Shown one piece after another: positions 1-64,000 of a stretch of DNA of 64,000 nucleotides (position 1 is the stretch's first letter; the number at the start of each line of letters is the position of its first letter). The notes below the pieces were generated by a model. The model was not told where the DNA came from. It saw nothing but the letters and a program-made list of their open reading frames with translations, and ran no database searches. The stretch spans positions 62,001 through 126,000 of the forward strand of contig JANWYH010000006.1 of assembly GCA_025054715.1 (NCBI GenBank). Direction: 5' to 3'. Made by a program: the position numbers and the translations under genes. The DNA comes from Pyrinomonadaceae bacterium (GTDB taxonomy: Bacteria > Acidobacteriota > Blastocatellia > Pyrinomonadales > Pyrinomonadaceae).

Positions 1-383
1 AGATATTCCAAACCGCATTGATTCACATAAGTAAACTTCTCCCCTACTCAAAAGGCGGTTATCTCTTGCCCTTGGATGACAGAGTCTTATTGCTTGAGTT
101 CAGTAAAAATGAATTTTTCCTGAATTTAATTTCTTTGATACTCTTTATTTAGCTAAACTCCAACTCTAAACAGCAAGATGATCGTAGTTTTCGCCATTTC
201 GATTCTTTCCTTAAGGTGATCACATTGACAAATAATGATTTTCAAAAAAAGAAGGAAAATGATAAATTACGGGACATTGCCTAAACCATTGATCGGTGGT
301 CAAGTTGGCTAAGTTATAGCTGAATATCTCAATCCCAAATGATGCAAGAAGCTTCAACTCTCTATCAGGTAGTCCACCAAATT
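1..383. other. non-coding stretch, no gene supported
   Basis: No convincing gene lies between the window start and the terminator at 384. One frame is open from position 3 to a stop at 152 without a start codon, so it could be the 3' end of a gene lying to the left, but its translation is not recognisable. A 17-codon frame at 259-312 has an AAGGA upstream but resembles nothing I know. Both are too weak to call as genes. Confidence 0.5.
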
Positions 384-410
384 AAAAAGCCCCATGCTTC
401 GGCATGAGGC
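384..410 (-). terminator. intrinsic terminator of the TPR protein gene
   Basis: Read on the minus strand this is a 9-bp stem, GCCTCATGC with GCATGGGGC (one G-T pair), closing a CGAA tetraloop and followed directly by TTTTT. It lies about 60 bases past the stop codon of the gene ending at 471 and has the textbook form of a Rho-independent terminator. Confidence 0.85.
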
Positions 411-470
411 GACATTCAGAAAAACTTATATTAATCAAGCCCATTTAGTCCCAGAATCAAACGAGAAAAA

Positions 471-1784
471 TCATTGACCTCTTCTCCTTTGAGTTGGTCT
501 TGTCTTCTGAGGTGTTAGTTTTTCCTCCATTTTGAGATACTCAACTGCGTCTTTGACACTCGATTTAAGAGGATGAGTATCTGGAGCAGAATCTGCAAAC
601 CTTTGCATTATGTCAAGTCCTTCTTGCATTTGTTCTTTGTTCTGAGCTGCAACACCGACACTAAACAAACACAGCCCCAATCCTGCCATTGCGTCGTAAT
701 TTTCAGGTGATCCCTCTAGAACTTTTCTGTAAATTGGAATGGCGGATTCAGCATCTCCGGCTTCTCTGAGAGCATCTGCAAGACCAAGTCTTGCTTTTTC
801 TACCTGAGCCTTATCCTTTTCCAAAGCTTCATACTCGGCTAGTGTTTTTAGTGCTTCACTTACCTTGGTAGTATCTGATGTTGTGCGGAAAAGGAGTCTG
901 TAGGAATCCAGCTTGATGGAAATTGCTCTGTATTTCTGTTCTTCGTATTGAGCTGCCTGCGCTGCTTGATTCCCCGTAGCAGAAGCACTTTCTAAAACTT
1001 GGAGAGCTCTTTCCGTAGCTGCAATAGCATTAAGAAGATCGCTTTTTATTGACGAAATGGCTTCGTTCTTTACGGCTTGATTTTTTTCTCTAACTACTTG
1101 ATTGTATTTGTCGACTGCTTTTCTATTTAGCGCCACAGCTTTGTTAGTCTGAAGAACGGGAACTGAGCCAACGAACTCAGGATCAGCATTTATTCCTTCG
1201 TCAAATTTAGCTATAGCTAGTTCGTAATTTTTCGCGTTCAGCGCATCTATGCCTTCTTGCAATGCTCTTCTGATAGTTGCGTTAGTTTGCTCGATCTTTC
1301 TTTTCTTTTCTTCAAATTCAGCTCGTCGTTTTTCTTCCTCTTCTATTGCTCTTTTCTGTTCTTCGCTAAGTCCTGGTTGGGGAGCTTGAGGTGTGGCAGC
1401 ACCTTGCAACAAACGACGGACTTCTTCTTCGGTTAATACCTTACCATCACCTTCGAAAACAGTTATTGTTATATCTTCCATTCCAGCTCTAACATTAGGG
1501 TAAATTTCAGGTCTTATTCCCGGAGCGCTAACCACAATGGCAAAAACTTGTCCAAGCGGAAATCCTGCGAAACTAAAGTTTCCCTTTTTATCTGTCTTGG
1601 CAGAAGGCATCTTTCCTCTTGAAACATCCGTTCTATAAGCCTCAACCAAAGCATCTGCTACTGGAGTTGTAGTCCCGTCACTCTTTCTAAGAACCACTTT
1701 TCCGCGAACAGGAAAAGTTTGAGAAAATCCCAAAGAAACACTTATCAACAAAATCAATACAGAAAACAAAAACCTAACTTTCAT
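471..1784 (-). CDS. secreted protein with carboxypeptidase-regulatory-like domain and TPR region
   Basis: Predicted exported protein of 437 residues. An N-terminal signal peptide (about residues 1-21, ending near FSQ) is followed by a beta-sandwich resembling the carboxypeptidase regulatory-like fold (PVRGKVVLRKSDGTTTPVADALVEAY), then a Glu/Lys/Arg-rich coiled coil, then helical repeats of TPR type (ALNAKNYELAIAKFDEGI, and YRKVLEGSPENYDAMAGLGLC). The start at 1784 is chosen because GGCGGAGGG sits just upstream; a TTG five codons further upstream has no such site. The combination suggests a periplasmic or surface scaffold. No enzymatic motif is visible and no specific function can be given. 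It is a single-gene unit with its own terminator. Confidence 0.75.
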   Translation of the reverse strand: MKVRFLFSVLILLISVSLGFSQTFPVRGKVVLRKSDGTTTPVADALVEAYRTDVSRGKMPSAKTDKKGNFSFAGFPLGQVFAIVVSAPGIRPEIYPNVRAGMEDITITVFEGDGKVLTEEEVRRLLQGAATPQAPQPGLSEEQKRAIEEEEKRRAEFEEKKRKIEQTNATIRRALQEGIDALNAKNYELAIAKFDEGINADPEFVGSVPVLQTNKAVALNRKAVDKYNQVVREKNQAVKNEAISSIKSDLLNAIAATERALQVLESASATGNQAAQAAQYEEQKYRAISIKLDSYRLLFRTTSDTTKVSEALKTLAEYEALEKDKAQVEKARLGLADALREAGDAESAIPIYRKVLEGSPENYDAMAGLGLCLFSVGVAAQNKEQMQEGLDIMQRFADSAPDTHPLKSSVKDAVEYLKMEEKLTPQKTRPTQRRRGQ

Positions 1785-1837
1785 TTTTCCCTCCGCCAAT
1801 TTGAGAAGCCTAAAAATTTTAATTAGCTGCTAGGAAA

Positions 1838-1866
1838 ATTTTAGCTAACTTTTTTCAGGAAAACAA
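1838..1866 (-). promoter_or_regulatory. candidate sigma70 promoter for the TPR protein gene
   Basis: On the minus strand: -35 TTGTTT, a 17-base spacer, -10 TAAAAT, about 50 bases upstream of the start at 1784. Spacing is ideal and the -10 is good; the -35 is weak. Confidence 0.4.
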
Positions 1867-1913
1867 TTAGGACAAAAAGAAAGACTCATGATATTATGAA
1901 AAAACTGTCCCGT

Positions 1914-2726
1914 ATGTTGAAGTTTACAGTTCTGGGAAGTGGTTCTAGTGGCAACTCAGTCTTAATCTCAAACGATAAAACCAATGTTTTAATTGATGCG
2001 GGTTTAAGCGCAAGAGAAATTTTAAGAAGAGTTTCTGCGGTTGGGATTCACTACGAAAAAATAGATGCCGTAGTCATAACGCATGAACATAGCGATCACA
2101 TAGGCGGATTAAGGGTTTTGATGCAAACGCTAAAATGCCCAGTATTTCTTTCAGAACTGACTCTTGAAGCCTATTTCAGGCAAACAAAAGAAAAAGAGTA
2201 TCAGAAAAGGCTTGAGACTCTTCACGGCAGAACCGTCACAATCGACTCAAATTCGCACTTCAAAATCGGCTCAATAGATTTTTATCCGTTTTCAGTTCCA
2301 CACGATGCTGCAGACAATTTTGGCTTTGTCGCTGAGTCAAATGGAATTAGAATTGCTTCCGTGATGGATTTCGGACAGATGACAACCTTGATAAATGAAA
2401 AGCTAAGACGCTGTGACGCAATTGTCATAGAATCAAACCATAACCGAGATATGCTAATGGCTTGCCCATTTTACCCTTGGGAATTAAAGCAGAGAATAGC
2501 CTCAAACACGGGACATTTCTCAAACGAGGATTTAAGCAAATGGCTTACAAATGACTTCGATGGAAAAGCTAGCTACATAGTCTTAGCACATCTTTCTCAA
2601 AGAACCAATGAACCTAATCTAGCTCTTTTATCTGCACAAACCGCTTTGAACCTAAGACCTCAAAAGTGTGAAACAAAATTGTTGTTATCTCATCCGAAAG
2701 AGCCTACCGAATGGATCATCTTCTAA
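1914..2726 (+). CDS. YycJ-like MBL-fold metallohydrolase
   Basis: Metallo-beta-lactamase-fold hydrolase of the YycJ/WalJ group (a 5'-3' exonuclease-like family), 270 residues. The N-terminus MLKFTVLGSGSSGNS is the family opening, and THEHSDHIGGL (near residues 56-66) is the metal-binding HxHxDH motif; further ligands probably lie at PHDAADN, DFG and AHLSQ. A longer start at 1896 is possible, but that ATG sits inside an extended -10 (TGATATTAT at 1889-1897), so transcription should begin near 1903. This favours the ATG at 1914 with a very short leader and no Shine-Dalgarno. The 3' end overlaps the convergent rhomboid gene by 11 bases. The exact substrate is not evident. Confidence 0.85.
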   Translation: MLKFTVLGSGSSGNSVLISNDKTNVLIDAGLSAREILRRVSAVGIHYEKIDAVVITHEHSDHIGGLRVLMQTLKCPVFLSELTLEAYFRQTKEKEYQKRLETLHGRTVTIDSNSHFKIGSIDFYPFSVPHDAADNFGFVAESNGIRIASVMDFGQMTTLINEKLRRCDAIVIESNHNRDMLMACPFYPWELKQRIASNTGHFSNEDLSKWLTNDFDGKASYIVLAHLSQRTNEPNLALLSAQTALNLRPQKCETKLLLSHPKEPTEWIIF

Positions 2727-3447
2727 ACCTGAGCATTCTATCATCTGCTCCTATGGCAAAAATCTTAATCAAAAGAAAACCAGCAAAAAAACCGCCTATA
2801 TGTGCCGCGTAAGCAACCCCACCTACTCCAGACGGCGTGAGAAATCCCGCAAGAATCTGAAATGCTATCCAGATTCCTAGAGCCACGTAAGCGGGAACCG
2901 TCTGAACAATAAACCTCATCACTATAACATGAACCCGATTAGTTGGGAAAAGAAGCATGTATCCGCCTAAAACTCCTGAAATTGCACCAGAAGCTCCTAA
3001 CATTGGAACGATTGAGTTAACATCGGTCAAAATTTGAGTGACAGCAGCAAGAAATCCACAGGTAAGGTAAAAGAGCAGATACCTAAAATGCCCAATTCGA
3101 TTCTCGATATTGTCGCCGAAAATCCACAAAAAAAGCATGTTTCCAAAAAGATGCATAAAATCGCCGTGCATAAACATCGAAGTAAGAAAGTTAAAATAAA
3201 CCGGCAGAGGTGTCGTGTAATGAGGAACGTTTGCTACGACTTTACCTTCAAATTTAAGAGGATAGTTTCCCTGTAAATCAATTCCGGTAATAATCTCGCG
3301 CGGCACAAGCGAATAGGCGTAAGTAAATGCCTCATTAGTTCCGAAGCCTTGTAGGAAAAAGAAAACAAACAAATTCAAAGCTATAAGCAAATAGTTTACA
3401 TACGGCGTTATAACTACGTCTTGGTTATCGTCACCTATCGGAAACAT
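2716..3447 (-). CDS. rhomboid family intramembrane serine protease
   Basis: Polytopic inner-membrane protease of 243 residues that cuts transmembrane helices of substrate proteins. The catalytic pair is visible: Ser153 in GASGAISG and His216 in AAHIGGF. The conserved loop-1 element (MFMHGDFMHLFGNMLFLWIFG) is intact, including HxxxN. About six hydrophobic segments can be counted, with an inserted loop after the first (residues 45-80). It is the last gene of a leftward operon, 3 bases after the symporter gene, and overlaps the convergent hydrolase gene by 11 bases. Its natural substrate cannot be read from the sequence. Confidence 0.92.
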   Translation of the reverse strand: MFPIGDDNQDVVITPYVNYLLIALNLFVFFFLQGFGTNEAFTYAYSLVPREIITGIDLQGNYPLKFEGKVVANVPHYTTPLPVYFNFLTSMFMHGDFMHLFGNMLFLWIFGDNIENRIGHFRYLLFYLTCGFLAAVTQILTDVNSIVPMLGASGAISGVLGGYMLLFPTNRVHVIVMRFIVQTVPAYVALGIWIAFQILAGFLTPSGVGGVAYAAHIGGFFAGFLLIKIFAIGADDRMLRFRR

Positions 3448-3450
3448 ACT

Positions 3451-4854
3451 CTAAATCCCACCTTCTTCTACTTTTTTGAGCAATTCAAACCCTTCACTCC
3501 TTGCTACGTAGGTTGCTGCAGTTATATCACCGATCACATTCAAAGTTGTTCTACACATATCTAGAATCCTATCTACTCCCAAAATTATCGCAATTAAAGC
3601 TGGATCAATTCCGATCATCACGAGAATTGCCACGATAAATGGAATCGAACCAGCAGGAACGCCCGCTGTTCCTATACCCCCCAAAATTGCAAGATAAACA
3701 ACCATAAGTTGCTCGAATAAGCCAAGCTCTACACCTGCAAGTTGAGCTAGGAATAAAACCGTTACTCCTTCATAAAGAGCTGTTCCATTTTGATTTGCCG
3801 TAGCACCTATCGTCAAAACGAAACTATTGATCTCCTTCGGAACACCCAGATTTTCGTGTGAAACTCTAAGAGCGGTTGGAAGCGTTGCGTTAGAAGAAGA
3901 AGTCGAAAAGGCAGTGACAATCACGGTGCGAAGTCTGCGGAAAAATTCAATTGGATTGATTCTCGATAGCAACGCGACTGACAGAGAGTAAACACCAAAA
4001 AAATGTATGCTAAGCCCGAGAATAACAGTTCCTACAAACCATGCCAAAGATTGAAGAAGCTCAAAACCAAATTGCGCAATGTTATTAAAGATTAAACAAG
4101 CAACCGCAACCGGTGCAAATTTCATTACTATATCAATTATTTTAGAAGCTATAGAAAAGACCGAATCCATTAGATTTACAAACGGCATCGAAGATGAAGG
4201 TGAAAGCAGGGTTATTGCGATACCAAAAATCAAAGCATAAAACATCACATGTAGCATTTGAGGATTAGAAGATGAAACTGAATTGAAAACATTGCTAGGA
4301 ACTATCGTCTTCACGAGTGACATTAAAGCAGAGTCACGCTTTTCGGCTTCTCTTGCTTTAAGCGTTCCTTCGACAGTCTCTTTTGCCCCGCTAGAAAACT
4401 TTTCTTTAAGTTGCATGGCCGTTTCTGTGCTTACCTTTTCGCCCGGCCTTATCAGATTAGCTAGTCCTAATCCAATACCAACAGAAATGGTTGACAGAAT
4501 TAAAGTATAAGCAAAGGACTTAGCTCCGATTCTGCCTAATTTACGAATATCTCCTATACCCGCGATGCCGACCACTAGCGATGAGAAAACTAACGGCACG
4601 ACAATCATCAAAAGCATGTTCAAGAATAGTTGTCCTATGGGACGCGTTATGTTTTCTACCATCCAAACTACCTTTGGATCAGCCCCACCGATACTACGAT
4701 TTACTATCAAACCAGCTACGACGCCTATTACCAAGCCTATTAAGATCTTCGTGTGAAGAGGAATTCCTCTCGGCTTATCAGCCGTTTCATCGTCTAGGTC
4801 AGTTGTAAGCTCTCTCTCGTAATCATCCGGTGGTATCACTTGCTTTTCACTCAT
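3451..4854 (-). CDS. gltP: dicarboxylate/amino acid:cation symporter (DAACS)
   Basis: Sodium- or proton-coupled symporter of the DAACS/SDF family (GltP, GltT, DctA), 467 residues, inner membrane. Family signatures are present: a serine-rich re-entrant loop (TAFSTSSSNATLPTALRV), the NQNGTALYEG motif of TM7 and the GTAGVPAGSIP loop. A roughly 30-residue acidic N-terminal extension precedes the first membrane helix. The gene starts 5 bases after the stop of a formimidoylglutamase-like gene, so the operon may couple histidine-derived glutamate production with glutamate or aspartate uptake. Substrate choice among Glu, Asp and C4-dicarboxylates is not certain. Confidence 0.9.
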   Translation of the reverse strand: MSEKQVIPPDDYERELTTDLDDETADKPRGIPLHTKILIGLVIGVVAGLIVNRSIGGADPKVVWMVENITRPIGQLFLNMLLMIVVPLVFSSLVVGIAGIGDIRKLGRIGAKSFAYTLILSTISVGIGLGLANLIRPGEKVSTETAMQLKEKFSSGAKETVEGTLKAREAEKRDSALMSLVKTIVPSNVFNSVSSSNPQMLHVMFYALIFGIAITLLSPSSSMPFVNLMDSVFSIASKIIDIVMKFAPVAVACLIFNNIAQFGFELLQSLAWFVGTVILGLSIHFFGVYSLSVALLSRINPIEFFRRLRTVIVTAFSTSSSNATLPTALRVSHENLGVPKEINSFVLTIGATANQNGTALYEGVTVLFLAQLAGVELGLFEQLMVVYLAILGGIGTAGVPAGSIPFIVAILVMIGIDPALIAIILGVDRILDMCRTTLNVIGDITAATYVARSEGFELLKKVEEGGI

Positions 4855-4859
4855 AATTT

Positions 4860-5819
4860 TTACTCCTGCTTAATGCTTGAACAGAACCGATGTATAGCAA
4901 CCGCAACAAGCTTCGAAGTGCGACCATCAATATCAAAGAGTGGGTTTACCTCTGTAAACTCAATTATTCTGGTACTGGCAAGACTTGCAGCAAACTTTAC
5001 AAGATTTATGAGCTCCCCAGCACGTAAACCAGTTGGATTTGGAGCAGATACGCCCGGTGCGTCTGACATTCTGACCACGTCTAGATCGAATCCAAAAAAC
5101 ACATTCAATGAGCCGCTTTGATGAACAAACTTAGAGCGAAGTCGCTCTCTAAGCTCGTAATCCGGTTTTTCATGGGAGCGAATTTGCTCAATGCTTATAA
5201 GATTTACTCCTAGCTCTTGAAGATAACGATAATAAACAGGGGAAGCTAACTGCACCTGATAACCGACCTCATAAAAGTAGTCAGGTCTGAGCCGCCCCTC
5301 TTCAAGAAGTTGACGATAAGCCGTGCCGCTATTTCTCGTAGAATCAGCCCTTACGTCAAAATGCGCATCAACATTTACAGCAAGCCAATTCTTGTATCCG
5401 AAAACTTCTGACATTGCTACTCCATCAGGATACGAAATGTCGTTCCCACCTCCTAGCACCACTACTCTTTTACCATCGCGCAAAAGCTTTTCTACAACCT
5501 TCTGATGCCTTTCATGGATTTGCTCAAGCGGACAATCGCACCTTATATTCCCCACATCATAAATTTTTACTTTCAAACCTAAAGGCGTAAACTTATAGAA
5601 CTCTCTTCTTATCTCATTCGGAGCAAACCTTGCACCTTCTCTTCCTAGATTTCTCTTAACTCCTTCATCCTGTGGGCATCCTAGTATTACAACTTCTGCT
5701 TCCTCATATCGAACGTATGGAATGATCTCTCCCAAGCGAACATCATTTGGATCACCTCTACGATAAAACACTTCCGAGTCAACCGGCTCAAGATATTCCG
5801 ACAAATGTTCGAAAACCAT
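4860..5819 (-). CDS. hutG: formimidoylglutamase-like ureohydrolase
   Basis: Ureohydrolase-fold enzyme of 319 residues, probably hydrolysing N-formimidoyl-L-glutamate to glutamate and formamide in histidine degradation. Visible metal motifs are NVDAHFDVR, FGFDLDVVRMSDAPGVSAPNP (the DAPGVSAP form is typical of HutG) and a C-terminal EFTEVNPLFD. The first motif reads GGGNDISYPDG: the usual metal-binding His is Asn, a change I recall in the Trypanosoma cruzi formiminoglutamase. An agmatinase or arginase role is therefore possible but less likely. The start at 5819 (MVFEHL) has GAGG very close upstream; the longer TTG start has no support. No hutH, hutU or hutI is in the window. Confidence 0.7.
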   Translation of the reverse strand: MVFEHLSEYLEPVDSEVFYRRGDPNDVRLGEIIPYVRYEEAEVVILGCPQDEGVKRNLGREGARFAPNEIRREFYKFTPLGLKVKIYDVGNIRCDCPLEQIHERHQKVVEKLLRDGKRVVVLGGGNDISYPDGVAMSEVFGYKNWLAVNVDAHFDVRADSTRNSGTAYRQLLEEGRLRPDYFYEVGYQVQLASPVYYRYLQELGVNLISIEQIRSHEKPDYELRERLRSKFVHQSGSLNVFFGFDLDVVRMSDAPGVSAPNPTGLRAGELINLVKFAASLASTRIIEFTEVNPLFDIDGRTSKLVAVAIHRFCSSIKQE

Positions 5820-5938
5820 CACCTCTTTTGTGCAAAATAATAGCAGATTAGACTCGCATTTCAAATCTTTGTAACTCTAGAAGAGTATTTTTCTATGACC
5901 GCAAGTTTGATTTATACTTAAAATTAGGTTCGCTTGAT

Positions 5939-6076
5939 GAGTCGGTTTTCTACGGCAAGGATTGAAGTCTAGTGCAAAGATTCAAGTGAAGTTTAATTTA
6001 CAAATCGGATTTTGCTAAAACTCATCCACAAAAAGTTTCTCTAAACAAAACTTCAATCCTCAACATTTGCCGACTC
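5939..6076 (+). promoter_or_regulatory. long inverted-repeat leader of the RNase E/G gene
   Basis: The 5' region of the RNase gene contains two paired blocks in the same order: GAGTCGG (5939-5945) with CCGACTC (6070-6076), and AGGATTGAAGT (5958-5968) with ACTTCAATCCT (6050-6060). They would form an interrupted stem of 18 pairs closing a loop of about 80 bases just upstream of the start codon. The E. coli rne leader folds and mediates feedback cleavage by its own product, so a similar autoregulatory role is an inference here. Confidence 0.55.
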
Positions 6077-6110
6077 TATTTTAGACGTTTGTCAAGAAGG
6101 AAAAGAAAAT

Positions 6111-8384
6111 ATGCCTAAAGAAATGATAATAAGTGTCAACGGACGCGAAAAAAAGGTCGCTATTATTGAAGATGGACAAGTCGTCGAGTTTTATATAGAA
6201 AGAGGCGAAGAGAATACAGGTTTAGTCGGCAGCATTTACAAGGGTAGAGTGAGTCGTGTTCTTCCCGGCATGCAATCGGCATTCGTAGAAATCGGACTTG
6301 AGAGAAACGCCTTTCTCTATGTCTCAGACTTCTTCGATGAAGAGGAAGAATTAGAAAGAATAATGCTCGAGAAAACCAAAAAATCTGAAATAACAGAAGA
6401 AGTAGAACGAGAAGCAGTCGAGCAGCTAAAGCAAGCCCGACTGGAACGAGAGCAACAAATAGACGAAATTCAAGAAATAGCTGAGCCTATCTTTGAAAAA
6501 GAGCTGTCCGAAAAACAAGAAACGAAACAAAAAAACAAAAAACAAGATCAGGAAAAGAAGCAAGAGTCCATTGATGGACAAGAATATGACAAAGACGCTA
6601 AAGACTCAGAAATTGCTGAAGTTGAATTTGAACGTATAACTGATGAAGATGTAGAAGAAGAATCCACAGGCAAGGTTTTTAAAGACGATATCATTCAAGA
6701 AGAAATAGCTGATGAAGTCCGAACCATAGAATTTGACATAGAAAGCGTTGCAACAGCAGAAGTTGGCTCAATCTTCGAGCAAACTCAAACTGGTGAAGTA
6801 AAACTCGAAAGAATTGCTGACGAAGAGGAAATAGAACAAGAAAAACCAAAGAAAAATCGCAGAAAGAAAGCAGAAAAATCTGTAGCAACCGAGGAAAAGA
6901 AAAGTAAAAAGCAAACCAAAACAAAAAAGACATCCGAAAAAACAAAAGGAAAAACCAAAAAGAAAAAACTAGAAGATGCTTCAGCAGAACTTGAAGAACC
7001 AGTAGCGGAAATGAGTTTAAGGCGCAACACTCGTCGCCGCGGGAATCGAAACCGAAATCGTCAACGAAACCGCAACATGACTGAAAGACATGAGCAAGAA
7101 ATGAAAGAGGAATCTCATATAGATTCTGCAGAAAATAATGGTAGCTTTCGAGCAAAACACGAACAGCCTACAATAACAGACCTTCTACGGGAAGGACAGG
7201 AAATACTGGTTCAGATAGCAAAAGAGCCCATCGCTCGCAAAGGTGCAAGAATTACCTCACACATAGCTCTTCCAGGTAGATACCTTGTCTATATGCCAAC
7301 AATAGAACATATTGGAGTCTCAAGAAAAATAGAATCTGCTAGCGAAAGAGCAAGACTTCGGCACTTAATCCAAAAGATAATGAACGAAGAAGAAGTCCCT
7401 TCTGGCGGCTTTATTGTAAGAACAGCTGGTATAGGTGCTTCAGAAGAAAAACTACGAGAAGACGTTCGTTACCTTGTTCACACTTGGAAAGACATAAAAA
7501 AACAAGCCGAGAAGGTAAAAGCTCCTGCATTGGTCTATCAGGATTTAGATATAGTCCAAAGAATCTTAAGAGATCATCTATCTGATGACTTCACCGCTAT
7601 AAGAGTAGATAATGTAGAGGAATACACCCGTATAGTTGAATTTGTAAATCGTATAAATCCGAAACTTGTCAGTAGAGTTAAACTCTACACTCGTGATGAA
7701 CCGATCTTTGAAGCTTATGGAATACAAAACGAGATAGAAAAAGCTTTGCGTCCAAGAGTTTGGCTTAAATCCGGTGGCTATCTAGTCATAAACCAAACCG
7801 AAGCTTTGGTAGCAATTGATGTTAATACAGGCAAATTCATCGGTAAAGGAAACATAAGACTCGAAGATACTATTTTTAAGACAAACATGGAGGCCGTCGA
7901 AGAAATTGCCAGGCAAATAAGACTGCGAGATCTTGGTGGAATCATTATTTTGGATTTAATTGATATGGAAGACCCAAGAAACCGCCAAAAGATTCGACAA
8001 GCCCTACAAGAGCACCTCTCAAAAGATAAATCTCCAACAAAAATTGTTTCCTTCAATGATCTAGGTCTTGTAATAATGACCAGAAAGCGCGTTAAGCAAT
8101 CTCTTGAAAGAACGCTTTGTTCACCATGTCCATATTGCAATGGTTCAGGTTGGATAAAATCGGCTCAAACAGTCTGTTACAACATACTCGAAGAAGCTAG
8201 GCGCATAGCTAAGCACCTAGACGATGTAAAACAAGTTACCCTAAGAGTTCATCCTGAAATAGCCAAAGCCCTTCGCGGCGAAGAAATAGAAGTTCTTAAA
8301 GAAATAGAGGATTATCTCGGTCCGATTGACTTAGTTACGGATCCATCTATTCATCAAGAACAGTTTGACTTTGCCCTAATCTAG
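6111..8384 (+). CDS. rng: ribonuclease E/G with large charged insertion
   Basis: Endoribonuclease of the RNase E/G family, 757 residues. The N-terminal S1 domain (GLVGSIYKGRVSRVLPGMQSAFVEIG) is interrupted at about residue 80 by roughly 270 residues rich in Glu and Lys, ending in an Arg/Asn patch (RRNTRRRGNRNRNRQRNRN). The S1 fold then resumes (GQEILVQIAKEPIARKGARIT). The catalytic domain has its DNase-I-like metal motifs: AIDVNTGKFIG and IIILDLIDMED. The Zn-link CPYCNGSG follows. RNase E-type C-terminal scaffolding is absent, so the protein is RNase G-like with its extension moved inside S1. AAGGAAAAG precedes the ATG. The insertion probably binds RNA or partner proteins, which is inference. 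Confidence 0.93.
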   Translation: MPKEMIISVNGREKKVAIIEDGQVVEFYIERGEENTGLVGSIYKGRVSRVLPGMQSAFVEIGLERNAFLYVSDFFDEEEELERIMLEKTKKSEITEEVEREAVEQLKQARLEREQQIDEIQEIAEPIFEKELSEKQETKQKNKKQDQEKKQESIDGQEYDKDAKDSEIAEVEFERITDEDVEEESTGKVFKDDIIQEEIADEVRTIEFDIESVATAEVGSIFEQTQTGEVKLERIADEEEIEQEKPKKNRRKKAEKSVATEEKKSKKQTKTKKTSEKTKGKTKKKKLEDASAELEEPVAEMSLRRNTRRRGNRNRNRQRNRNMTERHEQEMKEESHIDSAENNGSFRAKHEQPTITDLLREGQEILVQIAKEPIARKGARITSHIALPGRYLVYMPTIEHIGVSRKIESASERARLRHLIQKIMNEEEVPSGGFIVRTAGIGASEEKLREDVRYLVHTWKDIKKQAEKVKAPALVYQDLDIVQRILRDHLSDDFTAIRVDNVEEYTRIVEFVNRINPKLVSRVKLYTRDEPIFEAYGIQNEIEKALRPRVWLKSGGYLVINQTEALVAIDVNTGKFIGKGNIRLEDTIFKTNMEAVEEIARQIRLRDLGGIIILDLIDMEDPRNRQKIRQALQEHLSKDKSPTKIVSFNDLGLVIMTRKRVKQSLERTLCSPCPYCNGSGWIKSAQTVCYNILEEARRIAKHLDDVKQVTLRVHPEIAKALRGEEIEVLKEIEDYLGPIDLVTDPSIHQEQFDFALI

Positions 8385-8392
8385 CGCTTTTA

Positions 8393-8425
8393 AGGCTTTC
8401 TGTAGCTTACCCTGCTAGAAAGCCT
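8393..8425 (+). terminator. hairpin downstream of the RNase E/G gene
   Basis: AGGCTTTCT and AGAAAGCCT pair, extended internally by TAGC/GCTA with a two-base bulge, 9 bases after the RNase stop codon. No T-run follows, so this may be an RNA 3'-end stabiliser rather than a true terminator. Confidence 0.4.
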
Positions 8426-8640
8426 AATAACTTCGGTTTGCAAAAACCTCACTGTTTTCTAGCTTGCTTTTTTCAGCTAGACTTTACTCAAAAAGCTTTT
8501 GCTCTACTAACACCGACCATTTCACCGCCGCTGATAGCTTTTTCTACTTAGTATTAGAACCTTCTCCCAGTTCTTGCAAGTGATAAGGGAACTTCAAGAC
8601 TTCTGAATATAACTAAATTTCCTTCCTCTTTTGTTGTTAC
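8426..8640. other. intergenic stretch without visible gene
   Basis: Between the hairpin behind the RNase gene and the A/T-rich terminator at 8641 I see no open frame with a credible start, no tRNA-like fold and no repeat. It is most simply the 3' untranslated region of the RNase transcript. Confidence 0.5.
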
Positions 8641-8662
8641 AAGCTATATAAATGGCTTTTTT
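8641..8662 (+). terminator. A/T-rich intrinsic terminator
   Basis: AAGCTAT and ATGGCTT form a 7-bp stem (one G-T pair) around an ATAA loop, followed on the plus strand by a T-run reaching 8662. It probably ends the RNase transcript about 260 bases after the stop codon. Confidence 0.5.
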
Positions 8663-8693
8663 AGAATTTTGAAGAATTTGTCATATCTGTCTA

Positions 8694-9068
8694 TTAAGAG
8701 ACTGCAGAATCATCTTTCAAGACTTTCTCAACAACAGGGATTATTGAATTCATTAGATTTTCATTTTTCATGAGGAAAACATCAAAATCATTTCCAGAAT
8801 CGGATGAGTCTTCTAGCCCGCTTAAAACTATGCATTTTACGGAAGGATTCTGAAGACGAGTCATTCGGCAAAGATCAAAACCTGATATTCCTGGCATTAT
8901 AGCATCAGTAATTAGGCAATCTATTTTTTCCTCTGAGAGAATCTGCAAAGCTTTCAACCCATCTTCTGCGCAAATTACATCATAGCGAGCCTTTCGTAAA
9001 ACAACTTCCAAAAGCCTTCTCATCGAATCATCATCTTCTACAAGTAAAATCCTTCGCTTTTCTAACAT
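8694..9068 (-). CDS. single-domain response regulator
   Basis: CheY-like receiver domain of 124 residues with no output domain. The acidic pocket is Asp12-Asp13 in LLVEDDDS, the phosphoacceptor is Asp55 in ITDAIMPG, the switch Ser is in VLSG, and Lys101 is in FLMKNEN. The usual Lys-Pro is Lys-Asn here, and the last third is less typical. No histidine kinase is encoded nearby, so its partner is unknown. It starts 2 bases after the esterase gene and is probably the last cistron of the lipB-esterase operon. Confidence 0.85.
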   Translation of the reverse strand: MLEKRRILLVEDDDSMRRLLEVVLRKARYDVICAEDGLKALQILSEEKIDCLITDAIMPGISGFDLCRMTRLQNPSVKCIVLSGLEDSSDSGNDFDVFLMKNENLMNSIIPVVEKVLKDDSAVS

Positions 9069-9070
9069 AG

Positions 9071-9805
9071 TTAGCTAAAGAACTTCCCAAGATAATATGG
9101 CAGCATTCTTCTCCACCAAACCCAATCATGGTTTACGTCAAAACCCCATAGATCGAGTATATGCGGTATGCCTTTCATGTGTAATAAGGCTGAAAACTCG
9201 ATACTTCTTTCGGGCGCCTCGTATGCACCTTGTCCTGTTACTAAAACTATTGAATCAGCTTTTCTAAGCAATGGAAGGTAATAATCATCGTTTAGATTCT
9301 TCAGATACATCATCGGATTGTTGAAATACACATTATCGTCAAAGTAGTTTTCTAGATAATGATAGATGTCATAGCTTCCACTCATTGCGATTGTCCCACG
9401 AAAAATGTCCGGATGCTTAAAATAAGTATTTGCAGCAAGGAAAGCCCCTAAACTTGCTCCCGTAGTAAGCGGTTTTGCCTCAGCACCGCACTGACTTCTA
9501 ATCAGAGGTATTACTTCTTCGACAATGTATCGGTCGTAACGTGAAAGCATTTCAGCTTTCCAAGCCGGATGCGCTTCTCGATTCAAAAGGCTGTAACGAT
9601 TGACCGAGTTTACAGAATAAGCTCGAAGAAGTCCTTTTTCAATAAATTCGCTTATAGCGTGAATCAGATAGAATCTTTCGTACTCGAGGTAATCAGCTGC
9701 CGCCGTAGGAAACATTAAAAGCGGATAACCAGCATATCCGTAAGCAACTATTGGCATCTCCATTCCAAGATTGTGACTAAACCAAGAAGCTATTTCTCTC
9801 TTCAT
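9071..9805 (-). CDS. alpha/beta-hydrolase fold esterase
   Basis: Cytoplasmic alpha/beta hydrolase of 244 residues, similar to the uncharacterised esterase group of COG4947. The nucleophile elbow is GASLGA (Ser in TTGASLGAFLAANT), the catalytic His is probably the one in DVNHDWVWW, and an Asp or Glu lies in VTGQGAYEAPERS. The start at 9805 is fixed by AAGGAG seven bases upstream; the frame runs further 5' into lipB without a better start. The TAG stop of lipB and this ATG are 1 base apart, so the genes are translationally linked. The natural substrate is unknown. Confidence 0.8.
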   Translation of the reverse strand: MKREIASWFSHNLGMEMPIVAYGYAGYPLLMFPTAAADYLEYERFYLIHAISEFIEKGLLRAYSVNSVNRYSLLNREAHPAWKAEMLSRYDRYIVEEVIPLIRSQCGAEAKPLTTGASLGAFLAANTYFKHPDIFRGTIAMSGSYDIYHYLENYFDDNVYFNNPMMYLKNLNDDYYLPLLRKADSIVLVTGQGAYEAPERSIEFSALLHMKGIPHILDLWGFDVNHDWVWWRRMLPYYLGKFFS

Positions 9806-9806
9806 T

Positions 9807-10472
9807 CTAGTTCTCCTTGCCAACTTCAAAAACTTCACCGTAGTTAAAAACTTCCGCAAACTTTTTGATTATTTTATCCTCAACTTCAAATAAATCAATT
9901 TCACGACCCAAAATTCTTTCCATTGAAGTTACCGGCTCTCCATCACAAGCTATAATCCAATTGAAGTAACTCAAATCCGTATTGACATTAAGTGCAAAAC
10001 CATGAGTTGTTACCCAACGTTTTATGTGAACACCGATAGCAGCTACCTTTCCATCCTTCGTATGAACTCCTGTCAGACCTTCAATTCTATAAGCTTCAAT
10101 CCTGTACTCAGAAAGCATTTTTATAAGCACCTCTTCCAAACATCTAACGTAATGATGCACATCCTGCTTAAACTTAGCTAAATTTATCACTGGATAACCT
10201 ACAATTTGTCCAATTCCGTGATAAGTTATCTTACCACCTCGATCCGTTTCGAAAACCTTAGCCCCTATCTTCTCGAGAATTTCTGAAGTCGCCAGAATAC
10301 CACTTTGAGAAGCTCTTCTTCCAATCGTGTACGTGTGCGGATGCTCAAGAAGAAAAAGTGTGTCGGGAGCTTTTCCATCAATCACAGCTTGCTCGGTTTG
10401 TTTTTGTAGGGTAAGAGCCTCGTTATAATCAATTCTTCCTAAGCGGCAAACCCTAAGAAACCTTTTTTTCAT
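9807..10472 (-). CDS. lipB: lipoyl(octanoyl) transferase LipB
   Basis: Transfers octanoyl from octanoyl-ACP to the lipoyl domains of 2-oxoacid dehydrogenases and GcvH, the first step of lipoate assembly. At 221 residues it has the family length. Motifs: RGGKITYHGIGQ (residues 78-89), catalytic Lys142 in GKVAAIGVHIKRW and acyl-accepting Cys176 in IIACDGEPVTSM. The gene heads a leftward unit with an esterase and a response regulator. LipA is not in the window. The ATG is preceded by AAAGG with almost no spacing, so translation initiation may be weak. Confidence 0.95.
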   Translation of the reverse strand: MKKRFLRVCRLGRIDYNEALTLQKQTEQAVIDGKAPDTLFLLEHPHTYTIGRRASQSGILATSEILEKIGAKVFETDRGGKITYHGIGQIVGYPVINLAKFKQDVHHYVRCLEEVLIKMLSEYRIEAYRIEGLTGVHTKDGKVAAIGVHIKRWVTTHGFALNVNTDLSYFNWIIACDGEPVTSMERILGREIDLFEVEDKIIKKFAEVFNYGEVFEVGKEN

Positions 10473-10485
10473 CCTTTGTGTTAAA

Positions 10486-10513
10486 ATTTTAACCTCGATG
10501 TTTTAGCTTTCAA
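10486..10513 (-). promoter_or_regulatory. candidate promoter of lipB
   Basis: On the minus strand: -35 TTGAAA, 16-base spacer, -10 TAAAAT, ending 13 bases before the lipB ATG. Both hexamers differ from consensus at one position. The -35 touches the start codon of the divergent gene at 10515. Confidence 0.5.
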
Positions 10514-10514
10514 A

Positions 10515-11024
10515 ATGAGAAATTTAAGTAAAATCACAGTCGTTCTTTTGTGTATCCTTGCTTTTTCTCTAGAAATATCTGCCCAAAAAAGAAAACAGAA
10601 TCGCCAACCAAAGCTCACAGCACAAGCGCAAATAACCGGAAGTGCCGAAAAAATTTCCATACAGATTGTAAACTTAACCCGCTTTCTTTATATCCTTGGT
10701 GGCGTAGCGAAAGGGATTGAGGAAATTGACGAGCAAGCAAAACAGAAAAAAATCTCGCAAGCTCTTATAGACAAAAACTTCGAATTCAAACGCAAAACTA
10801 TCCAAAGCATAAAAGACATAGTAGCAAGTCTTGCCGCTTTGGAAGTAGAGTTCCGCACGAAAGCGGAGCTGAAAAACTACCAAAGCAAAATAGCAGGCAT
10901 TACCGATATTGCAGTCGCTGCTGAAGAACAAGCTTCAAATGGCAATTTTACTGAATCTGGCAAAACCCTACTCTTAGTAGTGGAAAAATTAACCGCTACG
11001 CTCGTATCAATGACTTCGAAATAA
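10515..11024 (+). CDS. small exported helical protein, function unknown
   Basis: A 169-residue protein with a clear signal peptide (MRNLSKITVVLLCILAFSL, cleavage probably at ISA-QKR). A short basic stretch follows, then an almost wholly helical body rich in Lys, Glu, Ala and Ile with no Cys. No domain is recognised; it could be a periplasmic helical bundle. It is divergent from lipB with 42 bases between the start codons, and about 100 bases separate it from the next gene. I do not recognise a family. Confidence 0.65.
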   Translation: MRNLSKITVVLLCILAFSLEISAQKRKQNRQPKLTAQAQITGSAEKISIQIVNLTRFLYILGGVAKGIEEIDEQAKQKKISQALIDKNFEFKRKTIQSIKDIVASLAALEVEFRTKAELKNYQSKIAGITDIAVAAEEQASNGNFTESGKTLLLVVEKLTATLVSMTSK

Positions 11025-11121
11025 AAATCTTGACAAAAGAAGTCCCGACAATGAAAATTTTAATTTCAACTTTACTTGCTTCTTAGAAAAAAAAGCATGA
11101 TAGAATAGAACAAATGCCGAC

Positions 11122-12726
11122 ATGCCCGAAGGATTAGTCATACACATATCTATTGGAGAAGAGAAAAAAACAGAGTTTTTCTCTGAAAAAGTAATTCGTG
11201 TCGGGACAGAAGCCTTTCATGAACTTCAAGTAAAAACACCGAAGGTAAAAAAATCAGGTTTTTGGTTTGAAATCAGGTATGATAACGGCCTATACAAAGT
11301 AACAAAGTTCGATCATTCAATTAACTTAAAATTCAACGGCGAAGAGCTAGATTCAGACAAAATCATAAGAAGTGGCGACAAAATATCAATAAATGGAACG
11401 GGAGTAGATTTTTCATTCTTTGTAGTTGATTCGGAATCTTCTCTGATAAGAGTAAACAGAAAGCCCCATGTAGCACCATTTATAGAAGAAGCTGCCATCG
11501 AGTCAGCCCTATCTCCAAAAAGAGATGATGCAAAGGTTTTCCTACGGGAGCTTGCAAAAGAGCTTTTCAGAGAAACAAGTTTGACGACAAAAATAATACT
11601 CTTTTCGATTATATTTATTTCAGTTTTTGGGTTGCTCTACCTAGGGTTTTCATTTAACGAAGAAATGCGCCGTTCAAGAGAGCAGATTGCAAAACAGCAA
11701 GAACTAATTCAAAGACTAGAAAAGCAGCTCGAGCAAACAAATCAACAACTAGGAAATTTAGACAAAACCAGCAGAGACATAATAAGAACCGTGTCCCTTG
11801 CTCCGAATTTACGCGTCCAATATGGCGATGGTGTCTGTCTTATCGTAGGAGTCTATGGGTTAGTGAGCCGCGAAAATGGAAAACCTCTTCGTTACCCAGA
11901 TCCAAGCATCTATCAACCCGATCCTTACGAACCCATAGAAGGCGAAACGAAGCCTTCTTTTCAGTCTTCACAATTTACCTTAACAACGGAAGGAAACGGT
12001 CTGCCAGTCGAATATGAATTCATAGGAACTGGCTTTCATGTCGGCAACGGCTACATATTAACAAATAGACACGTCGTTCAACCTTGGGAAGAAGATGAAC
12101 TCGTAAAGCAGATAATCAGACAGTTTGACGCAAGGGCAAAAATAAAGAAACTAGTTGTGTATTTTCCAAGAATACCAAATCCCATTACCTTGAAAGTTGA
12201 AGCTGTAAGCCAAAGAGACGATATAGCTGTTGGCACTATCGACCCAAATGTTGCATTGGGAATTCCCACTTTACCTCTTGAAATGGATAACTCGAGTGAC
12301 GCAATAGCCATCGGTAAAACGGTAGTTTCAATTGGCTATCCAAATGGTCCAGATCGACTTCTAGCCATGCTCGAAGATAGCGAAGCAAAGGCGATTGCAG
12401 CAAGATTTTCCTCTAGAGAATCTTTGCTAAATTACCTTGCTCAAAACGGAAAAATCCAACCTCTAACAACCCCAGGAGCAATAACCGATATGGATTCAAA
12501 GAAGATAGTGCATGATGCAAAAACTGCAGAAGGTGGTTCCGGAGCACCTCTCTTTGGACAATCCGGCAAAGTTATAGGCATAAACTTTGGTGTTTTTACC
12601 GAAAATAATGCTTCGAATATGGCTGTTCAAATAAAGCTTGCCCTCGAATTGCTTTATCGCGCTGGTTGGAAACCATCCGAAGAAAAATCACTTCTTCAAG
12701 CTCAAGATAACTCCCAAGGAAATTGA
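11122..12726 (+). CDS. membrane-anchored FHA-trypsin-like serine protease
   Basis: A 534-residue single-pass protein. Residues 1-105 resemble an FHA beta-sandwich (KVIRVG, then FNGEELDSDKIIRSGDKISI), residues 157-177 are a membrane helix, and 181-215 a coiled coil (QQELIQRLEKQLEQTNQQL). The outer part is a trypsin-like (DegP-type) domain with the full triad: His317 in LTNRHVV, Asp367 in QRDDIAVG and Ser473 in EGGSGAPLF. There is no PDZ domain. The layout suggests a cytoplasmic phospho-sensing FHA controlling a periplasmic protease, an inference that assumes the FHA can bind phosphothreonine; the usual Arg and Ser-x-x-His signature is not clear. The psuG frame overlaps its stop. Confidence 0.8.
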   Translation: MPEGLVIHISIGEEKKTEFFSEKVIRVGTEAFHELQVKTPKVKKSGFWFEIRYDNGLYKVTKFDHSINLKFNGEELDSDKIIRSGDKISINGTGVDFSFFVVDSESSLIRVNRKPHVAPFIEEAAIESALSPKRDDAKVFLRELAKELFRETSLTTKIILFSIIFISVFGLLYLGFSFNEEMRRSREQIAKQQELIQRLEKQLEQTNQQLGNLDKTSRDIIRTVSLAPNLRVQYGDGVCLIVGVYGLVSRENGKPLRYPDPSIYQPDPYEPIEGETKPSFQSSQFTLTTEGNGLPVEYEFIGTGFHVGNGYILTNRHVVQPWEEDELVKQIIRQFDARAKIKKLVVYFPRIPNPITLKVEAVSQRDDIAVGTIDPNVALGIPTLPLEMDNSSDAIAIGKTVVSIGYPNGPDRLLAMLEDSEAKAIAARFSSRESLLNYLAQNGKIQPLTTPGAITDMDSKKIVHDAKTAEGGSGAPLFGQSGKVIGINFGVFTENNASNMAVQIKLALELLYRAGWKPSEEKSLLQAQDNSQGN

Positions 12727-12728
12727 CA

Positions 12729-13616
12729 ATGATAAAAGCCTCAGAGGAAGTAAAACAAGCAATTGCAGATAAATACCCTATAGTAGCACTCGAATCTACA
12801 GTTATTGCTCACGGTTTGCCGTTTCCACTAAATCTTGAAACGGCCCTCGAAATGGAACAAATAGTCCGCAACATGGGCGTTGTCCCTGCTACTATAGCTA
12901 TCCTGAAGGGAGAAATCCGTGTTGGACTTACTGAAAGAGAAATCGAATACTTGGCCTCAAACGAAAATATAAAAAAGGTTTCAATGCACAATCTACCGAC
13001 TGCTATCGCAAAAAAACTCGACGGTGCAACAACCGTAGCTTCTACAAGCTTCATAGCCAATCGGCTAGGTATAGAGGTACTTGCTACCGGCGGAATCGGT
13101 GGTATTCACAGAGAATATACTTTCGACATTTCAGGTGATTTGCCTGTTTTAGCAAAAACTCCAATCACTGTGGTATGTGCTGGAGCTAAATCTATTCTTG
13201 ACTTGAGAGCAACTCGCGAATGGCTCGAAACTTACGGAATAACCACCATCGGATACAAATGTAACTACTTTCCTGTGTTTTACTCTTCTAGAAGCGATCT
13301 AGAAGTTGATGCAAGCGTAAATTCCATAGAAGAAATCATCGAAATTATAAAGATAAAAAGGAATCTTGAACTAAAGACTGCAACTTTAGTAACCGTGCCG
13401 CTACCAGATGAATTCGAACTTCAAAGAGAAGAATTAGAAAAAGCTATTAAAAATGCAACCGAGCAAGCAAATGAAAAAGGCATCAAGGGGAAATCCTTAA
13501 CGCCTTTTCTTCTTAAAAAACTAGCCGAACTAACCAAAGGAAAAACGCTTAAGGCAAACACCGAACTCTTAAAAAACAATGTCCGAGTTGCCTGTGAAAT
13601 TGCTACACACAAATAG
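12729..13616 (+). CDS. psuG: pseudouridine-5'-phosphate glycosidase
   Basis: Cleaves pseudouridine 5'-phosphate to ribose 5-phosphate and uracil. At 295 residues it has the family length. Recognisable blocks: ALESTVIAHGLPFP at the N-terminus, GEIRVGL, the SMHNLPTAIAKK and TVASTSFIANRLGI segments, ATGGIGGIHR, and VCAGAKSILDLRATREWLET with the catalytic Lys region. The ATG at 12729 is 2 bases past the protease stop; a TTG two codons upstream is possible. PsuK, the kinase that usually accompanies it, is not beside it. It overlaps the convergent PqqD-domain gene by 14 bases. Confidence 0.93.
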   Translation: MIKASEEVKQAIADKYPIVALESTVIAHGLPFPLNLETALEMEQIVRNMGVVPATIAILKGEIRVGLTEREIEYLASNENIKKVSMHNLPTAIAKKLDGATTVASTSFIANRLGIEVLATGGIGGIHREYTFDISGDLPVLAKTPITVVCAGAKSILDLRATREWLETYGITTIGYKCNYFPVFYSSRSDLEVDASVNSIEEIIEIIKIKRNLELKTATLVTVPLPDEFELQREELEKAIKNATEQANEKGIKGKSLTPFLLKKLAELTKGKTLKANTELLKNNVRVACEIATHK

Positions 13617-14061
13617 AACCTTGACAAGTGCAACCCGGTGCACAAGTACGAGGATTTGCAGGCGAACAAATATTACCACAGGTTGTTGAAGCTAAAGCTG
13701 TATCAGGAACGGTCAGCGACGCGACTATTGGTAAAGCAATCATAGCAGCTGCGCCTATTCTCTTTAAGACCTCTCTTCTTGTTATCCCTCGTACCGGTAG
13801 TTTTTCTTGCAAAAGTTCTTCCCGGTTCAACTGGTCTATAGCTAACCACACAAAATCTTCCGTTATAGAAGCCTTGAATTCCTTTTCTATAAGATTCTTC
13901 AAGTCTGAAATTGTATTTTCACCATTGCAATTCTTCCAAATAAATGCTGCCGTTTCTGTTAAGCAATGTGCTTTATTATTTTCTAAATCGTAAACTAAAA
14001 CTTCTTTTCCAATCTCTTGAGTAACTAAATTATTTCTTCTGGATAATGGCTTGATTTCCAT
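13603..14061 (-). CDS. PqqD-domain protein with Tat-like segment and six-cysteine C-terminal tail
   Basis: A 152-residue protein in three parts. Residues 1 to about 90 form a PqqD-type winged-helix domain (GKEVLVYDLENNKAHCLTET, then AAFIWKNCNGENTISDL), the fold that acts as a RiPP recognition element. Next comes TRREVLK, which fits the twin-arginine consensus, then a hydrophobic stretch (IGAAAMIALPIVASLTV) and an ALA-S signal-peptidase-like site. The last 26 residues hold six Cys spaced C-3-C-7-C-3-C-1-C-4-C, a knottin-like pattern. The start at 14061 is supported by AGGAG; a longer frame exists. No radical SAM or peptidase gene is adjacent. It follows the microcompartment genes by 96 bases and may be co-transcribed. 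Function unknown. Confidence 0.75.
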   Translation of the reverse strand: MEIKPLSRRNNLVTQEIGKEVLVYDLENNKAHCLTETAAFIWKNCNGENTISDLKNLIEKEFKASITEDFVWLAIDQLNREELLQEKLPVRGITRREVLKRIGAAAMIALPIVASLTVPDTALASTTCGNICSPANPRTCAPGCTCQGSICV

Positions 14062-14157
14062 TTTTACTACTCTCCTGAAAAATTTGTTTCTCAAAAGAGT
14101 ATAAAAGTTAAACTTGCTTTAGTCAAGACTTTTCTACAAATCTACAAAACTATTTTC

Positions 14158-14457
14158 TCAAAATCCCCTACAACTACACATTCCACACTCATCACATTTT
14201 TTCAAGTCAGGCTCAAAGGGACATATTTTCTCGTGCAATTCTTGATAAGCCAACGGCTTTAGACTCTTAAACTTTTCTTGACTTGGATGTATCTTTTGCT
14301 GAGTATTTTCAGAGTAGTTAGAGTCTATTATCTGCTCGATCCTGTCAAGCCTTTGATTTATCAATTTTATGCTTTCGATTATGTAGTCAGTTTTCGCCTC
14401 AGCTTGTAAGGAGTCAAGTAACTGTCTAATGATAAGTTTTACTTCGTCTCTATTCAT
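14158..14457 (-). CDS. small cysteine-tail protein of the microcompartment locus
   Basis: A 99-residue protein without a recognised family, at the end of the shell-gene operon and translationally coupled to it (ATGA overlap with the preceding gene). The first 18 residues (MNRDEVKLIIRQLLDSLQ) form an amphipathic helix with hydrophobics at i, i+3, i+4 and i+7, like the encapsulation peptides that bring cargo into microcompartments. A second helix (ESIKLINQRLDRIEQIID) may be a coiled coil. The tail holds five Cys in CPFEPDLKKCDECGMCSC, which could bind an Fe-S cluster or zinc. It looks like lumen cargo or a shell-associated redox or scaffold protein; this is inference. Confidence 0.7.
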   Translation of the reverse strand: MNRDEVKLIIRQLLDSLQAEAKTDYIIESIKLINQRLDRIEQIIDSNYSENTQQKIHPSQEKFKSLKPLAYQELHEKICPFEPDLKKCDECGMCSCRGF

Positions 14458-14738
14458 TCTTCTTTTGGTAAAAGATCAATTCGATCAACTACGCCTACAA
14501 TTGCCGAATCAATCGCCGCACCAGCCTTTCCTGTAGCCGCTGTAGAAGCACTCCAACCTTCCTGAGTAATCACGACAATGTCGCCTTCACCAGCTTTAAC
14601 CGCATCAATAGCTAAGCACGTATAGTCCATTTCTTCGCCTTCGGGTGTAATTTGTCGGCAAAGCATTATTCTAGTACCTTCATAACGCTGATTTTTCTGT
14701 GTTGCAACGATATTACCAATTACCCTCGCCAAAATCAT
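14454..14738 (-). CDS. BMC-P pentamer shell protein (EutN/CcmL family), third copy
   Basis: Pentameric vertex protein of a bacterial microcompartment shell, 94 residues. The family start MILARVIGNIVATQKN, the central LAIDAVKAGEGDIVVIT and the C-terminal IDSAIVGVVDRID are all present. It is one of three consecutive paralogues here, clearly diverged from the other two, as expected when copies take different positions or interfaces. It overlaps both neighbours by 4 bases (ATGA), which indicates tight translational coupling. Confidence 0.93.
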   Translation of the reverse strand: MILARVIGNIVATQKNQRYEGTRIMLCRQITPEGEEMDYTCLAIDAVKAGEGDIVVITQEGWSASTAATGKAGAAIDSAIVGVVDRIDLLPKEE

Positions 14739-15013
14739 GACCTTCTAAAAACGTGCGCTTCTGAGTCAATGATTCCTACTATTGTGCAATCCGTCGGCGT
14801 ATCTTCTCGCTCAAATGGGAAAGATGCTTCTTTACCACGACACCAAAAAACCAATTCACCCGCACCAGCTCCGACAGCATCTAAAGCAATCAAAGGATTA
14901 CCACTTGGTTTTAAATCAGCCGAAAGCGGCTGAATTATGAGAAATTTTCGCCCCGTAAGTGATCGATTCTTAACGGTCGAAACGACATTACCTATGACTC
15001 TTGCTAGTTGCAT
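14735..15013 (-). CDS. BMC-P pentamer shell protein (EutN/CcmL family), second copy
   Basis: Vertex-capping shell protein of 92 residues: MQLARVIGNVVSTVKN, ALDAVGAGAGELVFW and CTIVGIIDS mark the family. It has a longer, more aromatic loop (CRGKEASFPFERED) than its neighbours in the part that lies around the pentamer pore. The ATG follows the previous stop codon with no gap and its own stop overlaps the next start by 4 bases. Confidence 0.93.
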   Translation of the reverse strand: MQLARVIGNVVSTVKNRSLTGRKFLIIQPLSADLKPSGNPLIALDAVGAGAGELVFWCRGKEASFPFEREDTPTDCTIVGIIDSEAHVFRRS

Positions 15014-15298
15014 TCAACTTTCTTCTAAAGGCTTGATAAAGTCTATCCGATCAACTACACCGATTATAGCCGAATCAACTGGGCAGTCCTTGTTTCCCTC
15101 AGCCATTCTAGCCGAAGATCCACCGACCACTATGACCTTCTCATGAAAGCCTGCCCCAACCGTATCAACAGCAACAATATAACCGCTTTGGTCAGTGCCA
15201 TCAAGGTTTATTGGCTTAACGATAAGAAGCTTCTTTCCCTCAAGACGCGGGTCTTTTTGCGTCGAAACAACTGTTCCTAAAATTCTAGCAATTATCAT
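15014..15298 (-). CDS. BMC-P pentamer shell protein (EutN/CcmL family), first copy
   Basis: Vertex-capping shell protein of 94 residues with the canonical family blocks [39 protein letters not shown] and VDSAIIGVVDRID. It is the copy nearest the textbook form (the GGSSAR loop is standard). The start overlaps the last base of the shell hexamer stop codon (TAATG), so the two are translated together. Three BMC-P genes in a row is a feature I associate with PVM-type (planctomycete/verrucomicrobial) loci. Confidence 0.94.
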   Translation of the reverse strand: MIIARILGTVVSTQKDPRLEGKKLLIVKPINLDGTDQSGYIVAVDTVGAGFHEKVIVVGGSSARMAEGNKDCPVDSAIIGVVDRIDFIKPLEES

Positions 15299-15570
15299 TA
15301 TTTTACTGGCAAAGTTTCATCAACGCTTGAATGCGGTCTTGGTATGACATGAACAGCTACCAACTCACCAACACGACGTGCTGCAGCTGCGCCAGCGTCT
15401 GTAGCAGCCTTCACAGCAGCTACATCCCCGCGCACGATTGCTGTAACATACCCAGCACCTATTTTTTCATATCCTACCAACCTAACATTTGCCGCTTTTA
15501 CCATTGCGTCTGCCGCTTCAATTGTGGCTACTAATCCTCTTGTCTCAACCATTCCTAGTGCTTCTTGCAT
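15298..15570 (-). CDS. BMC-H hexamer shell protein (PduA/EutM/CcmK family)
   Basis: Single-domain shell hexamer protein of 90 residues that tiles the facets of a microcompartment. The sequence follows the family closely: [21 protein letters not shown], then the pore region [23 protein letters not shown], then the conserved VIPRPH. The KIGAGY pore suggests a small polar pore as in PduA. It is the only hexamer gene in this locus and no tandem-domain BMC-T gene is present, so the shell would have one facet protein unless others are encoded elsewhere. Confidence 0.96.
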
Positions 15571-15614
15571 AATTTATGCCCCTCAAAAATGAAAATATCC
15601 TGAAAAATAGTAGT

Positions 15615-16391
15615 TTAGCTCAGGTTAACCACTTGTGACAAAAGCTCTATTAACTCCTCTCTAGTAAAATGAAACTTTTTTCCATCTGAGGAAATTTCGC
15701 AAACTTTGCTGGTTTCATGTAGATACCCGCAAGATTGACATCTTGCTTTTTCACTGAGATACCCCGCCTTTTCTCTTATGTTTATAAGCTTTTCTATGGC
15801 ATCTTTCGGCAAATCTTGAGCGCCGCCTAAAATTTTTGCAAAAATTGCGATTTTTGCGGTGTGTTCCAAAGTTTCAAGCCTATCAAAAGCCTGCCAAAGG
15901 TCTGCTCCATAGGCAACGGCACCATGATTTTGCATCAAAAGAGCATTGTGGTGTTCAATAAAAGGCTCCATTGCTCGTGTTAGCTCTTCCGTTGAAGGTG
16001 TTCCATAGCTTGTGAGCGGAACACATCCCAAAGTTAAAATCACCTCTGAAAGTATGGGTCTGTCAATAGCCAATCCTGCTACGGCAAATGCAGTTCCATA
16101 AGGTGGATGGGCATGACAAACGGCTCGAACATCTGGTCGCTTTTTATAGATTAAAATATGCATTGCAAGCTCCGAGGAAGGTCTTTTGTCATTCAAAGGC
16201 TTGCCGTTCATATCGGTCAAAGCAAGCATCTCAGGATTCATGCGTCCTTTACACGTCATGGTTGGGGTAGCAAGTATCAGATCATCATCAAGTCTTATGC
16301 TTAGATTACCGTCTGAAGACACAACATAGCCTCGTTCGTAAAGTAGTCTCCCAACCTCAACTATAAGTTTTCTCGCTTCAGACTCCTGCAT
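15615..16391 (-). CDS. class II aldolase (fuculose/rhamnulose-phosphate type) with C-terminal targeting-like helix
   Basis: Zinc-dependent aldolase of 258 residues that most likely cleaves L-fuculose- or L-rhamnulose-1-phosphate to lactaldehyde and dihydroxyacetone phosphate. Motifs: SDGNLSIR, the phosphate-site region (TCKGRM, then KRPSSELAMH), Zn ligands in CHAHPPYGTAF and the third His in QNHGAVAYG. After the catalytic fold come a CxxC linker (ARCQSCGYLHETSKVC) and a final amphipathic helix (FHFTREELIELLSQVV) with the look of an encapsulation peptide. The ATG at 16391 is used; a GTG at 16409 is equally possible. It lies between rex and the shell genes, as expected for the signature enzyme of a sugar-phosphate microcompartment. 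Confidence 0.88.
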   Translation of the reverse strand: MQESEARKLIVEVGRLLYERGYVVSSDGNLSIRLDDDLILATPTMTCKGRMNPEMLALTDMNGKPLNDKRPSSELAMHILIYKKRPDVRAVCHAHPPYGTAFAVAGLAIDRPILSEVILTLGCVPLTSYGTPSTEELTRAMEPFIEHHNALLMQNHGAVAYGADLWQAFDRLETLEHTAKIAIFAKILGGAQDLPKDAIEKLINIREKAGYLSEKARCQSCGYLHETSKVCEISSDGKKFHFTREELIELLSQVVNLS

Positions 16392-16420
16392 AAAACCAAA
16401 GCTTATCACAAAATCTCAAA

Positions 16421-17065
16421 CTACTCATCTCTACCGTTTACGGGTTGATTAAGAAAGTATGAAAGGCTTTCTAAGGAAGTTGTTAAATCAACGGTTTTGA
16501 CCTTTACAGAAGCATCAGCTATAAGGGTAACAGGAGCAAAATTCAGAACAGCCTTAATACCAGCTCTCACTACTTCATCCAAAACCTGCTGAGCTGCATA
16601 AGCAGGAACAGTTATTACAGCTATCTCGATTTTTTCGAGCCTTACAATCTTGTGAAAATCAGCGAAATTGTAGATTTTAACATTACCGATGCTCTTACCT
16701 ATCTTTGATTCATCTATATCAAACAAAGCTACGACAGAAAAATTTGACTTCTTAAAACCATTATAGTCAGCAAGAGCTGTTCCTAATCTGCCAGCACCTA
16801 TGATGCAAACCTTGTGTTCTTTATCTAAACCTAGAATTCTCCTTAAATGCTCACGCAAATCGTCAACGTAGTATCCGACTCCTCTGACGCCAAACTCACC
16901 AAAATAAGCCAAATCCTTTCTGATTTGTGCCGAATTCAAACGAAACTTCCTCGCAAGCTCTTCGGATGAAATCGTCCTTACTCCAGATGCTGACAATTCC
17001 TCAAGACAGCGAAGATATACGCTCAAACGACTTGTTGTAAGCTCAGAAATTTTCTCAACCTTCAT
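16421..17065 (-). CDS. rex: redox-sensing transcriptional repressor Rex
   Basis: NADH/NAD+-responsive repressor of 214 residues. The N-terminal winged helix (ISELTTSRLSVYLRCLEEL, then NSAQIRKDLAYFGEFG, the recognition segment) is followed by a Rossmann domain (VCIIGAGRLGTALA) that binds NAD(H), and the C-terminal domain-swap helix is present. Start: the ATG at 17065 is preferred over a TTG three codons upstream. It is the first gene of the leftward microcompartment operon, 29 bases before the aldolase. This suggests that NADH excess derepresses the locus and Rex itself. Confidence 0.93.
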   Translation of the reverse strand: MKVEKISELTTSRLSVYLRCLEELSASGVRTISSEELARKFRLNSAQIRKDLAYFGEFGVRGVGYYVDDLREHLRRILGLDKEHKVCIIGAGRLGTALADYNGFKKSNFSVVALFDIDESKIGKSIGNVKIYNFADFHKIVRLEKIEIAVITVPAYAAQQVLDEVVRAGIKAVLNFAPVTLIADASVKVKTVDLTTSLESLSYFLNQPVNGRDE

Positions 17066-17100
17066 TTTTCTCAAGTCAAAATTATAACTATGTTTTTTTT

Positions 17101-17118
17101 AAGTGAAAACTTTCTCTT
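17101..17118. promoter_or_regulatory. possible Rex operator upstream of rex
   Basis: AAGTGAAAACTTTCTCTT is an imperfect palindrome (AAGTGAAA against AAGAGAAA, 7 of 8) about 35 bases upstream of the rex start. Its core GTGAA-N4-TTCTC resembles the general Rex site TTGTGAA-N4-TTCACAA, with matches weaker on one side. Position suits autoregulation of the rex-microcompartment operon; the ruvA start lies 70 bases away on the other side. Confidence 0.3.
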
Positions 17119-17188
17119 GTTTGATGATGATTAAAAATGATTGGATCGTTGTCCCAAGTCTTGCGATCAATTACAATCTATCTTAAAA

Positions 17189-17788
17189 ATGATTGCCTAT
17201 TTATCAGGTAAACTTTTAGAAAAAAACGTTACCTCTTTGATTGTCGATGTTGGCGGTGTTGGATATGAAGTATTCGTTCCGCTGACTACATTCTACGAAG
17301 TCGGTGAAATCGGCTCCATGGTTTCGCTAAGAATCTATACACACGTTAGAGAAGACTCTCTTCAACTTTACGGCTTTTTACATGAAAAAGAGAGACAACT
17401 TTTTCTAAAACTCATCTCTGTTCAAGGAATAAGCGCTAAAAGCGGTATCTCTATACTTTCCAGCATGAACGCCGATGAATTGATAAAAGCTATACTAAAC
17501 AAGGACATTACAAGACTAACGGCTATACCAGGAGTAGGTAGAAAAACAGCAGAAAGACTTACGGTTGAACTTCGTGATAAACTAAAAAACCTTGCTACCT
17601 TCGAGGATGGAACTCGAGCAAAGAAAGTGGAATTTCCTGAATATGAAGATGTCATAGCAGCACTTGTAAGTCTCGGCTATCAAAAAAGTGTTGCCGAATC
17701 AGCAGTAAAAGAAGCAATGAAAGAAGAAACAGAAATGGATATAAAGAAGCTACTAAGAAAAAGTTTACAGATTCTTTCTAAAGTGTAA
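17189..17788 (+). CDS. ruvA: Holliday junction branch migration protein RuvA
   Basis: Junction-binding subunit of the RuvAB motor, 199 residues, the usual length. Domains in order: N-terminal OB fold ([25 protein letters not shown]), central helix-hairpin-helix pair ([27 protein letters not shown]) and C-terminal UBA-like domain ([23 protein letters not shown]) that contacts RuvB. The start is the ATG opening MIAYLSG; the frame runs 16 codons further upstream without similarity to the family. The stop is 2 bases before ruvB. ruvC is not adjacent. Confidence 0.96.
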
Positions 17789-17790
17789 AG

Positions 17791-18828
17791 ATGAACTTGA
17801 AAGACACAAGAAACCCAGCCTTTATCGAAGAAGATGAACAGTTTGACGTTTCCTTGCGTCCATCTAGACTTGAAGAGTATATCGGACAGCAAAAAGTAAA
17901 GGAAAATTTACGTGTCTTTATAAAAGCAGCTATTAGAAGACATGAGGCACTCGATCACATCTTACTCTTTGGTCCGCCTGGCACCGGAAAAACAACGCTC
18001 GCTTACGTATGCGCCAATGAAATGAAAGCCGAAATAAAAGCTACTGCTGCACCTGTCATAGAAAAAGCAGGCGATCTAGCTGCAATTCTTACAAACTTGA
18101 ATGAAGGAGATATTCTTTTCATCGACGAGATTCATCGTCTAAACCCTGCGATCGAGGAAATCCTATATCCGGCAATGGAAGATTACGAACTGGATATAGT
18201 GATAGGTCAAGGAGCAGCAGCTCGCTCAATAAAACTCGAACTTCCGAAGTTTACTCTAATCGGCGCGACGACTCGACCAGGACTTATAACAGCCCCTTTG
18301 CGTGGCAGGTTTGGAATACAGTTTCATCTCGACTTCTATAATGTTGAAGACCTAAAAACCATTGTCATGCGTAGTGCAAGAATCTTAAGAACTGAAATCA
18401 CCGAAGAAGGAGCGACTGAAATTGCACGTCGTTCAAGGGGAACGCCGCGAATAGCGAATAGGCTCTTGAGGCGAGTGCGGGACTTTGCAGAAGTAGAATA
18501 CTCTGGAAAAATAACAAAACAAGTAGCGGAAGATGCTCTAGATAGAATGGAAGTCGATACCTACGGTTTAGATGAAGTTGATCGCAAATTGCTCCTGACT
18601 ATTATTCAAAAGTTCGATGGTGGCCCCGTCGGACTTAACACAATTGCGGCTTCTATTCAAGAAGAAAAAGATTCAATCGAAGAAATTATCGAACCTTATC
18701 TCATACAAATAGGGTTTCTTAACAGAACTTCTCGAGGGAGAATAGCAACCAGATTAGCCTATGAGCATCTCGGCTTTTGCAAGCCCCCTAAAGAATCCAC
18801 GCCGAGTCTTTTTGATACGGAAAAATAA
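17791..18828 (+). CDS. ruvB: Holliday junction DNA helicase RuvB
   Basis: Hexameric AAA+ motor that drives branch migration with RuvA, 345 residues. Walker A is GPPGTGKTT (residues 61-69) and Walker [11 protein letters not shown]. Sensor 1 lies in [10 protein letters not shown]; the arginine finger and sensor 2 in [11 protein letters not shown] and [15 protein letters not shown]. The C-terminal winged helix ([25 protein letters not shown]) is complete. It is co-transcribed with ruvA (2-base gap) and followed by a hairpin terminator. Confidence 0.97.
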
Positions 18829-18830
18829 AG

Positions 18831-18854
18831 AGAAGGCAGATGGCCCTGCCTTCT
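18831..18854. terminator. bidirectional hairpin terminator between ruvB and the glycine-zipper gene
   Basis: AGAAGGCAG pairs with CTGCCTTCT around a six-base loop, 2 bases after the ruvB stop and 7 bases from the stop of the convergent gene. The minus-strand exit is T-rich (CTTTATTTTTCC), the plus-strand exit less so. It can serve both transcripts. Confidence 0.7.
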
Positions 18855-18861
18855 TCAAAAT

Positions 18862-20394
18862 TTAGCGATTAGAGTTAGGAGAAGAAGACTGAATCATCAA
18901 AGTTGAACCAGCCTTGAATTCGAGATCGTCTTTCCCCTGAACAACTACTGAACCAGCTCCAATCGAAGCACCTATTGCTGCTCCAATTGCTGCACCCTTT
19001 GCTCCACCAGCTACGGCTCCTATTATAGCACCGAGAGCTGAACCAATCGCGCCCCTTTTTACAGCTTCATTCGTCTGACTTCCACCTTTAGCTGTTCCTT
19101 CCGGGTCTGTTTTCACAGTTTTACCTTCGGCGTCAGTAGCAGAAATTAAAGTTCCTCTAAAGTCATAAACTTCTCCGTTAGGCATTCTTATTTTCTCAAA
19201 GTTAAAGACAATCTGAGGACGACCGCTAATACGTCCCGAACGACTTACGTTTGATACATAACCTTCGATAACGGCACCACGAAATTGTGTCGGGGCTACA
19301 ACAGTTAAGCTAAAGCGATCATAATTCTTGGATGTTTTTGTTGAAATCTCGTTTTCTAAGGTTCCGGTTATTATCGTTCCATTCGGCACTATAAATTGTC
19401 TTTTTCCGCCATTGCGGCTATCGCTCCATGAGGTTCTATCTTGATAGTTTCTATCATAGATACCAAATCTAGCAACTGAATCAGTCTTAAAGTAGAAGCT
19501 TTCAGCCGAAACTGTTTTTCCGAGATAATAAAGCGTTGCACTTCTCGTAACTCGCAAAGCTCTGCCACCTTCTGTTAGCAAGAAAGTCACGCTGTAATCA
19601 CTATCATCACCGAAACTGTTGATCGTAAGCTCTTGTTGTCCTCTCAAGGTAGCTCTTATTCTCAGCATCCTTCCATCTGAAAGGGTTTCAGTTCTTTCTC
19701 TTCCATCAGCTGTTATAGTTATCTGCGGTGCAAGCGTAGATTCAAGTGTTACCCGATTTCCTCGAATCTCGATGGCAAGATTTTGGGGTGGCTCAAGAAG
19801 AATTTCTATATCACGCGATGCTGCTACCTTGTCTTGAACGTCAGTATCTTTTACGGCTCTATCCGCCACCTCTCTTACGTCATCGCTACGATTTTGATCC
19901 AGAGAATAACTACCGTTTAAGCTGAACCTAAAATTACCTGTTACAGTTGTCCGTCCTCTTGTTGTCTGCCAATCTGATGGAACACCATAAATTGCGGCTA
20001 GACGATCAAATAATGTCTTTGCACTGTCCCAATCTCTGCTAACAGTAAAACTTACACGAAAATTTGCCAACTCTTCATTGAAAACTTTTGCTTTCAAAAG
20101 TAGATTCGACACCTCATACTGACTGTCACGTCTTCGATCAAATTTTCTCTGAAAATCTTCTAGTTGGTTTTGCAGCTCACTAAAAGACTGTAAAAGTCTA
20201 GTCTCATCGGAGCGTGTAACTCCTCTTTGCCTGACTTCGTAATCAAGGTTGTATCTTAGATCACCTAGTTTTACGCTTAATTGACGCAGGATGTCTCTTA
20301 CTTCTCTTTCGTTGATTTGCTGAGCTTTTAGTCCCACAGCAAACGAAATCACCACCGCAATAATGCTCAGTAAACTCACTGCTCTTTTTTTCAT
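18862..20394 (-). CDS. exported protein with C-terminal glycine zipper, function unknown
   Basis: A 510-residue protein with a signal peptide (MKKRAVSLLSIIAVVISFAV, cleavage near LKA-QQ). A helical N-terminal third is followed by beta-rich regions (residues about 180-420). The C-terminal part reads NEISTKTSKNYDRFSL, then GRPQIVFNFEKIRMPNGEVYDFRGTL, which recalls a TrbI/VirB10-like beta domain. A glycine zipper follows (GAIGSALGAIIGAVAGGAKG and AAIGAAIGASIGAG) that could insert in a membrane. AAGGAG lies 7 bases before the ATG. It is probably an outer-membrane or envelope-associated protein; I do not recognise a characterised family. Confidence 0.7.
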   Translation of the reverse strand: MKKRAVSLLSIIAVVISFAVGLKAQQINEREVRDILRQLSVKLGDLRYNLDYEVRQRGVTRSDETRLLQSFSELQNQLEDFQRKFDRRRDSQYEVSNLLLKAKVFNEELANFRVSFTVSRDWDSAKTLFDRLAAIYGVPSDWQTTRGRTTVTGNFRFSLNGSYSLDQNRSDDVREVADRAVKDTDVQDKVAASRDIEILLEPPQNLAIEIRGNRVTLESTLAPQITITADGRERTETLSDGRMLRIRATLRGQQELTINSFGDDSDYSVTFLLTEGGRALRVTRSATLYYLGKTVSAESFYFKTDSVARFGIYDRNYQDRTSWSDSRNGGKRQFIVPNGTIITGTLENEISTKTSKNYDRFSLTVVAPTQFRGAVIEGYVSNVSRSGRISGRPQIVFNFEKIRMPNGEVYDFRGTLISATDAEGKTVKTDPEGTAKGGSQTNEAVKRGAIGSALGAIIGAVAGGAKGAAIGAAIGASIGAGSVVVQGKDDLEFKAGSTLMIQSSSPNSNR

Positions 20395-20501
20395 TTTTCG
20401 TCTCCTTGAAAGAGATTATCAACACGAAGTTTGATTTTAGCAACAGAAATTGGGTTGTCGACTTTTTGTTAATGTTAAAATCTACTCTTAAAGTATAACT
20501 T

Positions 20502-20906
20502 ATGAGAGTAGTTATAGAACATCAAGAAAATGGCATTTTTGAAGGAAAATTCTCTGAAAAGGGAAGCATAAAAATAGGAAGTTCCTTGGAAGAAAATCCC
20601 ACTCCCATGCAATTGATCTTACTTGCTGCGGGTACTTGCTCAGCAATTGATGTAGTTTCGATACTGCACAAGAAAAGACAACAGTTAATTGGCTATAGAA
20701 TTGAAGTAGAAGGACAAAGGAGGAAAGATCATCCGAGAGCATTCTCAAAAATACACATTCATCACGTAATTATAGGCAAAAATATTTCAGAAAAGGCAGT
20801 AGCTGATGCTATAAGACTCTCTGATGAAAAATACTGCAGTGTCGTAGCAACATTAAGACCAACAGCTTTGATTACAACAAGTTATCAAATCATAGAAGAA
20901 GATTAA
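20502..20906 (+). CDS. OsmC-family protein
   Basis: OsmC/Ohr-fold protein of 134 residues, of the YhfA-like branch. The two redox Cys of the family are present: one in LLAAGTCSAIDVVSIL and one in SDEKYCSVVATL; the GKFSEKGSIKIGSS and ENPTPMQLILLAAG segments are typical. It probably reduces organic hydroperoxides using thiols. No Shine-Dalgarno is evident and A/T-rich hexamers (TTGTTA, 17 bases, TAAAGT) lie right against the ATG, so a leaderless message is possible. It stands alone and ends in a strong terminator. Confidence 0.85.
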   Translation: MRVVIEHQENGIFEGKFSEKGSIKIGSSLEENPTPMQLILLAAGTCSAIDVVSILHKKRQQLIGYRIEVEGQRRKDHPRAFSKIHIHHVIIGKNISEKAVADAIRLSDEKYCSVVATLRPTALITTSYQIIEED

Positions 20907-20939
20907 GAGGAAGACCTGTCTGAAAAAGGTCTTCCTCTT
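20905..20939. terminator. bidirectional hairpin terminator after the OsmC gene
   Basis: AAGAGGAAGACCT and AGGTCTTCCTCTT form a perfect 13-bp stem around a nine-base loop containing AAAA, between the OsmC stop and the stop of the convergent receptor gene at 20950. The A- and T-rich arm ends allow it to work in both directions. Confidence 0.75.
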
Positions 20940-20949
20940 TGTCTATTGT

Positions 20950-23900
20950 TTAGAAAAGCAACCTAACTCTGAATTGCCCTACTCTCGGACCACCTACAGT
21001 GTTAGTTATAAAACCTAAATCAGCTGCATCCTGTAAGTCATTATTCGGATTTGCGAAGTTTACAGTGTTAAATAAATTGAAAATGTCGAATCCAAGCTCA
21101 AGCTTAAACCTCTCATTAAAGGTAGTAGTTTTTGCAATGCCCAGATCAAAGCGTTTTTGAGAGGGACCACGGAAGGTATTTCTACCCAAGTTGCCAAAAC
21201 CTCCAAGAGGCGAAGCAAAACAACTCAAGTTTATAACTCGACCATTACGAACATCGCTTACACTATAACCACGGATAGCGTCTTTTGCAGAAGAGCATAC
21301 AAAGTTAGGCCTTCCGAAACCGAGGCGATAGAGTCCTCCTGAACCTCTGGCGAGATTTGTGTATTGCGCAGCAGAGGTGATCTCGGGTTCAGAAGCAAAG
21401 ATCGTAAAAGGAGTTCCTGACTGAGCCTGGAAGAAGCCCGATATTGACCAACCCTTCAAGAAGGGATTTTTACCACCAAAAGGAATTTCCCAGACGAAAT
21501 TTGTACTGAAGCGATGCTTCCTGTCAAAATCAGAAGGACCGCGATTGTTATCGAGGTTTCTCGAGTCCCCTTGCACTATAAATCCAGAGTTCGGCACGTC
21601 AGGTTTTCCGCTACCGGCAGTACTTCCCGGATCGGTTGACATTATGTCAATTGACTTGGAAAAAGTGTATGAAACATTAAATTGTAGCCCTTTCGAAAAC
21701 CTCCTTGTAAGGCTAAACTGACCACTATGGTAATCAGAATAACCCTTTGACTCAAGCAACAAAGCTTCAGGAACGTTGAAGCCTAAGATTGGCACTCGAA
21801 TTTCAAAGTTGATTACGGCACCTGCAGCATTGGCAAGATTAAGGTCAATAGCACCACCAAGTGCAGGATTAGGAAATCCAAAAGCTTTACCTAAACCACG
21901 TTCCCGCGCCGTATTTCCGGGATTGAGCGGACCATTCGGTGCGCCAGCAGCGAGATATGCTTGATTGAGACGCTCGAAAATGTGATCAGGCGTGTTTGGA
22001 TCATTTAGATCATAACCTTGATTGAAAGCCCTTGTGATCAGAAGGCTTCTACCGGCCGTGCCAACGTAACGGGCTTCAAATAGAAAGCCTTTGGCGAACT
22101 CATACTGAAAACCAAGGTTCCACTGATGAACATAGGGCGTCTTTAGGTTTCTATCCACAGCACGAAACTCAAACGTTTCAGCTATGTTTCCACGAATGCA
22201 GTTGTTGCCCGTTGATGGATCGCAACCCGTGCCTTGAGGTGTTCCGCGGGGATCTGTAAATACTGGTGTATTGTCCCTTAATACATAAGTTCCGCTTGCA
22301 CCTGAAGTTCTGGTAACCCTAAATGGAAGCCAAGCATTCAAAGGAAGGTTCGTAGGAACATTAGCCCAAGCATTTGCTATCGGCACATTCCCGCTTGGAA
22401 CCGTAATCTCAACTTCACGAAGGAATGGATAATTTGAGAAAGTAGTGTTAATAAATGCAGCACTTGGCCGGTCATAGAAAATCCCGTATCCACCACGAAT
22501 TACAAAATTATTACTTAGAGCGTAAGATACGCCAATTCTAGGAGCAAAGTTATTTAAGTCTAAACCATTAAGAGTGTGTTTGTTATCAACCACACTCGAA
22601 GCATTTATTGCACTATCAATAACACTATTGCCAGTAAGCTTTACGTTTTTAGGAACAATAAACGATCTTGTCGGATTATCACAAAGAGACATCGAGCCAC
22701 CGTTCTTTGTAAAGCATGGCAAGAACGGAGAGATATCAAAATTACCAATTCTTCCGTTCTTTTCTGCTGGCCACATGAAAAGCTCGTATCGTAAGCCCAA
22801 ATCTAGAGTCAATCTTCTCGTAACTTTCCAAGTATCGTTTATGTAAAGCCCTATATCTTGAAATCTGAAACTTTTGTCGGTGAAGCCATATTGCGTATCG
22901 GCCTCAGTCGCATTACCTGTAAGAAGCTGTGTGAAACTGTCAAATTTTTCAAACTCAGTAGCTTGCTCTTCTGGCAAGTTTGTATCGTATTGATGTCGCT
23001 TGTATTCAACACCAAACTTGAAGTTATGTCTTCTGAAAATCCAGTTTGTGTCATTTCGGAGAGTATAGGTCACTTGCTTACGCTTATTAAAAGAGTCATT
23101 TGGGCCACCAAAAGAAAAGTTGGCAATGTTATTACGTCCGATGAAATGCCCTAACCTTCTCGTGGCCGGACTATCATCGAAAACTAGAGCCGGATTTACG
23201 ATTCCGACCGAAGCATTCGTAATTTCTAAAAACGGTTCATCAAGTCCTCTAGTGTTATTAAGGTAAAAGTAGCCAAAACGAAACTCATTGGTCCAATTAG
23301 ATGAGAAAACATGTGTGTCTGAGATAGCCAAAGTAGTGTTTCGATCACTACGCTTTAAAGTAAAAGGAGAAGCTAGCGAACTCGGATCAGGAAAAGGATC
23401 AAAGCCAGGAAAGTCAGCTACAAAAAGCGTTCCACTTAAGTTATTTTTCGAGCTTAGACGTCCGTCAAACCTTGCGGTTATTTGGTTTTGCTTAAACTTT
23501 GCAGGTTCAACCTGTATTAACTCGACAAGAGGATTGTTTCTTTGTAAAGTGCGAGTTGTTATGTTCGGAAAGTTTCCAAAAAGAAAGTTTCCAGTTCCGG
23601 TTTGATCAACTATGCCTAGAGGTCTGAAAGTTCCTGGTCTTAGGCTAGGTAGAATGAAGTTTCCTGTTACAGGATTGCGGAGATTAAAAATTCGCCAAGC
23701 AACATCTGAAATATCGCTAGCTGTTAAGCAATTCGAACCACTGCAACCATTGAATTGATTAAAAGCTGCTGCAATGTCAGCTTTTGAGCGATTATCACCT
23801 AAAACACTTAAGGCTAAAGGCAAGACTGTTCTTGTCCGAGCTGTCGGAACAAGTCCTGTATTTGCTTTTGTATATTGGTAACCTCCGAAGAAGAAAGCTT

Positions 23901-24786
23901 TGTCCCTTACTATAGGACCACCTAGTGTAAATCCTGCTTCGATTCTATCAGCTTTTGGCTTTTCATTGCCGCTTTCTTTAAGGAAAAATTCATTTGAGTT
24001 GAATGCCTTATTTTGTTGATAGTAATAGACGCTACCTGATAGAGAATTTCCTCCTTGCTTTGTAACTAGCTGAAAGTTTCCTCCACCGGAACGACCCGTG
24101 GAAGCGTCATAAAGAGAAGTTTGTAGTTTGACTTCTTGTAAAGTTTCAGGAGCAGGCGAGATATTATCAGTTAAAGTTCCCTCGTTACTTGTAATATTTG
24201 TAGCGTCTATGCCGTTGAAGTAAAGACTAGTCGAAGTAGTTCTAGTGCCATTGACTGATGGCGATATGTTGCCATTGCTGTTAACTCCGACCGGCGATAA
24301 TTCGGCTGAAACCCCTGCTTCGGATGATAAAAGGCCAGTAAAGCTTCTGGTCGAAGTTGGCACTTTTGTAATCTCTTCGCCAGAGATTTGTCTAGCTATT
24401 GTAGCGTTTTCAGTTTGAACCAAAGGTTGTTCAGCAGTTGTTACTACGACAGTCTCAGCTATGCCAACTTCAAGTCTTACTTCGACCTTTCTCGGAACAA
24501 CTGCTTCAACTTCTATGTTTTCTACAACTGCTTTCTTGAAACCTTCTTTTTCATAAGTAATGCTGTAGATACCAACCGGAAGCGAAGGAATAGTCCACCT
24601 TCCTTCCTCATCAGTAACAACGGTCCTCGTTAAGTTAGTCGCCACGTTCCTGACTGTAACGGTCGCTCCTTGAATCAGAGCATCATTTGGGTCTTTAACC
24701 ACTCCGCTTAGGCTGCCTAAAGCTTGCGCTAAAACAGCCTGAACCGAAAATAAAAGAGCTATGATCAAAAAAAATCTACTTTTCAT
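20950..24786 (-). CDS. TonB-dependent receptor (Oar-like) with carboxypeptidase-regulatory-like domain
   Basis: Outer-membrane receptor of 1278 residues. Signal peptide (MKSRFFLIIALLFSVQAVLA), then a carboxypeptidase regulatory-like sandwich (GSLSGVVKDPNDALIQGATV, residues about 22-105), then a plug-like region (RSFTGLLSSEAGVSAE, VNGTRTTSTSLYFNGIDATN) and a long beta-barrel ending in GQFRVRLLF with terminal Phe. This Oar-like architecture is very expanded in Acidobacteriota. The start at 24786 is set by GGGAGGAAAAT; an upstream ATG in the same frame is not supported. The imported substrate cannot be told, but such receptors often take up polysaccharide- or peptide-derived molecules. It is transcribed alone. 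Confidence 0.92.
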   Translation of the reverse strand: MKSRFFLIIALLFSVQAVLAQALGSLSGVVKDPNDALIQGATVTVRNVATNLTRTVVTDEEGRWTIPSLPVGIYSITYEKEGFKKAVVENIEVEAVVPRKVEVRLEVGIAETVVVTTAEQPLVQTENATIARQISGEEITKVPTSTRSFTGLLSSEAGVSAELSPVGVNSNGNISPSVNGTRTTSTSLYFNGIDATNITSNEGTLTDNISPAPETLQEVKLQTSLYDASTGRSGGGNFQLVTKQGGNSLSGSVYYYQQNKAFNSNEFFLKESGNEKPKADRIEAGFTLGGPIVRDKAFFFGGYQYTKANTGLVPTARTRTVLPLALSVLGDNRSKADIAAAFNQFNGCSGSNCLTASDISDVAWRIFNLRNPVTGNFILPSLRPGTFRPLGIVDQTGTGNFLFGNFPNITTRTLQRNNPLVELIQVEPAKFKQNQITARFDGRLSSKNNLSGTLFVADFPGFDPFPDPSSLASPFTLKRSDRNTTLAISDTHVFSSNWTNEFRFGYFYLNNTRGLDEPFLEITNASVGIVNPALVFDDSPATRRLGHFIGRNNIANFSFGGPNDSFNKRKQVTYTLRNDTNWIFRRHNFKFGVEYKRHQYDTNLPEEQATEFEKFDSFTQLLTGNATEADTQYGFTDKSFRFQDIGLYINDTWKVTRRLTLDLGLRYELFMWPAEKNGRIGNFDISPFLPCFTKNGGSMSLCDNPTRSFIVPKNVKLTGNSVIDSAINASSVVDNKHTLNGLDLNNFAPRIGVSYALSNNFVIRGGYGIFYDRPSAAFINTTFSNYPFLREVEITVPSGNVPIANAWANVPTNLPLNAWLPFRVTRTSGASGTYVLRDNTPVFTDPRGTPQGTGCDPSTGNNCIRGNIAETFEFRAVDRNLKTPYVHQWNLGFQYEFAKGFLFEARYVGTAGRSLLITRAFNQGYDLNDPNTPDHIFERLNQAYLAAGAPNGPLNPGNTARERGLGKAFGFPNPALGGAIDLNLANAAGAVINFEIRVPILGFNVPEALLLESKGYSDYHSGQFSLTRRFSKGLQFNVSYTFSKSIDIMSTDPGSTAGSGKPDVPNSGFIVQGDSRNLDNNRGPSDFDRKHRFSTNFVWEIPFGGKNPFLKGWSISGFFQAQSGTPFTIFASEPEITSAAQYTNLARGSGGLYRLGFGRPNFVCSSAKDAIRGYSVSDVRNGRVINLSCFASPLGGFGNLGRNTFRGPSQKRFDLGIAKTTTFNERFKLELGFDIFNLFNTVNFANPNNDLQDAADLGFITNTVGGPRVGQFRVRLLF

Positions 24787-24925
24787 ATTTTCCTCCCTTA
24801 ACCTCAGCCACGCCGAAAACATTCCAGGCTGAAATTAAATAGTCATGCTAACCAGTAGGAGTTAAAAAAATGTGAAAAGAAATTTAAGAGATTGTTAAAG
24901 TCTCATGTTTCTCCGATAAATGAAA

Positions 24926-24955
24926 TTAGCACTTTTGAATGCTTTCGGTTATAAT
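24926..24955 (+). promoter_or_regulatory. candidate promoter giving a near-leaderless message
   Basis: Perfect -10 TATAAT at 24950-24955 with a weak -35 TTAGCA 18 bases upstream. The ATG begins at 24964, so transcription should start within about 2 bases of it. No Shine-Dalgarno is present, which fits a leaderless message. Confidence 0.45.
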
Positions 24956-24963
24956 CATCATCA

Positions 24964-25785
24964 ATGAAAATTTGCCCGCGCTGCCTACAAACCTATGCCG
25001 ATGATTTGAGTTTTTGCCTCTCAGACGGGATTCCCTTAATAGAAGAGCAAGAGTACAAGCTTTTAAGCCAAGATCAATTCTTTCTGGGAAAAGAAGAAAC
25101 TATCCAAACAGGACGGCTAACGAGTGCACGTACTTCTACTCCGACGCTTCGGCTAGAATTAAAGAAAGGACTCACGTCAAAATGGATAATTCTAGTCCTA
25201 GCGGTGATGGCTTTTTTAAGCATTGCTTTCTTAGGTATTTGGTCCTTCAACAAAAAGCAAACATTATCAACAGCATTGCCTTCACCTCAAGCTACAATTT
25301 CCCTCAGAAAAGCCTCCTCCGACACCGTAAGTCAAGAAAAGATGGAGAAAATAAAACAGGAAATAACCAAGGTTTTATTGCAGTGGGCAAATACGAACTC
25401 CAATAAAGATCTAGAAGCACATCTTGCAAACTATGCCGATGTTCTGGAAGTTTATTACTCCGAAAGCAATAGAGACAAAAACCACGTGCGCGCAGATCGT
25501 TTGAGAGCTTATCGCAAATACGATTCAATCTTAATACAGATTGAAAACATCGAGATTTTTGTTGACTCTGAAGACACTGCAACAGCCCTATTTGATAAGT
25601 CCTGGACAATGAAAGGCCCAGAAAAAATATCCACAGGTGCAGTCCAGCAAGAAATGAAATTTACAAAATCAGGAGGCAATTGGCTTATAAACGGCGAAAG
25701 GGACGTGAAGGTTTATTACATAAACAATCGTGATGTCAAATCAGATCGAGAGCCCGTGAATTCGACAACTTCCATAACCTTCTAG
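24964..25785 (+). CDS. zinc-ribbon membrane protein with NTF2-like outer domain
   Basis: A 273-residue protein. The N-terminus has a zinc-ribbon-like motif (CPRCLQTYADDLSFC, with one CxxC and a later single Cys), then a linker, one membrane helix (WIILVLAVMAFLSIAFLGIW, about residues 75-95) and a C-terminal NTF2/SnoaL-like domain (ITKVLLQWANTNSNKDLEAH, YADVLEVYYSE, WTMKG, NWLINGERDVKVYY). The last domain probably lies outside the cytoplasm. It starts a two-gene unit with the DUF58 protein 2 bases downstream. This layout is frequent in Acidobacteriota; no biochemical role is known to me. Confidence 0.7.
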   Translation: MKICPRCLQTYADDLSFCLSDGIPLIEEQEYKLLSQDQFFLGKEETIQTGRLTSARTSTPTLRLELKKGLTSKWIILVLAVMAFLSIAFLGIWSFNKKQTLSTALPSPQATISLRKASSDTVSQEKMEKIKQEITKVLLQWANTNSNKDLEAHLANYADVLEVYYSESNRDKNHVRADRLRAYRKYDSILIQIENIEIFVDSEDTATALFDKSWTMKGPEKISTGAVQQEMKFTKSGGNWLINGERDVKVYYINNRDVKSDREPVNSTTSITF

Positions 25786-25787
25786 CC

Positions 25788-27107
25788 ATGTTAACTTTTT
25801 CAAATCGTTTCTATTTTCTGCTTGCCATAAGCTTCGTTCCTCTTTCGTTGTCGTGGAATTTCCCATTTCTAAAAAATGCCGTTTTAATTTACGATTTAAT
25901 TCTTTTCTTTCTAGCTTTCGCCGATTATTTAGTCAGCAAGCAAGATAAATCAAAATTTCACGTAAAACGCTTAATTGACAAACGTTTCGCTATAGGTGAA
26001 GAAAACCAAGTGAAATTACACATAGAAAATAGTTCATCTAAAACAATAACCTTAAAAGTCAAAGACGAATATCCTCCCGAGATGCTTCTTAAAAGCAGAA
26101 TCGAAGCCAACCTTAGAATAAAACCCGAATCCTACGCGCAATTTATCTATCTTCTCACACCGCTTAAACGTGGCAGTTATCAGTTCGGAAAAACAGCAAT
26201 TAGGTTTTCGTCAAGGCTAGGGCTTGTTTGGTGTCAGACTACCTTTGGTCAAGAACAATATGTAAAAGTTTATCCGAGCATTCGCCGTGCAAAAGAAATC
26301 GAAATTAAAGCATTCGGAAATACCTCATTTCTTGCAACAAAAAGAAAAGCGCTCAAACATGGAGAAGGCAGAGAATTTGAGTCTTTGCGTGAATATGTCT
26401 ATGGAGATGAGTTCAGACATGTTTCATGGACGGCTACGGCAAGACGCTCTAAACTCATCACAAAGCAATACCAGATAGAACGTAATCAAAACGTCATAAT
26501 AGCACTCGACGCAGGAAGGCTGATGACAGGAAGAATAGAAGGCGAGACAAAATTTGAAGTAGCTTTGCACTCAAGCCTTGCATTGATGCTGGCAACTACA
26601 AGAGTAGGAGATAATGTCGGACTTGTAGCTTTTGGAAGAAAAATAAAAGTCTTCATTCCACCTGATAAAGGTTACCTTCACATAGATACCGTTGTAAAAT
26701 CACTTCATGATATCGAACCTGAAATGATAGAGCCCTCTTACTCGCGCGCTTTTAGATTTATCGCTTCTAACATCAAAAAACGTTCGTTAATCGTTGTTCT
26801 TACGGATCTTATTGATAAGGAAAGTTCGCAAAGACTTCTAAAATCTCTAAAACTATTGCGTCCGCGCCATCTGCCCCTAATAGTTACAATCAGCGATAGA
26901 GACCTTTACGAGCTGGTTTCAAAAATCCCGGAAAATACAAAAGACCTTTTCTACCAGTCTGCTGCAGAAGAAATCATCTATCAAAGAGAAATAGCACTTA
27001 GAATGATAGAGTCAATCGGTGGTTTGGCTATAGACGTTACGACCTCAAACCTTGCTCCAAAACTTCTCGAAGCATACTTGAAAATAAAGGAAAAAGGCCT
27101 CATCTGA
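25788..27107 (+). CDS. DUF58 domain-containing membrane protein
   Basis: A 439-residue protein with two N-terminal membrane helices (FYFLLAISFVPLSLSW and NAVLIYDLILFFLAFADYLV), a beta-rich extracytoplasmic-like region (IENSSSKTITLKVKDEYPPE) and the DUF58 motif (GREFESLREYVYGDEFRHVSW) followed by a von Willebrand A-like fold (NVIIALDAGRLMTG with the metal-site region altered, then VGDNVGLVAFG). DUF58 proteins usually sit beside MoxR ATPases and transglutaminase-like genes. Neither is seen here, so this copy is detached from the common cluster. It overlaps the convergent CBM9-like gene by 8 bases. Confidence 0.88.
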   Translation: MLTFSNRFYFLLAISFVPLSLSWNFPFLKNAVLIYDLILFFLAFADYLVSKQDKSKFHVKRLIDKRFAIGEENQVKLHIENSSSKTITLKVKDEYPPEMLLKSRIEANLRIKPESYAQFIYLLTPLKRGSYQFGKTAIRFSSRLGLVWCQTTFGQEQYVKVYPSIRRAKEIEIKAFGNTSFLATKRKALKHGEGREFESLREYVYGDEFRHVSWTATARRSKLITKQYQIERNQNVIIALDAGRLMTGRIEGETKFEVALHSSLALMLATTRVGDNVGLVAFGRKIKVFIPPDKGYLHIDTVVKSLHDIEPEMIEPSYSRAFRFIASNIKKRSLIVVLTDLIDKESSQRLLKSLKLLRPRHLPLIVTISDRDLYELVSKIPENTKDLFYQSAAEEIIYQREIALRMIESIGGLAIDVTTSNLAPKLLEAYLKIKEKGLI

Positions 27108-27729
27108 CAAATTCAAAGCCTCCGAATTTTTCAGGAACATGAAAATTTGGCTTCAGCGTTTCTGTAGCTGACCATGCAAGATAACCTCTGTTTTCGCCCC
27201 TACCTACACACCTAAATAGGTTTCCAAACCAGATGTCACCTGCCTGCGGCTTGTTATTAAAAGCCTCCCAAGGTATTTTCATGCCCATAAAAATCCTATC
27301 TTTTGCTATGAAGCTAGCCACCTGCATCTTTGATTCATAATCCCAATTTGTTAACCTTCCATTGGAGTCTAAAATTATCTCCAAATCAACCCATTCACCA
27401 CTCGGCGATACTTCAAATTCAAAGTATCTTTGAAACCTAAATGGAGTAACGAAAATCTCGCAAACGTCTCTTTCCCATAGCCCTATAGTTTTTGACTTCA
27501 AATTCGGCTTCTGAGAAACAACCAAAGGCTCGTGTTGAAACGCCTCAAAACGAACATAAAAAGCGTTTTCGGACCATAATAAATCAAAGAGAAAGTGCCT
27601 TTCTTTAGGCGCTTTCTCACCAGACCAGTACTCGCAAACAAGTTCTCTTTTTGCTACTTTCCAAACACCTGAATCAAGCTCATCAATGCAAAAATCATCA
27701 ACTATGAAGCAAACCTTAGCCCTTTTCAT
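27100..27729 (-). CDS. CBM9-like carbohydrate-binding family protein
   Basis: A 209-residue protein that fits the carbohydrate-binding family 9-like (DUF1083) group: the beta-sandwich motifs AFYVRFEAFQHEP, LWERDVCEIFVTP, YFEFEVSPSGEWVDL and GMKIPWEAF are characteristic. There is no signal peptide, so it is likely cytoplasmic, unlike extracellular CBM9 modules. The start at 27729 has GGAG eight bases upstream. It follows an esterase gene by 20 bases at the end of the histidine operon, with which it may be co-transcribed. Role unknown. Confidence 0.75.
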   Translation of the reverse strand: MKRAKVCFIVDDFCIDELDSGVWKVAKRELVCEYWSGEKAPKERHFLFDLLWSENAFYVRFEAFQHEPLVVSQKPNLKSKTIGLWERDVCEIFVTPFRFQRYFEFEVSPSGEWVDLEIILDSNGRLTNWDYESKMQVASFIAKDRIFMGMKIPWEAFNNKPQAGDIWFGNLFRCVGRGENRGYLAWSATETLKPNFHVPEKFGGFEFVR

Positions 27730-27749
27730 TTCTTGCGCTCCTAAGCAGT

Positions 27750-28742
27750 TCACTGCGTATCTAAAACTTCAGATATAAGCTGTAGCGAACGATTGTAACG
27801 ATAGGAGATGTTGAAATGCCCATCATCAAACTCTTCGTGAATATGTGGCACGCCAAGCCTACTTAAACGCTTGGATAAAACCCTAGCACCTATGTCAAGG
27901 TTGAATTCATCGCGAAGACCTGCATCAATAAAAAGAAGCCTTAACGAAGCCAAGCTTTCAGCATATTTTTCAACAAGCCTAACCGGATCGTTAGAAAGCC
28001 ATCTTTCCCACACATCTTGGCGAATCTCACCTGTTTCAAGATCAAAGGGCAAATCAAAACTAGTCCCATTCGGTGAATAACATGCGCTCATAGCTATAAT
28101 ATTCAAACCTTCAAAATCAGCTTTACTTTTTCTTTCTTCTTCATTCCAGAATTTCTGAACGAGCTTTTCAGGTTCACCCTTTATAGCACGAAAAGCTTTT
28201 GGAAAATCTGGCAAATAGCACATTTCAAAATAACAGTCACCACTTATAGAACATGCTATCCCAAAAATATTAGAATGTCGCATTGCCATTATTAAGGCTC
28301 CATAACCACCAGAAGATTTACCCATAACCGCCCTAAAGTTTCTGTCTGGAATCGTCCTAAAATTGCTATCAATAAACGAAACTATTTCCTGAGTTAAATA
28401 GTCTTCATATCGCCCCGTAGCGGTCGAATTTATGTATTGAGAGCCACCATAAAACGTAAAACAATCTGGAAAAACGGCAATCATTGGTTTTATCTTGCCT
28501 GAATTGATTAGCCTATCCATTCTTTCAGCGAAATTCGGAGTAAATGCAGAATCGTTAAGCAGCATCCTGCCACGACCTGTAAAACCCGCAAGCACGTAAA
28601 CGGAAGGATAAAGTCTACTCTCTTGTTGTGAGTAGTTTGGCGGCAAATAAACATAAATGTCTCTATCGGTACTATCTCCCAAAGGATTGCCCTTCAGAAC
28701 TAAACTCTCGTGTTTCATACAGATAATGGAACCATTACTCAT
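27750..28742 (-). CDS. esterase D-like alpha/beta hydrolase
   Basis: Alpha/beta hydrolase of 330 residues in the esterase D/enterochelin-esterase-like group. Family features: the RDIYVYLPPNYSQ and YPSVYVLAGFTG strands, nucleophile elbow GKSSGGYGAL, acid in FIDAGLRDEFN and His in FDDGHFNISYRY. There is no signal peptide. Substrates in this group range from S-formylglutathione to siderophore and acetylxylan esters, and the sequence does not decide. The ATG at 28742 is 27 bases after hisF; an ATG eight codons later is also possible. Confidence 0.85.
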   Translation of the reverse strand: MSNGSIICMKHESLVLKGNPLGDSTDRDIYVYLPPNYSQQESRLYPSVYVLAGFTGRGRMLLNDSAFTPNFAERMDRLINSGKIKPMIAVFPDCFTFYGGSQYINSTATGRYEDYLTQEIVSFIDSNFRTIPDRNFRAVMGKSSGGYGALIMAMRHSNIFGIACSISGDCYFEMCYLPDFPKAFRAIKGEPEKLVQKFWNEEERKSKADFEGLNIIAMSACYSPNGTSFDLPFDLETGEIRQDVWERWLSNDPVRLVEKYAESLASLRLLFIDAGLRDEFNLDIGARVLSKRLSRLGVPHIHEEFDDGHFNISYRYNRSLQLISEVLDTQ

Positions 28743-28769
28743 ACACAAATCGAAATCTAGCCCAAAACA

Positions 28770-29549
28770 CTAGGCAACATCAAGAAATGCTTCTGTTAAT
28801 CTTACTTCAATTCCCGATAGCAAGAGATATTTTTTTAACTGCAAAATATCAACCTCTCGAAAATGAAAAATGCTTGCCGCAAGTGCTGCATCTGCCTTTC
28901 CTTGCTTAAAAACTTGCTCAAAATGTTCTATCTTGCCAGCTCCTCCGGAAGCAATCACTGGAATTTTGACTGACTCTGACACAAGTCTTGTTAACTCAAT
29001 GTCAAATCCTAACTTAGTTCCGTCCGTGTCCATTGAAGTTAAAAGAATTTCGCCTGCTCCTAGTTCGGACGCCCTTTTTGCCCACAGGACCGCATCTATC
29101 GTGGTAGCTTCTCTTCCACCATTGAGAAAAACCTTATAATCACCGTCAACTCTTTTAGCATCAATTGCAACTACGATGCATTGTGTTCCGAAACGCTTTG
29201 CCGATTCGGTAATTACCAGCGGATTTCTGACAGCATAAGTGTTTATCGAGACCTTATCAGCCCCAGACGAAAGCAGTATTTCTATATCTTCGATTGAGTT
29301 TATTCCACCGCCAACCGTAAAAGGAATGTTGATATTCTTGGCAACCCTTTTAACCAAGCTCGTGAGAGTTTTTCGCTTCTCGTTTGTTGCCGTTATGTCT
29401 AGAAAAACAAGTTCATCTACCTCTTGCCTGCAATACTCACAGGCAAGCTCAACCGGGTCGCCTGCATCGCGCAGATTCAAAAACCTAGTCCCTTTTACCG
29501 TTCGACCTCCTTTTACGTCTAGGCAGGCAATTATTCGCTTTACAAGCAT
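28770..29549 (-). CDS. hisF: imidazole glycerol phosphate synthase cyclase subunit HisF
   Basis: Cyclase half of the HisFH complex, which makes imidazole glycerol phosphate and AICAR, 259 residues. TIM barrel with catalytic Asp in [10 protein letters not shown] and in [10 protein letters not shown], phosphate sites in VGGGINS and VIASGGAG. The start [12 protein letters not shown] at 29549 matches the family; the frame extends 21 codons upstream, inside hisA, without similarity. It overlaps the hisA end by 10 bases. Confidence 0.97.
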
Positions 29550-30256
29550 CTTAAGTCCTCCGGCTTGATTAAACCTTCGTAAATTGCCTTTCCAACAATA
29601 ACCCCAGAGCACCCAACACGAGCTAGTTTTCTAACATCTTCCGCACAGCTGACACCGCCAGAAGCTATAAGCTTAATCCTCGGAAAAGACTGCAAAACTT
29701 TTTCGTATAGCTTATGGTTTGCGCCCAGCAATGTTCCATCTTTTGAAATGTCTGTAATAAAAAACTCTGTAAATCCTGCATCAATCAGTCCCCTCAAAAA
29801 CGAAAAAACTTCAATGTCTGTCTGCTTCTGCCAACCATCTAAGGCGATCTTTTCATTGCGAACATCAAGACCAATTAAGAACTTTTCCTTTCCATACTTT
29901 TCCGCCCATTCAAAAACCTCTTCTTTTTGCTTTACAATAACGCTACTGAGACTAACCTGTGACGCTCCGGCACTTAAGATGTTTTCGACATCCAGGCGGC
30001 TTCTAACGCCACCGCCAAAATCTATCTGAAGATTTGTAACAGTGGTTATTTTTTCCAAAACAGCGAGATTCTTAATTTTCCCAGACCTTGCCCCGTCTAA
30101 ATCAACTACGTGAAGTCTTTTAAAGCCAAAGCTTTCAAACCCCTTAGCTATTTGCACCGGATCTCTGGCGTAAACCTTTCTTCGGGAAAAATCTCCACGA
30201 AAAAGTCGAACGCACTTACCATCAATTAAATCAATTGCTGGAATCACTTCAATCAT
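29540..30256 (-). CDS. hisA: ProFAR isomerase HisA
   Basis: Isomerises ProFAR to PRFAR in histidine synthesis, 238 residues. Catalytic Asp in [15 protein letters not shown] and second Asp in [14 protein letters not shown]; phosphate-binding GGGVRS and IASGGVS. Overlaps hisH at the start by 4 bases (ATGA) and hisF at the end by 10. Length and motifs are standard. Confidence 0.97.
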
Positions 30257-30837
30257 AGCTCAAGAAACCCTCGCAAAAGTCTTTCACCAACACTGCCAGA
30301 TTTTTCGGGATGAAACTGAACTGCATAAAAATTCTCACGCTCAAGCGCAGCCGAAAATTTTACATCATAATCACATATTGCAGTTGTATCCTTGCCAACA
30401 TCAACGTAAAAGCTATGAACAAAGTAAAAAAACTCGCCTTCTCTTACGTAACTAAAGAGTTTCCCCTTCAAATCAAAAATCTGATTCCACCCGATATGAG
30501 GAACCTTTACATTACTTGAGCTAAACTTGCGAACTTTATACGGAAAAATTCCCAAACATTCTGTCTCATTTTCTTCAGAAAAATCGCAAAGAAGCTGCAT
30601 TCCTAGACAGATGCCGAGAAAAGGCTTGTTGATAGAACTAATAACCACTTCCAAATTTTTTTGTCTTAGATATCGCATGGCATTTGAAGCCTCTCCGACA
30701 CCTGGAAAAATTACTTTATCAGCTGAAATAATCTCTTCAGGACTATCAGTTAAAACAGGCTTTACACCCAGTCTTTCAAGTGCATTTTTTACTGATTCAG
30801 TATTACCGGCATTGTATTTTATGATTGCGACTTTCAT
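30253..30837 (-). CDS. hisH: imidazole glycerol phosphate synthase glutaminase subunit HisH
   Basis: Class I glutamine amidotransferase of 194 residues that feeds ammonia to HisF. Triad: Cys in [11 protein letters not shown], His and Glu in [10 protein letters not shown]. The N-terminal [14 protein letters not shown] is the family opening. It overlaps hisB by 4 bases upstream and hisA by 4 bases downstream, so the whole run is translationally coupled. Confidence 0.97.
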
Positions 30838-31934
30838 AAGGTTTCTTTTGTGCTTGGCAAGATCTCACTGTTTTCCCGACGAACTGCCATTTTGACTGCC
30901 CTTGCAAAAGCCTTGAAGATAGCCTCAATCTTGTGATGTTCGTTAATTCCTTCAGCCTTAATGTTAAGATTGCATTTTGCATTGTCGGAAAAAGACTTGA
31001 AAAAGTGAAAGAACATTTCCGTCGGCATCTTGCCTATCATCTCTCTTCTGAAATCTGCTTCCCATACAAGCCAGCTTCTTCCCCCAAAATCCACCGCAAC
31101 CCGAGCTAAACAATCATCCATTGGTAAGCAAAAACCATATCGATTCATCCCCCTTTTGTTTTTCAAAGCGATTGCAAAGGCCTCTCCTAAAGTTATTGCG
31201 ACATCCTCAATTGTGTGATGCTCATCTACCTCGAGATCACCAACCGCTTGAATTCTTAGATCAATCTGACCATGCTTTGCAACTTGTTCCAAAAGATGAT
31301 CAAAAAAAGCAATCCCGGTTGAAATGTTTGCCTTACCCTCTCCATCCATGTTTATTTCCACTAAAACCTCAGTTTCACGCGTCTTTCGATAATGCCTGAC
31401 TACTCGCTCAGATGATTTCAGATATTCGTAAACTTCTTTCCAACTTGCAGCTATAAAGACTTCTTTCTCGTTACAGGAAAAATTTTCATTAGCAATAAAA
31501 ATTGCTTTTGAGCCGAGATTTTTCGCAAGCTCGACATCTGTTTCCCTATCGCCTATGACATAGGAGTTCTCTAAATCATAAAAATCTGAGAAAAACTCCG
31601 TCAGCATTCCAACGTGCGGTTTTCTAGTTGCTTTATTCTCATGCGGAAAACTTCGGTCAATGAAAACTTTTGAAAAACTAATCCCTTCGCCTTCGAGAAG
31701 CTGCAAAAGAAAATTGTGGACTGGAAAAAACTTCTCTTCTGGGAAAAGCTCTGTCCCTAGTCCGTCTTGATTCGTGACCATAACGAGCTCATAATCAAAC
31801 TCACGTGCAATTTTGCCAAGGTAAGTGATAACACCTGGTAAAAACCGCAATTTTTCAAAGGAATCAACCTGAAAATCTGCTGGCTCATAAATCAAAGTTC
31901 CGTCTCTATCAATGAATAAAACCCGTTTTCTCAT
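30834..31934 (-). CDS. hisB: bifunctional histidinol-phosphatase/imidazoleglycerol-phosphate dehydratase HisB
   Basis: Two-domain enzyme of 366 residues. The HAD-type histidinol phosphatase half ([36 protein letters not shown]) precedes the dehydratase half with its paired metal motifs [12 protein letters not shown] and [14 protein letters not shown]. In the phosphatase part the usual zinc-loop cysteines are not evident ([15 protein letters not shown]). Fused HisB is typical of Gammaproteobacteria and Bacteroidetes, so this operon may have been acquired from such a source; this is inference. Overlaps both neighbours by 4 bases. Confidence 0.96.
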
Positions 31935-34279
31935 AAATCCAACCTCCTTAAAGCCTCAACAAGCGCTTTGTTTTCTTGCTCAGTGCCAACCGTTATTCTC
32001 AAACAATTCTGGCACTCGCTGCTTCTATTTCTCACAACTATTCCCTCCTGAAGCAAGAATCTATAAACAGCTTCAGCGTCCTTAAATCTTACGAGAATGA
32101 AGTTAGCTTCTGATGGAAAAACTGTCTCAACACAAGAAATTTGCCGAAGCTGATAGCTTAACCACTCTCTCTGCCTAATGATTTCATTCGTCATTTCATC
32201 AACTACTTTTCTATTTTGTAAGGCCTGAAGAAGAAGCTCCTGAGAAGGTTGTGAGATGTTATAGGGTGGCTTTACTTTGTTAAGAAGCTCGATAACTCGA
32301 GCATCGGCAAAAGCCATGCCTACGCGAAGACCCGCTAGCCCCCATGCCTTTGAAAAAGTGCGAAGAACAACTAGATTCTTGAACGTTCGAATCTCTGAAA
32401 TCAAGGACTTTCGAGTTGAAAACTCGGCATAAGCTTCATCTACGATGACAAGCCCTTCAAATTCACTTGCAAGCTGAAGAATCTCCTGAGAAGAAAAAGC
32501 ATTACCTGTTGGATTATTTGGAGAACAAATAAAAATCAGTTTCGTATCAGGAAAGAACTGATTTCGTATGCCTTTTATATCTAGCTCAAAATCGTCTGTT
32601 AAAGGCACTTTTCTGACTTTAACTTCGTTTATCCTTGCCAAAACTTCGTACATACCGTAAGTTGGCGGGCAAATTATCACGGCATCCCTTTGAGGATGAC
32701 AAAATATACGAAGCAAAAGGTCTATAACTTCATCGCTCCCATTTCCTAGAAAAATTTCCCCAGGTTCAACTGCTTGCATCTGAGCGATTTTTCCTTTAAC
32801 GTCAAGCTGCAACGGATCAGGATAACGATTGTAAGCAGGTAGAATTGGCGAGCCAAAGCTATTTTCGTTTGCATCCAAAAGAATGTGCGTCTTCAAGTTA
32901 AACTCCGATCTAGCACTTGAGTAAGGCTTCAGATTCTTTACATTTTCGCGAACCAGTCTTTCAAGTGAAAAACTTTTTGCTGAACTAAAGTCTCTGCCGA
33001 TCCTTTCTAAACGAACAGAAACAGCTCTTTTGTGGCCATCTAGTTTTTCGGCTTCTGCCATTGTTTCAATGACTGGACCGATAACTTTTAGCCCCTCAGC
33101 GGTAATCTTTTGAAAAGTTATTTTCTTAACAAAGCTATCAACCGATACTCCGCCCATAACCCTAGCATATCCACCCGTCGGCAAAGTGTGATTAGTTCCC
33201 GAAGCATAATCACCTGCAGATTCACAAGAATAGTTACCTATGAAAACTGAACCAGCCGAAATTACTCTTTCAGCCACCTGCTCAGCGTCTTTGGTAGCTA
33301 TGATAAGATGTTCTGCGGCATACTCGTTAAGAAAATCAATTGCCTTATCCAAACATTCAAACAAAACTGCCCTTGAATTCTGTAAAGCTTTTACGGCTAT
33401 GTTTTTTCTCGGTAAAAGCTGTAGCTGTTTTTCTATCTCTGAAAAAACCTCGTTTACTAAACTTTCACTCAAAGAGACTAATAAGACTTGGCTATCTGGG
33501 CCATGTTCAGCTTGTGACAGCAAGTCTGCAGCAACAAATGAAGCAACGGCCGAATCATCAGCTAAAATTGCAACCTCCGACGGACCTGCCGGCATATCAA
33601 TCTCGACTCCAAATCTAACTACCTGCCGCTTCGCTTCTGTAACAAATTGATTACCAGGTCCAAAAATTTTATAAACTTTCGGAATAGTCTCCGTTCCGAA
33701 AGCCATAGCAGCTATTGCTTGTGCACCCCCAACTTTGAAAACATTTTCGATACCGCAAAGCCTTGCTGCATAAAGTGTCGCCGGCTCAATTTCACCTTTA
33801 GAATCTGCCGGCGAACAAAGGACTATTTGCTTACAACCGGCGATTTTCGCAGGAATTGCAAGCATTAACACAGTTGAAAATAAAGGCGCACTTCCGGCAG
33901 GCACGTAAAGGCCTACCCTTTCTATCGGAACGGAGCGACGCCAGCAGAAAACACCCGGCATCGTCTCGATGACCTTTGTTGCTTCAACCTGAGCTAAATG
34001 AAACGCCTCTATATTCCTTCTAGCAACTCCTATGGCTTGTTTCAGCTTTTCTGAGACTTTCTTCTCAGCTTTCAAAAACTCATCTTCCGAAACTTTGATC
34101 GAATTTAACTTACGCCCCTCAAATCTTAAGGTTAAGCGCTCAAGAGCTTTATCACCCTCTCTTTTCACTTCTTCCAAAACTTCAGCTATCTTCGATTCGA
34201 AATCCGCAGTTTCAGACGATGGCCTTTTAACTATTTCTTGCCAGCAATCTACCTCAGGATAACGAATTAACCGCATCAT
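31931..34279 (-). CDS. hisD: fused histidinol dehydrogenase-histidinol-phosphate aminotransferase (HisD-HisC)
   Basis: One 782-residue reading frame carries two complete enzymes. Residues 1 to about 430 are HisD ([47 protein letters not shown], catalytic Glu323-His324 in [10 protein letters not shown], and [15 protein letters not shown]). From about 440 HisC follows ([46 protein letters not shown] Lys644 in [11 protein letters not shown], and the C-terminal Arg region NCLRITVG). No stop or plausible start separates them; the linker is [19 protein letters not shown]. The protein would catalyse the seventh and the last two steps of histidine synthesis. ATG at 34279 or 34276. Confidence 0.96.
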
Positions 34280-34283
34280 AAAC

Positions 34284-35144
34284 TCACCTTATCATCTGAT
34301 CTATGGAAATAACTAAAATTCCTTCCGCACCTTCGTTTTTAAGTTTTTCAACTACCTCCCAAAAATCTTCTGCCGCTATTACAGAATGAACTGAGCTCCA
34401 ACCCGGCTTTGCAAGCGGCATTACTGTCGGACTTTTCATTCCGGGAATTAGCCGGCAAACACTTTCAAGCTTATCGTTCGGAACATTCAAGAGTATGTAC
34501 TTATTCTCCTTTGCTTGCCTTACAGCTCGAATCCTAAAAATCAATTTTTCTAGGATTTTACACAAAAAATTATCCATATCGGCTCGAGCGATCATCACAG
34601 CTTCCGAATTCATAACAACTTCAACTTCCTTCAGCCCATTAGTAAAAAGAGTGCTGCCTGAGCTCACTAGATCACAAACAGCGTCGGCGAGACCTATTGA
34701 TGGAGCAATCTCGACAGAACCGCTGATCGTATGAATTTCTGCCTCGATTTCTTTCATTCTAAGAAATCGATCGAGAATTCTCGGATAAGTCGTGGCAATC
34801 CGCTTTCCTTGAAGATCAAGGATCGACTCATAACTAAAGGTCTTTGGAACAGCTATCGAGAGACGACATCTGCCAAATCCCAACTTTTCGACAACTTTTA
34901 TTCTTTTATCGCTCTTTTCTGCTAAAACGTTTTCTCCTACAATCCCAGCATCGGCAACACCATCGGCTACATACTCCGGAATGTCATCATCCCGAAGGAA
35001 AAAAATCTCAAGTGGAAAATTTTCAGCTTCAGATTTCAATTTTCCGAAACCATTACTAAAATAGATCCCGCAGTCTCTCAGAAGCTCCGCAGAAGGCTCA
35101 CTTAGCCTACCAGACTTCTGCAATGCCATTTTTAGTTTTCTCAT
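34284..35144 (-). CDS. hisG: ATP phosphoribosyltransferase HisG (long form)
   Basis: First enzyme of histidine synthesis, 286 residues, so the long form with a C-terminal regulatory domain (PGMKSPTVMPLAKPGWSSVHSV, VVEKLKNEGAEGILVISIDQMI) that binds histidine. The catalytic part has KMALQKSGRL, ADAGIVGENVL and the PRPP loop (ADAVCDLVSSGSTLFTNGL). GGAG lies 10 bases before the ATG, inside the loop of a small AATTTC/GAAATT hairpin. It heads the operon behind a histidine-rich leader peptide. Confidence 0.96.
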   Translation of the reverse strand: MRKLKMALQKSGRLSEPSAELLRDCGIYFSNGFGKLKSEAENFPLEIFFLRDDDIPEYVADGVADAGIVGENVLAEKSDKRIKVVEKLGFGRCRLSIAVPKTFSYESILDLQGKRIATTYPRILDRFLRMKEIEAEIHTISGSVEIAPSIGLADAVCDLVSSGSTLFTNGLKEVEVVMNSEAVMIARADMDNFLCKILEKLIFRIRAVRQAKENKYILLNVPNDKLESVCRLIPGMKSPTVMPLAKPGWSSVHSVIAAEDFWEVVEKLKNEGAEGILVISIDQMIR

Positions 35145-35213
35145 AGACGAATTTCTCCGATGAAATTTTTTGGAAAAAATGAATTGATTTTTAGGAAAGC
35201 CAAGAACCGATGC

Positions 35214-35239
35214 TCACGCGCCTTTTACAAGCGCGTGAT
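35214..35239 (-). promoter_or_regulatory. hairpin of the his leader region
   Basis: CACGCGC and GCGCGTG pair around TTGTAAAAG, overlapping the last His codon and the stop codon of the leader peptide. No T-run follows, so it is more likely a pause or competing hairpin than the terminator itself. The downstream 65 bases hold a second small hairpin around the hisG ribosome site. Confidence 0.55.
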
Positions 35240-35282
35240 GATGAAAGTGGGCGTGAAACCTGGAAATTTGAAGGTTTAACAT
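35214..35282 (-). CDS. histidine-operon leader peptide
   Basis: A 22-codon frame ending 69 bases before hisG (start ATG at 35280-35282, TGA at 35214-35216). Its middle reads Phe-His-Ala-His-Phe-His-His-His, that is five His codons (CAC, CAC, CAT, CAT, CAC) within seven residues, which is what a his attenuator peptide needs. The last His codon begins the 5' arm of a GC-rich hairpin (CACGCGC with GCGCGTG, 9-base loop) whose 3' arm ends at the stop codon. Ribosome stalling at the His codons would open it. There is no strong Shine-Dalgarno. Confidence 0.75.
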   Translation of the reverse strand: MLNLQISRFHAHFHHHALVKGA

Positions 35283-35291
35283 TTGTTTTTA

Positions 35292-35319
35292 TCTTTACAC
35301 ACTAAAGAAAGTTTTTCAA
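35292..35319 (-). promoter_or_regulatory. candidate promoter of the his operon
   Basis: On the minus strand: -35 TTGAAA, 16-base spacer, -10 TAAAGA, placed just upstream of the leader peptide ATG. The -35 is good and the -10 poor. It is the best candidate in the short gap behind the YpdA gene. Confidence 0.35.
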
Positions 35320-35334
35320 GTCCTCAAAAACTTT

Positions 35335-36333
35335 TTAGATTGATTTGCATAAAGACAAACTTTCTGCAATTTTTGGCAAAATTCTTCTCGGCACTTTTAT
35401 TGCACCAGCAATGTGCTTTTCTTCGGTAAAATGCCCTGCAACATAAACACCCGGAATGTTGGTTTCAAACGTTTCCTCGTCGTAAACTGGCACCTCGCCA
35501 TACTTCGGATTTTTTGAAGGGCGCATTCTAACACCTAACCTTTTTAGAAGGGTCAAATCAGCTTCTGCTCCGATAAGAACGAAAACAAAATCATTCTCAA
35601 AGGCATAAACCACGCCGTCCTCACCCTCCAAAACAACTTCCTCATTGCGAATCTCAACCACCCTCTTTAGGAAAAAAACCTGAAGACAGCCTCTTTCTAA
35701 CTGCTCCTGAAGTGGCTGTTTTACCCAATACTTTATGCAACCTTTCTTCGGATCAGTATTCTCCCAATCTTCTCGAAAAATGGCTAAAGTCGTCTCGGCA
35801 CCTTCCTGTGCTAAAAAAAGCGCAGCTTCTCCGGCAGAATTCCCACCACCTACGACCATTACCTTTTTTCTAACAAAAGGATATGTTTCACGAAAAGTAT
35901 GATAAACCTTCGGTAAATCTTCACCCGGAACACCTAAACGCTTAGGATGCTCCATGGCTCCTATTGCAAAAAGCACTTTGCGCGTAAAATATTCCCCCCG
36001 AGTCGTCTTAACCGAAAAGACTTCATCCGAAAGTCTTTCAACCTCTTCAACTTTCTCTTCTGTGTTTATTCTTAATCCTTTCTCCAAAACGAAACGAACA
36101 TAGTAAGACAAAAGCTCCTCTCTTGTTGGCTTTTCACGAATGGGTTTTAACTGCCCTTCTATAAGCTCAAGTTCATTAGGAGTAGAGAAAACCGTAAGCC
36201 CTATCGGATAATTATAAATCGTATTTGCAATCAAACCCTTTTCGATAACTAGATAATCAAGCCCTAATTTCTGAGCTTCCCATGCTGCTGATATTCCAGC
36301 CGGACCTGCACCTACAATTATTAAATCAAACAT
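35335..36333 (-). CDS. ypdA: YpdA-like FAD-dependent disulfide reductase
   Basis: Flavoprotein of 332 residues close to YpdA (Bdr), the NADPH-dependent bacillithiol disulfide reductase. FAD site GAGPAG (residues 8-13), NADP site VVGGGNSAGEAA and C-terminal FAD contact GVYVAGHFTEEKHIAGAIK. It lacks the CxxC of thioredoxin reductases; YpdA-type enzymes use a single Cys instead. Last gene of a four-gene operon with a glycosylase, YgfZ and a small protein. Bacillithiol synthesis genes (bshA, bshB, bshC) are not in the window. Confidence 0.85.
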   Translation of the reverse strand: MFDLIIVGAGPAGISAAWEAQKLGLDYLVIEKGLIANTIYNYPIGLTVFSTPNELELIEGQLKPIREKPTREELLSYYVRFVLEKGLRINTEEKVEEVERLSDEVFSVKTTRGEYFTRKVLFAIGAMEHPKRLGVPGEDLPKVYHTFRETYPFVRKKVMVVGGGNSAGEAALFLAQEGAETTLAIFREDWENTDPKKGCIKYWVKQPLQEQLERGCLQVFFLKRVVEIRNEEVVLEGEDGVVYAFENDFVFVLIGAEADLTLLKRLGVRMRPSKNPKYGEVPVYDEETFETNIPGVYVAGHFTEEKHIAGAIKVPRRILPKIAESLSLCKSI

Positions 36334-36335
36334 AT

Positions 36336-36587
36336 TCAGGAGAGTTCCTCCAATCTTTTTAACACTTCAACGAATATCTCAATTTGATGCTTTGTAACCT
36401 CAAGCTCGCGCTTTGCCTGTAGGTAGTTTTCCCATTCTCTCGTAGCTGTCAAAGCTTTAGTAACTTCCTCATCCATTACCTGCGCCATCAAAGCCAGAAG
36501 ATCGCTCATAGCTTCTTGGCTCTTCAACAAAGACTGAATTATCGTGTAAGCTAATTTTGCATTGTGATAGTCAATATCACGACTCAT
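36336..36587 (-). CDS. small helical protein, function unknown
   Basis: An 83-residue, almost wholly helical protein (ATREWENYLQAKRELEVTKH looks like a coiled coil) without Cys or membrane segments. It is inserted between ygfZ, which it overlaps by 11 bases, and ypdA, which follows after 2 bases. I recognise no family. The tight coupling suggests it is a real gene, perhaps an accessory subunit. Confidence 0.65.
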   Translation of the reverse strand: MSRDIDYHNAKLAYTIIQSLLKSQEAMSDLLALMAQVMDEEVTKALTATREWENYLQAKRELEVTKHQIEIFVEVLKRLEELS

Positions 36588-37497
36588 TTGCTTTTGCTCG
36601 CTTTCTTGAAAAATTCACAAATGGCAAACTCTTCACAGTAACATTTCTATCTTGTACTTTCAGCCGAGTTCCTTCGGCTAAATAATCATAGCGAACATAG
36701 GCTAGAGCAATTGCAGCATCAAGATACGGAGAAAAGGTTAGGCTAGTTATATGACCCGCACTTTTACCGTCTAAAGATAACAATTCTAAGCTCTCTAATG
36801 AAATCATTTTTTCATCGAATATGAGCCCTTTAAGTTCTTTTGCCACATGCCCGCGAAAATGTATTCTAGCAATTATCTCCTGCCCAATATAACAACCCTT
36901 GTTGTAACTTATCAATCCTTCAATACCAAGCTCCGGAACTACGGTTGTCTCATCCATGTCAACCCCATATTTCGGCTCGCCCGCTTCGATTCGGAGTGTC
37001 TCAAATTCATCTGAAGAAAGTTGCTTTGCACCAATTTCATCTATCTTCCTTAGAAAATCTTCCTGATCATTGTTCTCAACAAAAAAATCTTCACCAAAAG
37101 CAGACTCAAAACTTATAAGCTTACCAAAAGTTTGAAAATCCCCGGCAGTCAGATTAAATCCTCTAAAGAATCTGTGTTTTCGGCTCAAATCTTCCACGAA
37201 AAAATCTCCTGCAAGAGTGAATTTTAGAAGATGATTCAAAATCTTTTCGTGGGTTTGCTCATCCGTCTCAAAAAGGAACCTTTCATTTACTCGCTTTATA
37301 CGCACAATTGCAAGTAGCCTTCCCTTGGCATTAGCAAAAGCCGCCTTAAGCGCTGTTCTTTCATTAGCCTTCCTGATGTCATTAGTTACCATCCCGTTTA
37401 GGAACTGCTCTGCTTCCCTCCCCCAGACAGCTATTAAACCGCGGCTCTGTCCATAAAATGCAGGTTCTCCCTGATGAACTTTGAGATAGGCTTCCAT
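36577..37497 (-). CDS. ygfZ: YgfZ/GcvT-like folate-binding protein
   Basis: Folate-binding protein of the YgfZ/GcvT superfamily, 306 residues, needed for upkeep of certain Fe-S enzymes including MiaB. The diagnostic motif KGCYIGQEIIARIHFRGHV contains the conserved Cys; WGREAEQFLNGMVTNDI and the NAKGRLLAIVRI segment are typical of the N-terminal part. It starts 6 bases after the glycosylase gene. The company of an Fe-S-type glycosylase and the nearby Mrp and A-type carrier genes fits an Fe-S role. Confidence 0.9.
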   Translation of the reverse strand: MEAYLKVHQGEPAFYGQSRGLIAVWGREAEQFLNGMVTNDIRKANERTALKAAFANAKGRLLAIVRIKRVNERFLFETDEQTHEKILNHLLKFTLAGDFFVEDLSRKHRFFRGFNLTAGDFQTFGKLISFESAFGEDFFVENNDQEDFLRKIDEIGAKQLSSDEFETLRIEAGEPKYGVDMDETTVVPELGIEGLISYNKGCYIGQEIIARIHFRGHVAKELKGLIFDEKMISLESLELLSLDGKSAGHITSLTFSPYLDAAIALAYVRYDYLAEGTRLKVQDRNVTVKSLPFVNFSRKRAKANES

Positions 37498-37503
37498 AAG
37501 ACA

Positions 37504-38106
37504 TTATTTTGCCTTCTGCAGAAGCATTTTCAAAACTTGAAAATCCTCGATCTGCTGTTTCAAACTACGATGACTGATAATGACTTGTGGACTAGGATGA
37601 TACAACGGAACTAAAAACTTCCCATTCCACTGGAGGACTTTTCCCACGTGAACATTCAAGACGAAATCATGATGAGATATAAGTTTTAGAGCCTGCAAGG
37701 CTACACTTCCCAAAGTTGCTATTATAGAAGGTTCTATAAGCTCTATCTGCCTTTTTAGAAAGTAGGAGCAATTTTTAAGTTCAGTCGCCTTAGGCCTTCG
37801 ATTCTTCCCCTTCGGAATTTGCGGACTACAAAGAACGGCGTTTGTTATAAAAATCTCCTCCCGTTTAAGTCCCACCGAATCAAGAAGTAACTGAAAATTT
37901 TCGCCTGACTTGTCGCCAAAAAATGGTATTCTTGTCCTATCTGCACCTAAACGTCCCGGCGCCTCAGCTATGAAGAAAACTTTAGGAGTTAGGCTTCCAT
38001 TTAGGAAACTCAATACCGCCTCCTTTTCAGAAAGTTGAGGACAAGCCTTACAAGCTTTTGCCTCCAGACAAAGCTCTTTGAATCTATTTTTTTTGCCATT
38101 AGACAT
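37504..38106 (-). CDS. family 4-like uracil-DNA glycosylase
   Basis: Uracil-DNA glycosylase of the Fe-S-containing group, 200 residues. Four Cys suited to a 4Fe-4S cluster: two in [11 protein letters not shown], one in [11 protein letters not shown] and one in [10 protein letters not shown]. Active-site motifs are [17 protein letters not shown] and the LYHPSPQVI loop with the His. It heads the operon glycosylase-ygfZ-small protein-ypdA. The divergent mrp gene starts 74 bases away. Confidence 0.88.
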
Positions 38107-38179
38107 TGCAAAATCCTGAAAAAAAAGTAAAGATAGAGTATGAGAAAAATTTTACAAGCTTGTTTCCGTTAGGCAAAAT

Positions 38180-39259
38180 ATGGTCACAGAAAACGAAGTT
38201 TTACAAGTATTAAGGCAAATAGTAGATCCGGACCTAAAAAAGGATATAGTCTCGCTGGGTTTTGTAAGAGACTTGAGAATAGAAAATGGCGCGGTTTCGT
38301 TCCGCATAGTTTTAACGACACCTGCTTGCCCAGTAAAGGATCAAATGTCAAGTGAGGCAAAACGTTTAGTTTCGGCAATAGAAGGCGTAAAACAAGTAGA
38401 AGTTGTTCTTGATGCCGAAGTGCCTCATGGACGTGGAATGAAAAACAACGTTGAGCTTCCCGATGTAAAGAACATCATTGCGATTTCTTCGGGCAAAGGA
38501 GGCGTAGGTAAGTCAACAGTCGCCGTTAATCTTGCAGCATCTCTCGCTCTTGATGGCGCAAAAGTAGGCTTGATGGACGCTGATATTTACGGACCAAACA
38601 TCCCGATAATGTTGGGTGTTGAAAAGTACGAACCTCAAGTTTATGAACGAAAGCTCGTACCTACGCAAGCTCACGGTGTCAAAATGATTTCTATGGCATT
38701 GCTGGCAGCGCCCGATCAAGCAATGATAATGCGTGGTCCGATGTTACACGGCGTAATTAGACAATTCTTAACTGACGTAGCTTGGGGTGAGCTAGATTAC
38801 TTAATAGTTGATATGCCTCCTGGAACCGGAGACGTACAATTATCTTTAGCACAGCTCGTAGCAGTTCAAGGCGCAGTTTTAGTTACGACTCCTCAAACTG
38901 TTTCAACGGCAGACGTAAGACGTGCTCTTAAAATGTTTGAAACGGTTGGCGTTCCCATTTTAGGCATCATTGAAAATATGTCTTATTTTACGCCGCCAGA
39001 TATGCCTGACAAACGTTACTACATTTTCGGCGAAGGTGGCGGGAAGAAGCTAGCCGAAGAATGCAAAGTGCCTTTTTTAGGAGAAATTCCGCTCGGTATT
39101 GAGGTAAGAGAAGCAGGAGATAAGGGCGTGCCAATAGTCATTTCGTCACCTGACTCACCACAAGCAATAGCCCTCAGAAAAACTGCTGAAGAAGTCGCAA
39201 GGCAGGTCTCTATCGAAGCCATGAAGCCGGAATTTGTTATTTTGACAAGATCGAAGTAG
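38180..39259 (+). CDS. Mrp/NBP35-type ATPase with MIP18 domain
   Basis: P-loop Fe-S carrier ATPase (ApbC/Mrp) of 359 residues. An N-terminal DUF59/MIP18-like domain (VLQVLRQIVDPDLKKDIVSLGF) precedes the deviant Walker A SSGKGGVGKST (residues 103-113). The CxxC used for a bridging cluster in many Mrp proteins is missing: that stretch reads YFTPPDMPDKRYYIFG, as I recall for Bacteroidetes homologues. It is followed by an A-type carrier gene, so the pair probably delivers Fe-S clusters to target proteins. Confidence 0.93.
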   Translation: MVTENEVLQVLRQIVDPDLKKDIVSLGFVRDLRIENGAVSFRIVLTTPACPVKDQMSSEAKRLVSAIEGVKQVEVVLDAEVPHGRGMKNNVELPDVKNIIAISSGKGGVGKSTVAVNLAASLALDGAKVGLMDADIYGPNIPIMLGVEKYEPQVYERKLVPTQAHGVKMISMALLAAPDQAMIMRGPMLHGVIRQFLTDVAWGELDYLIVDMPPGTGDVQLSLAQLVAVQGAVLVTTPQTVSTADVRRALKMFETVGVPILGIIENMSYFTPPDMPDKRYYIFGEGGGKKLAEECKVPFLGEIPLGIEVREAGDKGVPIVISSPDSPQAIALRKTAEEVARQVSIEAMKPEFVILTRSK

Positions 39260-39299
39260 AATAAAATTTAAGAAAGCTAAAATCAAGGAGATATTGGAA

Positions 39300-39656
39300 A
39301 TGTCAACAGTTACAACACCGACAATTGAAATTAACTTAACAGAAAAAGCAGCGGAAGAAGTAAAAAAATTCATGGCAAACGAAGAAGATTTGCCAGAAAC
39401 GGCAGGATTACGTGTAAGGGTTGTCCCAGGCGGATGCTCCGGATTTCAATATAGTCTCAACATTGAAGAAGATGCGCGAAGTGGAGACTTTGTGCTTGAA
39501 AAGCACGGCATCCGCATTTTTGTTGATATGTTCTCCGCTCAATACTTAAACGGCGTCACAATAGATTACACGTCAAACATGATGGGTTCCGGATTTACAT
39601 TTGATAATCCCAACGCAACAGGCGGATGCGGATGTGGAAGCTCTTTTTCGGTCTAA
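39300..39656 (+). CDS. erpA: A-type iron-sulfur carrier (ErpA/IscA family)
   Basis: Fe-S carrier protein of 118 residues. The three conserved Cys are present: one in VVPGGCSGFQYSL and two in the C-terminal GGCGCGSSF. Start: AAGGAG lies 9 bases upstream of the ATG at 39300; the in-frame TTG two codons earlier is too close to that site. It is 40 bases after the Mrp-type gene and probably in the same transcript. Assignment to ErpA rather than IscA or SufA is by overall look only. Confidence 0.9.
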   Translation: MSTVTTPTIEINLTEKAAEEVKKFMANEEDLPETAGLRVRVVPGGCSGFQYSLNIEEDARSGDFVLEKHGIRIFVDMFSAQYLNGVTIDYTSNMMGSGFTFDNPNATGGCGCGSSFSV

Positions 39657-39702
39657 TAAAATCTTAGCAGAGCCTTCACTAATTTTCATGCTCCCAAAAT
39701 AG

Positions 39703-39733
39703 AAGCAGGCCTTCTGAAGAATTAGGCCTGCTT
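39703..39733. terminator. hairpin terminator between the A-type carrier and GlsB-type genes
   Basis: AAGCAGGCCT and AGGCCTGCTT form a perfect 10-bp stem around an eleven-base loop, between convergent genes ending at 39656 and 39756. The minus-strand side continues CTATTTT, so it probably works in both directions. Confidence 0.6.
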
Positions 39734-39755
39734 GTCGTCGGATTTTAAGCTACTG

Positions 39756-40019
39756 TCAGAAAAGCCAGCGGTAGATTAGCAGAAGTATCACCGCACCTAT
39801 AACCGAAAGCACCCAACCAGCTTTGTAATTTTCGTCCTTCCAGATTGCTCGACCGATAATCGAGCCAACGAAAGCTCCTAAAACACCAATCAAAGCTGTA
39901 ATTAGCCATCCAACTGGTCCTGATTCAATCGGCTCTGAGCCCGGCACCAAAAGCCTAGCAATTACACCAATAATTAACCCAACAATGAGCTGTCCAACGA
40001 TGTGTGAAACGTTTGACAT
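39756..40019 (-). CDS. GlsB/YeaQ/YmgE family small membrane protein
   Basis: An 87-residue protein with three hydrophobic helices and the family pattern: LIVGLIIGVIARLLVPG, GWLITALIGVLGAFVGSIIG and GWVLSVIGAVILLLIYRW. Members are general-stress membrane proteins (transglycosylase-associated). AGGAGGAGAAA precedes the ATG, one of the strongest ribosome sites in the window, which suggests high expression. Single-gene unit. Confidence 0.93.
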   Translation of the reverse strand: MSNVSHIVGQLIVGLIIGVIARLLVPGSEPIESGPVGWLITALIGVLGAFVGSIIGRAIWKDENYKAGWVLSVIGAVILLLIYRWLF

Positions 40020-40098
40020 TTTCTCCTCCTACAAAGCAAAAATTATTTAAGAGCAAAGCAAAAATATCTCATTTGAGCAAAGATTTCAAGTTCCGAGG

Positions 40099-40653
40099 CT
40101 ATTTTTCAAATCGCGCCTCAATCGTTCCATTGTTTTTTTTCCCAAAGCGAGCTGTAAGGTTAGGATAAGTTTCATGCTCTACCTCGTAATTTTCTGCCCC
40201 AAGAATAGCTTCTACCTCTATTATGGAACTGATACTTCCTTCAATCTCCATAAAAAAGCCAAAAGGTAGTTCATCTAAACAAACTTCCGCACCCCGTATC
40301 TTCCAAGCTTTTCTTCTTTTCTCATAAACAAGCTTAAGTGAAAAACCAACACTTTCAAGTATCCTTTCGATTGCCTCAGGATTCGACACCTCGCTTTCGT
40401 ATTCGACATGTTCCTTCACACCTGTCTCATTCTGAATCCTTTGCTTATAAGTCAAAACCGCTTTTCCATCATTCTTCTCGCGAAGTCTAAGAATAGCTTT
40501 CTGCATCAAAAGGTGTTCATTTGTGTATAGTTTGTTTAACTCAAAATCCTCGCTAATAAAGCTCGCCTGTAACGATTGAAGGGTTTTTAGAATCTCGTCA
40601 TATTGTGCCTTTGTTAAACGGTATTTTTTCTCTTTTTCTATCCAGCCTTTCAC
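40099..40653 (-). CDS. CYTH-domain phosphatase/class IV adenylate cyclase-like protein
   Basis: CYTH/triphosphate-tunnel protein of 184 residues with the metal motif at the N-terminus (IEKEKKYRL, an ExExKxR pattern) and later strands ILRLREKNDGKAVLTYKQR, EHVEYESEV and VCLDELPFGFFMEIEG. It could be a thiamine-triphosphatase, tripolyphosphatase or CyaB-type cyclase. The GTG at 40653 is taken as start because GGAAGGA sits 5 bases upstream and it begins 2 bases after the preceding stop; an ATG nine codons earlier would overlap that gene. Confidence 0.82.
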   Translation of the reverse strand: MKGWIEKEKKYRLTKAQYDEILKTLQSLQASFISEDFELNKLYTNEHLLMQKAILRLREKNDGKAVLTYKQRIQNETGVKEHVEYESEVSNPEAIERILESVGFSLKLVYEKRRKAWKIRGAEVCLDELPFGFFMEIEGSISSIIEVEAILGAENYEVEHETYPNLTARFGKKNNGTIEARFEK

Positions 40654-40655
40654 TT

Positions 40656-41963
40656 TTATCCTTCCTTTATCCACCTCCATATTTCTGGCAAAGTTGCACG
40701 TTTTCCGTACATAAGCATTCCAATCCGATAGATTCTAGAGGCCACCCAAACGATCCCCACTACTGTTAAAAGGTTAACTAGAATTGAAAACAAGACTTGC
40801 CAAACAGGTGGAGTCTCCATAGTCATTCTTATAGGCATGGCTAAAGGCGAAGAAAATGGTGCAATCGAAATCCAAAAAGAAAAGCTAGAATTTGGGTCGC
40901 GCAAAATTGCAAAGCAAAAGTAGAAACTCAAAAGCATTATCATAACGGGCACGAATGAAAATTGCCCACCTTCCTGTATGTTTGTAACCATCGAACCTAT
41001 AAGAGCAAAAATCGAAGCGTAGGTAAAAAAGCCTAGCAGAAAATACACTAAGAAGGAAATCGAAGCTGCAAAAGATATTTCAGGCAGTCGCCACCCGGCA
41101 GCAACTAGATAAGGCATGCTAAAGAGGATTATAAACGCAGCCGAAGCTACCCATATAGCTACTTGCGTAAGTCCTGCAAGACCTACACCTACGAGCTTCC
41201 CCATCATCAACTCAAAAGGCCTTGCAGAAGAAAAAAGTATTTCAGCAATTCGAGTTTCTTTTTCCTCTATAACTGCCGACAGAACCGTTTGACCGTAAAT
41301 AGAAAGAACCATGTAAATAAACAAGGCTACGACGAAGCCAACCCAAAAATTACCTGTTCCTTCTTTTTCTTCACCCGCTTCTCCTATTTTTTTAACTGAA
41401 AAATTGACCTCACCTATCAAGTTTTCTAACTCCTTTTCGCTAATCTTCGCCTTGAGAAGCTTTTCTGCTCTTACGGCCTTAGTCAAAGCACCACGAATCG
41501 CTGAATTCAACACAATGTCCCCGGCACGACGTGAAAAGAGCTGAAAATTTGCCTCTCTATCTTCAAAATTTCTAGGAATTATCAAGTAAGCATCAACCTC
41601 ACCATCTGACACTTTTGCTCTTAATTCCCTTTGAATCTGCTCCTCATTCTTTTCATCAAATCTATAATCAACAAAAACAAATTCTCCAACAGATATGTCA
41701 ACCGCCTCTTTCCTTTTATCTCGGTTTATCTCATTTGAAGTTACTTCGCTTTCGCCAGACAAAATCTGCTGAAGCCTCGGTTTTATCTTTCCAGAGGGAT
41801 CGATCACTATGATCTTTACAGGCTCACCTTTGATTGAAAAAACTAACACCGGGACGAAAGCAAAAACAAGTCCCAAGGCTGGAAGCAAAAACGTCCCAAT
41901 AAGAAATGTCCACTTTAAGACTATCTTTTTGTACTCATGCTTTATGACAGCTAATATTTTCAC
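40656..41963 (-). CDS. ABC-2 type transporter permease (NatB-like)
   Basis: Membrane subunit of an ABC exporter, 435 residues. One N-terminal helix (WTFLIGTFLLPALGLVFAFV) is followed by a large extracytoplasmic domain (residues about 45-200) and about five helices in the C-terminal half. The short segment EEKETRIAEILFSSARPFELMMGKLVG before the third helix is the ABC2_membrane_3/NatB signature. It follows the ATPase gene by 2 bases. The substrate is unknown; NatAB is a sodium exporter, but related pairs export other compounds. Confidence 0.9.
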   Translation of the reverse strand: MKILAVIKHEYKKIVLKWTFLIGTFLLPALGLVFAFVPVLVFSIKGEPVKIIVIDPSGKIKPRLQQILSGESEVTSNEINRDKRKEAVDISVGEFVFVDYRFDEKNEEQIQRELRAKVSDGEVDAYLIIPRNFEDREANFQLFSRRAGDIVLNSAIRGALTKAVRAEKLLKAKISEKELENLIGEVNFSVKKIGEAGEEKEGTGNFWVGFVVALFIYMVLSIYGQTVLSAVIEEKETRIAEILFSSARPFELMMGKLVGVGLAGLTQVAIWVASAAFIILFSMPYLVAAGWRLPEISFAASISFLVYFLLGFFTYASIFALIGSMVTNIQEGGQFSFVPVMIMLLSFYFCFAILRDPNSSFSFWISIAPFSSPLAMPIRMTMETPPVWQVLFSILVNLLTVVGIVWVASRIYRIGMLMYGKRATLPEIWRWIKEG

Positions 41964-41965
41964 TT

Positions 41966-42877
41966 CTACAACTCCTCGCCCGAAACTTTTTCTATAAAAA
42001 TATCCTTCAAACTCGGCTCTAGCAGCTCAAACTTCGAGATGCAAGCGCCGCTTTCAATAAGTCTTCTCAAAAGTTCTTGTGAATCAGCCGCTTCAGCAAG
42101 GAAAACTTGCTTTTCGTCAGAATGCTCAACAACCTTTTCAACCAAGTTTTTTTCAGCTAAGACCTCGTCAGCGCCGGTAGCACGAAGCGAAATGATTCGC
42201 TTACCGAAGCTTTCTTTCACCTGCCTAAGCGATCCGCTGACGACCTTTCTAGACTTATTTATGAGCAAAATATCATCGCAGAGTCGCTCGGCGGTTTCCA
42301 TAAGATGTGTAGAAAAAATTATTGTCTTGTTTTTCGCTTTAAGCTCAGAAACTATTTCTATCAAAAACTCAACGCTTATCGGATCAAGCCCAGAAAAAGG
42401 CTCATCCAAAATTAGCAAATCGGGATCGTGCAGAACCGCACAGATAAACTGAATTTTTTGAGCCATCCCTTTTGATAAATCCGTAGTTTTCTTCTTTTTC
42501 CACTCTGAAAGCCTCATTCTTTCGAGCCAGTAATCTATTCTCTTATCAGCTTCCTTACTAGAAAGTCCTTTTAATGCGGCAAAATATCTGATTTGATCTT
42601 GTATTTTCATTTTCTTATAGAGCCCACGCTCTTCAGGTAGGTAGCCGATCCTGTCTTGCACGCGTTCGGGCAAGCTTTCACCAAACACTTCGAGCCTTCC
42701 TTCGTCAGGGTGTGTTATACCAACTATCATTCGGATAGTCGTAGTCTTGCCTGCTCCATTCGGTCCTAAAAAGCCAAACACCCGTCCCGAATAAACCTCA
42801 AAACTTAACGAATCTACTGCAGTAAAATCCCCGAAACGTTTCGTTACATTTTCAACCTTAATAGTTAGCTGAGCCAT
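41966..42877 (-). CDS. ABC transporter ATP-binding protein (NatA-like)
   Basis: Nucleotide-binding subunit of 303 residues: Walker A GPNGAGKTTT, Q-loop in IGYLPEERGLYKKM, signature LSKGMAQKIQF, Walker B LLILDEPFSGLDP and H-loop in IIFSTHLME. The LPEERGLY sequence is typical of NatA-type ATPases. The C-terminal 80 residues form the accessory domain seen in this group. The ATG at 42877 (MAQLTIKVENV) is preferred; an ATG five codons earlier is possible. Pairs with the permease downstream. Confidence 0.93.
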   Translation of the reverse strand: MAQLTIKVENVTKRFGDFTAVDSLSFEVYSGRVFGFLGPNGAGKTTTIRMIVGITHPDEGRLEVFGESLPERVQDRIGYLPEERGLYKKMKIQDQIRYFAALKGLSSKEADKRIDYWLERMRLSEWKKKKTTDLSKGMAQKIQFICAVLHDPDLLILDEPFSGLDPISVEFLIEIVSELKAKNKTIIFSTHLMETAERLCDDILLINKSRKVVSGSLRQVKESFGKRIISLRATGADEVLAEKNLVEKVVEHSDEKQVFLAEAADSQELLRRLIESGACISKFELLEPSLKDIFIEKVSGEEL

Positions 42878-42951
42878 TTTTCTTGTTTCCATCTAGAACC
42901 AAGATAATCTACGTTTGATTTTTCAAACGATTTTTGCCACATTTTTGTTTC

Positions 42952-43941
42952 ATGGAAATTTTTGCTTACAACAAAAAAGAAAAAAAACTTTTGAGCGATT
43001 GCACCTTAAAAAACTTGCCCGAGCTTCTCTCGAGTCAAGACAATCTTATCTGGGTTGATATGGAAAGTCCAACTCCAGAAGAAGAAAAAATCCTCTCAGA
43101 AGTATTCAACTTCCACCCGTTAGCAATCGAAGACGCAATAGAAACCCGAAATCACCCCAAAATCGAAAGCTTTGAAGACTACCTTTTCTTCATCGTTCAT
43201 GGCATTAAAAGCGAAACCAGCCCACTTAATTTTGTCACAAAAGAGCTAGATGGCTTCCTAGGAAAAAACTTCCTAGTAACTTACCATAAAGAAAAATCCA
43301 GAAGCATAGACAAAGTGAAGCATCAAGTAAGAAATTCATCCAATCCATTCAAAAAAGGCTTGGATTACCTGCTTCATCAGATCCTAGATCAAATCGTTGA
43401 TTCTTACATCCCAGTAATTGAAGATTTTGAACGAACTATCAATAACATTGAAGACAGAATTCTAAAAGCCGAAATACCCGATGAAGACATTCTGGAAGAG
43501 ATAATGAAAGTCAAAAGAAACATTGCAAGGCTCATAAGAATAGGCTCAAAACAGGAAAAACTGCTCTATCGGCTTTCACACGGGGACTTTCCGCTGATTC
43601 AAAAATCAAACTTGCCTTTTTACAGAGACGTATATGATCATCTGCTGCGTGTAGTAGTCTTGGCAGAAAATTATCGAGACTTAGTTAACAATCTCTTTAG
43701 TTTGCATTTTAATGCTGTTACTGTCAAAACTAACGAAGCAATAAAGATAATGACCGTTATTTCAACTATAATGCTACCTCTTTCAGTCATAGCAGGAATT
43801 TACGGAATGAACTTTGAGAACATGCCAGAGCTTAAAACTGAATACGGTTACTTTGTCACCTTGGGCTTTATGTTTCTGGTCGGGGTTTCGCTTCTAACCT
43901 ACTTTTGGCGTAAGGGTTGGATTTTGCGCTCTAAAAAGTAA
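42952..43941 (+). CDS. corA: CorA-type magnesium/cobalt transporter
   Basis: Divalent cation channel of 329 residues with a long cytoplasmic N-terminal domain and two C-terminal membrane helices. The pore motif is IYGMNFENMPEL between IMLPLSVIAGI and GYFVTLGFMFLVGVSLLTYF; a basic C-terminal end follows. No Mg2+ riboswitch fits in the 74-base gap upstream. The ATG at 42952 (MEIFAYNK) is used; the frame is open six codons further. It overlaps the convergent pgpA by 11 bases. Confidence 0.95.
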   Translation: MEIFAYNKKEKKLLSDCTLKNLPELLSSQDNLIWVDMESPTPEEEKILSEVFNFHPLAIEDAIETRNHPKIESFEDYLFFIVHGIKSETSPLNFVTKELDGFLGKNFLVTYHKEKSRSIDKVKHQVRNSSNPFKKGLDYLLHQILDQIVDSYIPVIEDFERTINNIEDRILKAEIPDEDILEEIMKVKRNIARLIRIGSKQEKLLYRLSHGDFPLIQKSNLPFYRDVYDHLLRVVVLAENYRDLVNNLFSLHFNAVTVKTNEAIKIMTVISTIMLPLSVIAGIYGMNFENMPELKTEYGYFVTLGFMFLVGVSLLTYFWRKGWILRSKK

Positions 43942-44518
43942 TAGCGTAAATAAAAGACAAAACTACTCCAGCATAAACTCCCGCCAGAATATCGTCAGCA
44001 CAAACACCCAAACCAGAAGGTAAATTTTGAAGCGAGTTTATCGGATATGGCTTCCAAATATCGAAAATTCTAAATAAAACAAAACCAGCCATCAAAACTC
44101 CCAAATTCAGAGAAAACGGAACAAAAAGAAAAGTTATCATTTGACCTATGACTTCATCAATTACCGCCTGCTTCGGGTCTTTGTCTTTAAGAACATCCAC
44201 CGCTATGCCCGATGCCCAAATTCCTACAAGACAGAAAACCAAAAAAACAAGCAAATTAAAAAAATGGAGCCAAGCCAAAATTTTTTCTCTTGCATACCCG
44301 CTAGCTATAAGATGCTCGATTAAACTTAACTCGAAAGAAGCAATAAAAAAATAAATTCCAACAGTAAAAGCCGAAGCCAAAGTCCCCGGTATTAAGGGCA
44401 AATAACCAATACCTAAAGTTGTGAGCACAACCGCAAATCGATCACGAAACCTTCTAAGGGCACTTTTTTCTTCTGTATATTCAAACGCAATGTGAATTGC
44501 TTTGTTATAATTTGACAT
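43931..44518 (-). CDS. pgpA: phosphatidylglycerophosphatase A
   Basis: Membrane phosphatase that makes phosphatidylglycerol from phosphatidylglycerophosphate, 195 residues. Signatures: LGIGYLPLIPGTLASAF, VIDEVIGQMITF, FRIFDIWKPYPI and GLGVCADDILAGVYAG. About four membrane helices. It is monocistronic and divergent from the aldehyde dehydrogenase gene by 51 bases. Confidence 0.94.
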   Translation of the reverse strand: MSNYNKAIHIAFEYTEEKSALRRFRDRFAVVLTTLGIGYLPLIPGTLASAFTVGIYFFIASFELSLIEHLIASGYAREKILAWLHFFNLLVFLVFCLVGIWASGIAVDVLKDKDPKQAVIDEVIGQMITFLFVPFSLNLGVLMAGFVLFRIFDIWKPYPINSLQNLPSGLGVCADDILAGVYAGVVLSFIYAITF

Positions 44519-44569
44519 AAGGAAAGCAAAAAAATAGATTAAGCTAAAAGCTCATAAAGAAGCAAAGCT

Positions 44570-46021
44570 ATGGAAAAAATTTTCAATTATATTGGTGGAA
44601 AGCTTGTTGAACCAATCTCAGGTCAGTATCTTGACAATTATGATCCCGCAACTGGTAAAATTTATTCACTCACGCCTGACTCTGACGAAAGAGATGTTGA
44701 AAAAGCGGTCGAAGCGGCTAGTAAAGCTTTTCCATACTGGTCGAAACTTTCACCAGAAAAAAGATGTGAAAAACTGTTGAAGATAGCTGATCTAGTAAAC
44801 CAAAACCTTGAAATACTAGCAGAAGCCGAAAGCATTGACACTGGGAAACCTAAAAGTCTTGCAAGCCAGGTTGACATTCCTCGCGCAGTCTTAAATTTCA
44901 GATTTTATGCAACGGCTATAATTCATTTCAGCTCGGAGTTTTACGAAACGACTGGACAAGCAATAAATTATACTCTCCGTCAGCCAATTGGAGTAGTAGG
45001 TTGCATAAGTCCATGGAACTTACCGCTTTATCTGTTTACTTGGAAAATCGCTCCAGCGCTTGCTGCAGGTAATTGCGTAGTTGCAAAGCCATCGGAAATT
45101 ACTCCGATGACTGCATTTATGTTGTCAAAGCTGTGTATTGAAGCCGAAATGCCTGAAGGCGTTTTGAATGTAGTTCACGGGCTTGGACAAAAGGTGGGCG
45201 CTCATATCGTCAAACATCCACAAATTCGAGCCATTTCCTTTACAGGCGGAACACAAACCGGAAAATGGATCGCAGCTCAAGCCGCTCCTCTTTTCAAAAA
45301 ACTTTCGCTTGAACTAGGCGGAAAAAATCCCAGCATAATTTTCTCTGATTGTGAATATGAAAAAACTCTAGAAACTAATGTTCGATCCTCTTTCATGAAT
45401 CAAGGAGAGATATGTTTATGCAGCTCTAGAATTTTCATTGAAAAACCTATTTACGAGCGGTTCAGAAACGATTTTGTTCAAAGAGTAAAGAGCTTAAGAG
45501 TTGGCGATCCGCTAGAAAAAGAAACCGAGTTAGGAGCCGTAGTCTCTGAAACACACATGAATAAAATTTTAAGCTACATCAGCCTTGCACGGGAAGAAGG
45601 TGGAGAAATTCTAACAGGAGGGAAACGCTCCATTTTGTCGGGAAGATGTCAAAATGGCTATTTCATTGAGCCCACAGTGATCGAAGGATTATCCTTTGAT
45701 TGCCGAACAAATCAAGAAGAAATCTTCGGTCCAGTGGTAACAATTCAACCTTTTGAAACAGAAGAGGAAGTCCTAAATTATGCAAACTCTGTTTCTTATG
45801 GCCTATCAGCAACCGTTTGGACTGAAAATCTATCAAGAGCACACCGAGTAGCCAGCCGTTTAGAAAGTGGTATTGTTTGGGTAAATTCGTGGCTCTTGAG
45901 AGACTTAAGAACACCTTTCGGCGGCGTGAAAAATTCAGGATTAGGTCGTGAAGGCGGTTTTGAAGCTCTGAGGTTTTTTACAGAAGAAAAAAACGTCTGT
46001 ATTAAAATTGACAACTTATGA
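44570..46021 (+). CDS. 2-aminomuconate/2-hydroxymuconate semialdehyde dehydrogenase
   Basis: NAD-dependent aldehyde dehydrogenase of 483 residues. Landmarks: ISPWNLPLYLFTWKIAPALA, FTGGTQTGKWI, catalytic Glu in LELGGKNPSIIF and catalytic Cys in FMNQGEICLCSSRIFIE, then EEIFGPVV and TPFGGVKNSGLGREGG. The NQGEICLC form and length fit the muconic-semialdehyde dehydrogenase group. The next gene looks like 2-aminomuconate deaminase and overlaps it by 4 bases, which favours the 2-aminomuconate substrate of the kynurenine route. No encapsulation peptide is seen, so it is not the missing microcompartment dehydrogenase. Confidence 0.85.
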   Translation: MEKIFNYIGGKLVEPISGQYLDNYDPATGKIYSLTPDSDERDVEKAVEAASKAFPYWSKLSPEKRCEKLLKIADLVNQNLEILAEAESIDTGKPKSLASQVDIPRAVLNFRFYATAIIHFSSEFYETTGQAINYTLRQPIGVVGCISPWNLPLYLFTWKIAPALAAGNCVVAKPSEITPMTAFMLSKLCIEAEMPEGVLNVVHGLGQKVGAHIVKHPQIRAISFTGGTQTGKWIAAQAAPLFKKLSLELGGKNPSIIFSDCEYEKTLETNVRSSFMNQGEICLCSSRIFIEKPIYERFRNDFVQRVKSLRVGDPLEKETELGAVVSETHMNKILSYISLAREEGGEILTGGKRSILSGRCQNGYFIEPTVIEGLSFDCRTNQEEIFGPVVTIQPFETEEEVLNYANSVSYGLSATVWTENLSRAHRVASRLESGIVWVNSWLLRDLRTPFGGVKNSGLGREGGFEALRFFTEEKNVCIKIDNL

Positions 46022-46440
46022 GCGACAAAATTTATTCATCAAGAGCTCCAGAACCAGTAGGACCTTACCCACATGCGAGACGTGTAGGGAATTTACTTTT
46101 TCTATCGGGCATAGGACCACGCGAACGCGGATCAAACAAAATTCCAGGCGTGGAGCTAGACGAAAACGGAAACATTCTATCTTACGACATCGAGGCTCAA
46201 TGCCATTCCGTCTTTAGGAACGTTCGTCATGTCCTAGAGGAGGCAGGTTCGAGCTGGGACAAAATTGTTGATGTAACGGTCTTTCTAACAAACATGAAGA
46301 GAGATTTTCCTGTTTTTAATCGTATCTATGCAGAATATTTCAAAGATAATCAGCCTTGTAGAACGACAGTCGAAGTAAACGCACTCCCGACTCCGATAGC
46401 TATCGAATTAAAAGTAATTGCAACTATAGATGAAGAGTGA
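46018..46440 (+). CDS. RidA-family 2-aminomuconate deaminase-like protein
   Basis: RidA/YjgF-fold protein of 140 residues with the N-terminal RAPEPVGPYPHARRVGN and the conserved Arg in PCRTTVEVNALPTPIAIEL. The long insert (SGIGPRERGSNKIPGVELDE) and the overall length resemble 2-aminomuconate deaminases rather than the shorter general imine deaminase RidA. It starts in the stop codon of the dehydrogenase gene, so a two-step conversion of 2-aminomuconate semialdehyde to 2-oxocrotonate-type products is likely. Confidence 0.82.
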   Translation: MSDKIYSSRAPEPVGPYPHARRVGNLLFLSGIGPRERGSNKIPGVELDENGNILSYDIEAQCHSVFRNVRHVLEEAGSSWDKIVDVTVFLTNMKRDFPVFNRIYAEYFKDNQPCRTTVEVNALPTPIAIELKVIATIDEE

Positions 46441-46458
46441 TTTCTCAGTTTTACAAAA

Positions 46459-46487
46459 TTGCACAAATCTAAAAAATTAGCTATAGT
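46459..46487 (+). promoter_or_regulatory. candidate promoter of tRNA-Pro
   Basis: -35 TTGCAC, 17-base spacer, -10 TATAGT, with the tRNA beginning 35 bases after the -10. Spacing is ideal; the -35 is moderate. Confidence 0.5.
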
Positions 46488-46522
46488 GTGAATTTGGCCA
46501 AGTTTGAAATCGTCTGCAAAGT

Positions 46523-46599
46523 CGGGATGTGGCGCAGCCTGGTAGCGCGTTCGCTTGGGGTGCGAAAGGTCGCGAGTTCAAATCTCGCCATCCCGACCA
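46523..46599 (+). tRNA. tRNA-Pro, anticodon GGG
   Basis: A full cloverleaf can be drawn: acceptor CGGGATG with CATCCCG, D arm GCGC..GCGC with AGCCTGGTA loop, anticodon stem TTCGC with GCGAA around loop TTGGGGT (anticodon GGG at 46557-46559), T arm GCGAG-TTCAAAT-CTCGC, and the discriminator A followed by an encoded CCA. The C at the first acceptor position is usual for bacterial tRNA-Pro. Confidence 0.96.
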
Positions 46600-46711
46600 T
46601 TTGATAAAAACAGCAAGACCTAACCTCTGCAGTTTCCTGAGAATAGACTTGATTGCGTGTCTTTAATCGAGATTTTTTCTGAAAGAGAATACCCGCTAAT
46701 CAGTAACCAAA

Positions 46712-47680
46712 CTAGCCTTTCAGCTTTTTAATTTCCTCGATCATCACAGGAACAGCATCAAACAAATCACCTACGATACCATAGTCAGCTATATCGAATA
46801 TAGGCGCTTCCGGATCTTTATTTATCGCAACAATTACCTGGGAGTTTTTCATTCCAACCACATGCTGAATTGCGCCACTTATCCCAAGAGCAATGTAAAG
46901 CTTCGGAGCGACCGTTTGTCCACTAGAACCTATCTGACGATCAATAGGAAGCCATTCGGCATCGCAGATAGGACGTGAAGCTGCTAGGTCACCGCCAAGC
47001 ACGTCAGCTAGCTGCTGAGCTAAAGCTATATTCTCTTGAGATTTTATTCCCCTTCCTACGGCAACTATAATTTCAGATTTCGTCAGATCAACTTCGGATT
47101 TTGTTTCCTGGAATGGCTCTTCCGGACTCATCCTGATCTCTGAAACATTCACTTCTACCTTTTCAATTTTTGCACTTCCTTTTTCAGCCTTATCAGGTCG
47201 GAAAGCTCCTGATTGAAAGGTAACAAAGTAAGGCGCTTCACCTTGCAAAACAACATCGGCATCAAGCTTTCCTAAAAAGATTCTGCGCGTAAACACAAAC
47301 TTTCCTTCTTCCTTGCGATAGCGTATTACATCGGCTAGAACTTCTCGATCAAAACGCGCCGCAACTTTCGGAGCAAAATCACGCACTTGATAAGTGTGAG
47401 ACATTACGACATATTGAGGCTTTTCCCGTTTGATTATTTCAGCCCAAGCATCTGCGTAACCGTCAGGCGTATATACATTCAATTTCGGGTTTGTTGCTAC
47501 GATTACCTTTTCAAGGTCGTAGTTGGCAATCTCTTGAGCTAAGCCCTTATCATCGTCACATGGAATAACGGCGGAAACTCGATCATTTATATCCTTTGCA
47601 ATGGCTTGTGCTGCTGTTATTGCTTCTAGAGAAGTCTTGTTTAATACACCATCTTTATGCTCAATGAACACCAATATCAT
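46712..47680 (-). CDS. etfA: electron transfer flavoprotein alpha subunit
   Basis: FAD-binding subunit of ETF, 322 residues, which collects electrons from acyl-CoA dehydrogenases. C-terminal FAD motif: GSSGQTVAPKLYIALGISGAIQH and VAINKDPEAPIFDIADYGIVGD. The N-terminal domain is complete. It follows etfB by 17 bases. ETF-quinone oxidoreductase and acyl-CoA dehydrogenases are not in the window. Confidence 0.96.
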   Translation of the reverse strand: MILVFIEHKDGVLNKTSLEAITAAQAIAKDINDRVSAVIPCDDDKGLAQEIANYDLEKVIVATNPKLNVYTPDGYADAWAEIIKREKPQYVVMSHTYQVRDFAPKVAARFDREVLADVIRYRKEEGKFVFTRRIFLGKLDADVVLQGEAPYFVTFQSGAFRPDKAEKGSAKIEKVEVNVSEIRMSPEEPFQETKSEVDLTKSEIIVAVGRGIKSQENIALAQQLADVLGGDLAASRPICDAEWLPIDRQIGSSGQTVAPKLYIALGISGAIQHVVGMKNSQVIVAINKDPEAPIFDIADYGIVGDLFDAVPVMIEEIKKLKG

Positions 47681-47697
47681 CGTCTTATCTCCTTTTT

Positions 47698-48474
47698 CTA
47701 TATGACTCTAGCTTCGTTTTTAAGTTTTTCGACCAATTCCACTGCCCCTCGTTTTGCGTCTCCATTTCCCAGAATTTGCGTCTGTTTGGTCTTAACCGGC
47801 AGATAAACTTTTTGTATTTTCTGAGCTGAAGAAAAAGCTGGTGCATCCATTACGATTTCCTTTATCTCTTTCTTTTTTGCCTCCATTATACCTTTAAGGC
47901 TTGCATATCTAATTTGAGATATTCCTGACTGAATCGTAAAAAGTGCCGGCAGCCGATAATTAAACCACTGATACCATCCACTTTCTAGCTCACGCTTCAC
48001 ACGCAAAGTATCTGATAAACTTGAGCGATCGATTTCTATCACGATCGTGGCATGTGGGATACCGAGAAGTTCTGCAAGAATAACACCTGTTTGCCCGTAG
48101 CCGAGATCATCTGACTGAAGTCCAGTAAAGATTAAATCAGGATTTTCACCTTTTATGACTTCGGCTATCATTTTTGCGGTTTGATACGGAGAAAGCTTGT
48201 GCGGTTCGTTGTTGATAATATGAATTCCGCGGTTTGCACCTCTTGCAAGAGCATCTTTAATAACAGACTTTGCTGCATGAGTTCCGACAGAACAAACAAC
48301 AACTTCTCCTTGCCCTTTTGCTTCCCGAAGTCTTAAGGCTTCCTCAAGAGCATAACCGTCAGATTCACTTGTTTGTAAGGCCACATCAGACTCTTCTATC
48401 CAGCTACAGTCTGCTTTAATTCTCAAGACAGCATCCTTATTTACGACCTGCTTCATCAGAACAACTATTTTCAT
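47698..48474 (-). CDS. etfB: electron transfer flavoprotein beta subunit
   Basis: AMP-binding subunit of ETF, 258 residues. Typical segments: MKIVVLMKQVVNKD, YALEEALRLREAKGQGEVVV, DLIFTGLQSDDLGYGQTGVILAELLGIP and VKRELESGWYQWF. There is no Shine-Dalgarno, and the promoter -10 ends about 8 bases before the ATG, so the message is probably leaderless. A FadR-like palindrome lies just upstream of the promoter, suggesting control by long-chain acyl-CoA. Confidence 0.96.
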   Translation of the reverse strand: MKIVVLMKQVVNKDAVLRIKADCSWIEESDVALQTSESDGYALEEALRLREAKGQGEVVVCSVGTHAAKSVIKDALARGANRGIHIINNEPHKLSPYQTAKMIAEVIKGENPDLIFTGLQSDDLGYGQTGVILAELLGIPHATIVIEIDRSSLSDTLRVKRELESGWYQWFNYRLPALFTIQSGISQIRYASLKGIMEAKKKEIKEIVMDAPAFSSAQKIQKVYLPVKTKQTQILGNGDAKRGAVELVEKLKNEARVI

Positions 48475-48482
48475 ACAGACTA

Positions 48483-48511
48483 ATTCTACAAAACTATGTT
48501 TTTGTTTCCAA
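48483..48511 (-). promoter_or_regulatory. promoter of etfBA
   Basis: On the minus strand: -35 TTGGAA, 17-base spacer, -10 TAGAAT. The predicted start is 2 or 3 bases before the etfB ATG. Confidence 0.6.
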
Positions 48512-48516
48512 GCCTT

Positions 48517-48536
48517 CTGAATGATTATTCATTCAG
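48517..48536. promoter_or_regulatory. FadR-type (TetR family) operator upstream of etfBA
   Basis: CTGAATGATTATTCATTCAG is an 8-bp perfect inverted repeat around TTAT. It matches the Bacillus subtilis FadR box as I recall it (TGAATGA-N4-TCATTCA), which controls fatty acid degradation genes including etfAB there. It lies 5 bases upstream of the etfBA -35, so binding could hinder RNA polymerase. The regulator gene itself is not in the window. Confidence 0.65.
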
Positions 48537-48581
48537 TTAGAAATCTAAAGAAAAGGCTTACGCCGAAAAGTCAAGAAGCGC

Positions 48582-49823
48582 TCATTCCTCGTAACGCTTG
48601 AAGATCAGACAAGCATTAGTGCCACCGAAACCAAAGCTATTCGTCAAGGCGTATTCGATTTGAGCCGGCCTAGCTTTATTTGGAACATAGTCCAGATCGC
48701 AATCTGGATCAGGATTTTCATAGTTTATAGTCGGCGGTAACATTTGATGTTTTAGGGCTAAGACGCATATGACCGCTTCGATTCCGCCTGCGGCTCCAAG
48801 AGCATGTCCGATCATTGACTTAGTTGAGCTAACGGCAAGCCGATAAGCGTGATCGCCAAATACTTTCTTGATAGCTAGAGTTTCAAACTTATCATTATAA
48901 GGCGTTGAAGTCCCATGGGCATTTATATAGCCTATCTGCTTAGGCTCTATCCCGGCATCCTTAATTGCGCGTTGCATTGCCCGAACGGCACCAGAAGCCG
49001 TCTCATCAGGTTGCGTAACATGATAGGCATCGCCGGTCATTCCATAGCCGACAACTTCGGCATAAATCTTTGCACCACGAGCTTTTGCATGCTCCATTTC
49101 TTCTAGAATCATTATTCCAGCTCCTTCCCCTATTACAAAGCCATCTCTTGTGGCGTCGAATGGACGCGAGGCTTTAGTAGGCTCGTCATTTCGGCGTGAA
49201 AGTGCTCTCATAGAGTCAAAGCCAGCAACTGACATAGGGGTAATGGCGCTTTCTGTTCCACCGCAAATCATCACATCGGCATCGCCTCGCTCTATGATTC
49301 TAAAACTATCACCAATGGCATGTGCACCTGCCGAACAAGCCGTAGCTGTCGCAGAATTCGGACCCTTAGCTCCGTATCGGATAGAAACATTTCCTGCAGC
49401 TAAATTTACTATCGCAGAAACGATGAAAAAAGGCGAAACCTTCTTCGGTCCTTGTTTTAGGAGTTTCTCATGCTCTCTTTCGATCGCCCAGAAGTCACCG
49501 ATTCCGGAGCTTATGTAAGTTCCGACCATGTCAGCATTTGACTCATCTATTTTGAGACCGCTATCCTTTATGGCTTCGTCCGATGCTGCAATGGCAAAAT
49601 GAGTAAATGCCCCCATTCGGCGTGCTTCTTTTCGATCAAGAAAATCCTCAGGATTAAAGTTTTTAACCTCACAGGCGATTTTAACGTCAAAGCCTTCAGT
49701 GTCGAATTTCCTTATGTAATCAGCTCCACTACGACCTTCCATCAAAGCTTGCCAAGTCGAAGGGACATCATTGCCGCAAGGCGTAATCAGCCCTAAACCT
49801 GTAACAACAACTCTTCTCCTCAT
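48582..49823 (-). CDS. fabF: 3-oxoacyl-ACP synthase II
   Basis: Elongating beta-ketoacyl-ACP synthase, 413 residues. Catalytic Cys in TATACSAGAHAIGD, His in INAHGTSTPYND and IGHALGAAGGIEA, and Lys in VSSTKSMIGH; the C-terminal NSFGFGGTNACLIF is intact. It is the last gene of the fatty acid operon, 122 bases after acpP, with an unusual folded spacer between them. Confidence 0.97.
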   Translation of the reverse strand: MRRRVVVTGLGLITPCGNDVPSTWQALMEGRSGADYIRKFDTEGFDVKIACEVKNFNPEDFLDRKEARRMGAFTHFAIAASDEAIKDSGLKIDESNADMVGTYISSGIGDFWAIEREHEKLLKQGPKKVSPFFIVSAIVNLAAGNVSIRYGAKGPNSATATACSAGAHAIGDSFRIIERGDADVMICGGTESAITPMSVAGFDSMRALSRRNDEPTKASRPFDATRDGFVIGEGAGIMILEEMEHAKARGAKIYAEVVGYGMTGDAYHVTQPDETASGAVRAMQRAIKDAGIEPKQIGYINAHGTSTPYNDKFETLAIKKVFGDHAYRLAVSSTKSMIGHALGAAGGIEAVICVLALKHQMLPPTINYENPDPDCDLDYVPNKARPAQIEYALTNSFGFGGTNACLIFKRYEE

Positions 49824-49844
49824 AAAATACTTTCTCTAGGCAAC

Positions 49845-49935
49845 TCTTCGTCGGTCCTAACGCTGCGAATACAGAGATTTTGCCAACATCCGTGGCAAAA
49901 CTCTTAATCCTCGAAAGGTTTTAGTCCGACGAAGA
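49845..49935. other. nested inverted repeats between acpP and fabF
   Basis: The 122-base acpP-fabF gap holds an outer perfect 10-bp repeat, TCTTCGTCGG (49845-49854) with CCGACGAAGA (49926-49935). Inside lies a second stem, TTTTGCCA with TGGCAAAA (49878-49900), extended by GAG/CTC. The whole spacer would fold into one long stem. There is no T-run in either direction, so it looks like an RNA processing or stability element, or a small inserted palindrome, rather than a terminator. Confidence 0.6.
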
Positions 49936-49945
49936 TCGCCTTCAG

Positions 49946-50206
49946 CTAGCTGTCTTTCTTACGTTGCTCAACGTATGCGAAAGCGTCTCTAACGGATTGT
50001 ATCTTTTCAGCATCCTCGTCCGGAATCTCGATGCCAAACTCTTCTTCAAAGCGCATTACAAGTTCAACTATATCGAGAGAATCTGCGCCAAGGTCTTCAA
50101 TAAAACGAGCATTCTCGGTAACTTGCTCTTCTTCTACTCCAAGTTCATCTACAATAATTTGTTTGATTTTTTCTTTAATTTCATTCATGTTTTCTGTCAT
50201 ATTCAC
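49946..50206 (-). CDS. acpP: acyl carrier protein
   Basis: ACP of 86 residues with the phosphopantetheine Ser in [20 protein letters not shown] and the acidic helix II to III region [14 protein letters not shown]. The GTG at 50206 overlaps the fabD stop (GTGA) and is 6 bases from GAGAGG; the ATG two codons later is also possible, with longer spacing. High expression is expected from its position. Confidence 0.96.
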
Positions 50207-51138
50207 ACAATTCCTCTCGTGTGTTCTAAATTTTCCGGTCTTTCAATGTTCAAACAACGAACATTATTATTGATTTGCTTTATCAAACCTGACAATATTT
50301 TTCCGGATCCTATCTCAACAAAAGTATCAACACCATTTTCAATCAATTTTTGAACTGACTCTGCCCACCGGACCGGAGAAGAAACCTGCTCTACCAGAGC
50401 CTGTCTTGCTCTTTCTCCACTCGTATTGAACTCTGCAGAGACGTTTTCTACGATAGGAAACCTTAAGTCGCGAAAAGTTATCTTTTCTAGATCTTTCCCG
50501 AGCTTTTCTTGTGCTGAAAGCATCAATCTGCAATGGAAAGGAGCAGAAACATTCAGTTTTATTGCTCTTTTTGCTCCTTTTTCTTTTAGAATTCTTATAG
50601 CTTCTTCCACAGATTCAGCATCTCCCGCAATTACGACCTGAGAAGGAGAATTTATATTTGCAGGCGAGCAGACCTTCCCGTTTAGCTGAAAATCATTGCA
50701 GACTTCTTCTATTGTTGCAATATCTAAACCTAAGATAGCCGCCATCGCTCCAACGCCTACCGGAACCGCTTCTTGCATATATTTTCCACGTTTATTGACT
50801 ATTCTGACGGCATCCACAAAATCAATAGCTTCGGATGCAACTAAAGCCGAATATTCGCCAAGGCTATGACCAGCAACAAAATCTGGCTCTTTAATTCCTT
50901 GTTCTTTCATCACTTCATAAATAGCTATAGAAGTTGTAAGTATAGCAGGCTGTGCATTTTCAGTTAAAGTTAACTTTTCAAGCGGCCCTTCAAAACAAAG
51001 ACTCGTTATCGAATATCCAAGTGCTTCATCAGCCATTTGAAAAATTTTGCGGGCTGTGGCAAAGCTTTCGTAAAATTCTCTGCCCATCCCCACAACCTGA
51101 CTTCCCTGCCCAGGAAAAACAAAAGCAATCTTCGACAT
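50203..51138 (-). CDS. fabD: malonyl-CoA:ACP transacylase
   Basis: Loads malonyl groups on ACP, 311 residues. Motifs: [14 protein letters not shown], nucleophile Ser in [13 protein letters not shown], the Arg/Gln region and His in SAPFHCRLM, and [13 protein letters not shown] at the end. Standard length and position between fabH and acpP. Confidence 0.97.
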
Positions 51139-51154
51139 TTCTATTCAAAAGTCA

Positions 51155-52147
51155 CTAAAATTTCAAAATAGTAGCTCCCCAAGTCACTCCGCCACCGAAA
51201 GCAGTTAGCAAAACAGTGCTTCCTTCACGGATTTTACCCGACTGAATGCATTCATCCATTGCAATTGGAATAGAAGCCGAAGAGGTGTTTCCGTGATAGG
51301 CTATGTTAGAATAAACTTTTTCTTGATTTATGCCTAATCTCTGAGCTACTGCATCGGTAATTCTTTGATTTGCCTGATGCGGAATGACTAAATCAATATC
51401 TTCGATAGTAAGGCCTGCTTTTTCAAGAACTTCTAGCGAAATATCAGCCATCGAGCGAACAGCTATTTTGAAAAGCTCATTTCCCTTCATCCTAAAGTAA
51501 TGCATTCGCTTTTCTATCGTTTCATGCGTTGTTCCATAACGTGTCCCACCACCTAGAGCATAGAGTTGCTCTTCATATCGCCCATCGGAACGAATTTTCG
51601 TGGCTAATATACCTTTTTCTTTAGGAACGGGACCTAAAACGGCAGCACCAGCTCCGTCACCGAACAAAACACAGGTTGATCGATCCGTATAATCAACATA
51701 TTTTGTTAAAACTTCCGCTCCAATGACAAGCGCATAACGGATCTGACCGGTCCGAATCATTGATTCAACCATTGTGATACCGTAGATAAAGCCTGAACAA
51801 GCTGCGAAGACATCCATTCCGGCAGCGTTTTCACAACCGAGTTCACGCTGAATTATGCATCCAGTCGAAGGAAGAATCTGATCAGGAGTAGTCGTAGCAC
51901 AGATGATTATATCAATATCATTCGGATCGATTCCTGCTCGTTCGAGTGCTTGTTTACCAGCTTTGACTGCAAATTGAGATGTGTATTCATCATCTGCCGC
52001 TTTATGACGTTGTTTTATGCCGGTTCGCGTTGTTATCCACTCATCAGAAGTATCAACCATTTTTTCCAAGTCAGCATTCGTTAAAATGCCACTTGGATAA
52101 GCATGTCCCATCCCTAAAATTCCCGCGTTGTAGCTATTGTTCGTCAT
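51155..52147 (-). CDS. fabH: 3-oxoacyl-ACP synthase III
   Basis: Initiating condensing enzyme of fatty acid synthesis, 330 residues. Triad: Cys in DVFAACSGFIYG, His in VIPHQANQRI, Asn in YHGNTSSASIP. The start overlaps the end of rpmF by 4 bases. plsX, which commonly lies between rpmF and fabH, is absent here. Confidence 0.97.
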   Translation of the reverse strand: MTNNSYNAGILGMGHAYPSGILTNADLEKMVDTSDEWITTRTGIKQRHKAADDEYTSQFAVKAGKQALERAGIDPNDIDIIICATTTPDQILPSTGCIIQRELGCENAAGMDVFAACSGFIYGITMVESMIRTGQIRYALVIGAEVLTKYVDYTDRSTCVLFGDGAGAAVLGPVPKEKGILATKIRSDGRYEEQLYALGGGTRYGTTHETIEKRMHYFRMKGNELFKIAVRSMADISLEVLEKAGLTIEDIDLVIPHQANQRITDAVAQRLGINQEKVYSNIAYHGNTSSASIPIAMDECIQSGKIREGSTVLLTAFGGGVTWGATILKF

Positions 52148-52335
52148 TTTTGCTCTTTCTCTTCAACCTCAATCACTTTGCGGCCTCTGTAAGTTCCTGT
52201 CTTTAGATTTATCCGATGTGGTCTTACAGGCTCACCAGTATCTTTGTCAATGTAAAATTGAGGCGCCACTAGCGCATCATGAGCTCGCTTAGTTCTTGTT
52301 CTCGATTTCGAATGTTTACGCTTTGGATTTGGCAT
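52144..52335 (-). CDS. rpmF: 50S ribosomal protein L32
   Basis: Small ribosomal protein of 63 residues: PNPKRKHSKSRTRTKRAHDA is the family N-terminus. The two CxxC zinc pairs found in many L32 proteins are absent (the region reads APQFYIDKDTGEPVRPHRIN), so this is the zinc-free form. It lies between yceD and fabH, the usual place. Confidence 0.96.
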   Translation of the reverse strand: MPNPKRKHSKSRTRTKRAHDALVAPQFYIDKDTGEPVRPHRINLKTGTYRGRKVIEVEEKEQK

Positions 52336-52348
52336 TTTTCTTCACTCC

Positions 52349-52870
52349 TTAATTTCTTCTTTCGTAAATTTCCTTAAGCTTCGCTAAACGATTATCTATT
52401 CGTTCCTCTTTGCATCTGCAAACGTCTTTGTTGAGATTTACCCAACAAACACCGCAAAGTCCCTTGCAGTCAAACTTGCAAAGGATTTGAGTTGGAAGAC
52501 TCAGCAAAATCTGCTCTCTAACAACCTCTGTCAAATCAAGTTCCTCTGATTCAAATATCGAAACGTCTAAATCTTCCTTCTTTAATTCAAGTTCAACGTC
52601 TTTTGGAAACTTATCTCTACCAACAAAGATAGCTTTGAAACTTAAATCTACCTCAAAATTCAGCTCTTCAAAACACCTAGAGCAGAAAGCTCTTAGAATC
52701 GTCTCTATCTTGCCTTTGATATCAAATTGACTTTCTTCTTTGCAAATAACACATTTAAGGCGCACAGGGTTAATCAAAAACGTATCTTCTTCATCCCAAT
52801 CTATGGCTGATGGCTCAAGCATTAAATCAAAAAAAGATTCCTTTTCAATTTGAGTCAGGTCAACTTTCAT
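52349..52870 (-). CDS. yceD: YceD/DUF177 family protein
   Basis: DUF177 protein of 173 residues, always found next to rpmF and implicated in 23S rRNA accumulation in E. coli and plants. Cys motifs: CVICKEESQFD, AFCSRCFEE and the C-terminal CKFDCKGLCGVCWVNLNKDVCRC. The start at 52870 (MKVDLTQ) is favoured over one eight codons upstream. First gene of the fatty acid operon, behind a near-consensus promoter. Confidence 0.9.
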   Translation of the reverse strand: MKVDLTQIEKESFFDLMLEPSAIDWDEEDTFLINPVRLKCVICKEESQFDIKGKIETILRAFCSRCFEELNFEVDLSFKAIFVGRDKFPKDVELELKKEDLDVSIFESEELDLTEVVREQILLSLPTQILCKFDCKGLCGVCWVNLNKDVCRCKEERIDNRLAKLKEIYERRN

Positions 52871-52932
52871 TTCTTTTTGCTCTTGCAAAAACACAAGAGC
52901 TAATCATCTGCAACTTAGCAACAAAAGTTTTT

Positions 52933-52960
52933 ATTATATCTTCTCATACCTTTGTGTCAA
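52933..52960 (-). promoter_or_regulatory. strong promoter of the yceD-rpmF-fab operon
   Basis: On the minus strand: perfect -35 TTGACA, 16-base spacer, perfect -10 TATAAT. Transcription should begin near 52925, giving a leader of about 55 bases. This is the best promoter match I saw in the window. Confidence 0.82.
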
Positions 52961-52961
52961 A

Positions 52962-52988
52962 CGGGACAAAGCTTTTCAGACTGTCCCG
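52962..52988 (-). terminator. hairpin terminator of the cysteine-desulfurase-like gene
   Basis: CGGGACA, which lies in the last codons of the gene, pairs with TGTCCCG around a 13-base loop and is followed by TTT. The next operon's -35 begins 1 base beyond the hairpin. Confidence 0.55.
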
Positions 52989-54058
52989 CTTACAACTTTT
53001 AGCTCCTTTATTGCCTCTCCTAATTTTTCAACAACAAACATTATTTCTTCTTCGGTATTATATCTAGAAAGTGAAAACCTTACGCTTCCTATAACGTCGC
53101 TATAAGCCACATTCATAGCCAAGAAGGACGGCGAAGGTTTATGCTCTTTTAAGTAACAAACCGCGCTTGTGGAAGTAACTATACCATATTTTGAAAGCTT
53201 CGAGATAATAAGCTCTCCATTCATCGAAGGAAAGCAAATCACAGAAGTATTTGGAAGTCTCGCCGATTTTCTAAAAAGAATTTTTGCTTCGGGTAACTTC
53301 TCGGCTATTTGCTTCTCTAGCTCATCGCGCATTTTTTTAATCTTTTCAACTTGTGAAAAATCCATCGAAAGCTCAGCCGCCTTTCCGAAAGCTGAAGCCT
53401 TGACTGAAGAAAACTTCACTTTTCTGAAAAACTTTAGCAAATCTTTTCTGACGTATAATGCCCCTATTCCTTTTGGACCATGAATTTTATGACCTGAAAC
53501 GCCCAGAGCATCTATCTGAGCGTCTTTAACAGCGAATGGAATTTTGCCTAAAGCCATAGCTGCATCAGTGTAGAAAAAAGCATCGGAGTAATTTTTAACT
53601 ACACTGGCTATCTCATTTACAGGCAAGGTTATGCCTGTTTCTGCATCAGCCGCAATGATTAAAACCAAGAGAGTATCTTTCCTGAGCGATTTTTTGAGCC
53701 TTTCAATATCAATTAGACCTTCTGAACTAATTTCAACAAAACTAATATCAAAGCCTTTTTTACTTAGAAATCCCAAAATCCTGCGAACGGAATTGTGTTC
53801 GATCGGGGTAGCTACGATATGCTTCTTTTGCGATGCCGCCTTAATAAAACTCAAAATAGCAACTCGGTTACTTTCCGAGCCAGACGAGGTAAAAATGATT
53901 TCTTCAGAAGATTTTGCTCCTAAAAGAGCAGCGATTTTTTCCCGAGCCTTCTGTAATGAATCATCAAACGACGCCCCGCATAACTCCAATGCAAGTTTGC
54001 CTAATGAATTGTTATCAAGATAAATTTGCATTTGTCTTTCAAAACCCTTTTCGGTCAT
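52976..54058 (-). CDS. divergent cysteine-desulfurase-like PLP enzyme
   Basis: Class V aminotransferase-fold protein of 360 residues, related to NifS/IscS. Kept: the stacking-His segment TPIEHNSVRR, DAETGITLP, PLP Lys in GVSGHKIHGPKGIGALYV, a mobile-loop Cys in TSTSAVCYLKEHKPSPSF, and VRFSLSRYNTEEEI. Changed: the N-terminal ATTPxxP...GNPSS segment is missing (about 20 residues shorter between YLDNN and the AREKIA helix), the PLP-contacting Gln of DAxQ is Met (TDAAMALG), and the RSGTxN loop is gone. A desulfurase role is therefore unsure. The start is ATG 54058 or the later MQIYLDNN. Confidence 0.75.
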   Translation of the reverse strand: MTEKGFERQMQIYLDNNSLGKLALELCGASFDDSLQKAREKIAALLGAKSSEEIIFTSSGSESNRVAILSFIKAASQKKHIVATPIEHNSVRRILGFLSKKGFDISFVEISSEGLIDIERLKKSLRKDTLLVLIIAADAETGITLPVNEIASVVKNYSDAFFYTDAAMALGKIPFAVKDAQIDALGVSGHKIHGPKGIGALYVRKDLLKFFRKVKFSSVKASAFGKAAELSMDFSQVEKIKKMRDELEKQIAEKLPEAKILFRKSARLPNTSVICFPSMNGELIISKLSKYGIVTSTSAVCYLKEHKPSPSFLAMNVAYSDVIGSVRFSLSRYNTEEEIMFVVEKLGEAIKELKVVSGTV

Positions 54059-54092
54059 AATTTTGTCATCTCAATTAGTAAAATCAAAAACC

Positions 54093-55745
54093 ATGAAAGG
54101 GGTTTTAAGAATCACAGATGCATCAGGAACGCGGTCAGAGGTGACACTACCCGAAACAGGTGTTCTCAGAATTGGAAGAGCTGAAGATAACGACATCATT
54201 ATCAAAGATAGAAGAGTATCACGCCATCACGCCCACATAACTGCCAGTAAAGACGGATACAAGATAATAGACGGCTACTTTGTCAATGGAGAGCTCATAA
54301 GAAGCGCAAACCATGTTTTCGTAAACGGGATTCAAGTTTATGAAAAAGACCTACAAGATGGCGACATTATAACGATTGGAAGCTGCCGAATTGAGTTTAG
54401 TGTTGAAAAAAGCATCTCTCTAAAGTCAGAAGAACGAGATATAAGCCCTATAGATTTTGAAGAGCAGCCGATGGGAGAAACCCAGTTTTTTATCTCTGCA
54501 AAAGAGATCATTGAAAGACAATCTGGCGCTCCAGAAGAACTTTCCAAATCTGAAGAGATTAAATCCTTACGCCGAAAAGCTGAGATATTAAGTATGTTTT
54601 ATGAGATGAGCAAGCTACTGTCAGCATCTTTCGATTTAAGGGAAATTTTCGCGAAAGCCACTGAACTTATTTTCAAAGCTACACCAGCCGAAAGAGTAGT
54701 AGCGCTTTTAGTCGAAGAAGATAAAGCCGAAGAGATCAATCTATCACCTATAGCAATAAAGCTCCGCAACGAACAAACTAGCAATTTGGCCGAAAAATTA
54801 AAGGTTTCAAAAACTATAACAAGAAAGGTTCTGCAAGAAAAGGTTGCGATACTTTCTCAGGACATCCGCTCAGATGCCCAATTTTCGACTGCTGAGTCAA
54901 TATATCTCCAAGGAGTAAGATCAACTATCTGCGCTCCTTTAATAACTGAAAAAAGTGTGCACGGCGTAATCTATGCCGATAGAATGACTCCTTATGAAGT
55001 ATTCACTAAAGACGACCTAGAACTTGTAACTACGGTAGCTGTACAAACAGCCATTGTCGTAGAAACTGTTAGAGCACACAAGCGCCTTGCACAAGAAGAA
55101 ATTGCCCGCTCGAATTATTCCCGTTTCATGCCTGAATACGTAGTAAATCAAATCCTAAGTAATCCTGACTCATTCCGACTTGGTGGGGTCAATCAAAAAA
55201 TAACAGTTCTTTTTGCTGACATCAGAGGATTTACTTCGATTTCTGAAAATGAGAATCCAGAAAGAATCGTTGAGCTTCTAAACCGCTACTTTTCAGTGAT
55301 GTCAGAAATTATATTTAGTCACGGTGGAACTTTAGACAAGTACATTGGTGACGGCTTGATGGCAATTTTTGGCGCACCAAACGTCTCTCTAGAGGATGCA
55401 ACAAATGCTGTTAAATGTGCTATCGCTATGCAAAAACGCTTGACTGAGTTGAATGAAGAACTAAAAAAAGACGGTTTTCAACAAATAGGCATTGGAATAG
55501 GGCTTCACACAGGAGTTGCCACCGTTGGTTACATTGGCTCCGAACGTAGAAGCGAATATACTGCCATAGGCGATACTGTTAATCTCGCCTCTAGACTAGA
55601 AGAATTGGCTCAAATCAACGAAATACTTATAAGCGAAGCAACTGCAAAGGATTGTTTAGAATCTTTTCGGCTGGTGAAACGCCACCCCTTAAAGGTTAAG
55701 AATCGTTTGCAACCTGTAAATTTGTTTGAAGTAAAATGGAATTAA
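54093..55745 (+). CDS. FHA-GAF-class III adenylate cyclase
   Basis: Signalling protein of 550 residues. N-terminal FHA domain (LRIGRAEDNDIIIKDRRVS, RHHAHI), linker, GAF domain (about 165-330, ILSQDIRSD, STICAPLI, HGVIYADRM) and C-terminal cyclase (FADIRGFTSISE metal Asp, GGTLDKYIGDGLMAIFGAP with substrate Lys, EYTAIGDTVNLASRLE with adenine-type Asp, then the transition-state Asn/Arg). It should make cAMP under control of a phosphoprotein and a GAF ligand. First gene of a rightward operon with mreB and cdaA. The start is ATG 54093; upstream codons overlap the divergent gene's control region. Confidence 0.92.
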   Translation: MKGVLRITDASGTRSEVTLPETGVLRIGRAEDNDIIIKDRRVSRHHAHITASKDGYKIIDGYFVNGELIRSANHVFVNGIQVYEKDLQDGDIITIGSCRIEFSVEKSISLKSEERDISPIDFEEQPMGETQFFISAKEIIERQSGAPEELSKSEEIKSLRRKAEILSMFYEMSKLLSASFDLREIFAKATELIFKATPAERVVALLVEEDKAEEINLSPIAIKLRNEQTSNLAEKLKVSKTITRKVLQEKVAILSQDIRSDAQFSTAESIYLQGVRSTICAPLITEKSVHGVIYADRMTPYEVFTKDDLELVTTVAVQTAIVVETVRAHKRLAQEEIARSNYSRFMPEYVVNQILSNPDSFRLGGVNQKITVLFADIRGFTSISENENPERIVELLNRYFSVMSEIIFSHGGTLDKYIGDGLMAIFGAPNVSLEDATNAVKCAIAMQKRLTELNEELKKDGFQQIGIGIGLHTGVATVGYIGSERRSEYTAIGDTVNLASRLEELAQINEILISEATAKDCLESFRLVKRHPLKVKNRLQPVNLFEVKWN

Positions 55746-55766
55746 ATCTTAAATTTAAGAGGGCTT

Positions 55767-56840
55767 ATGGTTAATATCAGAAAATTTAAGAACTTTATTA
55801 CTGACTCGATGGCTATTGACATGGGAACTGCCAGCACGATTATTGCCGTAAAGGGCCGCGATATAGTCATAGATGAACCTTCCTTAGTTGCGGTCAACGA
55901 GATAACAGGAGAAATAGTGGCCTACGGCAAAGAAGCGGCTGACATGCAAGGGAGGGAAAGTCGTGACATAGCCGTAGTAGCTCCTCTTTCTAGAGGCGTT
56001 GTAGCTGATTTTGAAAGAACGAAAAAGATGCTAGGCTATTTTGTCGAAAAAGCAAAATCAGGTGGGGCTCAAATAGTAATCGAGGCGGTGATAGGGATGC
56101 CGTCAGAGATAACCCCTGTCGAACAAAGAGCATTATTAAACGCTGCTGAGGAGGCTAACATCGGAAAAGTGTTCATGATGGAGGAAGGACTAGCGGCAGC
56201 CTTTGGAGCCGGCATCTCACCAGAAGACAAAAGAGCCTCGGCTGTAGTTGATATCGGAGCAAGCACAACAAACATTGCCATCGTTGCAAAAGGCAACATA
56301 ATTCATTCCCGTTCAGAAAGAATCGGCAGCCAAGAAATAAATGAGGCAATATCAACTCATATCCGACGTCACCGCGGGCTTCAAATAGGAGAAGAAACCA
56401 CCGAAAAATTAAAGACGGAATTTGCAACTACCTTTCTTCCTTCGGATCTATCTCGCTCAATAGTAGTTCGTGGCAGAGACGTAATAACCGGCAATCCTTC
56501 AGCCGTCGAAATTACCATCGGCGAACTTTACCCCGTTGTAGAAGCCATCGTAAGGCGTGTGGCTTTAATCGTAAGCGACACCTTGACAGAACTGCGTCCC
56601 GAAGTTGCCGCTGATATCCATGACAGAGGAATACTTTTAACGGGTGGAGGCGCCCTTTTACAAGGCATTGATCAGTACCTAAGAGAACGAGTTAACTTAC
56701 CCGTTCTAGTGGCAGATGAACCAAGATACGCAACTGTAAGAGGACTCCTACAGATGTTCGACGAACCAGTTCTTTTGGAAAGAGTAACCAAAAGAGAACC
56801 CGACTTCTTACAAAACGCAGAAGTGCCCTTTGAGGCTTGA
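55767..56840 (+). CDS. mreB: rod shape-determining protein MreB
   Basis: Actin-like cytoskeletal protein of 357 residues that directs lateral wall growth. Nucleotide motifs: AIDMGTASTIIAVKGRDIVI (phosphate 1), AVVDIGASTTNIAIV (phosphate 2) and GILLTGGGALLQGID (adenosine). A short amphipathic N-terminus (MVNIRKFKNFI) probably binds the membrane. mreC and mreD do not follow; a membrane protease does. It follows the cyclase gene by 21 bases. Confidence 0.94.
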   Translation: MVNIRKFKNFITDSMAIDMGTASTIIAVKGRDIVIDEPSLVAVNEITGEIVAYGKEAADMQGRESRDIAVVAPLSRGVVADFERTKKMLGYFVEKAKSGGAQIVIEAVIGMPSEITPVEQRALLNAAEEANIGKVFMMEEGLAAAFGAGISPEDKRASAVVDIGASTTNIAIVAKGNIIHSRSERIGSQEINEAISTHIRRHRGLQIGEETTEKLKTEFATTFLPSDLSRSIVVRGRDVITGNPSAVEITIGELYPVVEAIVRRVALIVSDTLTELRPEVAADIHDRGILLTGGGALLQGIDQYLRERVNLPVLVADEPRYATVRGLLQMFDEPVLLERVTKREPDFLQNAEVPFEA

Positions 56841-56851
56841 AGACCTAAGAA

Positions 56852-57937
56852 ATGAAAGGCTATAAAGCCGGATTACTACAAACTCAGATAAAAGTCTTCC
56901 AAATAGGCGGTGTTCCCATTTTGATAAGTTACGGGTGGATAGTCGTCTTTTTGTTCATCTCATGGCTGATTGCTACAAATCTCCCTAAAGATCAGGAAAG
57001 CTTCGTTCTTAGAATTTCTCTTGGTGTGCTAGCCTCCGCTTTGTTTTTTGCTTCTGTCGTGCTGCACGAGCTAGCACATGCGAAAGTTGCTAAAAAGGAA
57101 GGTATAAAGGTTTTAGAAATCCTACTTCACCCCTTTGGCGGTCTTGCAATCATGGAAAAAGAACCTGAGACTCCTAAAGCTGAATTACGAATCGCTATCG
57201 CCGGCCCTTCAATTAGCTTGCTGATTTCATTTATATTTCTAATTCTCTTTATGCTAGCTCGCACTTACGAACTGCAAACCTTAACTTTACTTCTCGCTTT
57301 TCTCTTTTTCTGTAATTTCTTTTTAGCAATCTTCAATTTTCTCCCTGGCTATCCACTCGACGGCGGCAGAATTCTTAGAGCCATACTCTTGCAAAAAGGT
57401 GTTCAATTAGAGAAAGCAACTCTTTTTTCGGGAAAGGTTGGTCAGCTAGTTGCAATACTTTTATTTTTCCTCGGACTTATGATTATCGCTTTCAGAAGCG
57501 ATTTTGTAGCTGGTTTCTGGATTGGTATGACTGGTCTTTTCCTGTTGAGTGCTGCAAATAAGGCTATAAAAAGCACTTTCCGCAGAAATTTAACAATAAA
57601 ACCCTCCATAATCTTACCGCCAGATATGCTAATCGCAGAATTTCTAAACCGGATACTACCGATAAGCTCGCAAAAAGTTTTTCCTGTAGGAAAAGCTGAG
57701 AAATTGGATGGGGTGCTTTTGCTCGATGACCTAAAGAAAATGTCAAAGAGCGAATGGCATGAAAAAACTGTCTCTGAAGCAATGAGAACCATACAAGAAA
57801 ATTACATAGTCTATGAAGGAGATTTAGCAATTCAAGCAGAAGACTTGATAAAAAGAAATGGTATAGGTGCTGCTATCGTTGTTGACAATCGCGGAAAAGT
57901 GCTGGGCTTTTTTGAGAATATGCCCAAAGATTCGTAG
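56852..57937 (+). CDS. site-2-protease family membrane metalloprotease with CBS-like tail
   Basis: M50 (S2P) intramembrane protease of 361 residues. Zinc site HELAH in SVVLHELAHAKVAKKEG and third ligand in NFLPGYPLDGGRILRA. About six membrane helices. The C-terminal 120 residues (LLLDDLKKMSKSEWHEKTV, GDLAIQAEDLIKRN, AAIVVDNRGKVLGFFE) resemble a pair of CBS domains and may bind adenine nucleotides. It lies between mreB and cdaA, 2 bases before cdaA. Its substrate is unknown. Confidence 0.9.
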   Translation: MKGYKAGLLQTQIKVFQIGGVPILISYGWIVVFLFISWLIATNLPKDQESFVLRISLGVLASALFFASVVLHELAHAKVAKKEGIKVLEILLHPFGGLAIMEKEPETPKAELRIAIAGPSISLLISFIFLILFMLARTYELQTLTLLLAFLFFCNFFLAIFNFLPGYPLDGGRILRAILLQKGVQLEKATLFSGKVGQLVAILLFFLGLMIIAFRSDFVAGFWIGMTGLFLLSAANKAIKSTFRRNLTIKPSIILPPDMLIAEFLNRILPISSQKVFPVGKAEKLDGVLLLDDLKKMSKSEWHEKTVSEAMRTIQENYIVYEGDLAIQAEDLIKRNGIGAAIVVDNRGKVLGFFENMPKDS

Positions 57938-57939
57938 TT

Positions 57940-58767
57940 ATGATCGCAGTAGAAAGCAACACAATTTTACGAAGCTTGCTGGACATATTCCTAGTTTTTA
58001 TCATTTTTTATGGGCTTCTCAAGCTGCTACAAAAAACTAGGAGTTTGCCTGTTCTAATCGGCATACTCGCTTTTGGGCTTCTCTACTGGATAGCAACGAC
58101 ACAAGAATTAATTACTTTGGAGTTTGTGTTACGCAGTGCTTTACCTTACATCGGGATAGCAATAATCGTGCTTTTTCAGTCAGAAATAAGACAGGCACTC
58201 GTATATTTTGGCAAACGCTTAAAAATTCCCGAAATACGTAAACAAAAAAGAAACATAGGCGAAACCATTTATGACGAAATCGTTTTAGCAATTATGACGC
58301 TTTCTACTTCGCGAATCGGAGCCCTTTTAGTCTTTGAAAGGAACGTGAGCCTAGAAAATCTAGCTGAAACAGGGGTCGCACTTGAATCAAGGATTTCTTA
58401 TGATCTTTTGGTCACTATCTTCAATCCTTCAACACCGTTACATGACGGTGCTGTTATAATCCGTAACGAAAGGATAGCCGCAGCTTCTGTTTTTCTACCT
58501 CTAACTAAAAATCCAGAAATCTCAAGAGAATTAGGAACGAGGCATCGAGCAGCTATCGGAATAACTGAAGACACAGACGCCGTTGCAGTGGTGGTGTCAG
58601 AAGAAACCGGTATCATTTCTTTCGCAGAAAATGGACAAATAAGAAGGAATCTAGAAGCAACACAGCTTAGGGAATTGATTTTGCAGGCCGTAGGTTTACT
58701 TTCAAAAGAGCAAAAACAAAGAGCAATAAAAATCACTAACGATCAAACTTCTATTTCAATCGAATAG
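57940..58767 (+). CDS. cdaA: diadenylate cyclase CdaA
   Basis: Makes c-di-AMP from two ATP, 275 residues. Three N-terminal membrane helices (LLDIFLVFIIFYGLLKLL, LIGILAFGLLYW, ALPYIGIAIIVLF) precede the DAC domain, whose signature motifs are intact: PLHDGAVIIRNERI and GTRHRAAIGITEDTDA. The following gene encodes its usual regulator CdaR. The third classical partner, glmM, is not present in the window. Confidence 0.96.
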   Translation: MIAVESNTILRSLLDIFLVFIIFYGLLKLLQKTRSLPVLIGILAFGLLYWIATTQELITLEFVLRSALPYIGIAIIVLFQSEIRQALVYFGKRLKIPEIRKQKRNIGETIYDEIVLAIMTLSTSRIGALLVFERNVSLENLAETGVALESRISYDLLVTIFNPSTPLHDGAVIIRNERIAAASVFLPLTKNPEISRELGTRHRAAIGITEDTDAVAVVVSEETGIISFAENGQIRRNLEATQLRELILQAVGLLSKEQKQRAIKITNDQTSISIE

Positions 58768-59652
58768 ATGACTTCAAGAAGGAATTTGCAAAGCATCATA
58801 GAAAAGCTATTTCTTCGCGATTGGGCGTTGAAATTCGTAGCCTTAACGATTACCTTAATTCTGTGGTTCAGCCTTGGTGGACTTCGTCCACCTTCTTCTA
58901 AAAGAATCTCAAATGTTCAACTCAGTTTTAGTTACTCTTCTGAAATGGAGCTTGTCAACACTTCAGCAAAAGAAGTTGACATAATAATAACCGGCGACAA
59001 AACGAAAATAGACAAACTAAGGCGTGAAGACCTGATCGTTTCGGTTGATTTAAGTAATCTAAAACCCGGTGAAAAAACCGTCAGATTACTACCTGAAACC
59101 ATCGGCATAGAACTTCCGAGCGGCGTAAAGATCGAAGAAATACAACCAAGCAAGATTTCCGTAAGGCTTGAAAGGTTATTAGAGCGCGAAGTTCCAGTAA
59201 AACCAGAACTTGAAGGTTCCCCAGCCAAAGGTTTTGAAATCTACAGCTATACGGTTTCGCCACCTAGAATTTCTGTTCGAGGTCCTGAAAGCTACGTCAA
59301 AGCTTTGGATTCTGTATCAACTGAAAAAATAGACATTGAAAACTTAAGTGAAAGCACCACTTTCAAAGGTATCGAAATTAACATCATAAACCCTAAAATC
59401 CGTCCATCGGAAACAAGCGCCGATGTAACTCTGCAAGTAGGTGAGAAACGCCTTGAACAGACTTTTCTTATCCCATACGAAGTGCAAAACAAAAGAAAAT
59501 TAGCCGCCGTAACGATATTTGCTCCTCGCTCTGTCTTGGAGAAACTCGATCCTAAGGACATCAAAATCACTATAACGGAAAATACTCCACATGTAGAATT
59601 ACCTGAGACTCTGCGAAATCGAGTAGAAATAAAAAACGTAAGGCTCAAGTAG
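58768..59652 (+). CDS. cdaR: CdaR (YbbR-domain) regulator of diadenylate cyclase
   Basis: Single-pass membrane protein of 294 residues with an N-terminal helix (WALKFVALTITLILWFSL) and three YbbR-type beta repeats outside the cytoplasm (for example RISNVQLSFSYSSEMELVN, REVPVKPELEGSPAKGFEI, SPPRISVRGPESYVKALDSV). It begins at the base after the cdaA stop codon, as in Bacillus and relatives, and should modulate CdaA activity. Confidence 0.92.
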   Translation: MTSRRNLQSIIEKLFLRDWALKFVALTITLILWFSLGGLRPPSSKRISNVQLSFSYSSEMELVNTSAKEVDIIITGDKTKIDKLRREDLIVSVDLSNLKPGEKTVRLLPETIGIELPSGVKIEEIQPSKISVRLERLLEREVPVKPELEGSPAKGFEIYSYTVSPPRISVRGPESYVKALDSVSTEKIDIENLSESTTFKGIEINIINPKIRPSETSADVTLQVGEKRLEQTFLIPYEVQNKRKLAAVTIFAPRSVLEKLDPKDIKITITENTPHVELPETLRNRVEIKNVRLK

Positions 59653-59686
59653 AATGATAAATAGTAGTTTTGTATGATTTTCTTTT

Positions 59687-60322
59687 ATGTATCCGAAGGG
59701 GAATCTATTTATCCCAGCGCCCCACGGTCGCCTCGAGGCTATTTTGAAAGAGCCAAAACAAGAAACAAAAGGCGCAGCTCTTATAGCTCATCCTCATCCT
59801 TTAGGTGGGGGCACAATGCACAACAAGGTTGTCTTTCGCACCGCAAGCGCCTTTTTAGAAGCAGGCTTTGCGGCTCTACGCTTTAATTTCCGCGGTGTCG
59901 GACTCTCTACGGGCATGCACGATCACGGACAGGGTGAAAAGGAAGATGTTTCGACGGCTCTTAGTTACTTGGCTAAAAGATACCCGAACAAAAACATAAT
60001 TTTTGCCGGATTTTCTTTCGGATCGCGGTTTGGCTTGGAAGCAGTTTACGAAGATTCAAAAATAAAGGCACTCATCAGCATAGGCACACCAGTTGATAAA
60101 TACGATTATTCATTTCTACTAAACTGCAACAAACCTATCCTCTTTATTCATGGAGATAAAGACGAATTTGGCTCTTTAGAAAATTTACAAAAACTATACC
60201 TGAGTTTGCCTTGCCCCAAGAAACTCGTTGTATTTGAAAACTGCGGTCACTTTTTTGATAACCATCTTGATAAACTCAAAGAGACTATAAAGGATTGGCT
60301 AAACAATGAGCTAACAACCTAA
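59687..60322 (+). CDS. alpha/beta hydrolase of the COG2945 type
   Basis: Cytoplasmic alpha/beta hydrolase of 211 residues. Opening strands [14 protein letters not shown] and [19 protein letters not shown] are typical of this group; nucleophile Ser in [14 protein letters not shown], acid in [10 protein letters not shown], His in [11 protein letters not shown]. The [11 protein letters not shown] loop precedes the active site. It starts 34 bases after cdaR and is followed by a thioesterase 5 bases on, so both may ride on the cyclase operon. Substrate unknown. Confidence 0.87.
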
Positions 60323-60327
60323 AGCTT

Positions 60328-60723
60328 ATGAATCAAGATAGGCTAAGAAATGCAGCAATTCGCGTAACAATGATGCCCCGTGATACAAACGCCTACGGAA
60401 CTATATTCGGCGGCGTCATCTTAAGTTATATAGACATAGCAGGCGGTATAGAGGCTTCGCGACACACTGGACATGAAAGATTTGTTACAGTTGCCATGAA
60501 AGAAGTAGTCTTTCATGAACCTGTCTTCGTAGGCGATCTCGTTAGCTTCTACGCCCAAACCATCAAGGTCGGCAATACATCCATAACTGTCAAAGTAACG
60601 GTAGAAGCTGAAAGATTTGGCTCACGAGGTCAAATCGTAAGAGTAACCGAAGCCGAAGTAGTTTACGTAGCAATAAACCAAAACCGTGAAAAAGTTCAAA
60701 TAGGAAAGAAACTTGACAAATGA
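60328..60723 (+). CDS. hotdog-fold acyl-CoA thioesterase (YciA type)
   Basis: Acyl-CoA hydrolase of 131 residues. The family signature is [22 protein letters not shown], with the catalytic Asn-x-x-Gly-x-x-Phe-Gly-Gly pattern; [21 protein letters not shown] follows. It probably hydrolyses short- to medium-chain acyl-CoAs in the cytoplasm. Last gene of the run that begins with the FHA-GAF cyclase. Confidence 0.92.
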
Positions 60724-60725
60724 AC

Positions 60726-60786
60726 GTCAACTGACTAAAATCGCTATTAGCGTTGGCGACTCGTAAGCCGCACCTTCCCAGTTGAC
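60726..60786 (+). other. folded element upstream of the C25 protease gene
   Basis: GTCAACTG (60726-60733) and CAGTTGAC (60779-60786) form an 8-bp stem enclosing two small hairpins, CGCT-att-AGCG and one with GGC/GCC arms. The result is a compact three-way-junction-like fold ending 29 bases before the protease ATG. It could be a 5' leader structure of the protease message or a terminator of the upstream operon, but it lacks a T-run. I do not recognise a riboswitch family. Confidence 0.4.
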
Positions 60787-60815
60787 ACGAATGCTAATCT
60801 AGAAGGGGAGCAAAA

Positions 60816-63386
60816 ATGTTTGCTAGAAAAATATTGACTTTCCTTATCGTAGCTTTTTTAGCGACCTTCTTTGTCCTAAATAAAGAATCAACCAAGGCTC
60901 TTGACTTTATTCAAACAAAAGCATATACGGACGGAAAAGGTGTATGGCTTGAATGGCAAACAAGCGACGAAAAGAACATAGTAGGCTTCCAAATTTATAA
61001 AACAAAAAACTTCAATAGGAAAGAAGCAGTAACAAAGGGATTCATTTCTTCCACAAATCTCATAGCTGGAGAAAACCCTGAGTGGGGCCGCACATACAGT
61101 TATTTCGATCCAAATGGAAGCACAAGAGATTCTTATTTAATAGAGATTCTTTACCAAGACGGTAGCATTAGACAAACTCCAAGATTTAGACCTATTGAAG
61201 TAAAAAGATTAGAAGATATAAGTGGCTATTCCTCAGAAGAATTATTAAGTAGGACTCTTGCAGAATCAAATCCGTACGTCTATAAGGAAAATCTTGAGGT
61301 TCCAGCAGATATTGGTAAATCTGAAGATTACTTCTCTTCAGCAGAAGGCAATTTTGACGTTCAAAGATGGATAGCCTCGCAACCGGGCGTGAAGATTGGA
61401 GTTAAAAAGGATGGACTATATAGAATCTCTCGAGCAACGCTTCAAAGTGCCGGATTTGACGTGAATGCTCCAATAGAAAAATGGCAACTATACACTGACG
61501 GAATCGAACAGGCAATAAGGATAGCTCCAAATGGAGACTATGTTGAGTTTTACGGTAGAGGCGTTAATCTTAACGAAACTGACACCAGAATCTACTACCT
61601 AGTAGTAGGAAATCAAAATGGTAAAAGGATGCAAACAAGAGTTTTGAGAAACTTAAACTCAAAAGTCCTGACCAAATCTTTTAAGCAAACCATAGTAAAA
61701 AAGGATAACCTCTTTTACCTAAACCCTATTCTCAACGGCAATCGCTCGAATTTCTTCGGCTCTCTTGTATCTACCTCAGGTGGCATAACTACGGTTAACG
61801 TGCCTTCAATTGACTTTGCAACGCCAACGGTCAGTATAGAAATAAGCGTTCAAGGATACACATTTACAACACATCAAATAACCGTCGAATTAAACGGCAA
61901 TCAAATAGGAACTATCAATGGCTCATTTCGCGAACTGATGACAGGAAACTTTACCGTGCCAACTTCGATGCTAATCGAAGGAACCAATACTTTCAGGTTA
62001 ATCTCATCGGCGTCAAATAGCAGTAGCTTTACAGATGAAATTAAAATTTCATACAACCGTCTTTATCAAGCTTTCCAAAACACTCTTCATTTTTATACGC
62101 CAAATTACCGAGTCACAAGAGTTTCCGGATTTACCTCGCCTAATATCCTCCTTTTTGACATAGCTGAACCAAACGACCCGAAAATTATCCTCAACCCGAT
62201 CGTCGAAGAATCTTCTAACTCACACAATCTGGTTCTACCAAGCGCCCGCGGAAGTATCTACTACGCAACCACAGAAAGCGCTATATTATCACCCGAATTC
62301 GTCACTTCAAATCAACCATCAACACTATCTAACCCAACAAATCAAGGGCGAATTGTTATCATTTCGCACTCAAATTGGATGAATGTAGCTGAGCAATGGG
62401 CAGAATATCGACGAACACAAGGTTTTATTGTCAAGGTTGTAAATGTTGAAGATGTGTTCGATGAATTTGATTTCGGCTTGCCAACGGCAGAATCCATCCG
62501 CAGATTTCTTCAACATGCAAAGTTAAACTGGATCGTGCCGCCAGATTACGTTTTACTACTTGGGGATGCAACCTTCGATCCAAGGAATTTCACGGGAAAT
62601 GGGTATAATAATTTCATCCCAACGATGATGGTTGACACAATCTTCATGGAAACCGGTAGTGATGAAGCTTTAGCCGATTTCAATGATGATGGACTAGCAG
62701 AAATTCCCATAGGTAGAATTGCAACTAGAAGTGCATCCGTTATAAGTTCAGTTCTTACGAAAACTATCGCTTTTGAGCAAAGCTTAAATACTGCTTTTTC
62801 AAGAGGCGGGCTTTTCCCATCGGATTTACCGCAAGGTTACGATTTTGAAGAGATGAATAATCGGCTGATAGCCGAGCTCCCCCCGAGCATACCAGTAACA
62901 ACGGTAAACCGAGCAGCTTCTGACGCAAGAGAACGCGTCTTAAACGGCTTTAACAATGGTCCTTACATAGTAAACTATGCTGGGCATGGAACTTTCGCTG
63001 CATGGGCAGGAAACATGTTCTCCCGTAGCGACGTTCCTTCTTTGACAAATACTAATAGCAATTTAATTATCGCAAACATGCTCACCTGCCTAAACGGCTA
63101 TTACATCGAAGCAGCTCAAGAAGGATTATCTGAAACACTCGTAAATAAGATGCAAGGCGGAGCAGTAGCTTCATGGGCATCAAGCGGACTTACAACACCT
63201 GACATCCAAGAAATAATGGCAAAAAGGTTTTATCAAAATTTGAGAAGTAGTCCTTTTGAAAGAATTGGTGATCTTATAAAAGACGCTAAAACCGTTATTC
63301 CTAGCGGTCGAGACGTCAGACTTTCTTGGACCTTACTAGGCGATCCCGTCCTTAAAATCAGAAATGCTGTCTCGCTGAAGGACTAA
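60816..63386 (+). CDS. exported C25 (gingipain-like) cysteine protease
   Basis: Secreted protease of 856 residues. Signal peptide (ILTFLIVAFLATFFVL region), then beta-rich domains, then the C25 catalytic fold from about residue 505 (GRIVIISHSNWMNVAEQWAE, PDYVLLLGDATFDPRNF, IPIGRIATRSA). The probable catalytic dyad is His724 in NYAGHGTFAAW and Cys758 in ANMLTCLNGYY; the EGLSETLVNKMQGGAVASWASSG segment is typical. No type IX C-terminal sorting domain is visible: the protein ends at LLGDPVLKIRN plus about 7 residues. GGGGAG precedes the ATG. Overlaps the convergent gene by 4 bases. Confidence 0.88.
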   Translation: MFARKILTFLIVAFLATFFVLNKESTKALDFIQTKAYTDGKGVWLEWQTSDEKNIVGFQIYKTKNFNRKEAVTKGFISSTNLIAGENPEWGRTYSYFDPNGSTRDSYLIEILYQDGSIRQTPRFRPIEVKRLEDISGYSSEELLSRTLAESNPYVYKENLEVPADIGKSEDYFSSAEGNFDVQRWIASQPGVKIGVKKDGLYRISRATLQSAGFDVNAPIEKWQLYTDGIEQAIRIAPNGDYVEFYGRGVNLNETDTRIYYLVVGNQNGKRMQTRVLRNLNSKVLTKSFKQTIVKKDNLFYLNPILNGNRSNFFGSLVSTSGGITTVNVPSIDFATPTVSIEISVQGYTFTTHQITVELNGNQIGTINGSFRELMTGNFTVPTSMLIEGTNTFRLISSASNSSSFTDEIKISYNRLYQAFQNTLHFYTPNYRVTRVSGFTSPNILLFDIAEPNDPKIILNPIVEESSNSHNLVLPSARGSIYYATTESAILSPEFVTSNQPSTLSNPTNQGRIVIISHSNWMNVAEQWAEYRRTQGFIVKVVNVEDVFDEFDFGLPTAESIRRFLQHAKLNWIVPPDYVLLLGDATFDPRNFTGNGYNNFIPTMMVDTIFMETGSDEALADFNDDGLAEIPIGRIATRSASVISSVLTKTIAFEQSLNTAFSRGGLFPSDLPQGYDFEEMNNRLIAELPPSIPVTTVNRAASDARERVLNGFNNGPYIVNYAGHGTFAAWAGNMFSRSDVPSLTNTNSNLIIANMLTCLNGYYIEAAQEGLSETLVNKMQGGAVASWASSGLTTPDIQEIMAKRFYQNLRSSPFERIGDLIKDAKTVIPSGRDVRLSWTLLGDPVLKIRNAVSLKD

Positions 63387-64000
63387 TTATTTTCTTCACC
63401 CGTTCGGCGAATCCTAAGAAGATGAATTTTCTTTTCATCTGAGCGGAGTATTTCCACGTCTAAGCCTTGAATAATGAACCTCTCTCTCGGTTTTGGAACA
63501 TAACCTAGCTGATTTACAACAAGTCCCGCAACAGTAGTAGCTTCTTCGTTATCGAGACTTACATCTAGCAATCTTTCTAATTTGCTAATCTCTGTCGAGC
63601 CTAGCACATCGTAGTAACCACCTTCTCCCTCAACTATTTCGATAATTTCCTCTTGCTCAATGTCTTCATCCTCTATTTCCCCGACTATTTCTTCTAAAAT
63701 ATCCTCAACCGTTACAAGCCCTGCTACTCCACCGTATTCGTCAATCACTATAGCTAGCTGAATATGATTTGATTGCATGTCTTTAAGCAACTCAGACACT
63801 TTCTTTGTCTCAGGCACAAAAAAAGCAGCACGTAAAAAGTTTTCAACGCTGTCGTTTTCTCTTCCTTCCGACCATGCAGTTAAAAGGTCTCGAACATAAA
63901 TAACGCCTTCAACGTTATCAATAGTTTCTCGATAAACTGGAATTCTCGAGTATTTTTCTTCTATAATCAAGTCTCTAGCATCGCGAACAGTAGAATCTAT
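63383..64000 (-). CDS. HlyC/CorC-type CBS protein, 5' part beyond the window
   Basis: C-terminal 205 residues of a hemolysin-like (HlyC/CorC) protein; the reading frame stays open to the window edge, so the N-terminal part is missing from the view, not from the genome. Seen are the end of the first CBS domain (SRIPVYRETIDNVEGVIYVR), the second CBS domain (IQLAIVIDEYGGVAGLVTVED, then ILEEIVGEIEDE) and the C-terminal CorC/HlyC domain (LGSTEISKLERLLDVSL, GLVVNQLGYVPKPRERF). It may regulate ion transport at the membrane. A DUF21 membrane domain may lie upstream. Confidence 0.9.
   Translation of the reverse strand: MDSTVRDARDLIIEEKYSRIPVYRETIDNVEGVIYVRDLLTAWSEGRENDSVENFLRAAFFVPETKKVSELLKDMQSNHIQLAIVIDEYGGVAGLVTVEDILEEIVGEIEDEDIEQEEIIEIVEGEGGYYDVLGSTEISKLERLLDVSLDNEEATTVAGLVVNQLGYVPKPRERFIIQGLDVEILRSDEKKIHLLRIRRTGEENN

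Follow-up and report, generated by a model that had tools for sequence, protein, structure and literature searches.

Does the short histidine-rich frame that precedes hisG in this Pyrinomonadaceae genome (2.45 Mb) belong to a histidine attenuator and, if so, could that attenuator still work? The window, meaning here the whole 64-kb stretch of DNA that was analysed, carries on its minus strand an operon with the order hisG-hisDC-hisB (Table 1), whose first gene acts in the histidine pathway, as in attenuators that sense this amino acid. Directly upstream of the leader lies a YpdA-like gene, the end of which is 52 nt before the leader start.

Table 1. Features of the hisG leader region and its surroundings (window coordinates)
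Feature	Coordinates	Strand	Remarks
YpdA-like putative bacillithiol disulfide reductase	35335-36333	minus	score under the family's curated cut-off
Putative promoter	35291..35319	minus	TTGAAA 35319-35314, TAAAGAT 35297-35291; from the leader alignment; position conserved in 28/29
His-rich leader ORF	35214..35282	minus	MLNLQISRFHAHFHHHALVKGA; ATG at 35282, TGA 35216-35214; homologous leader in 28/28 family relatives
Five-His codon cluster	35235..35255	minus	codons 10, 12, 14, 15 and 16
Hairpin UCACGCGC...GCGCGUGA, attenuator region 1:2	35214..35238	minus	-16.3 kcal/mol, z -5.8; counterpart in most relatives
Leader-hisG spacer	35145..35213	minus	without the terminator and antiterminator arm seen at the same place in relatives
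Shine-Dalgarno-like GGAG of hisG	35155..35158	minus	10 nt upstream of the ATG; absent from the last 20 nt in all family relatives
Weak hairpin AAUUUC-AUCGGA-GAAAUU around the hisG Shine-Dalgarno	35150..35167	minus	-2.1 kcal/mol
hisG, long form, ATP phosphoribosyltransferase	34284..35144	minus	TIGR00070 and TIGR03455; NCBIfam hisG, E 5.5e-56
hisD-hisC fusion, operon gene 2	31931..34279	minus	TIGR00069 residues 32-423, TIGR01141 residues 444-779
Bifunctional hisB, operon gene 3	30834..31934	minus	NF003937, E 4.6e-154

A histidine-rich leader upstream of hisG

The initial annotation had drawn attention to a frame of 22 codons before hisG, in which five His fall within a stretch of seven residues, and this description holds. 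The frame (35282..35214, minus strand) consists of 22 codons and a TGA, contains the stretch HAHFHHH and stops 69 nt from the hisG start. When the spacer was shuffled 5000 times with its dinucleotides preserved, no short frame reached even four His within seven residues, and in the 64-kb window, on both strands, the leader is the sole short ORF with at least four His in seven residues. A cluster of codons for the amino acid that the operon produces, predicted to be translated, thus lies directly 5' of that operon, which is a hallmark of attenuators.

Conservation among relatives had been named beforehand as the way to check this frame, and its lack as the outcome that would speak against it. 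When hisG relatives were drawn from the family and from named genomes, and their upstream DNA was scanned for short His-rich frames, a His-rich leader appeared upstream of hisG, at a similar distance, in all 28 other Pyrinomonadaceae with readable upstream DNA (for example, MKFTTANNLHHHHAHHHHHRVN and MKFFAGNQIHHHHHAEHRVN, and, with a GTG start, VFRFLSIFRHHHHHAVEKRFA in the same-genus genome G001), and non-conservation is excluded by that result. The idea that the frame is a product of chance with no function could appeal to the interrupted run of His codons and to the lack of a terminator in the window, but against the shuffles and the homologous frames in 28 of 28 relatives it is hardly credible, and it was rejected on the conservation within the family. 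The frame is, as far as comparison of sequences can tell, a leader-peptide gene of the histidine-sensing attenuator type, common to the relatives.

Outside the family, and with a threshold of three or more His per eight residues, a His-rich leader is found in 63 of 71 loci of the Bacteroidota/Ignavibacteriota/Chlorobiota type (e.g., MIKHTHNHHHFLLPTSRL), and in neither of two more distant class-level relatives, L011 and L012. In L012, which belongs to the same class and another family, a short frame recognised by eye as similar to TrpR-type repressors (containing LAERWKAARLLAEGVPYTQIIEQTGLSSTTVARVARW) directly precedes hisG, and a HisR-type repressor may perhaps act there instead of attenuation. 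A quick maximum-likelihood tree built from 103 HisG sequences unites the family in one clade (SH-aLRT 99) amid sequences that are otherwise from Bacteroidota and their allies, with the window adjoining G001; the Bacteroidota hisG genes are the closest outside Acidobacteriota. This suggests that the operon and its attenuator may have been transferred together; with the weak backbone support and the midpoint root of the tree, it goes no further than a suggestion.

Terminators and antiterminators in the relatives and in the window

Insertions and deletions are numerous among the leaders, for which reason terminators and pairings were scored in each sequence against its own shuffles; RNAalifold on the alignment of the 29 leaders returned no structure. 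In 25 of the 28 family members and 62 of the 63 other loci, the stretch that separates the leader stop from hisG holds a hairpin that reaches -6 kcal/mol or better and has a U-tract behind it; the medians are -9.7 and -14.8, whereas shuffles average -2.4 and -1.8, respectively. This scoring misses some cases (three of the 28 relatives stay above -6, and unusual terminator types would escape it). The terminator sequences vary by lineage (beginning with GGGCUUACC, ACCCCGA or GAACCUUGA) while the hairpin persists, as would be expected if selection acted on structure. In G001, for instance, the terminator is GAACCUUGAAAUUUUCAAGGUUU followed by UUUUGUUU. The window scores 0, and an independent scan of 35050-35400 found no terminator-like site on either strand; the remark that no obvious U-tract terminator exists here is borne out, and the cryptic terminator that had been offered as one possible mechanism did not turn up by either approach.

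The second element, the antiterminator, follows the same distribution. In the relatives, the sequence around the leader stop has its pairing partner further downstream, in an arm that shares bases with the 5' side of the terminator, as in G001, where UUCGCGUGAGCUGG pairs with CUAGCUCAUUGCGAA (-22.3 kcal/mol, z -3.5) and covers GCGAACCTTG of the terminator. The pairing is evident in many of them, with a mean z of -1.6 in the family and -2.0 in Bacteroidota and some members individually non-significant, and pair types vary at the paired positions while pairing is kept, in a table that was built from energy-optimised pairings and leans towards structure. The best pairing in the window (-8.5 kcal/mol, z +0.2) is no better than in shuffles. 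Because leaders, terminators and antiterminator pairing occur across the relatives, what the Pyrinomonadaceae carry is, by all these predictions, a transcription attenuator of the classical His-codon type, placed before a Bacteroidota-like hisG. The proposal of a His attenuator thus stands as regards the conserved leader and the relatives with both structures, and not as regards the window, which lacks the two; since it fails on these two defining elements, it is best called a terminator-less derivative.

What the window does have is hairpin 1:2, a perfect and GC-rich hairpin of 25 nt that overlaps the last His codon (35237-35235), as had been annotated, as well as the leader stop codon, so that a hairpin lies over the control codons as in classical attenuators. 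Could it be the terminator itself? As a terminator without U-tract, it would be melted by a ribosome stalled at His codons 14-16, and transcription would pass; its stability (Table 1) and its overlap with both the last His codon and the leader stop are in favour of this, but only 2 T are found among the 8 bases after it, and its position in the family is that of the 1:2 protector hairpin. Moreover, G001 carries an equally strong hairpin (-16.9 kcal/mol) together with a normal terminator, and for that reason hairpin 1:2 is probably not a substitute, which leaves this explanation very improbable.

Two further observations concern the first leader codons. At 35256-35277 (minus strand) they form a weak hairpin, AAACCUUCAAAUUUCCAGGUUU, and the opposite strand of this segment resembles the family terminator and its flank (GGGCGTGAAACC...TTTGTTTTTATC), with the top score of 29 and one relative close to it. 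A small inversion of a terminator-like stretch at the leader start is only a possibility.

Predicted promoter position and transcription start

No strict match to a sigma-70 promoter is found upstream of the leader in the scan of 35050-35400; the window TTGAAA and TAAAGAT align with a putative promoter element conserved in the family. In 28 of the 29 family genomes (7% in shuffles), its first part, NTTG[CA], is located 34-46 nt upstream of the leader start; the second part is A/T-rich and stops a few bases short of that start. A Shine-Dalgarno-like motif precedes the leader in only 1 of 29 family members. Of the 63 Bacteroidota loci, 56 have a box of the TAnnTTTG type no more than 40 nt from the leader start (11% in shuffles), and this box mostly begins 12-18 nt upstream of that start. 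Since a box of this type sits at -12 to -5 in Flavobacterium (PMC9723704), transcription there would start 0-6 nt before the leader AUG. From motif positions we likewise infer a start near 35285 in the window, and the leader gene is probably leaderless or nearly so. Predicted starts at the leader AUG, or a few bases before it, in two phyla suggest that the sensing gene is perhaps translated from a (nearly) leaderless mRNA.

Proposed mechanism and state of the window attenuator

In the relatives, a promoter would start transcription of the leader at its AUG or a few bases before it. When charged His-tRNA is scarce, a ribosome waiting at the His codons would cover arm 1, and arm 2 (around the leader stop) would then pair with arm 3 and block the terminator, so that hisG would be transcribed; when histidine is plentiful, the ribosome at the stop would cover arm 2, the terminator would form and transcription would end just before hisG. 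The window has kept the putative promoter, the leader ORF and hairpin 1:2 but has neither arm 3 nor the terminator any more, and a Shine-Dalgarno-like sequence stands at the hisG start instead. Lacking arm 3 and the terminator, the classical switch would be unable to work there as drawn.

The reading that we favour, with a probability of roughly 0.75, is that the window attenuator has been dismantled, hisG being expressed without attenuation, or has been rewired to a signal that is not visible in the sequence. The shorter spacer of the window (69 nt versus 88 nt in G001) fits a deletion. On the other side, an intact frame of 22 codons with five His and no terminator suggests either a very recent loss or a continuing function, and counts against dismantling; with one genome of the window species and one congener, a loss cannot be dated and polymorphism is invisible. 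That the leader still senses histidine after losing the terminator, through Rho or a transcription pause, with the sensor kept and the output changed, is unlikely, albeit realistic. If true, the output would have changed in the course of evolution, in a lineage where the congener retains the terminator-based form. The window species and G001, without and with a terminator, make a natural pair for attenuator loss or rewiring.

What else could the spacer do? It folds no better than its own shuffles (z +0.8) and contains 14 C versus 9 G, with 12 YC steps in 69 nt, which is dense for the family. Such a composition is what Rho control would use: a leader ribosome that finishes and leaves would expose the C-rich, unstructured stretch behind the stop, where Rho would terminate, and with scarce histidine the ribosome stalled at the His codons, or a changed RNA fold, would prevent it. 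Rho is encoded in the genome (TIGR00767, 723 bits) and the leader frame is intact, so that, together with the unstructured, C-rich spacer, this kind of control stays in play. Nevertheless, the terminator-bearing family members also have C-rich spacers, comparative support is nil and Rho sites are not confidently recognisable from sequence, and we consider Rho control distinctly unlikely.

The hisG ribosome site offers another candidate output. Among the 29 family genomes, only the window has a Shine-Dalgarno-like motif, GGAG, within 20 nt of hisG, at the place that the U-tract occupies in the relatives, and this GGAG is enclosed by a hairpin of 6 pairs; in translational attenuation, the leader ribosome would decide whether the site is folded away. 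This control through the small hairpin had been the other mechanism put forward in the initial annotation, and it found no support. The hairpin is weak, with 12 of 200 shuffles equally good, and the best pairing between leader stop and spacer touches the GGAG but does not stand out from shuffles (z +0.2, as above). Ribosome masks were used to fold the leader RNA in seven states, with no ribosome, with one stalled at each of the His codons in turn, and with one at the stop. In all of them, the GGAG had a predicted openness between 0.24 and 0.33, i.e., the folding model gives no ribosome-dependent change in access to the hisG ribosome site. Translational attenuation is thus improbable, and a dismantled or rewired attenuator remains the preferred reading.

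Relation to known attenuators

The window has no match to the Rfam family RF00514 (His_leader) at the gathering threshold, and ten related loci have none down to E 5; the Rfam matches seen in these related loci, nearly all to miRNA families, were under their gathering scores and were taken as chance. Shared with the Proteobacterial hisL (RF00514) are a short leader peptide with a His cluster directly before hisG and a hairpin over the His codons, to which the relatives, and not the window, add the antiterminator and the terminator. Apart from the missing Rfam match, the differences are that the leader here is predicted to be nearly leaderless and that the window lacks terminator and antiterminator. 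In Firmicutes, His-leader attenuators are known from the Bacillus cereus group, Peptostreptococcaceae and Erysipelotrichales (PMC9413887) and, for hisZ/hisS*, from bacilli (PMC2965389). Those leaders, from independent lineages, have 3-5 consecutive His codons and an antiterminator and terminator before his genes, whereas the present case belongs to another phylum, has other sequences and sits on a Bacteroidota-like hisG-hisDC-hisB operon in Acidobacteriota.

Clues to leader-peptide attenuation have been described upstream of amino-acid operons of Flavobacterium (PMC9723704), and the Bacteroidota loci found here have hisG leaders and terminators of that kind. Unlike them, the attenuator of the Acidobacteriota has arms (CGCGTGAACTAAT / ATTAGTT...CGCG) and a promoter of its own, and the window has no terminator. 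The comparative attenuator study of Vitreschak et al. 2004 reportedly also names Bacteroidetes/Chlorobi. In translational attenuators in general, the terminator is replaced by a structure that masks the ribosome site (PMC9413887); the window resembles them in having a Shine-Dalgarno-like sequence where the relatives have the U-tract, and departs from them in that the model shows no ribosome-dependent change in accessibility. The literature searched contained no earlier report of a His leader attenuator in Acidobacteriota, and the family is a new occurrence of an already known attenuator type.

Leaders of other amino-acid pathways

Upstream of trpE, no convincing trp leader was seen in six genomes. 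Regarding branched-chain amino acids, the window genome yielded neither leuA nor ilvB of the family type, acetolactate synthase (TIGR00118) has no match in it or in its congener G001, and the matches to 2-isopropylmalate synthase are weak in both, while two other family members have both enzymes; the synthesis of branched-chain amino acids has possibly been lost in the genus of these two genomes. In other Pyrinomonadaceae, two loci (L138 and L139, from G020 and G023) have Ile/Val-rich leader frames upstream of ilvB, ending in LSSVIILSIVINVIIT and FLPSVIIISINFNVIILGG; a terminator-like hairpin and its T-tract come after each of them, and a branched-chain amino-acid attenuator is likely there.
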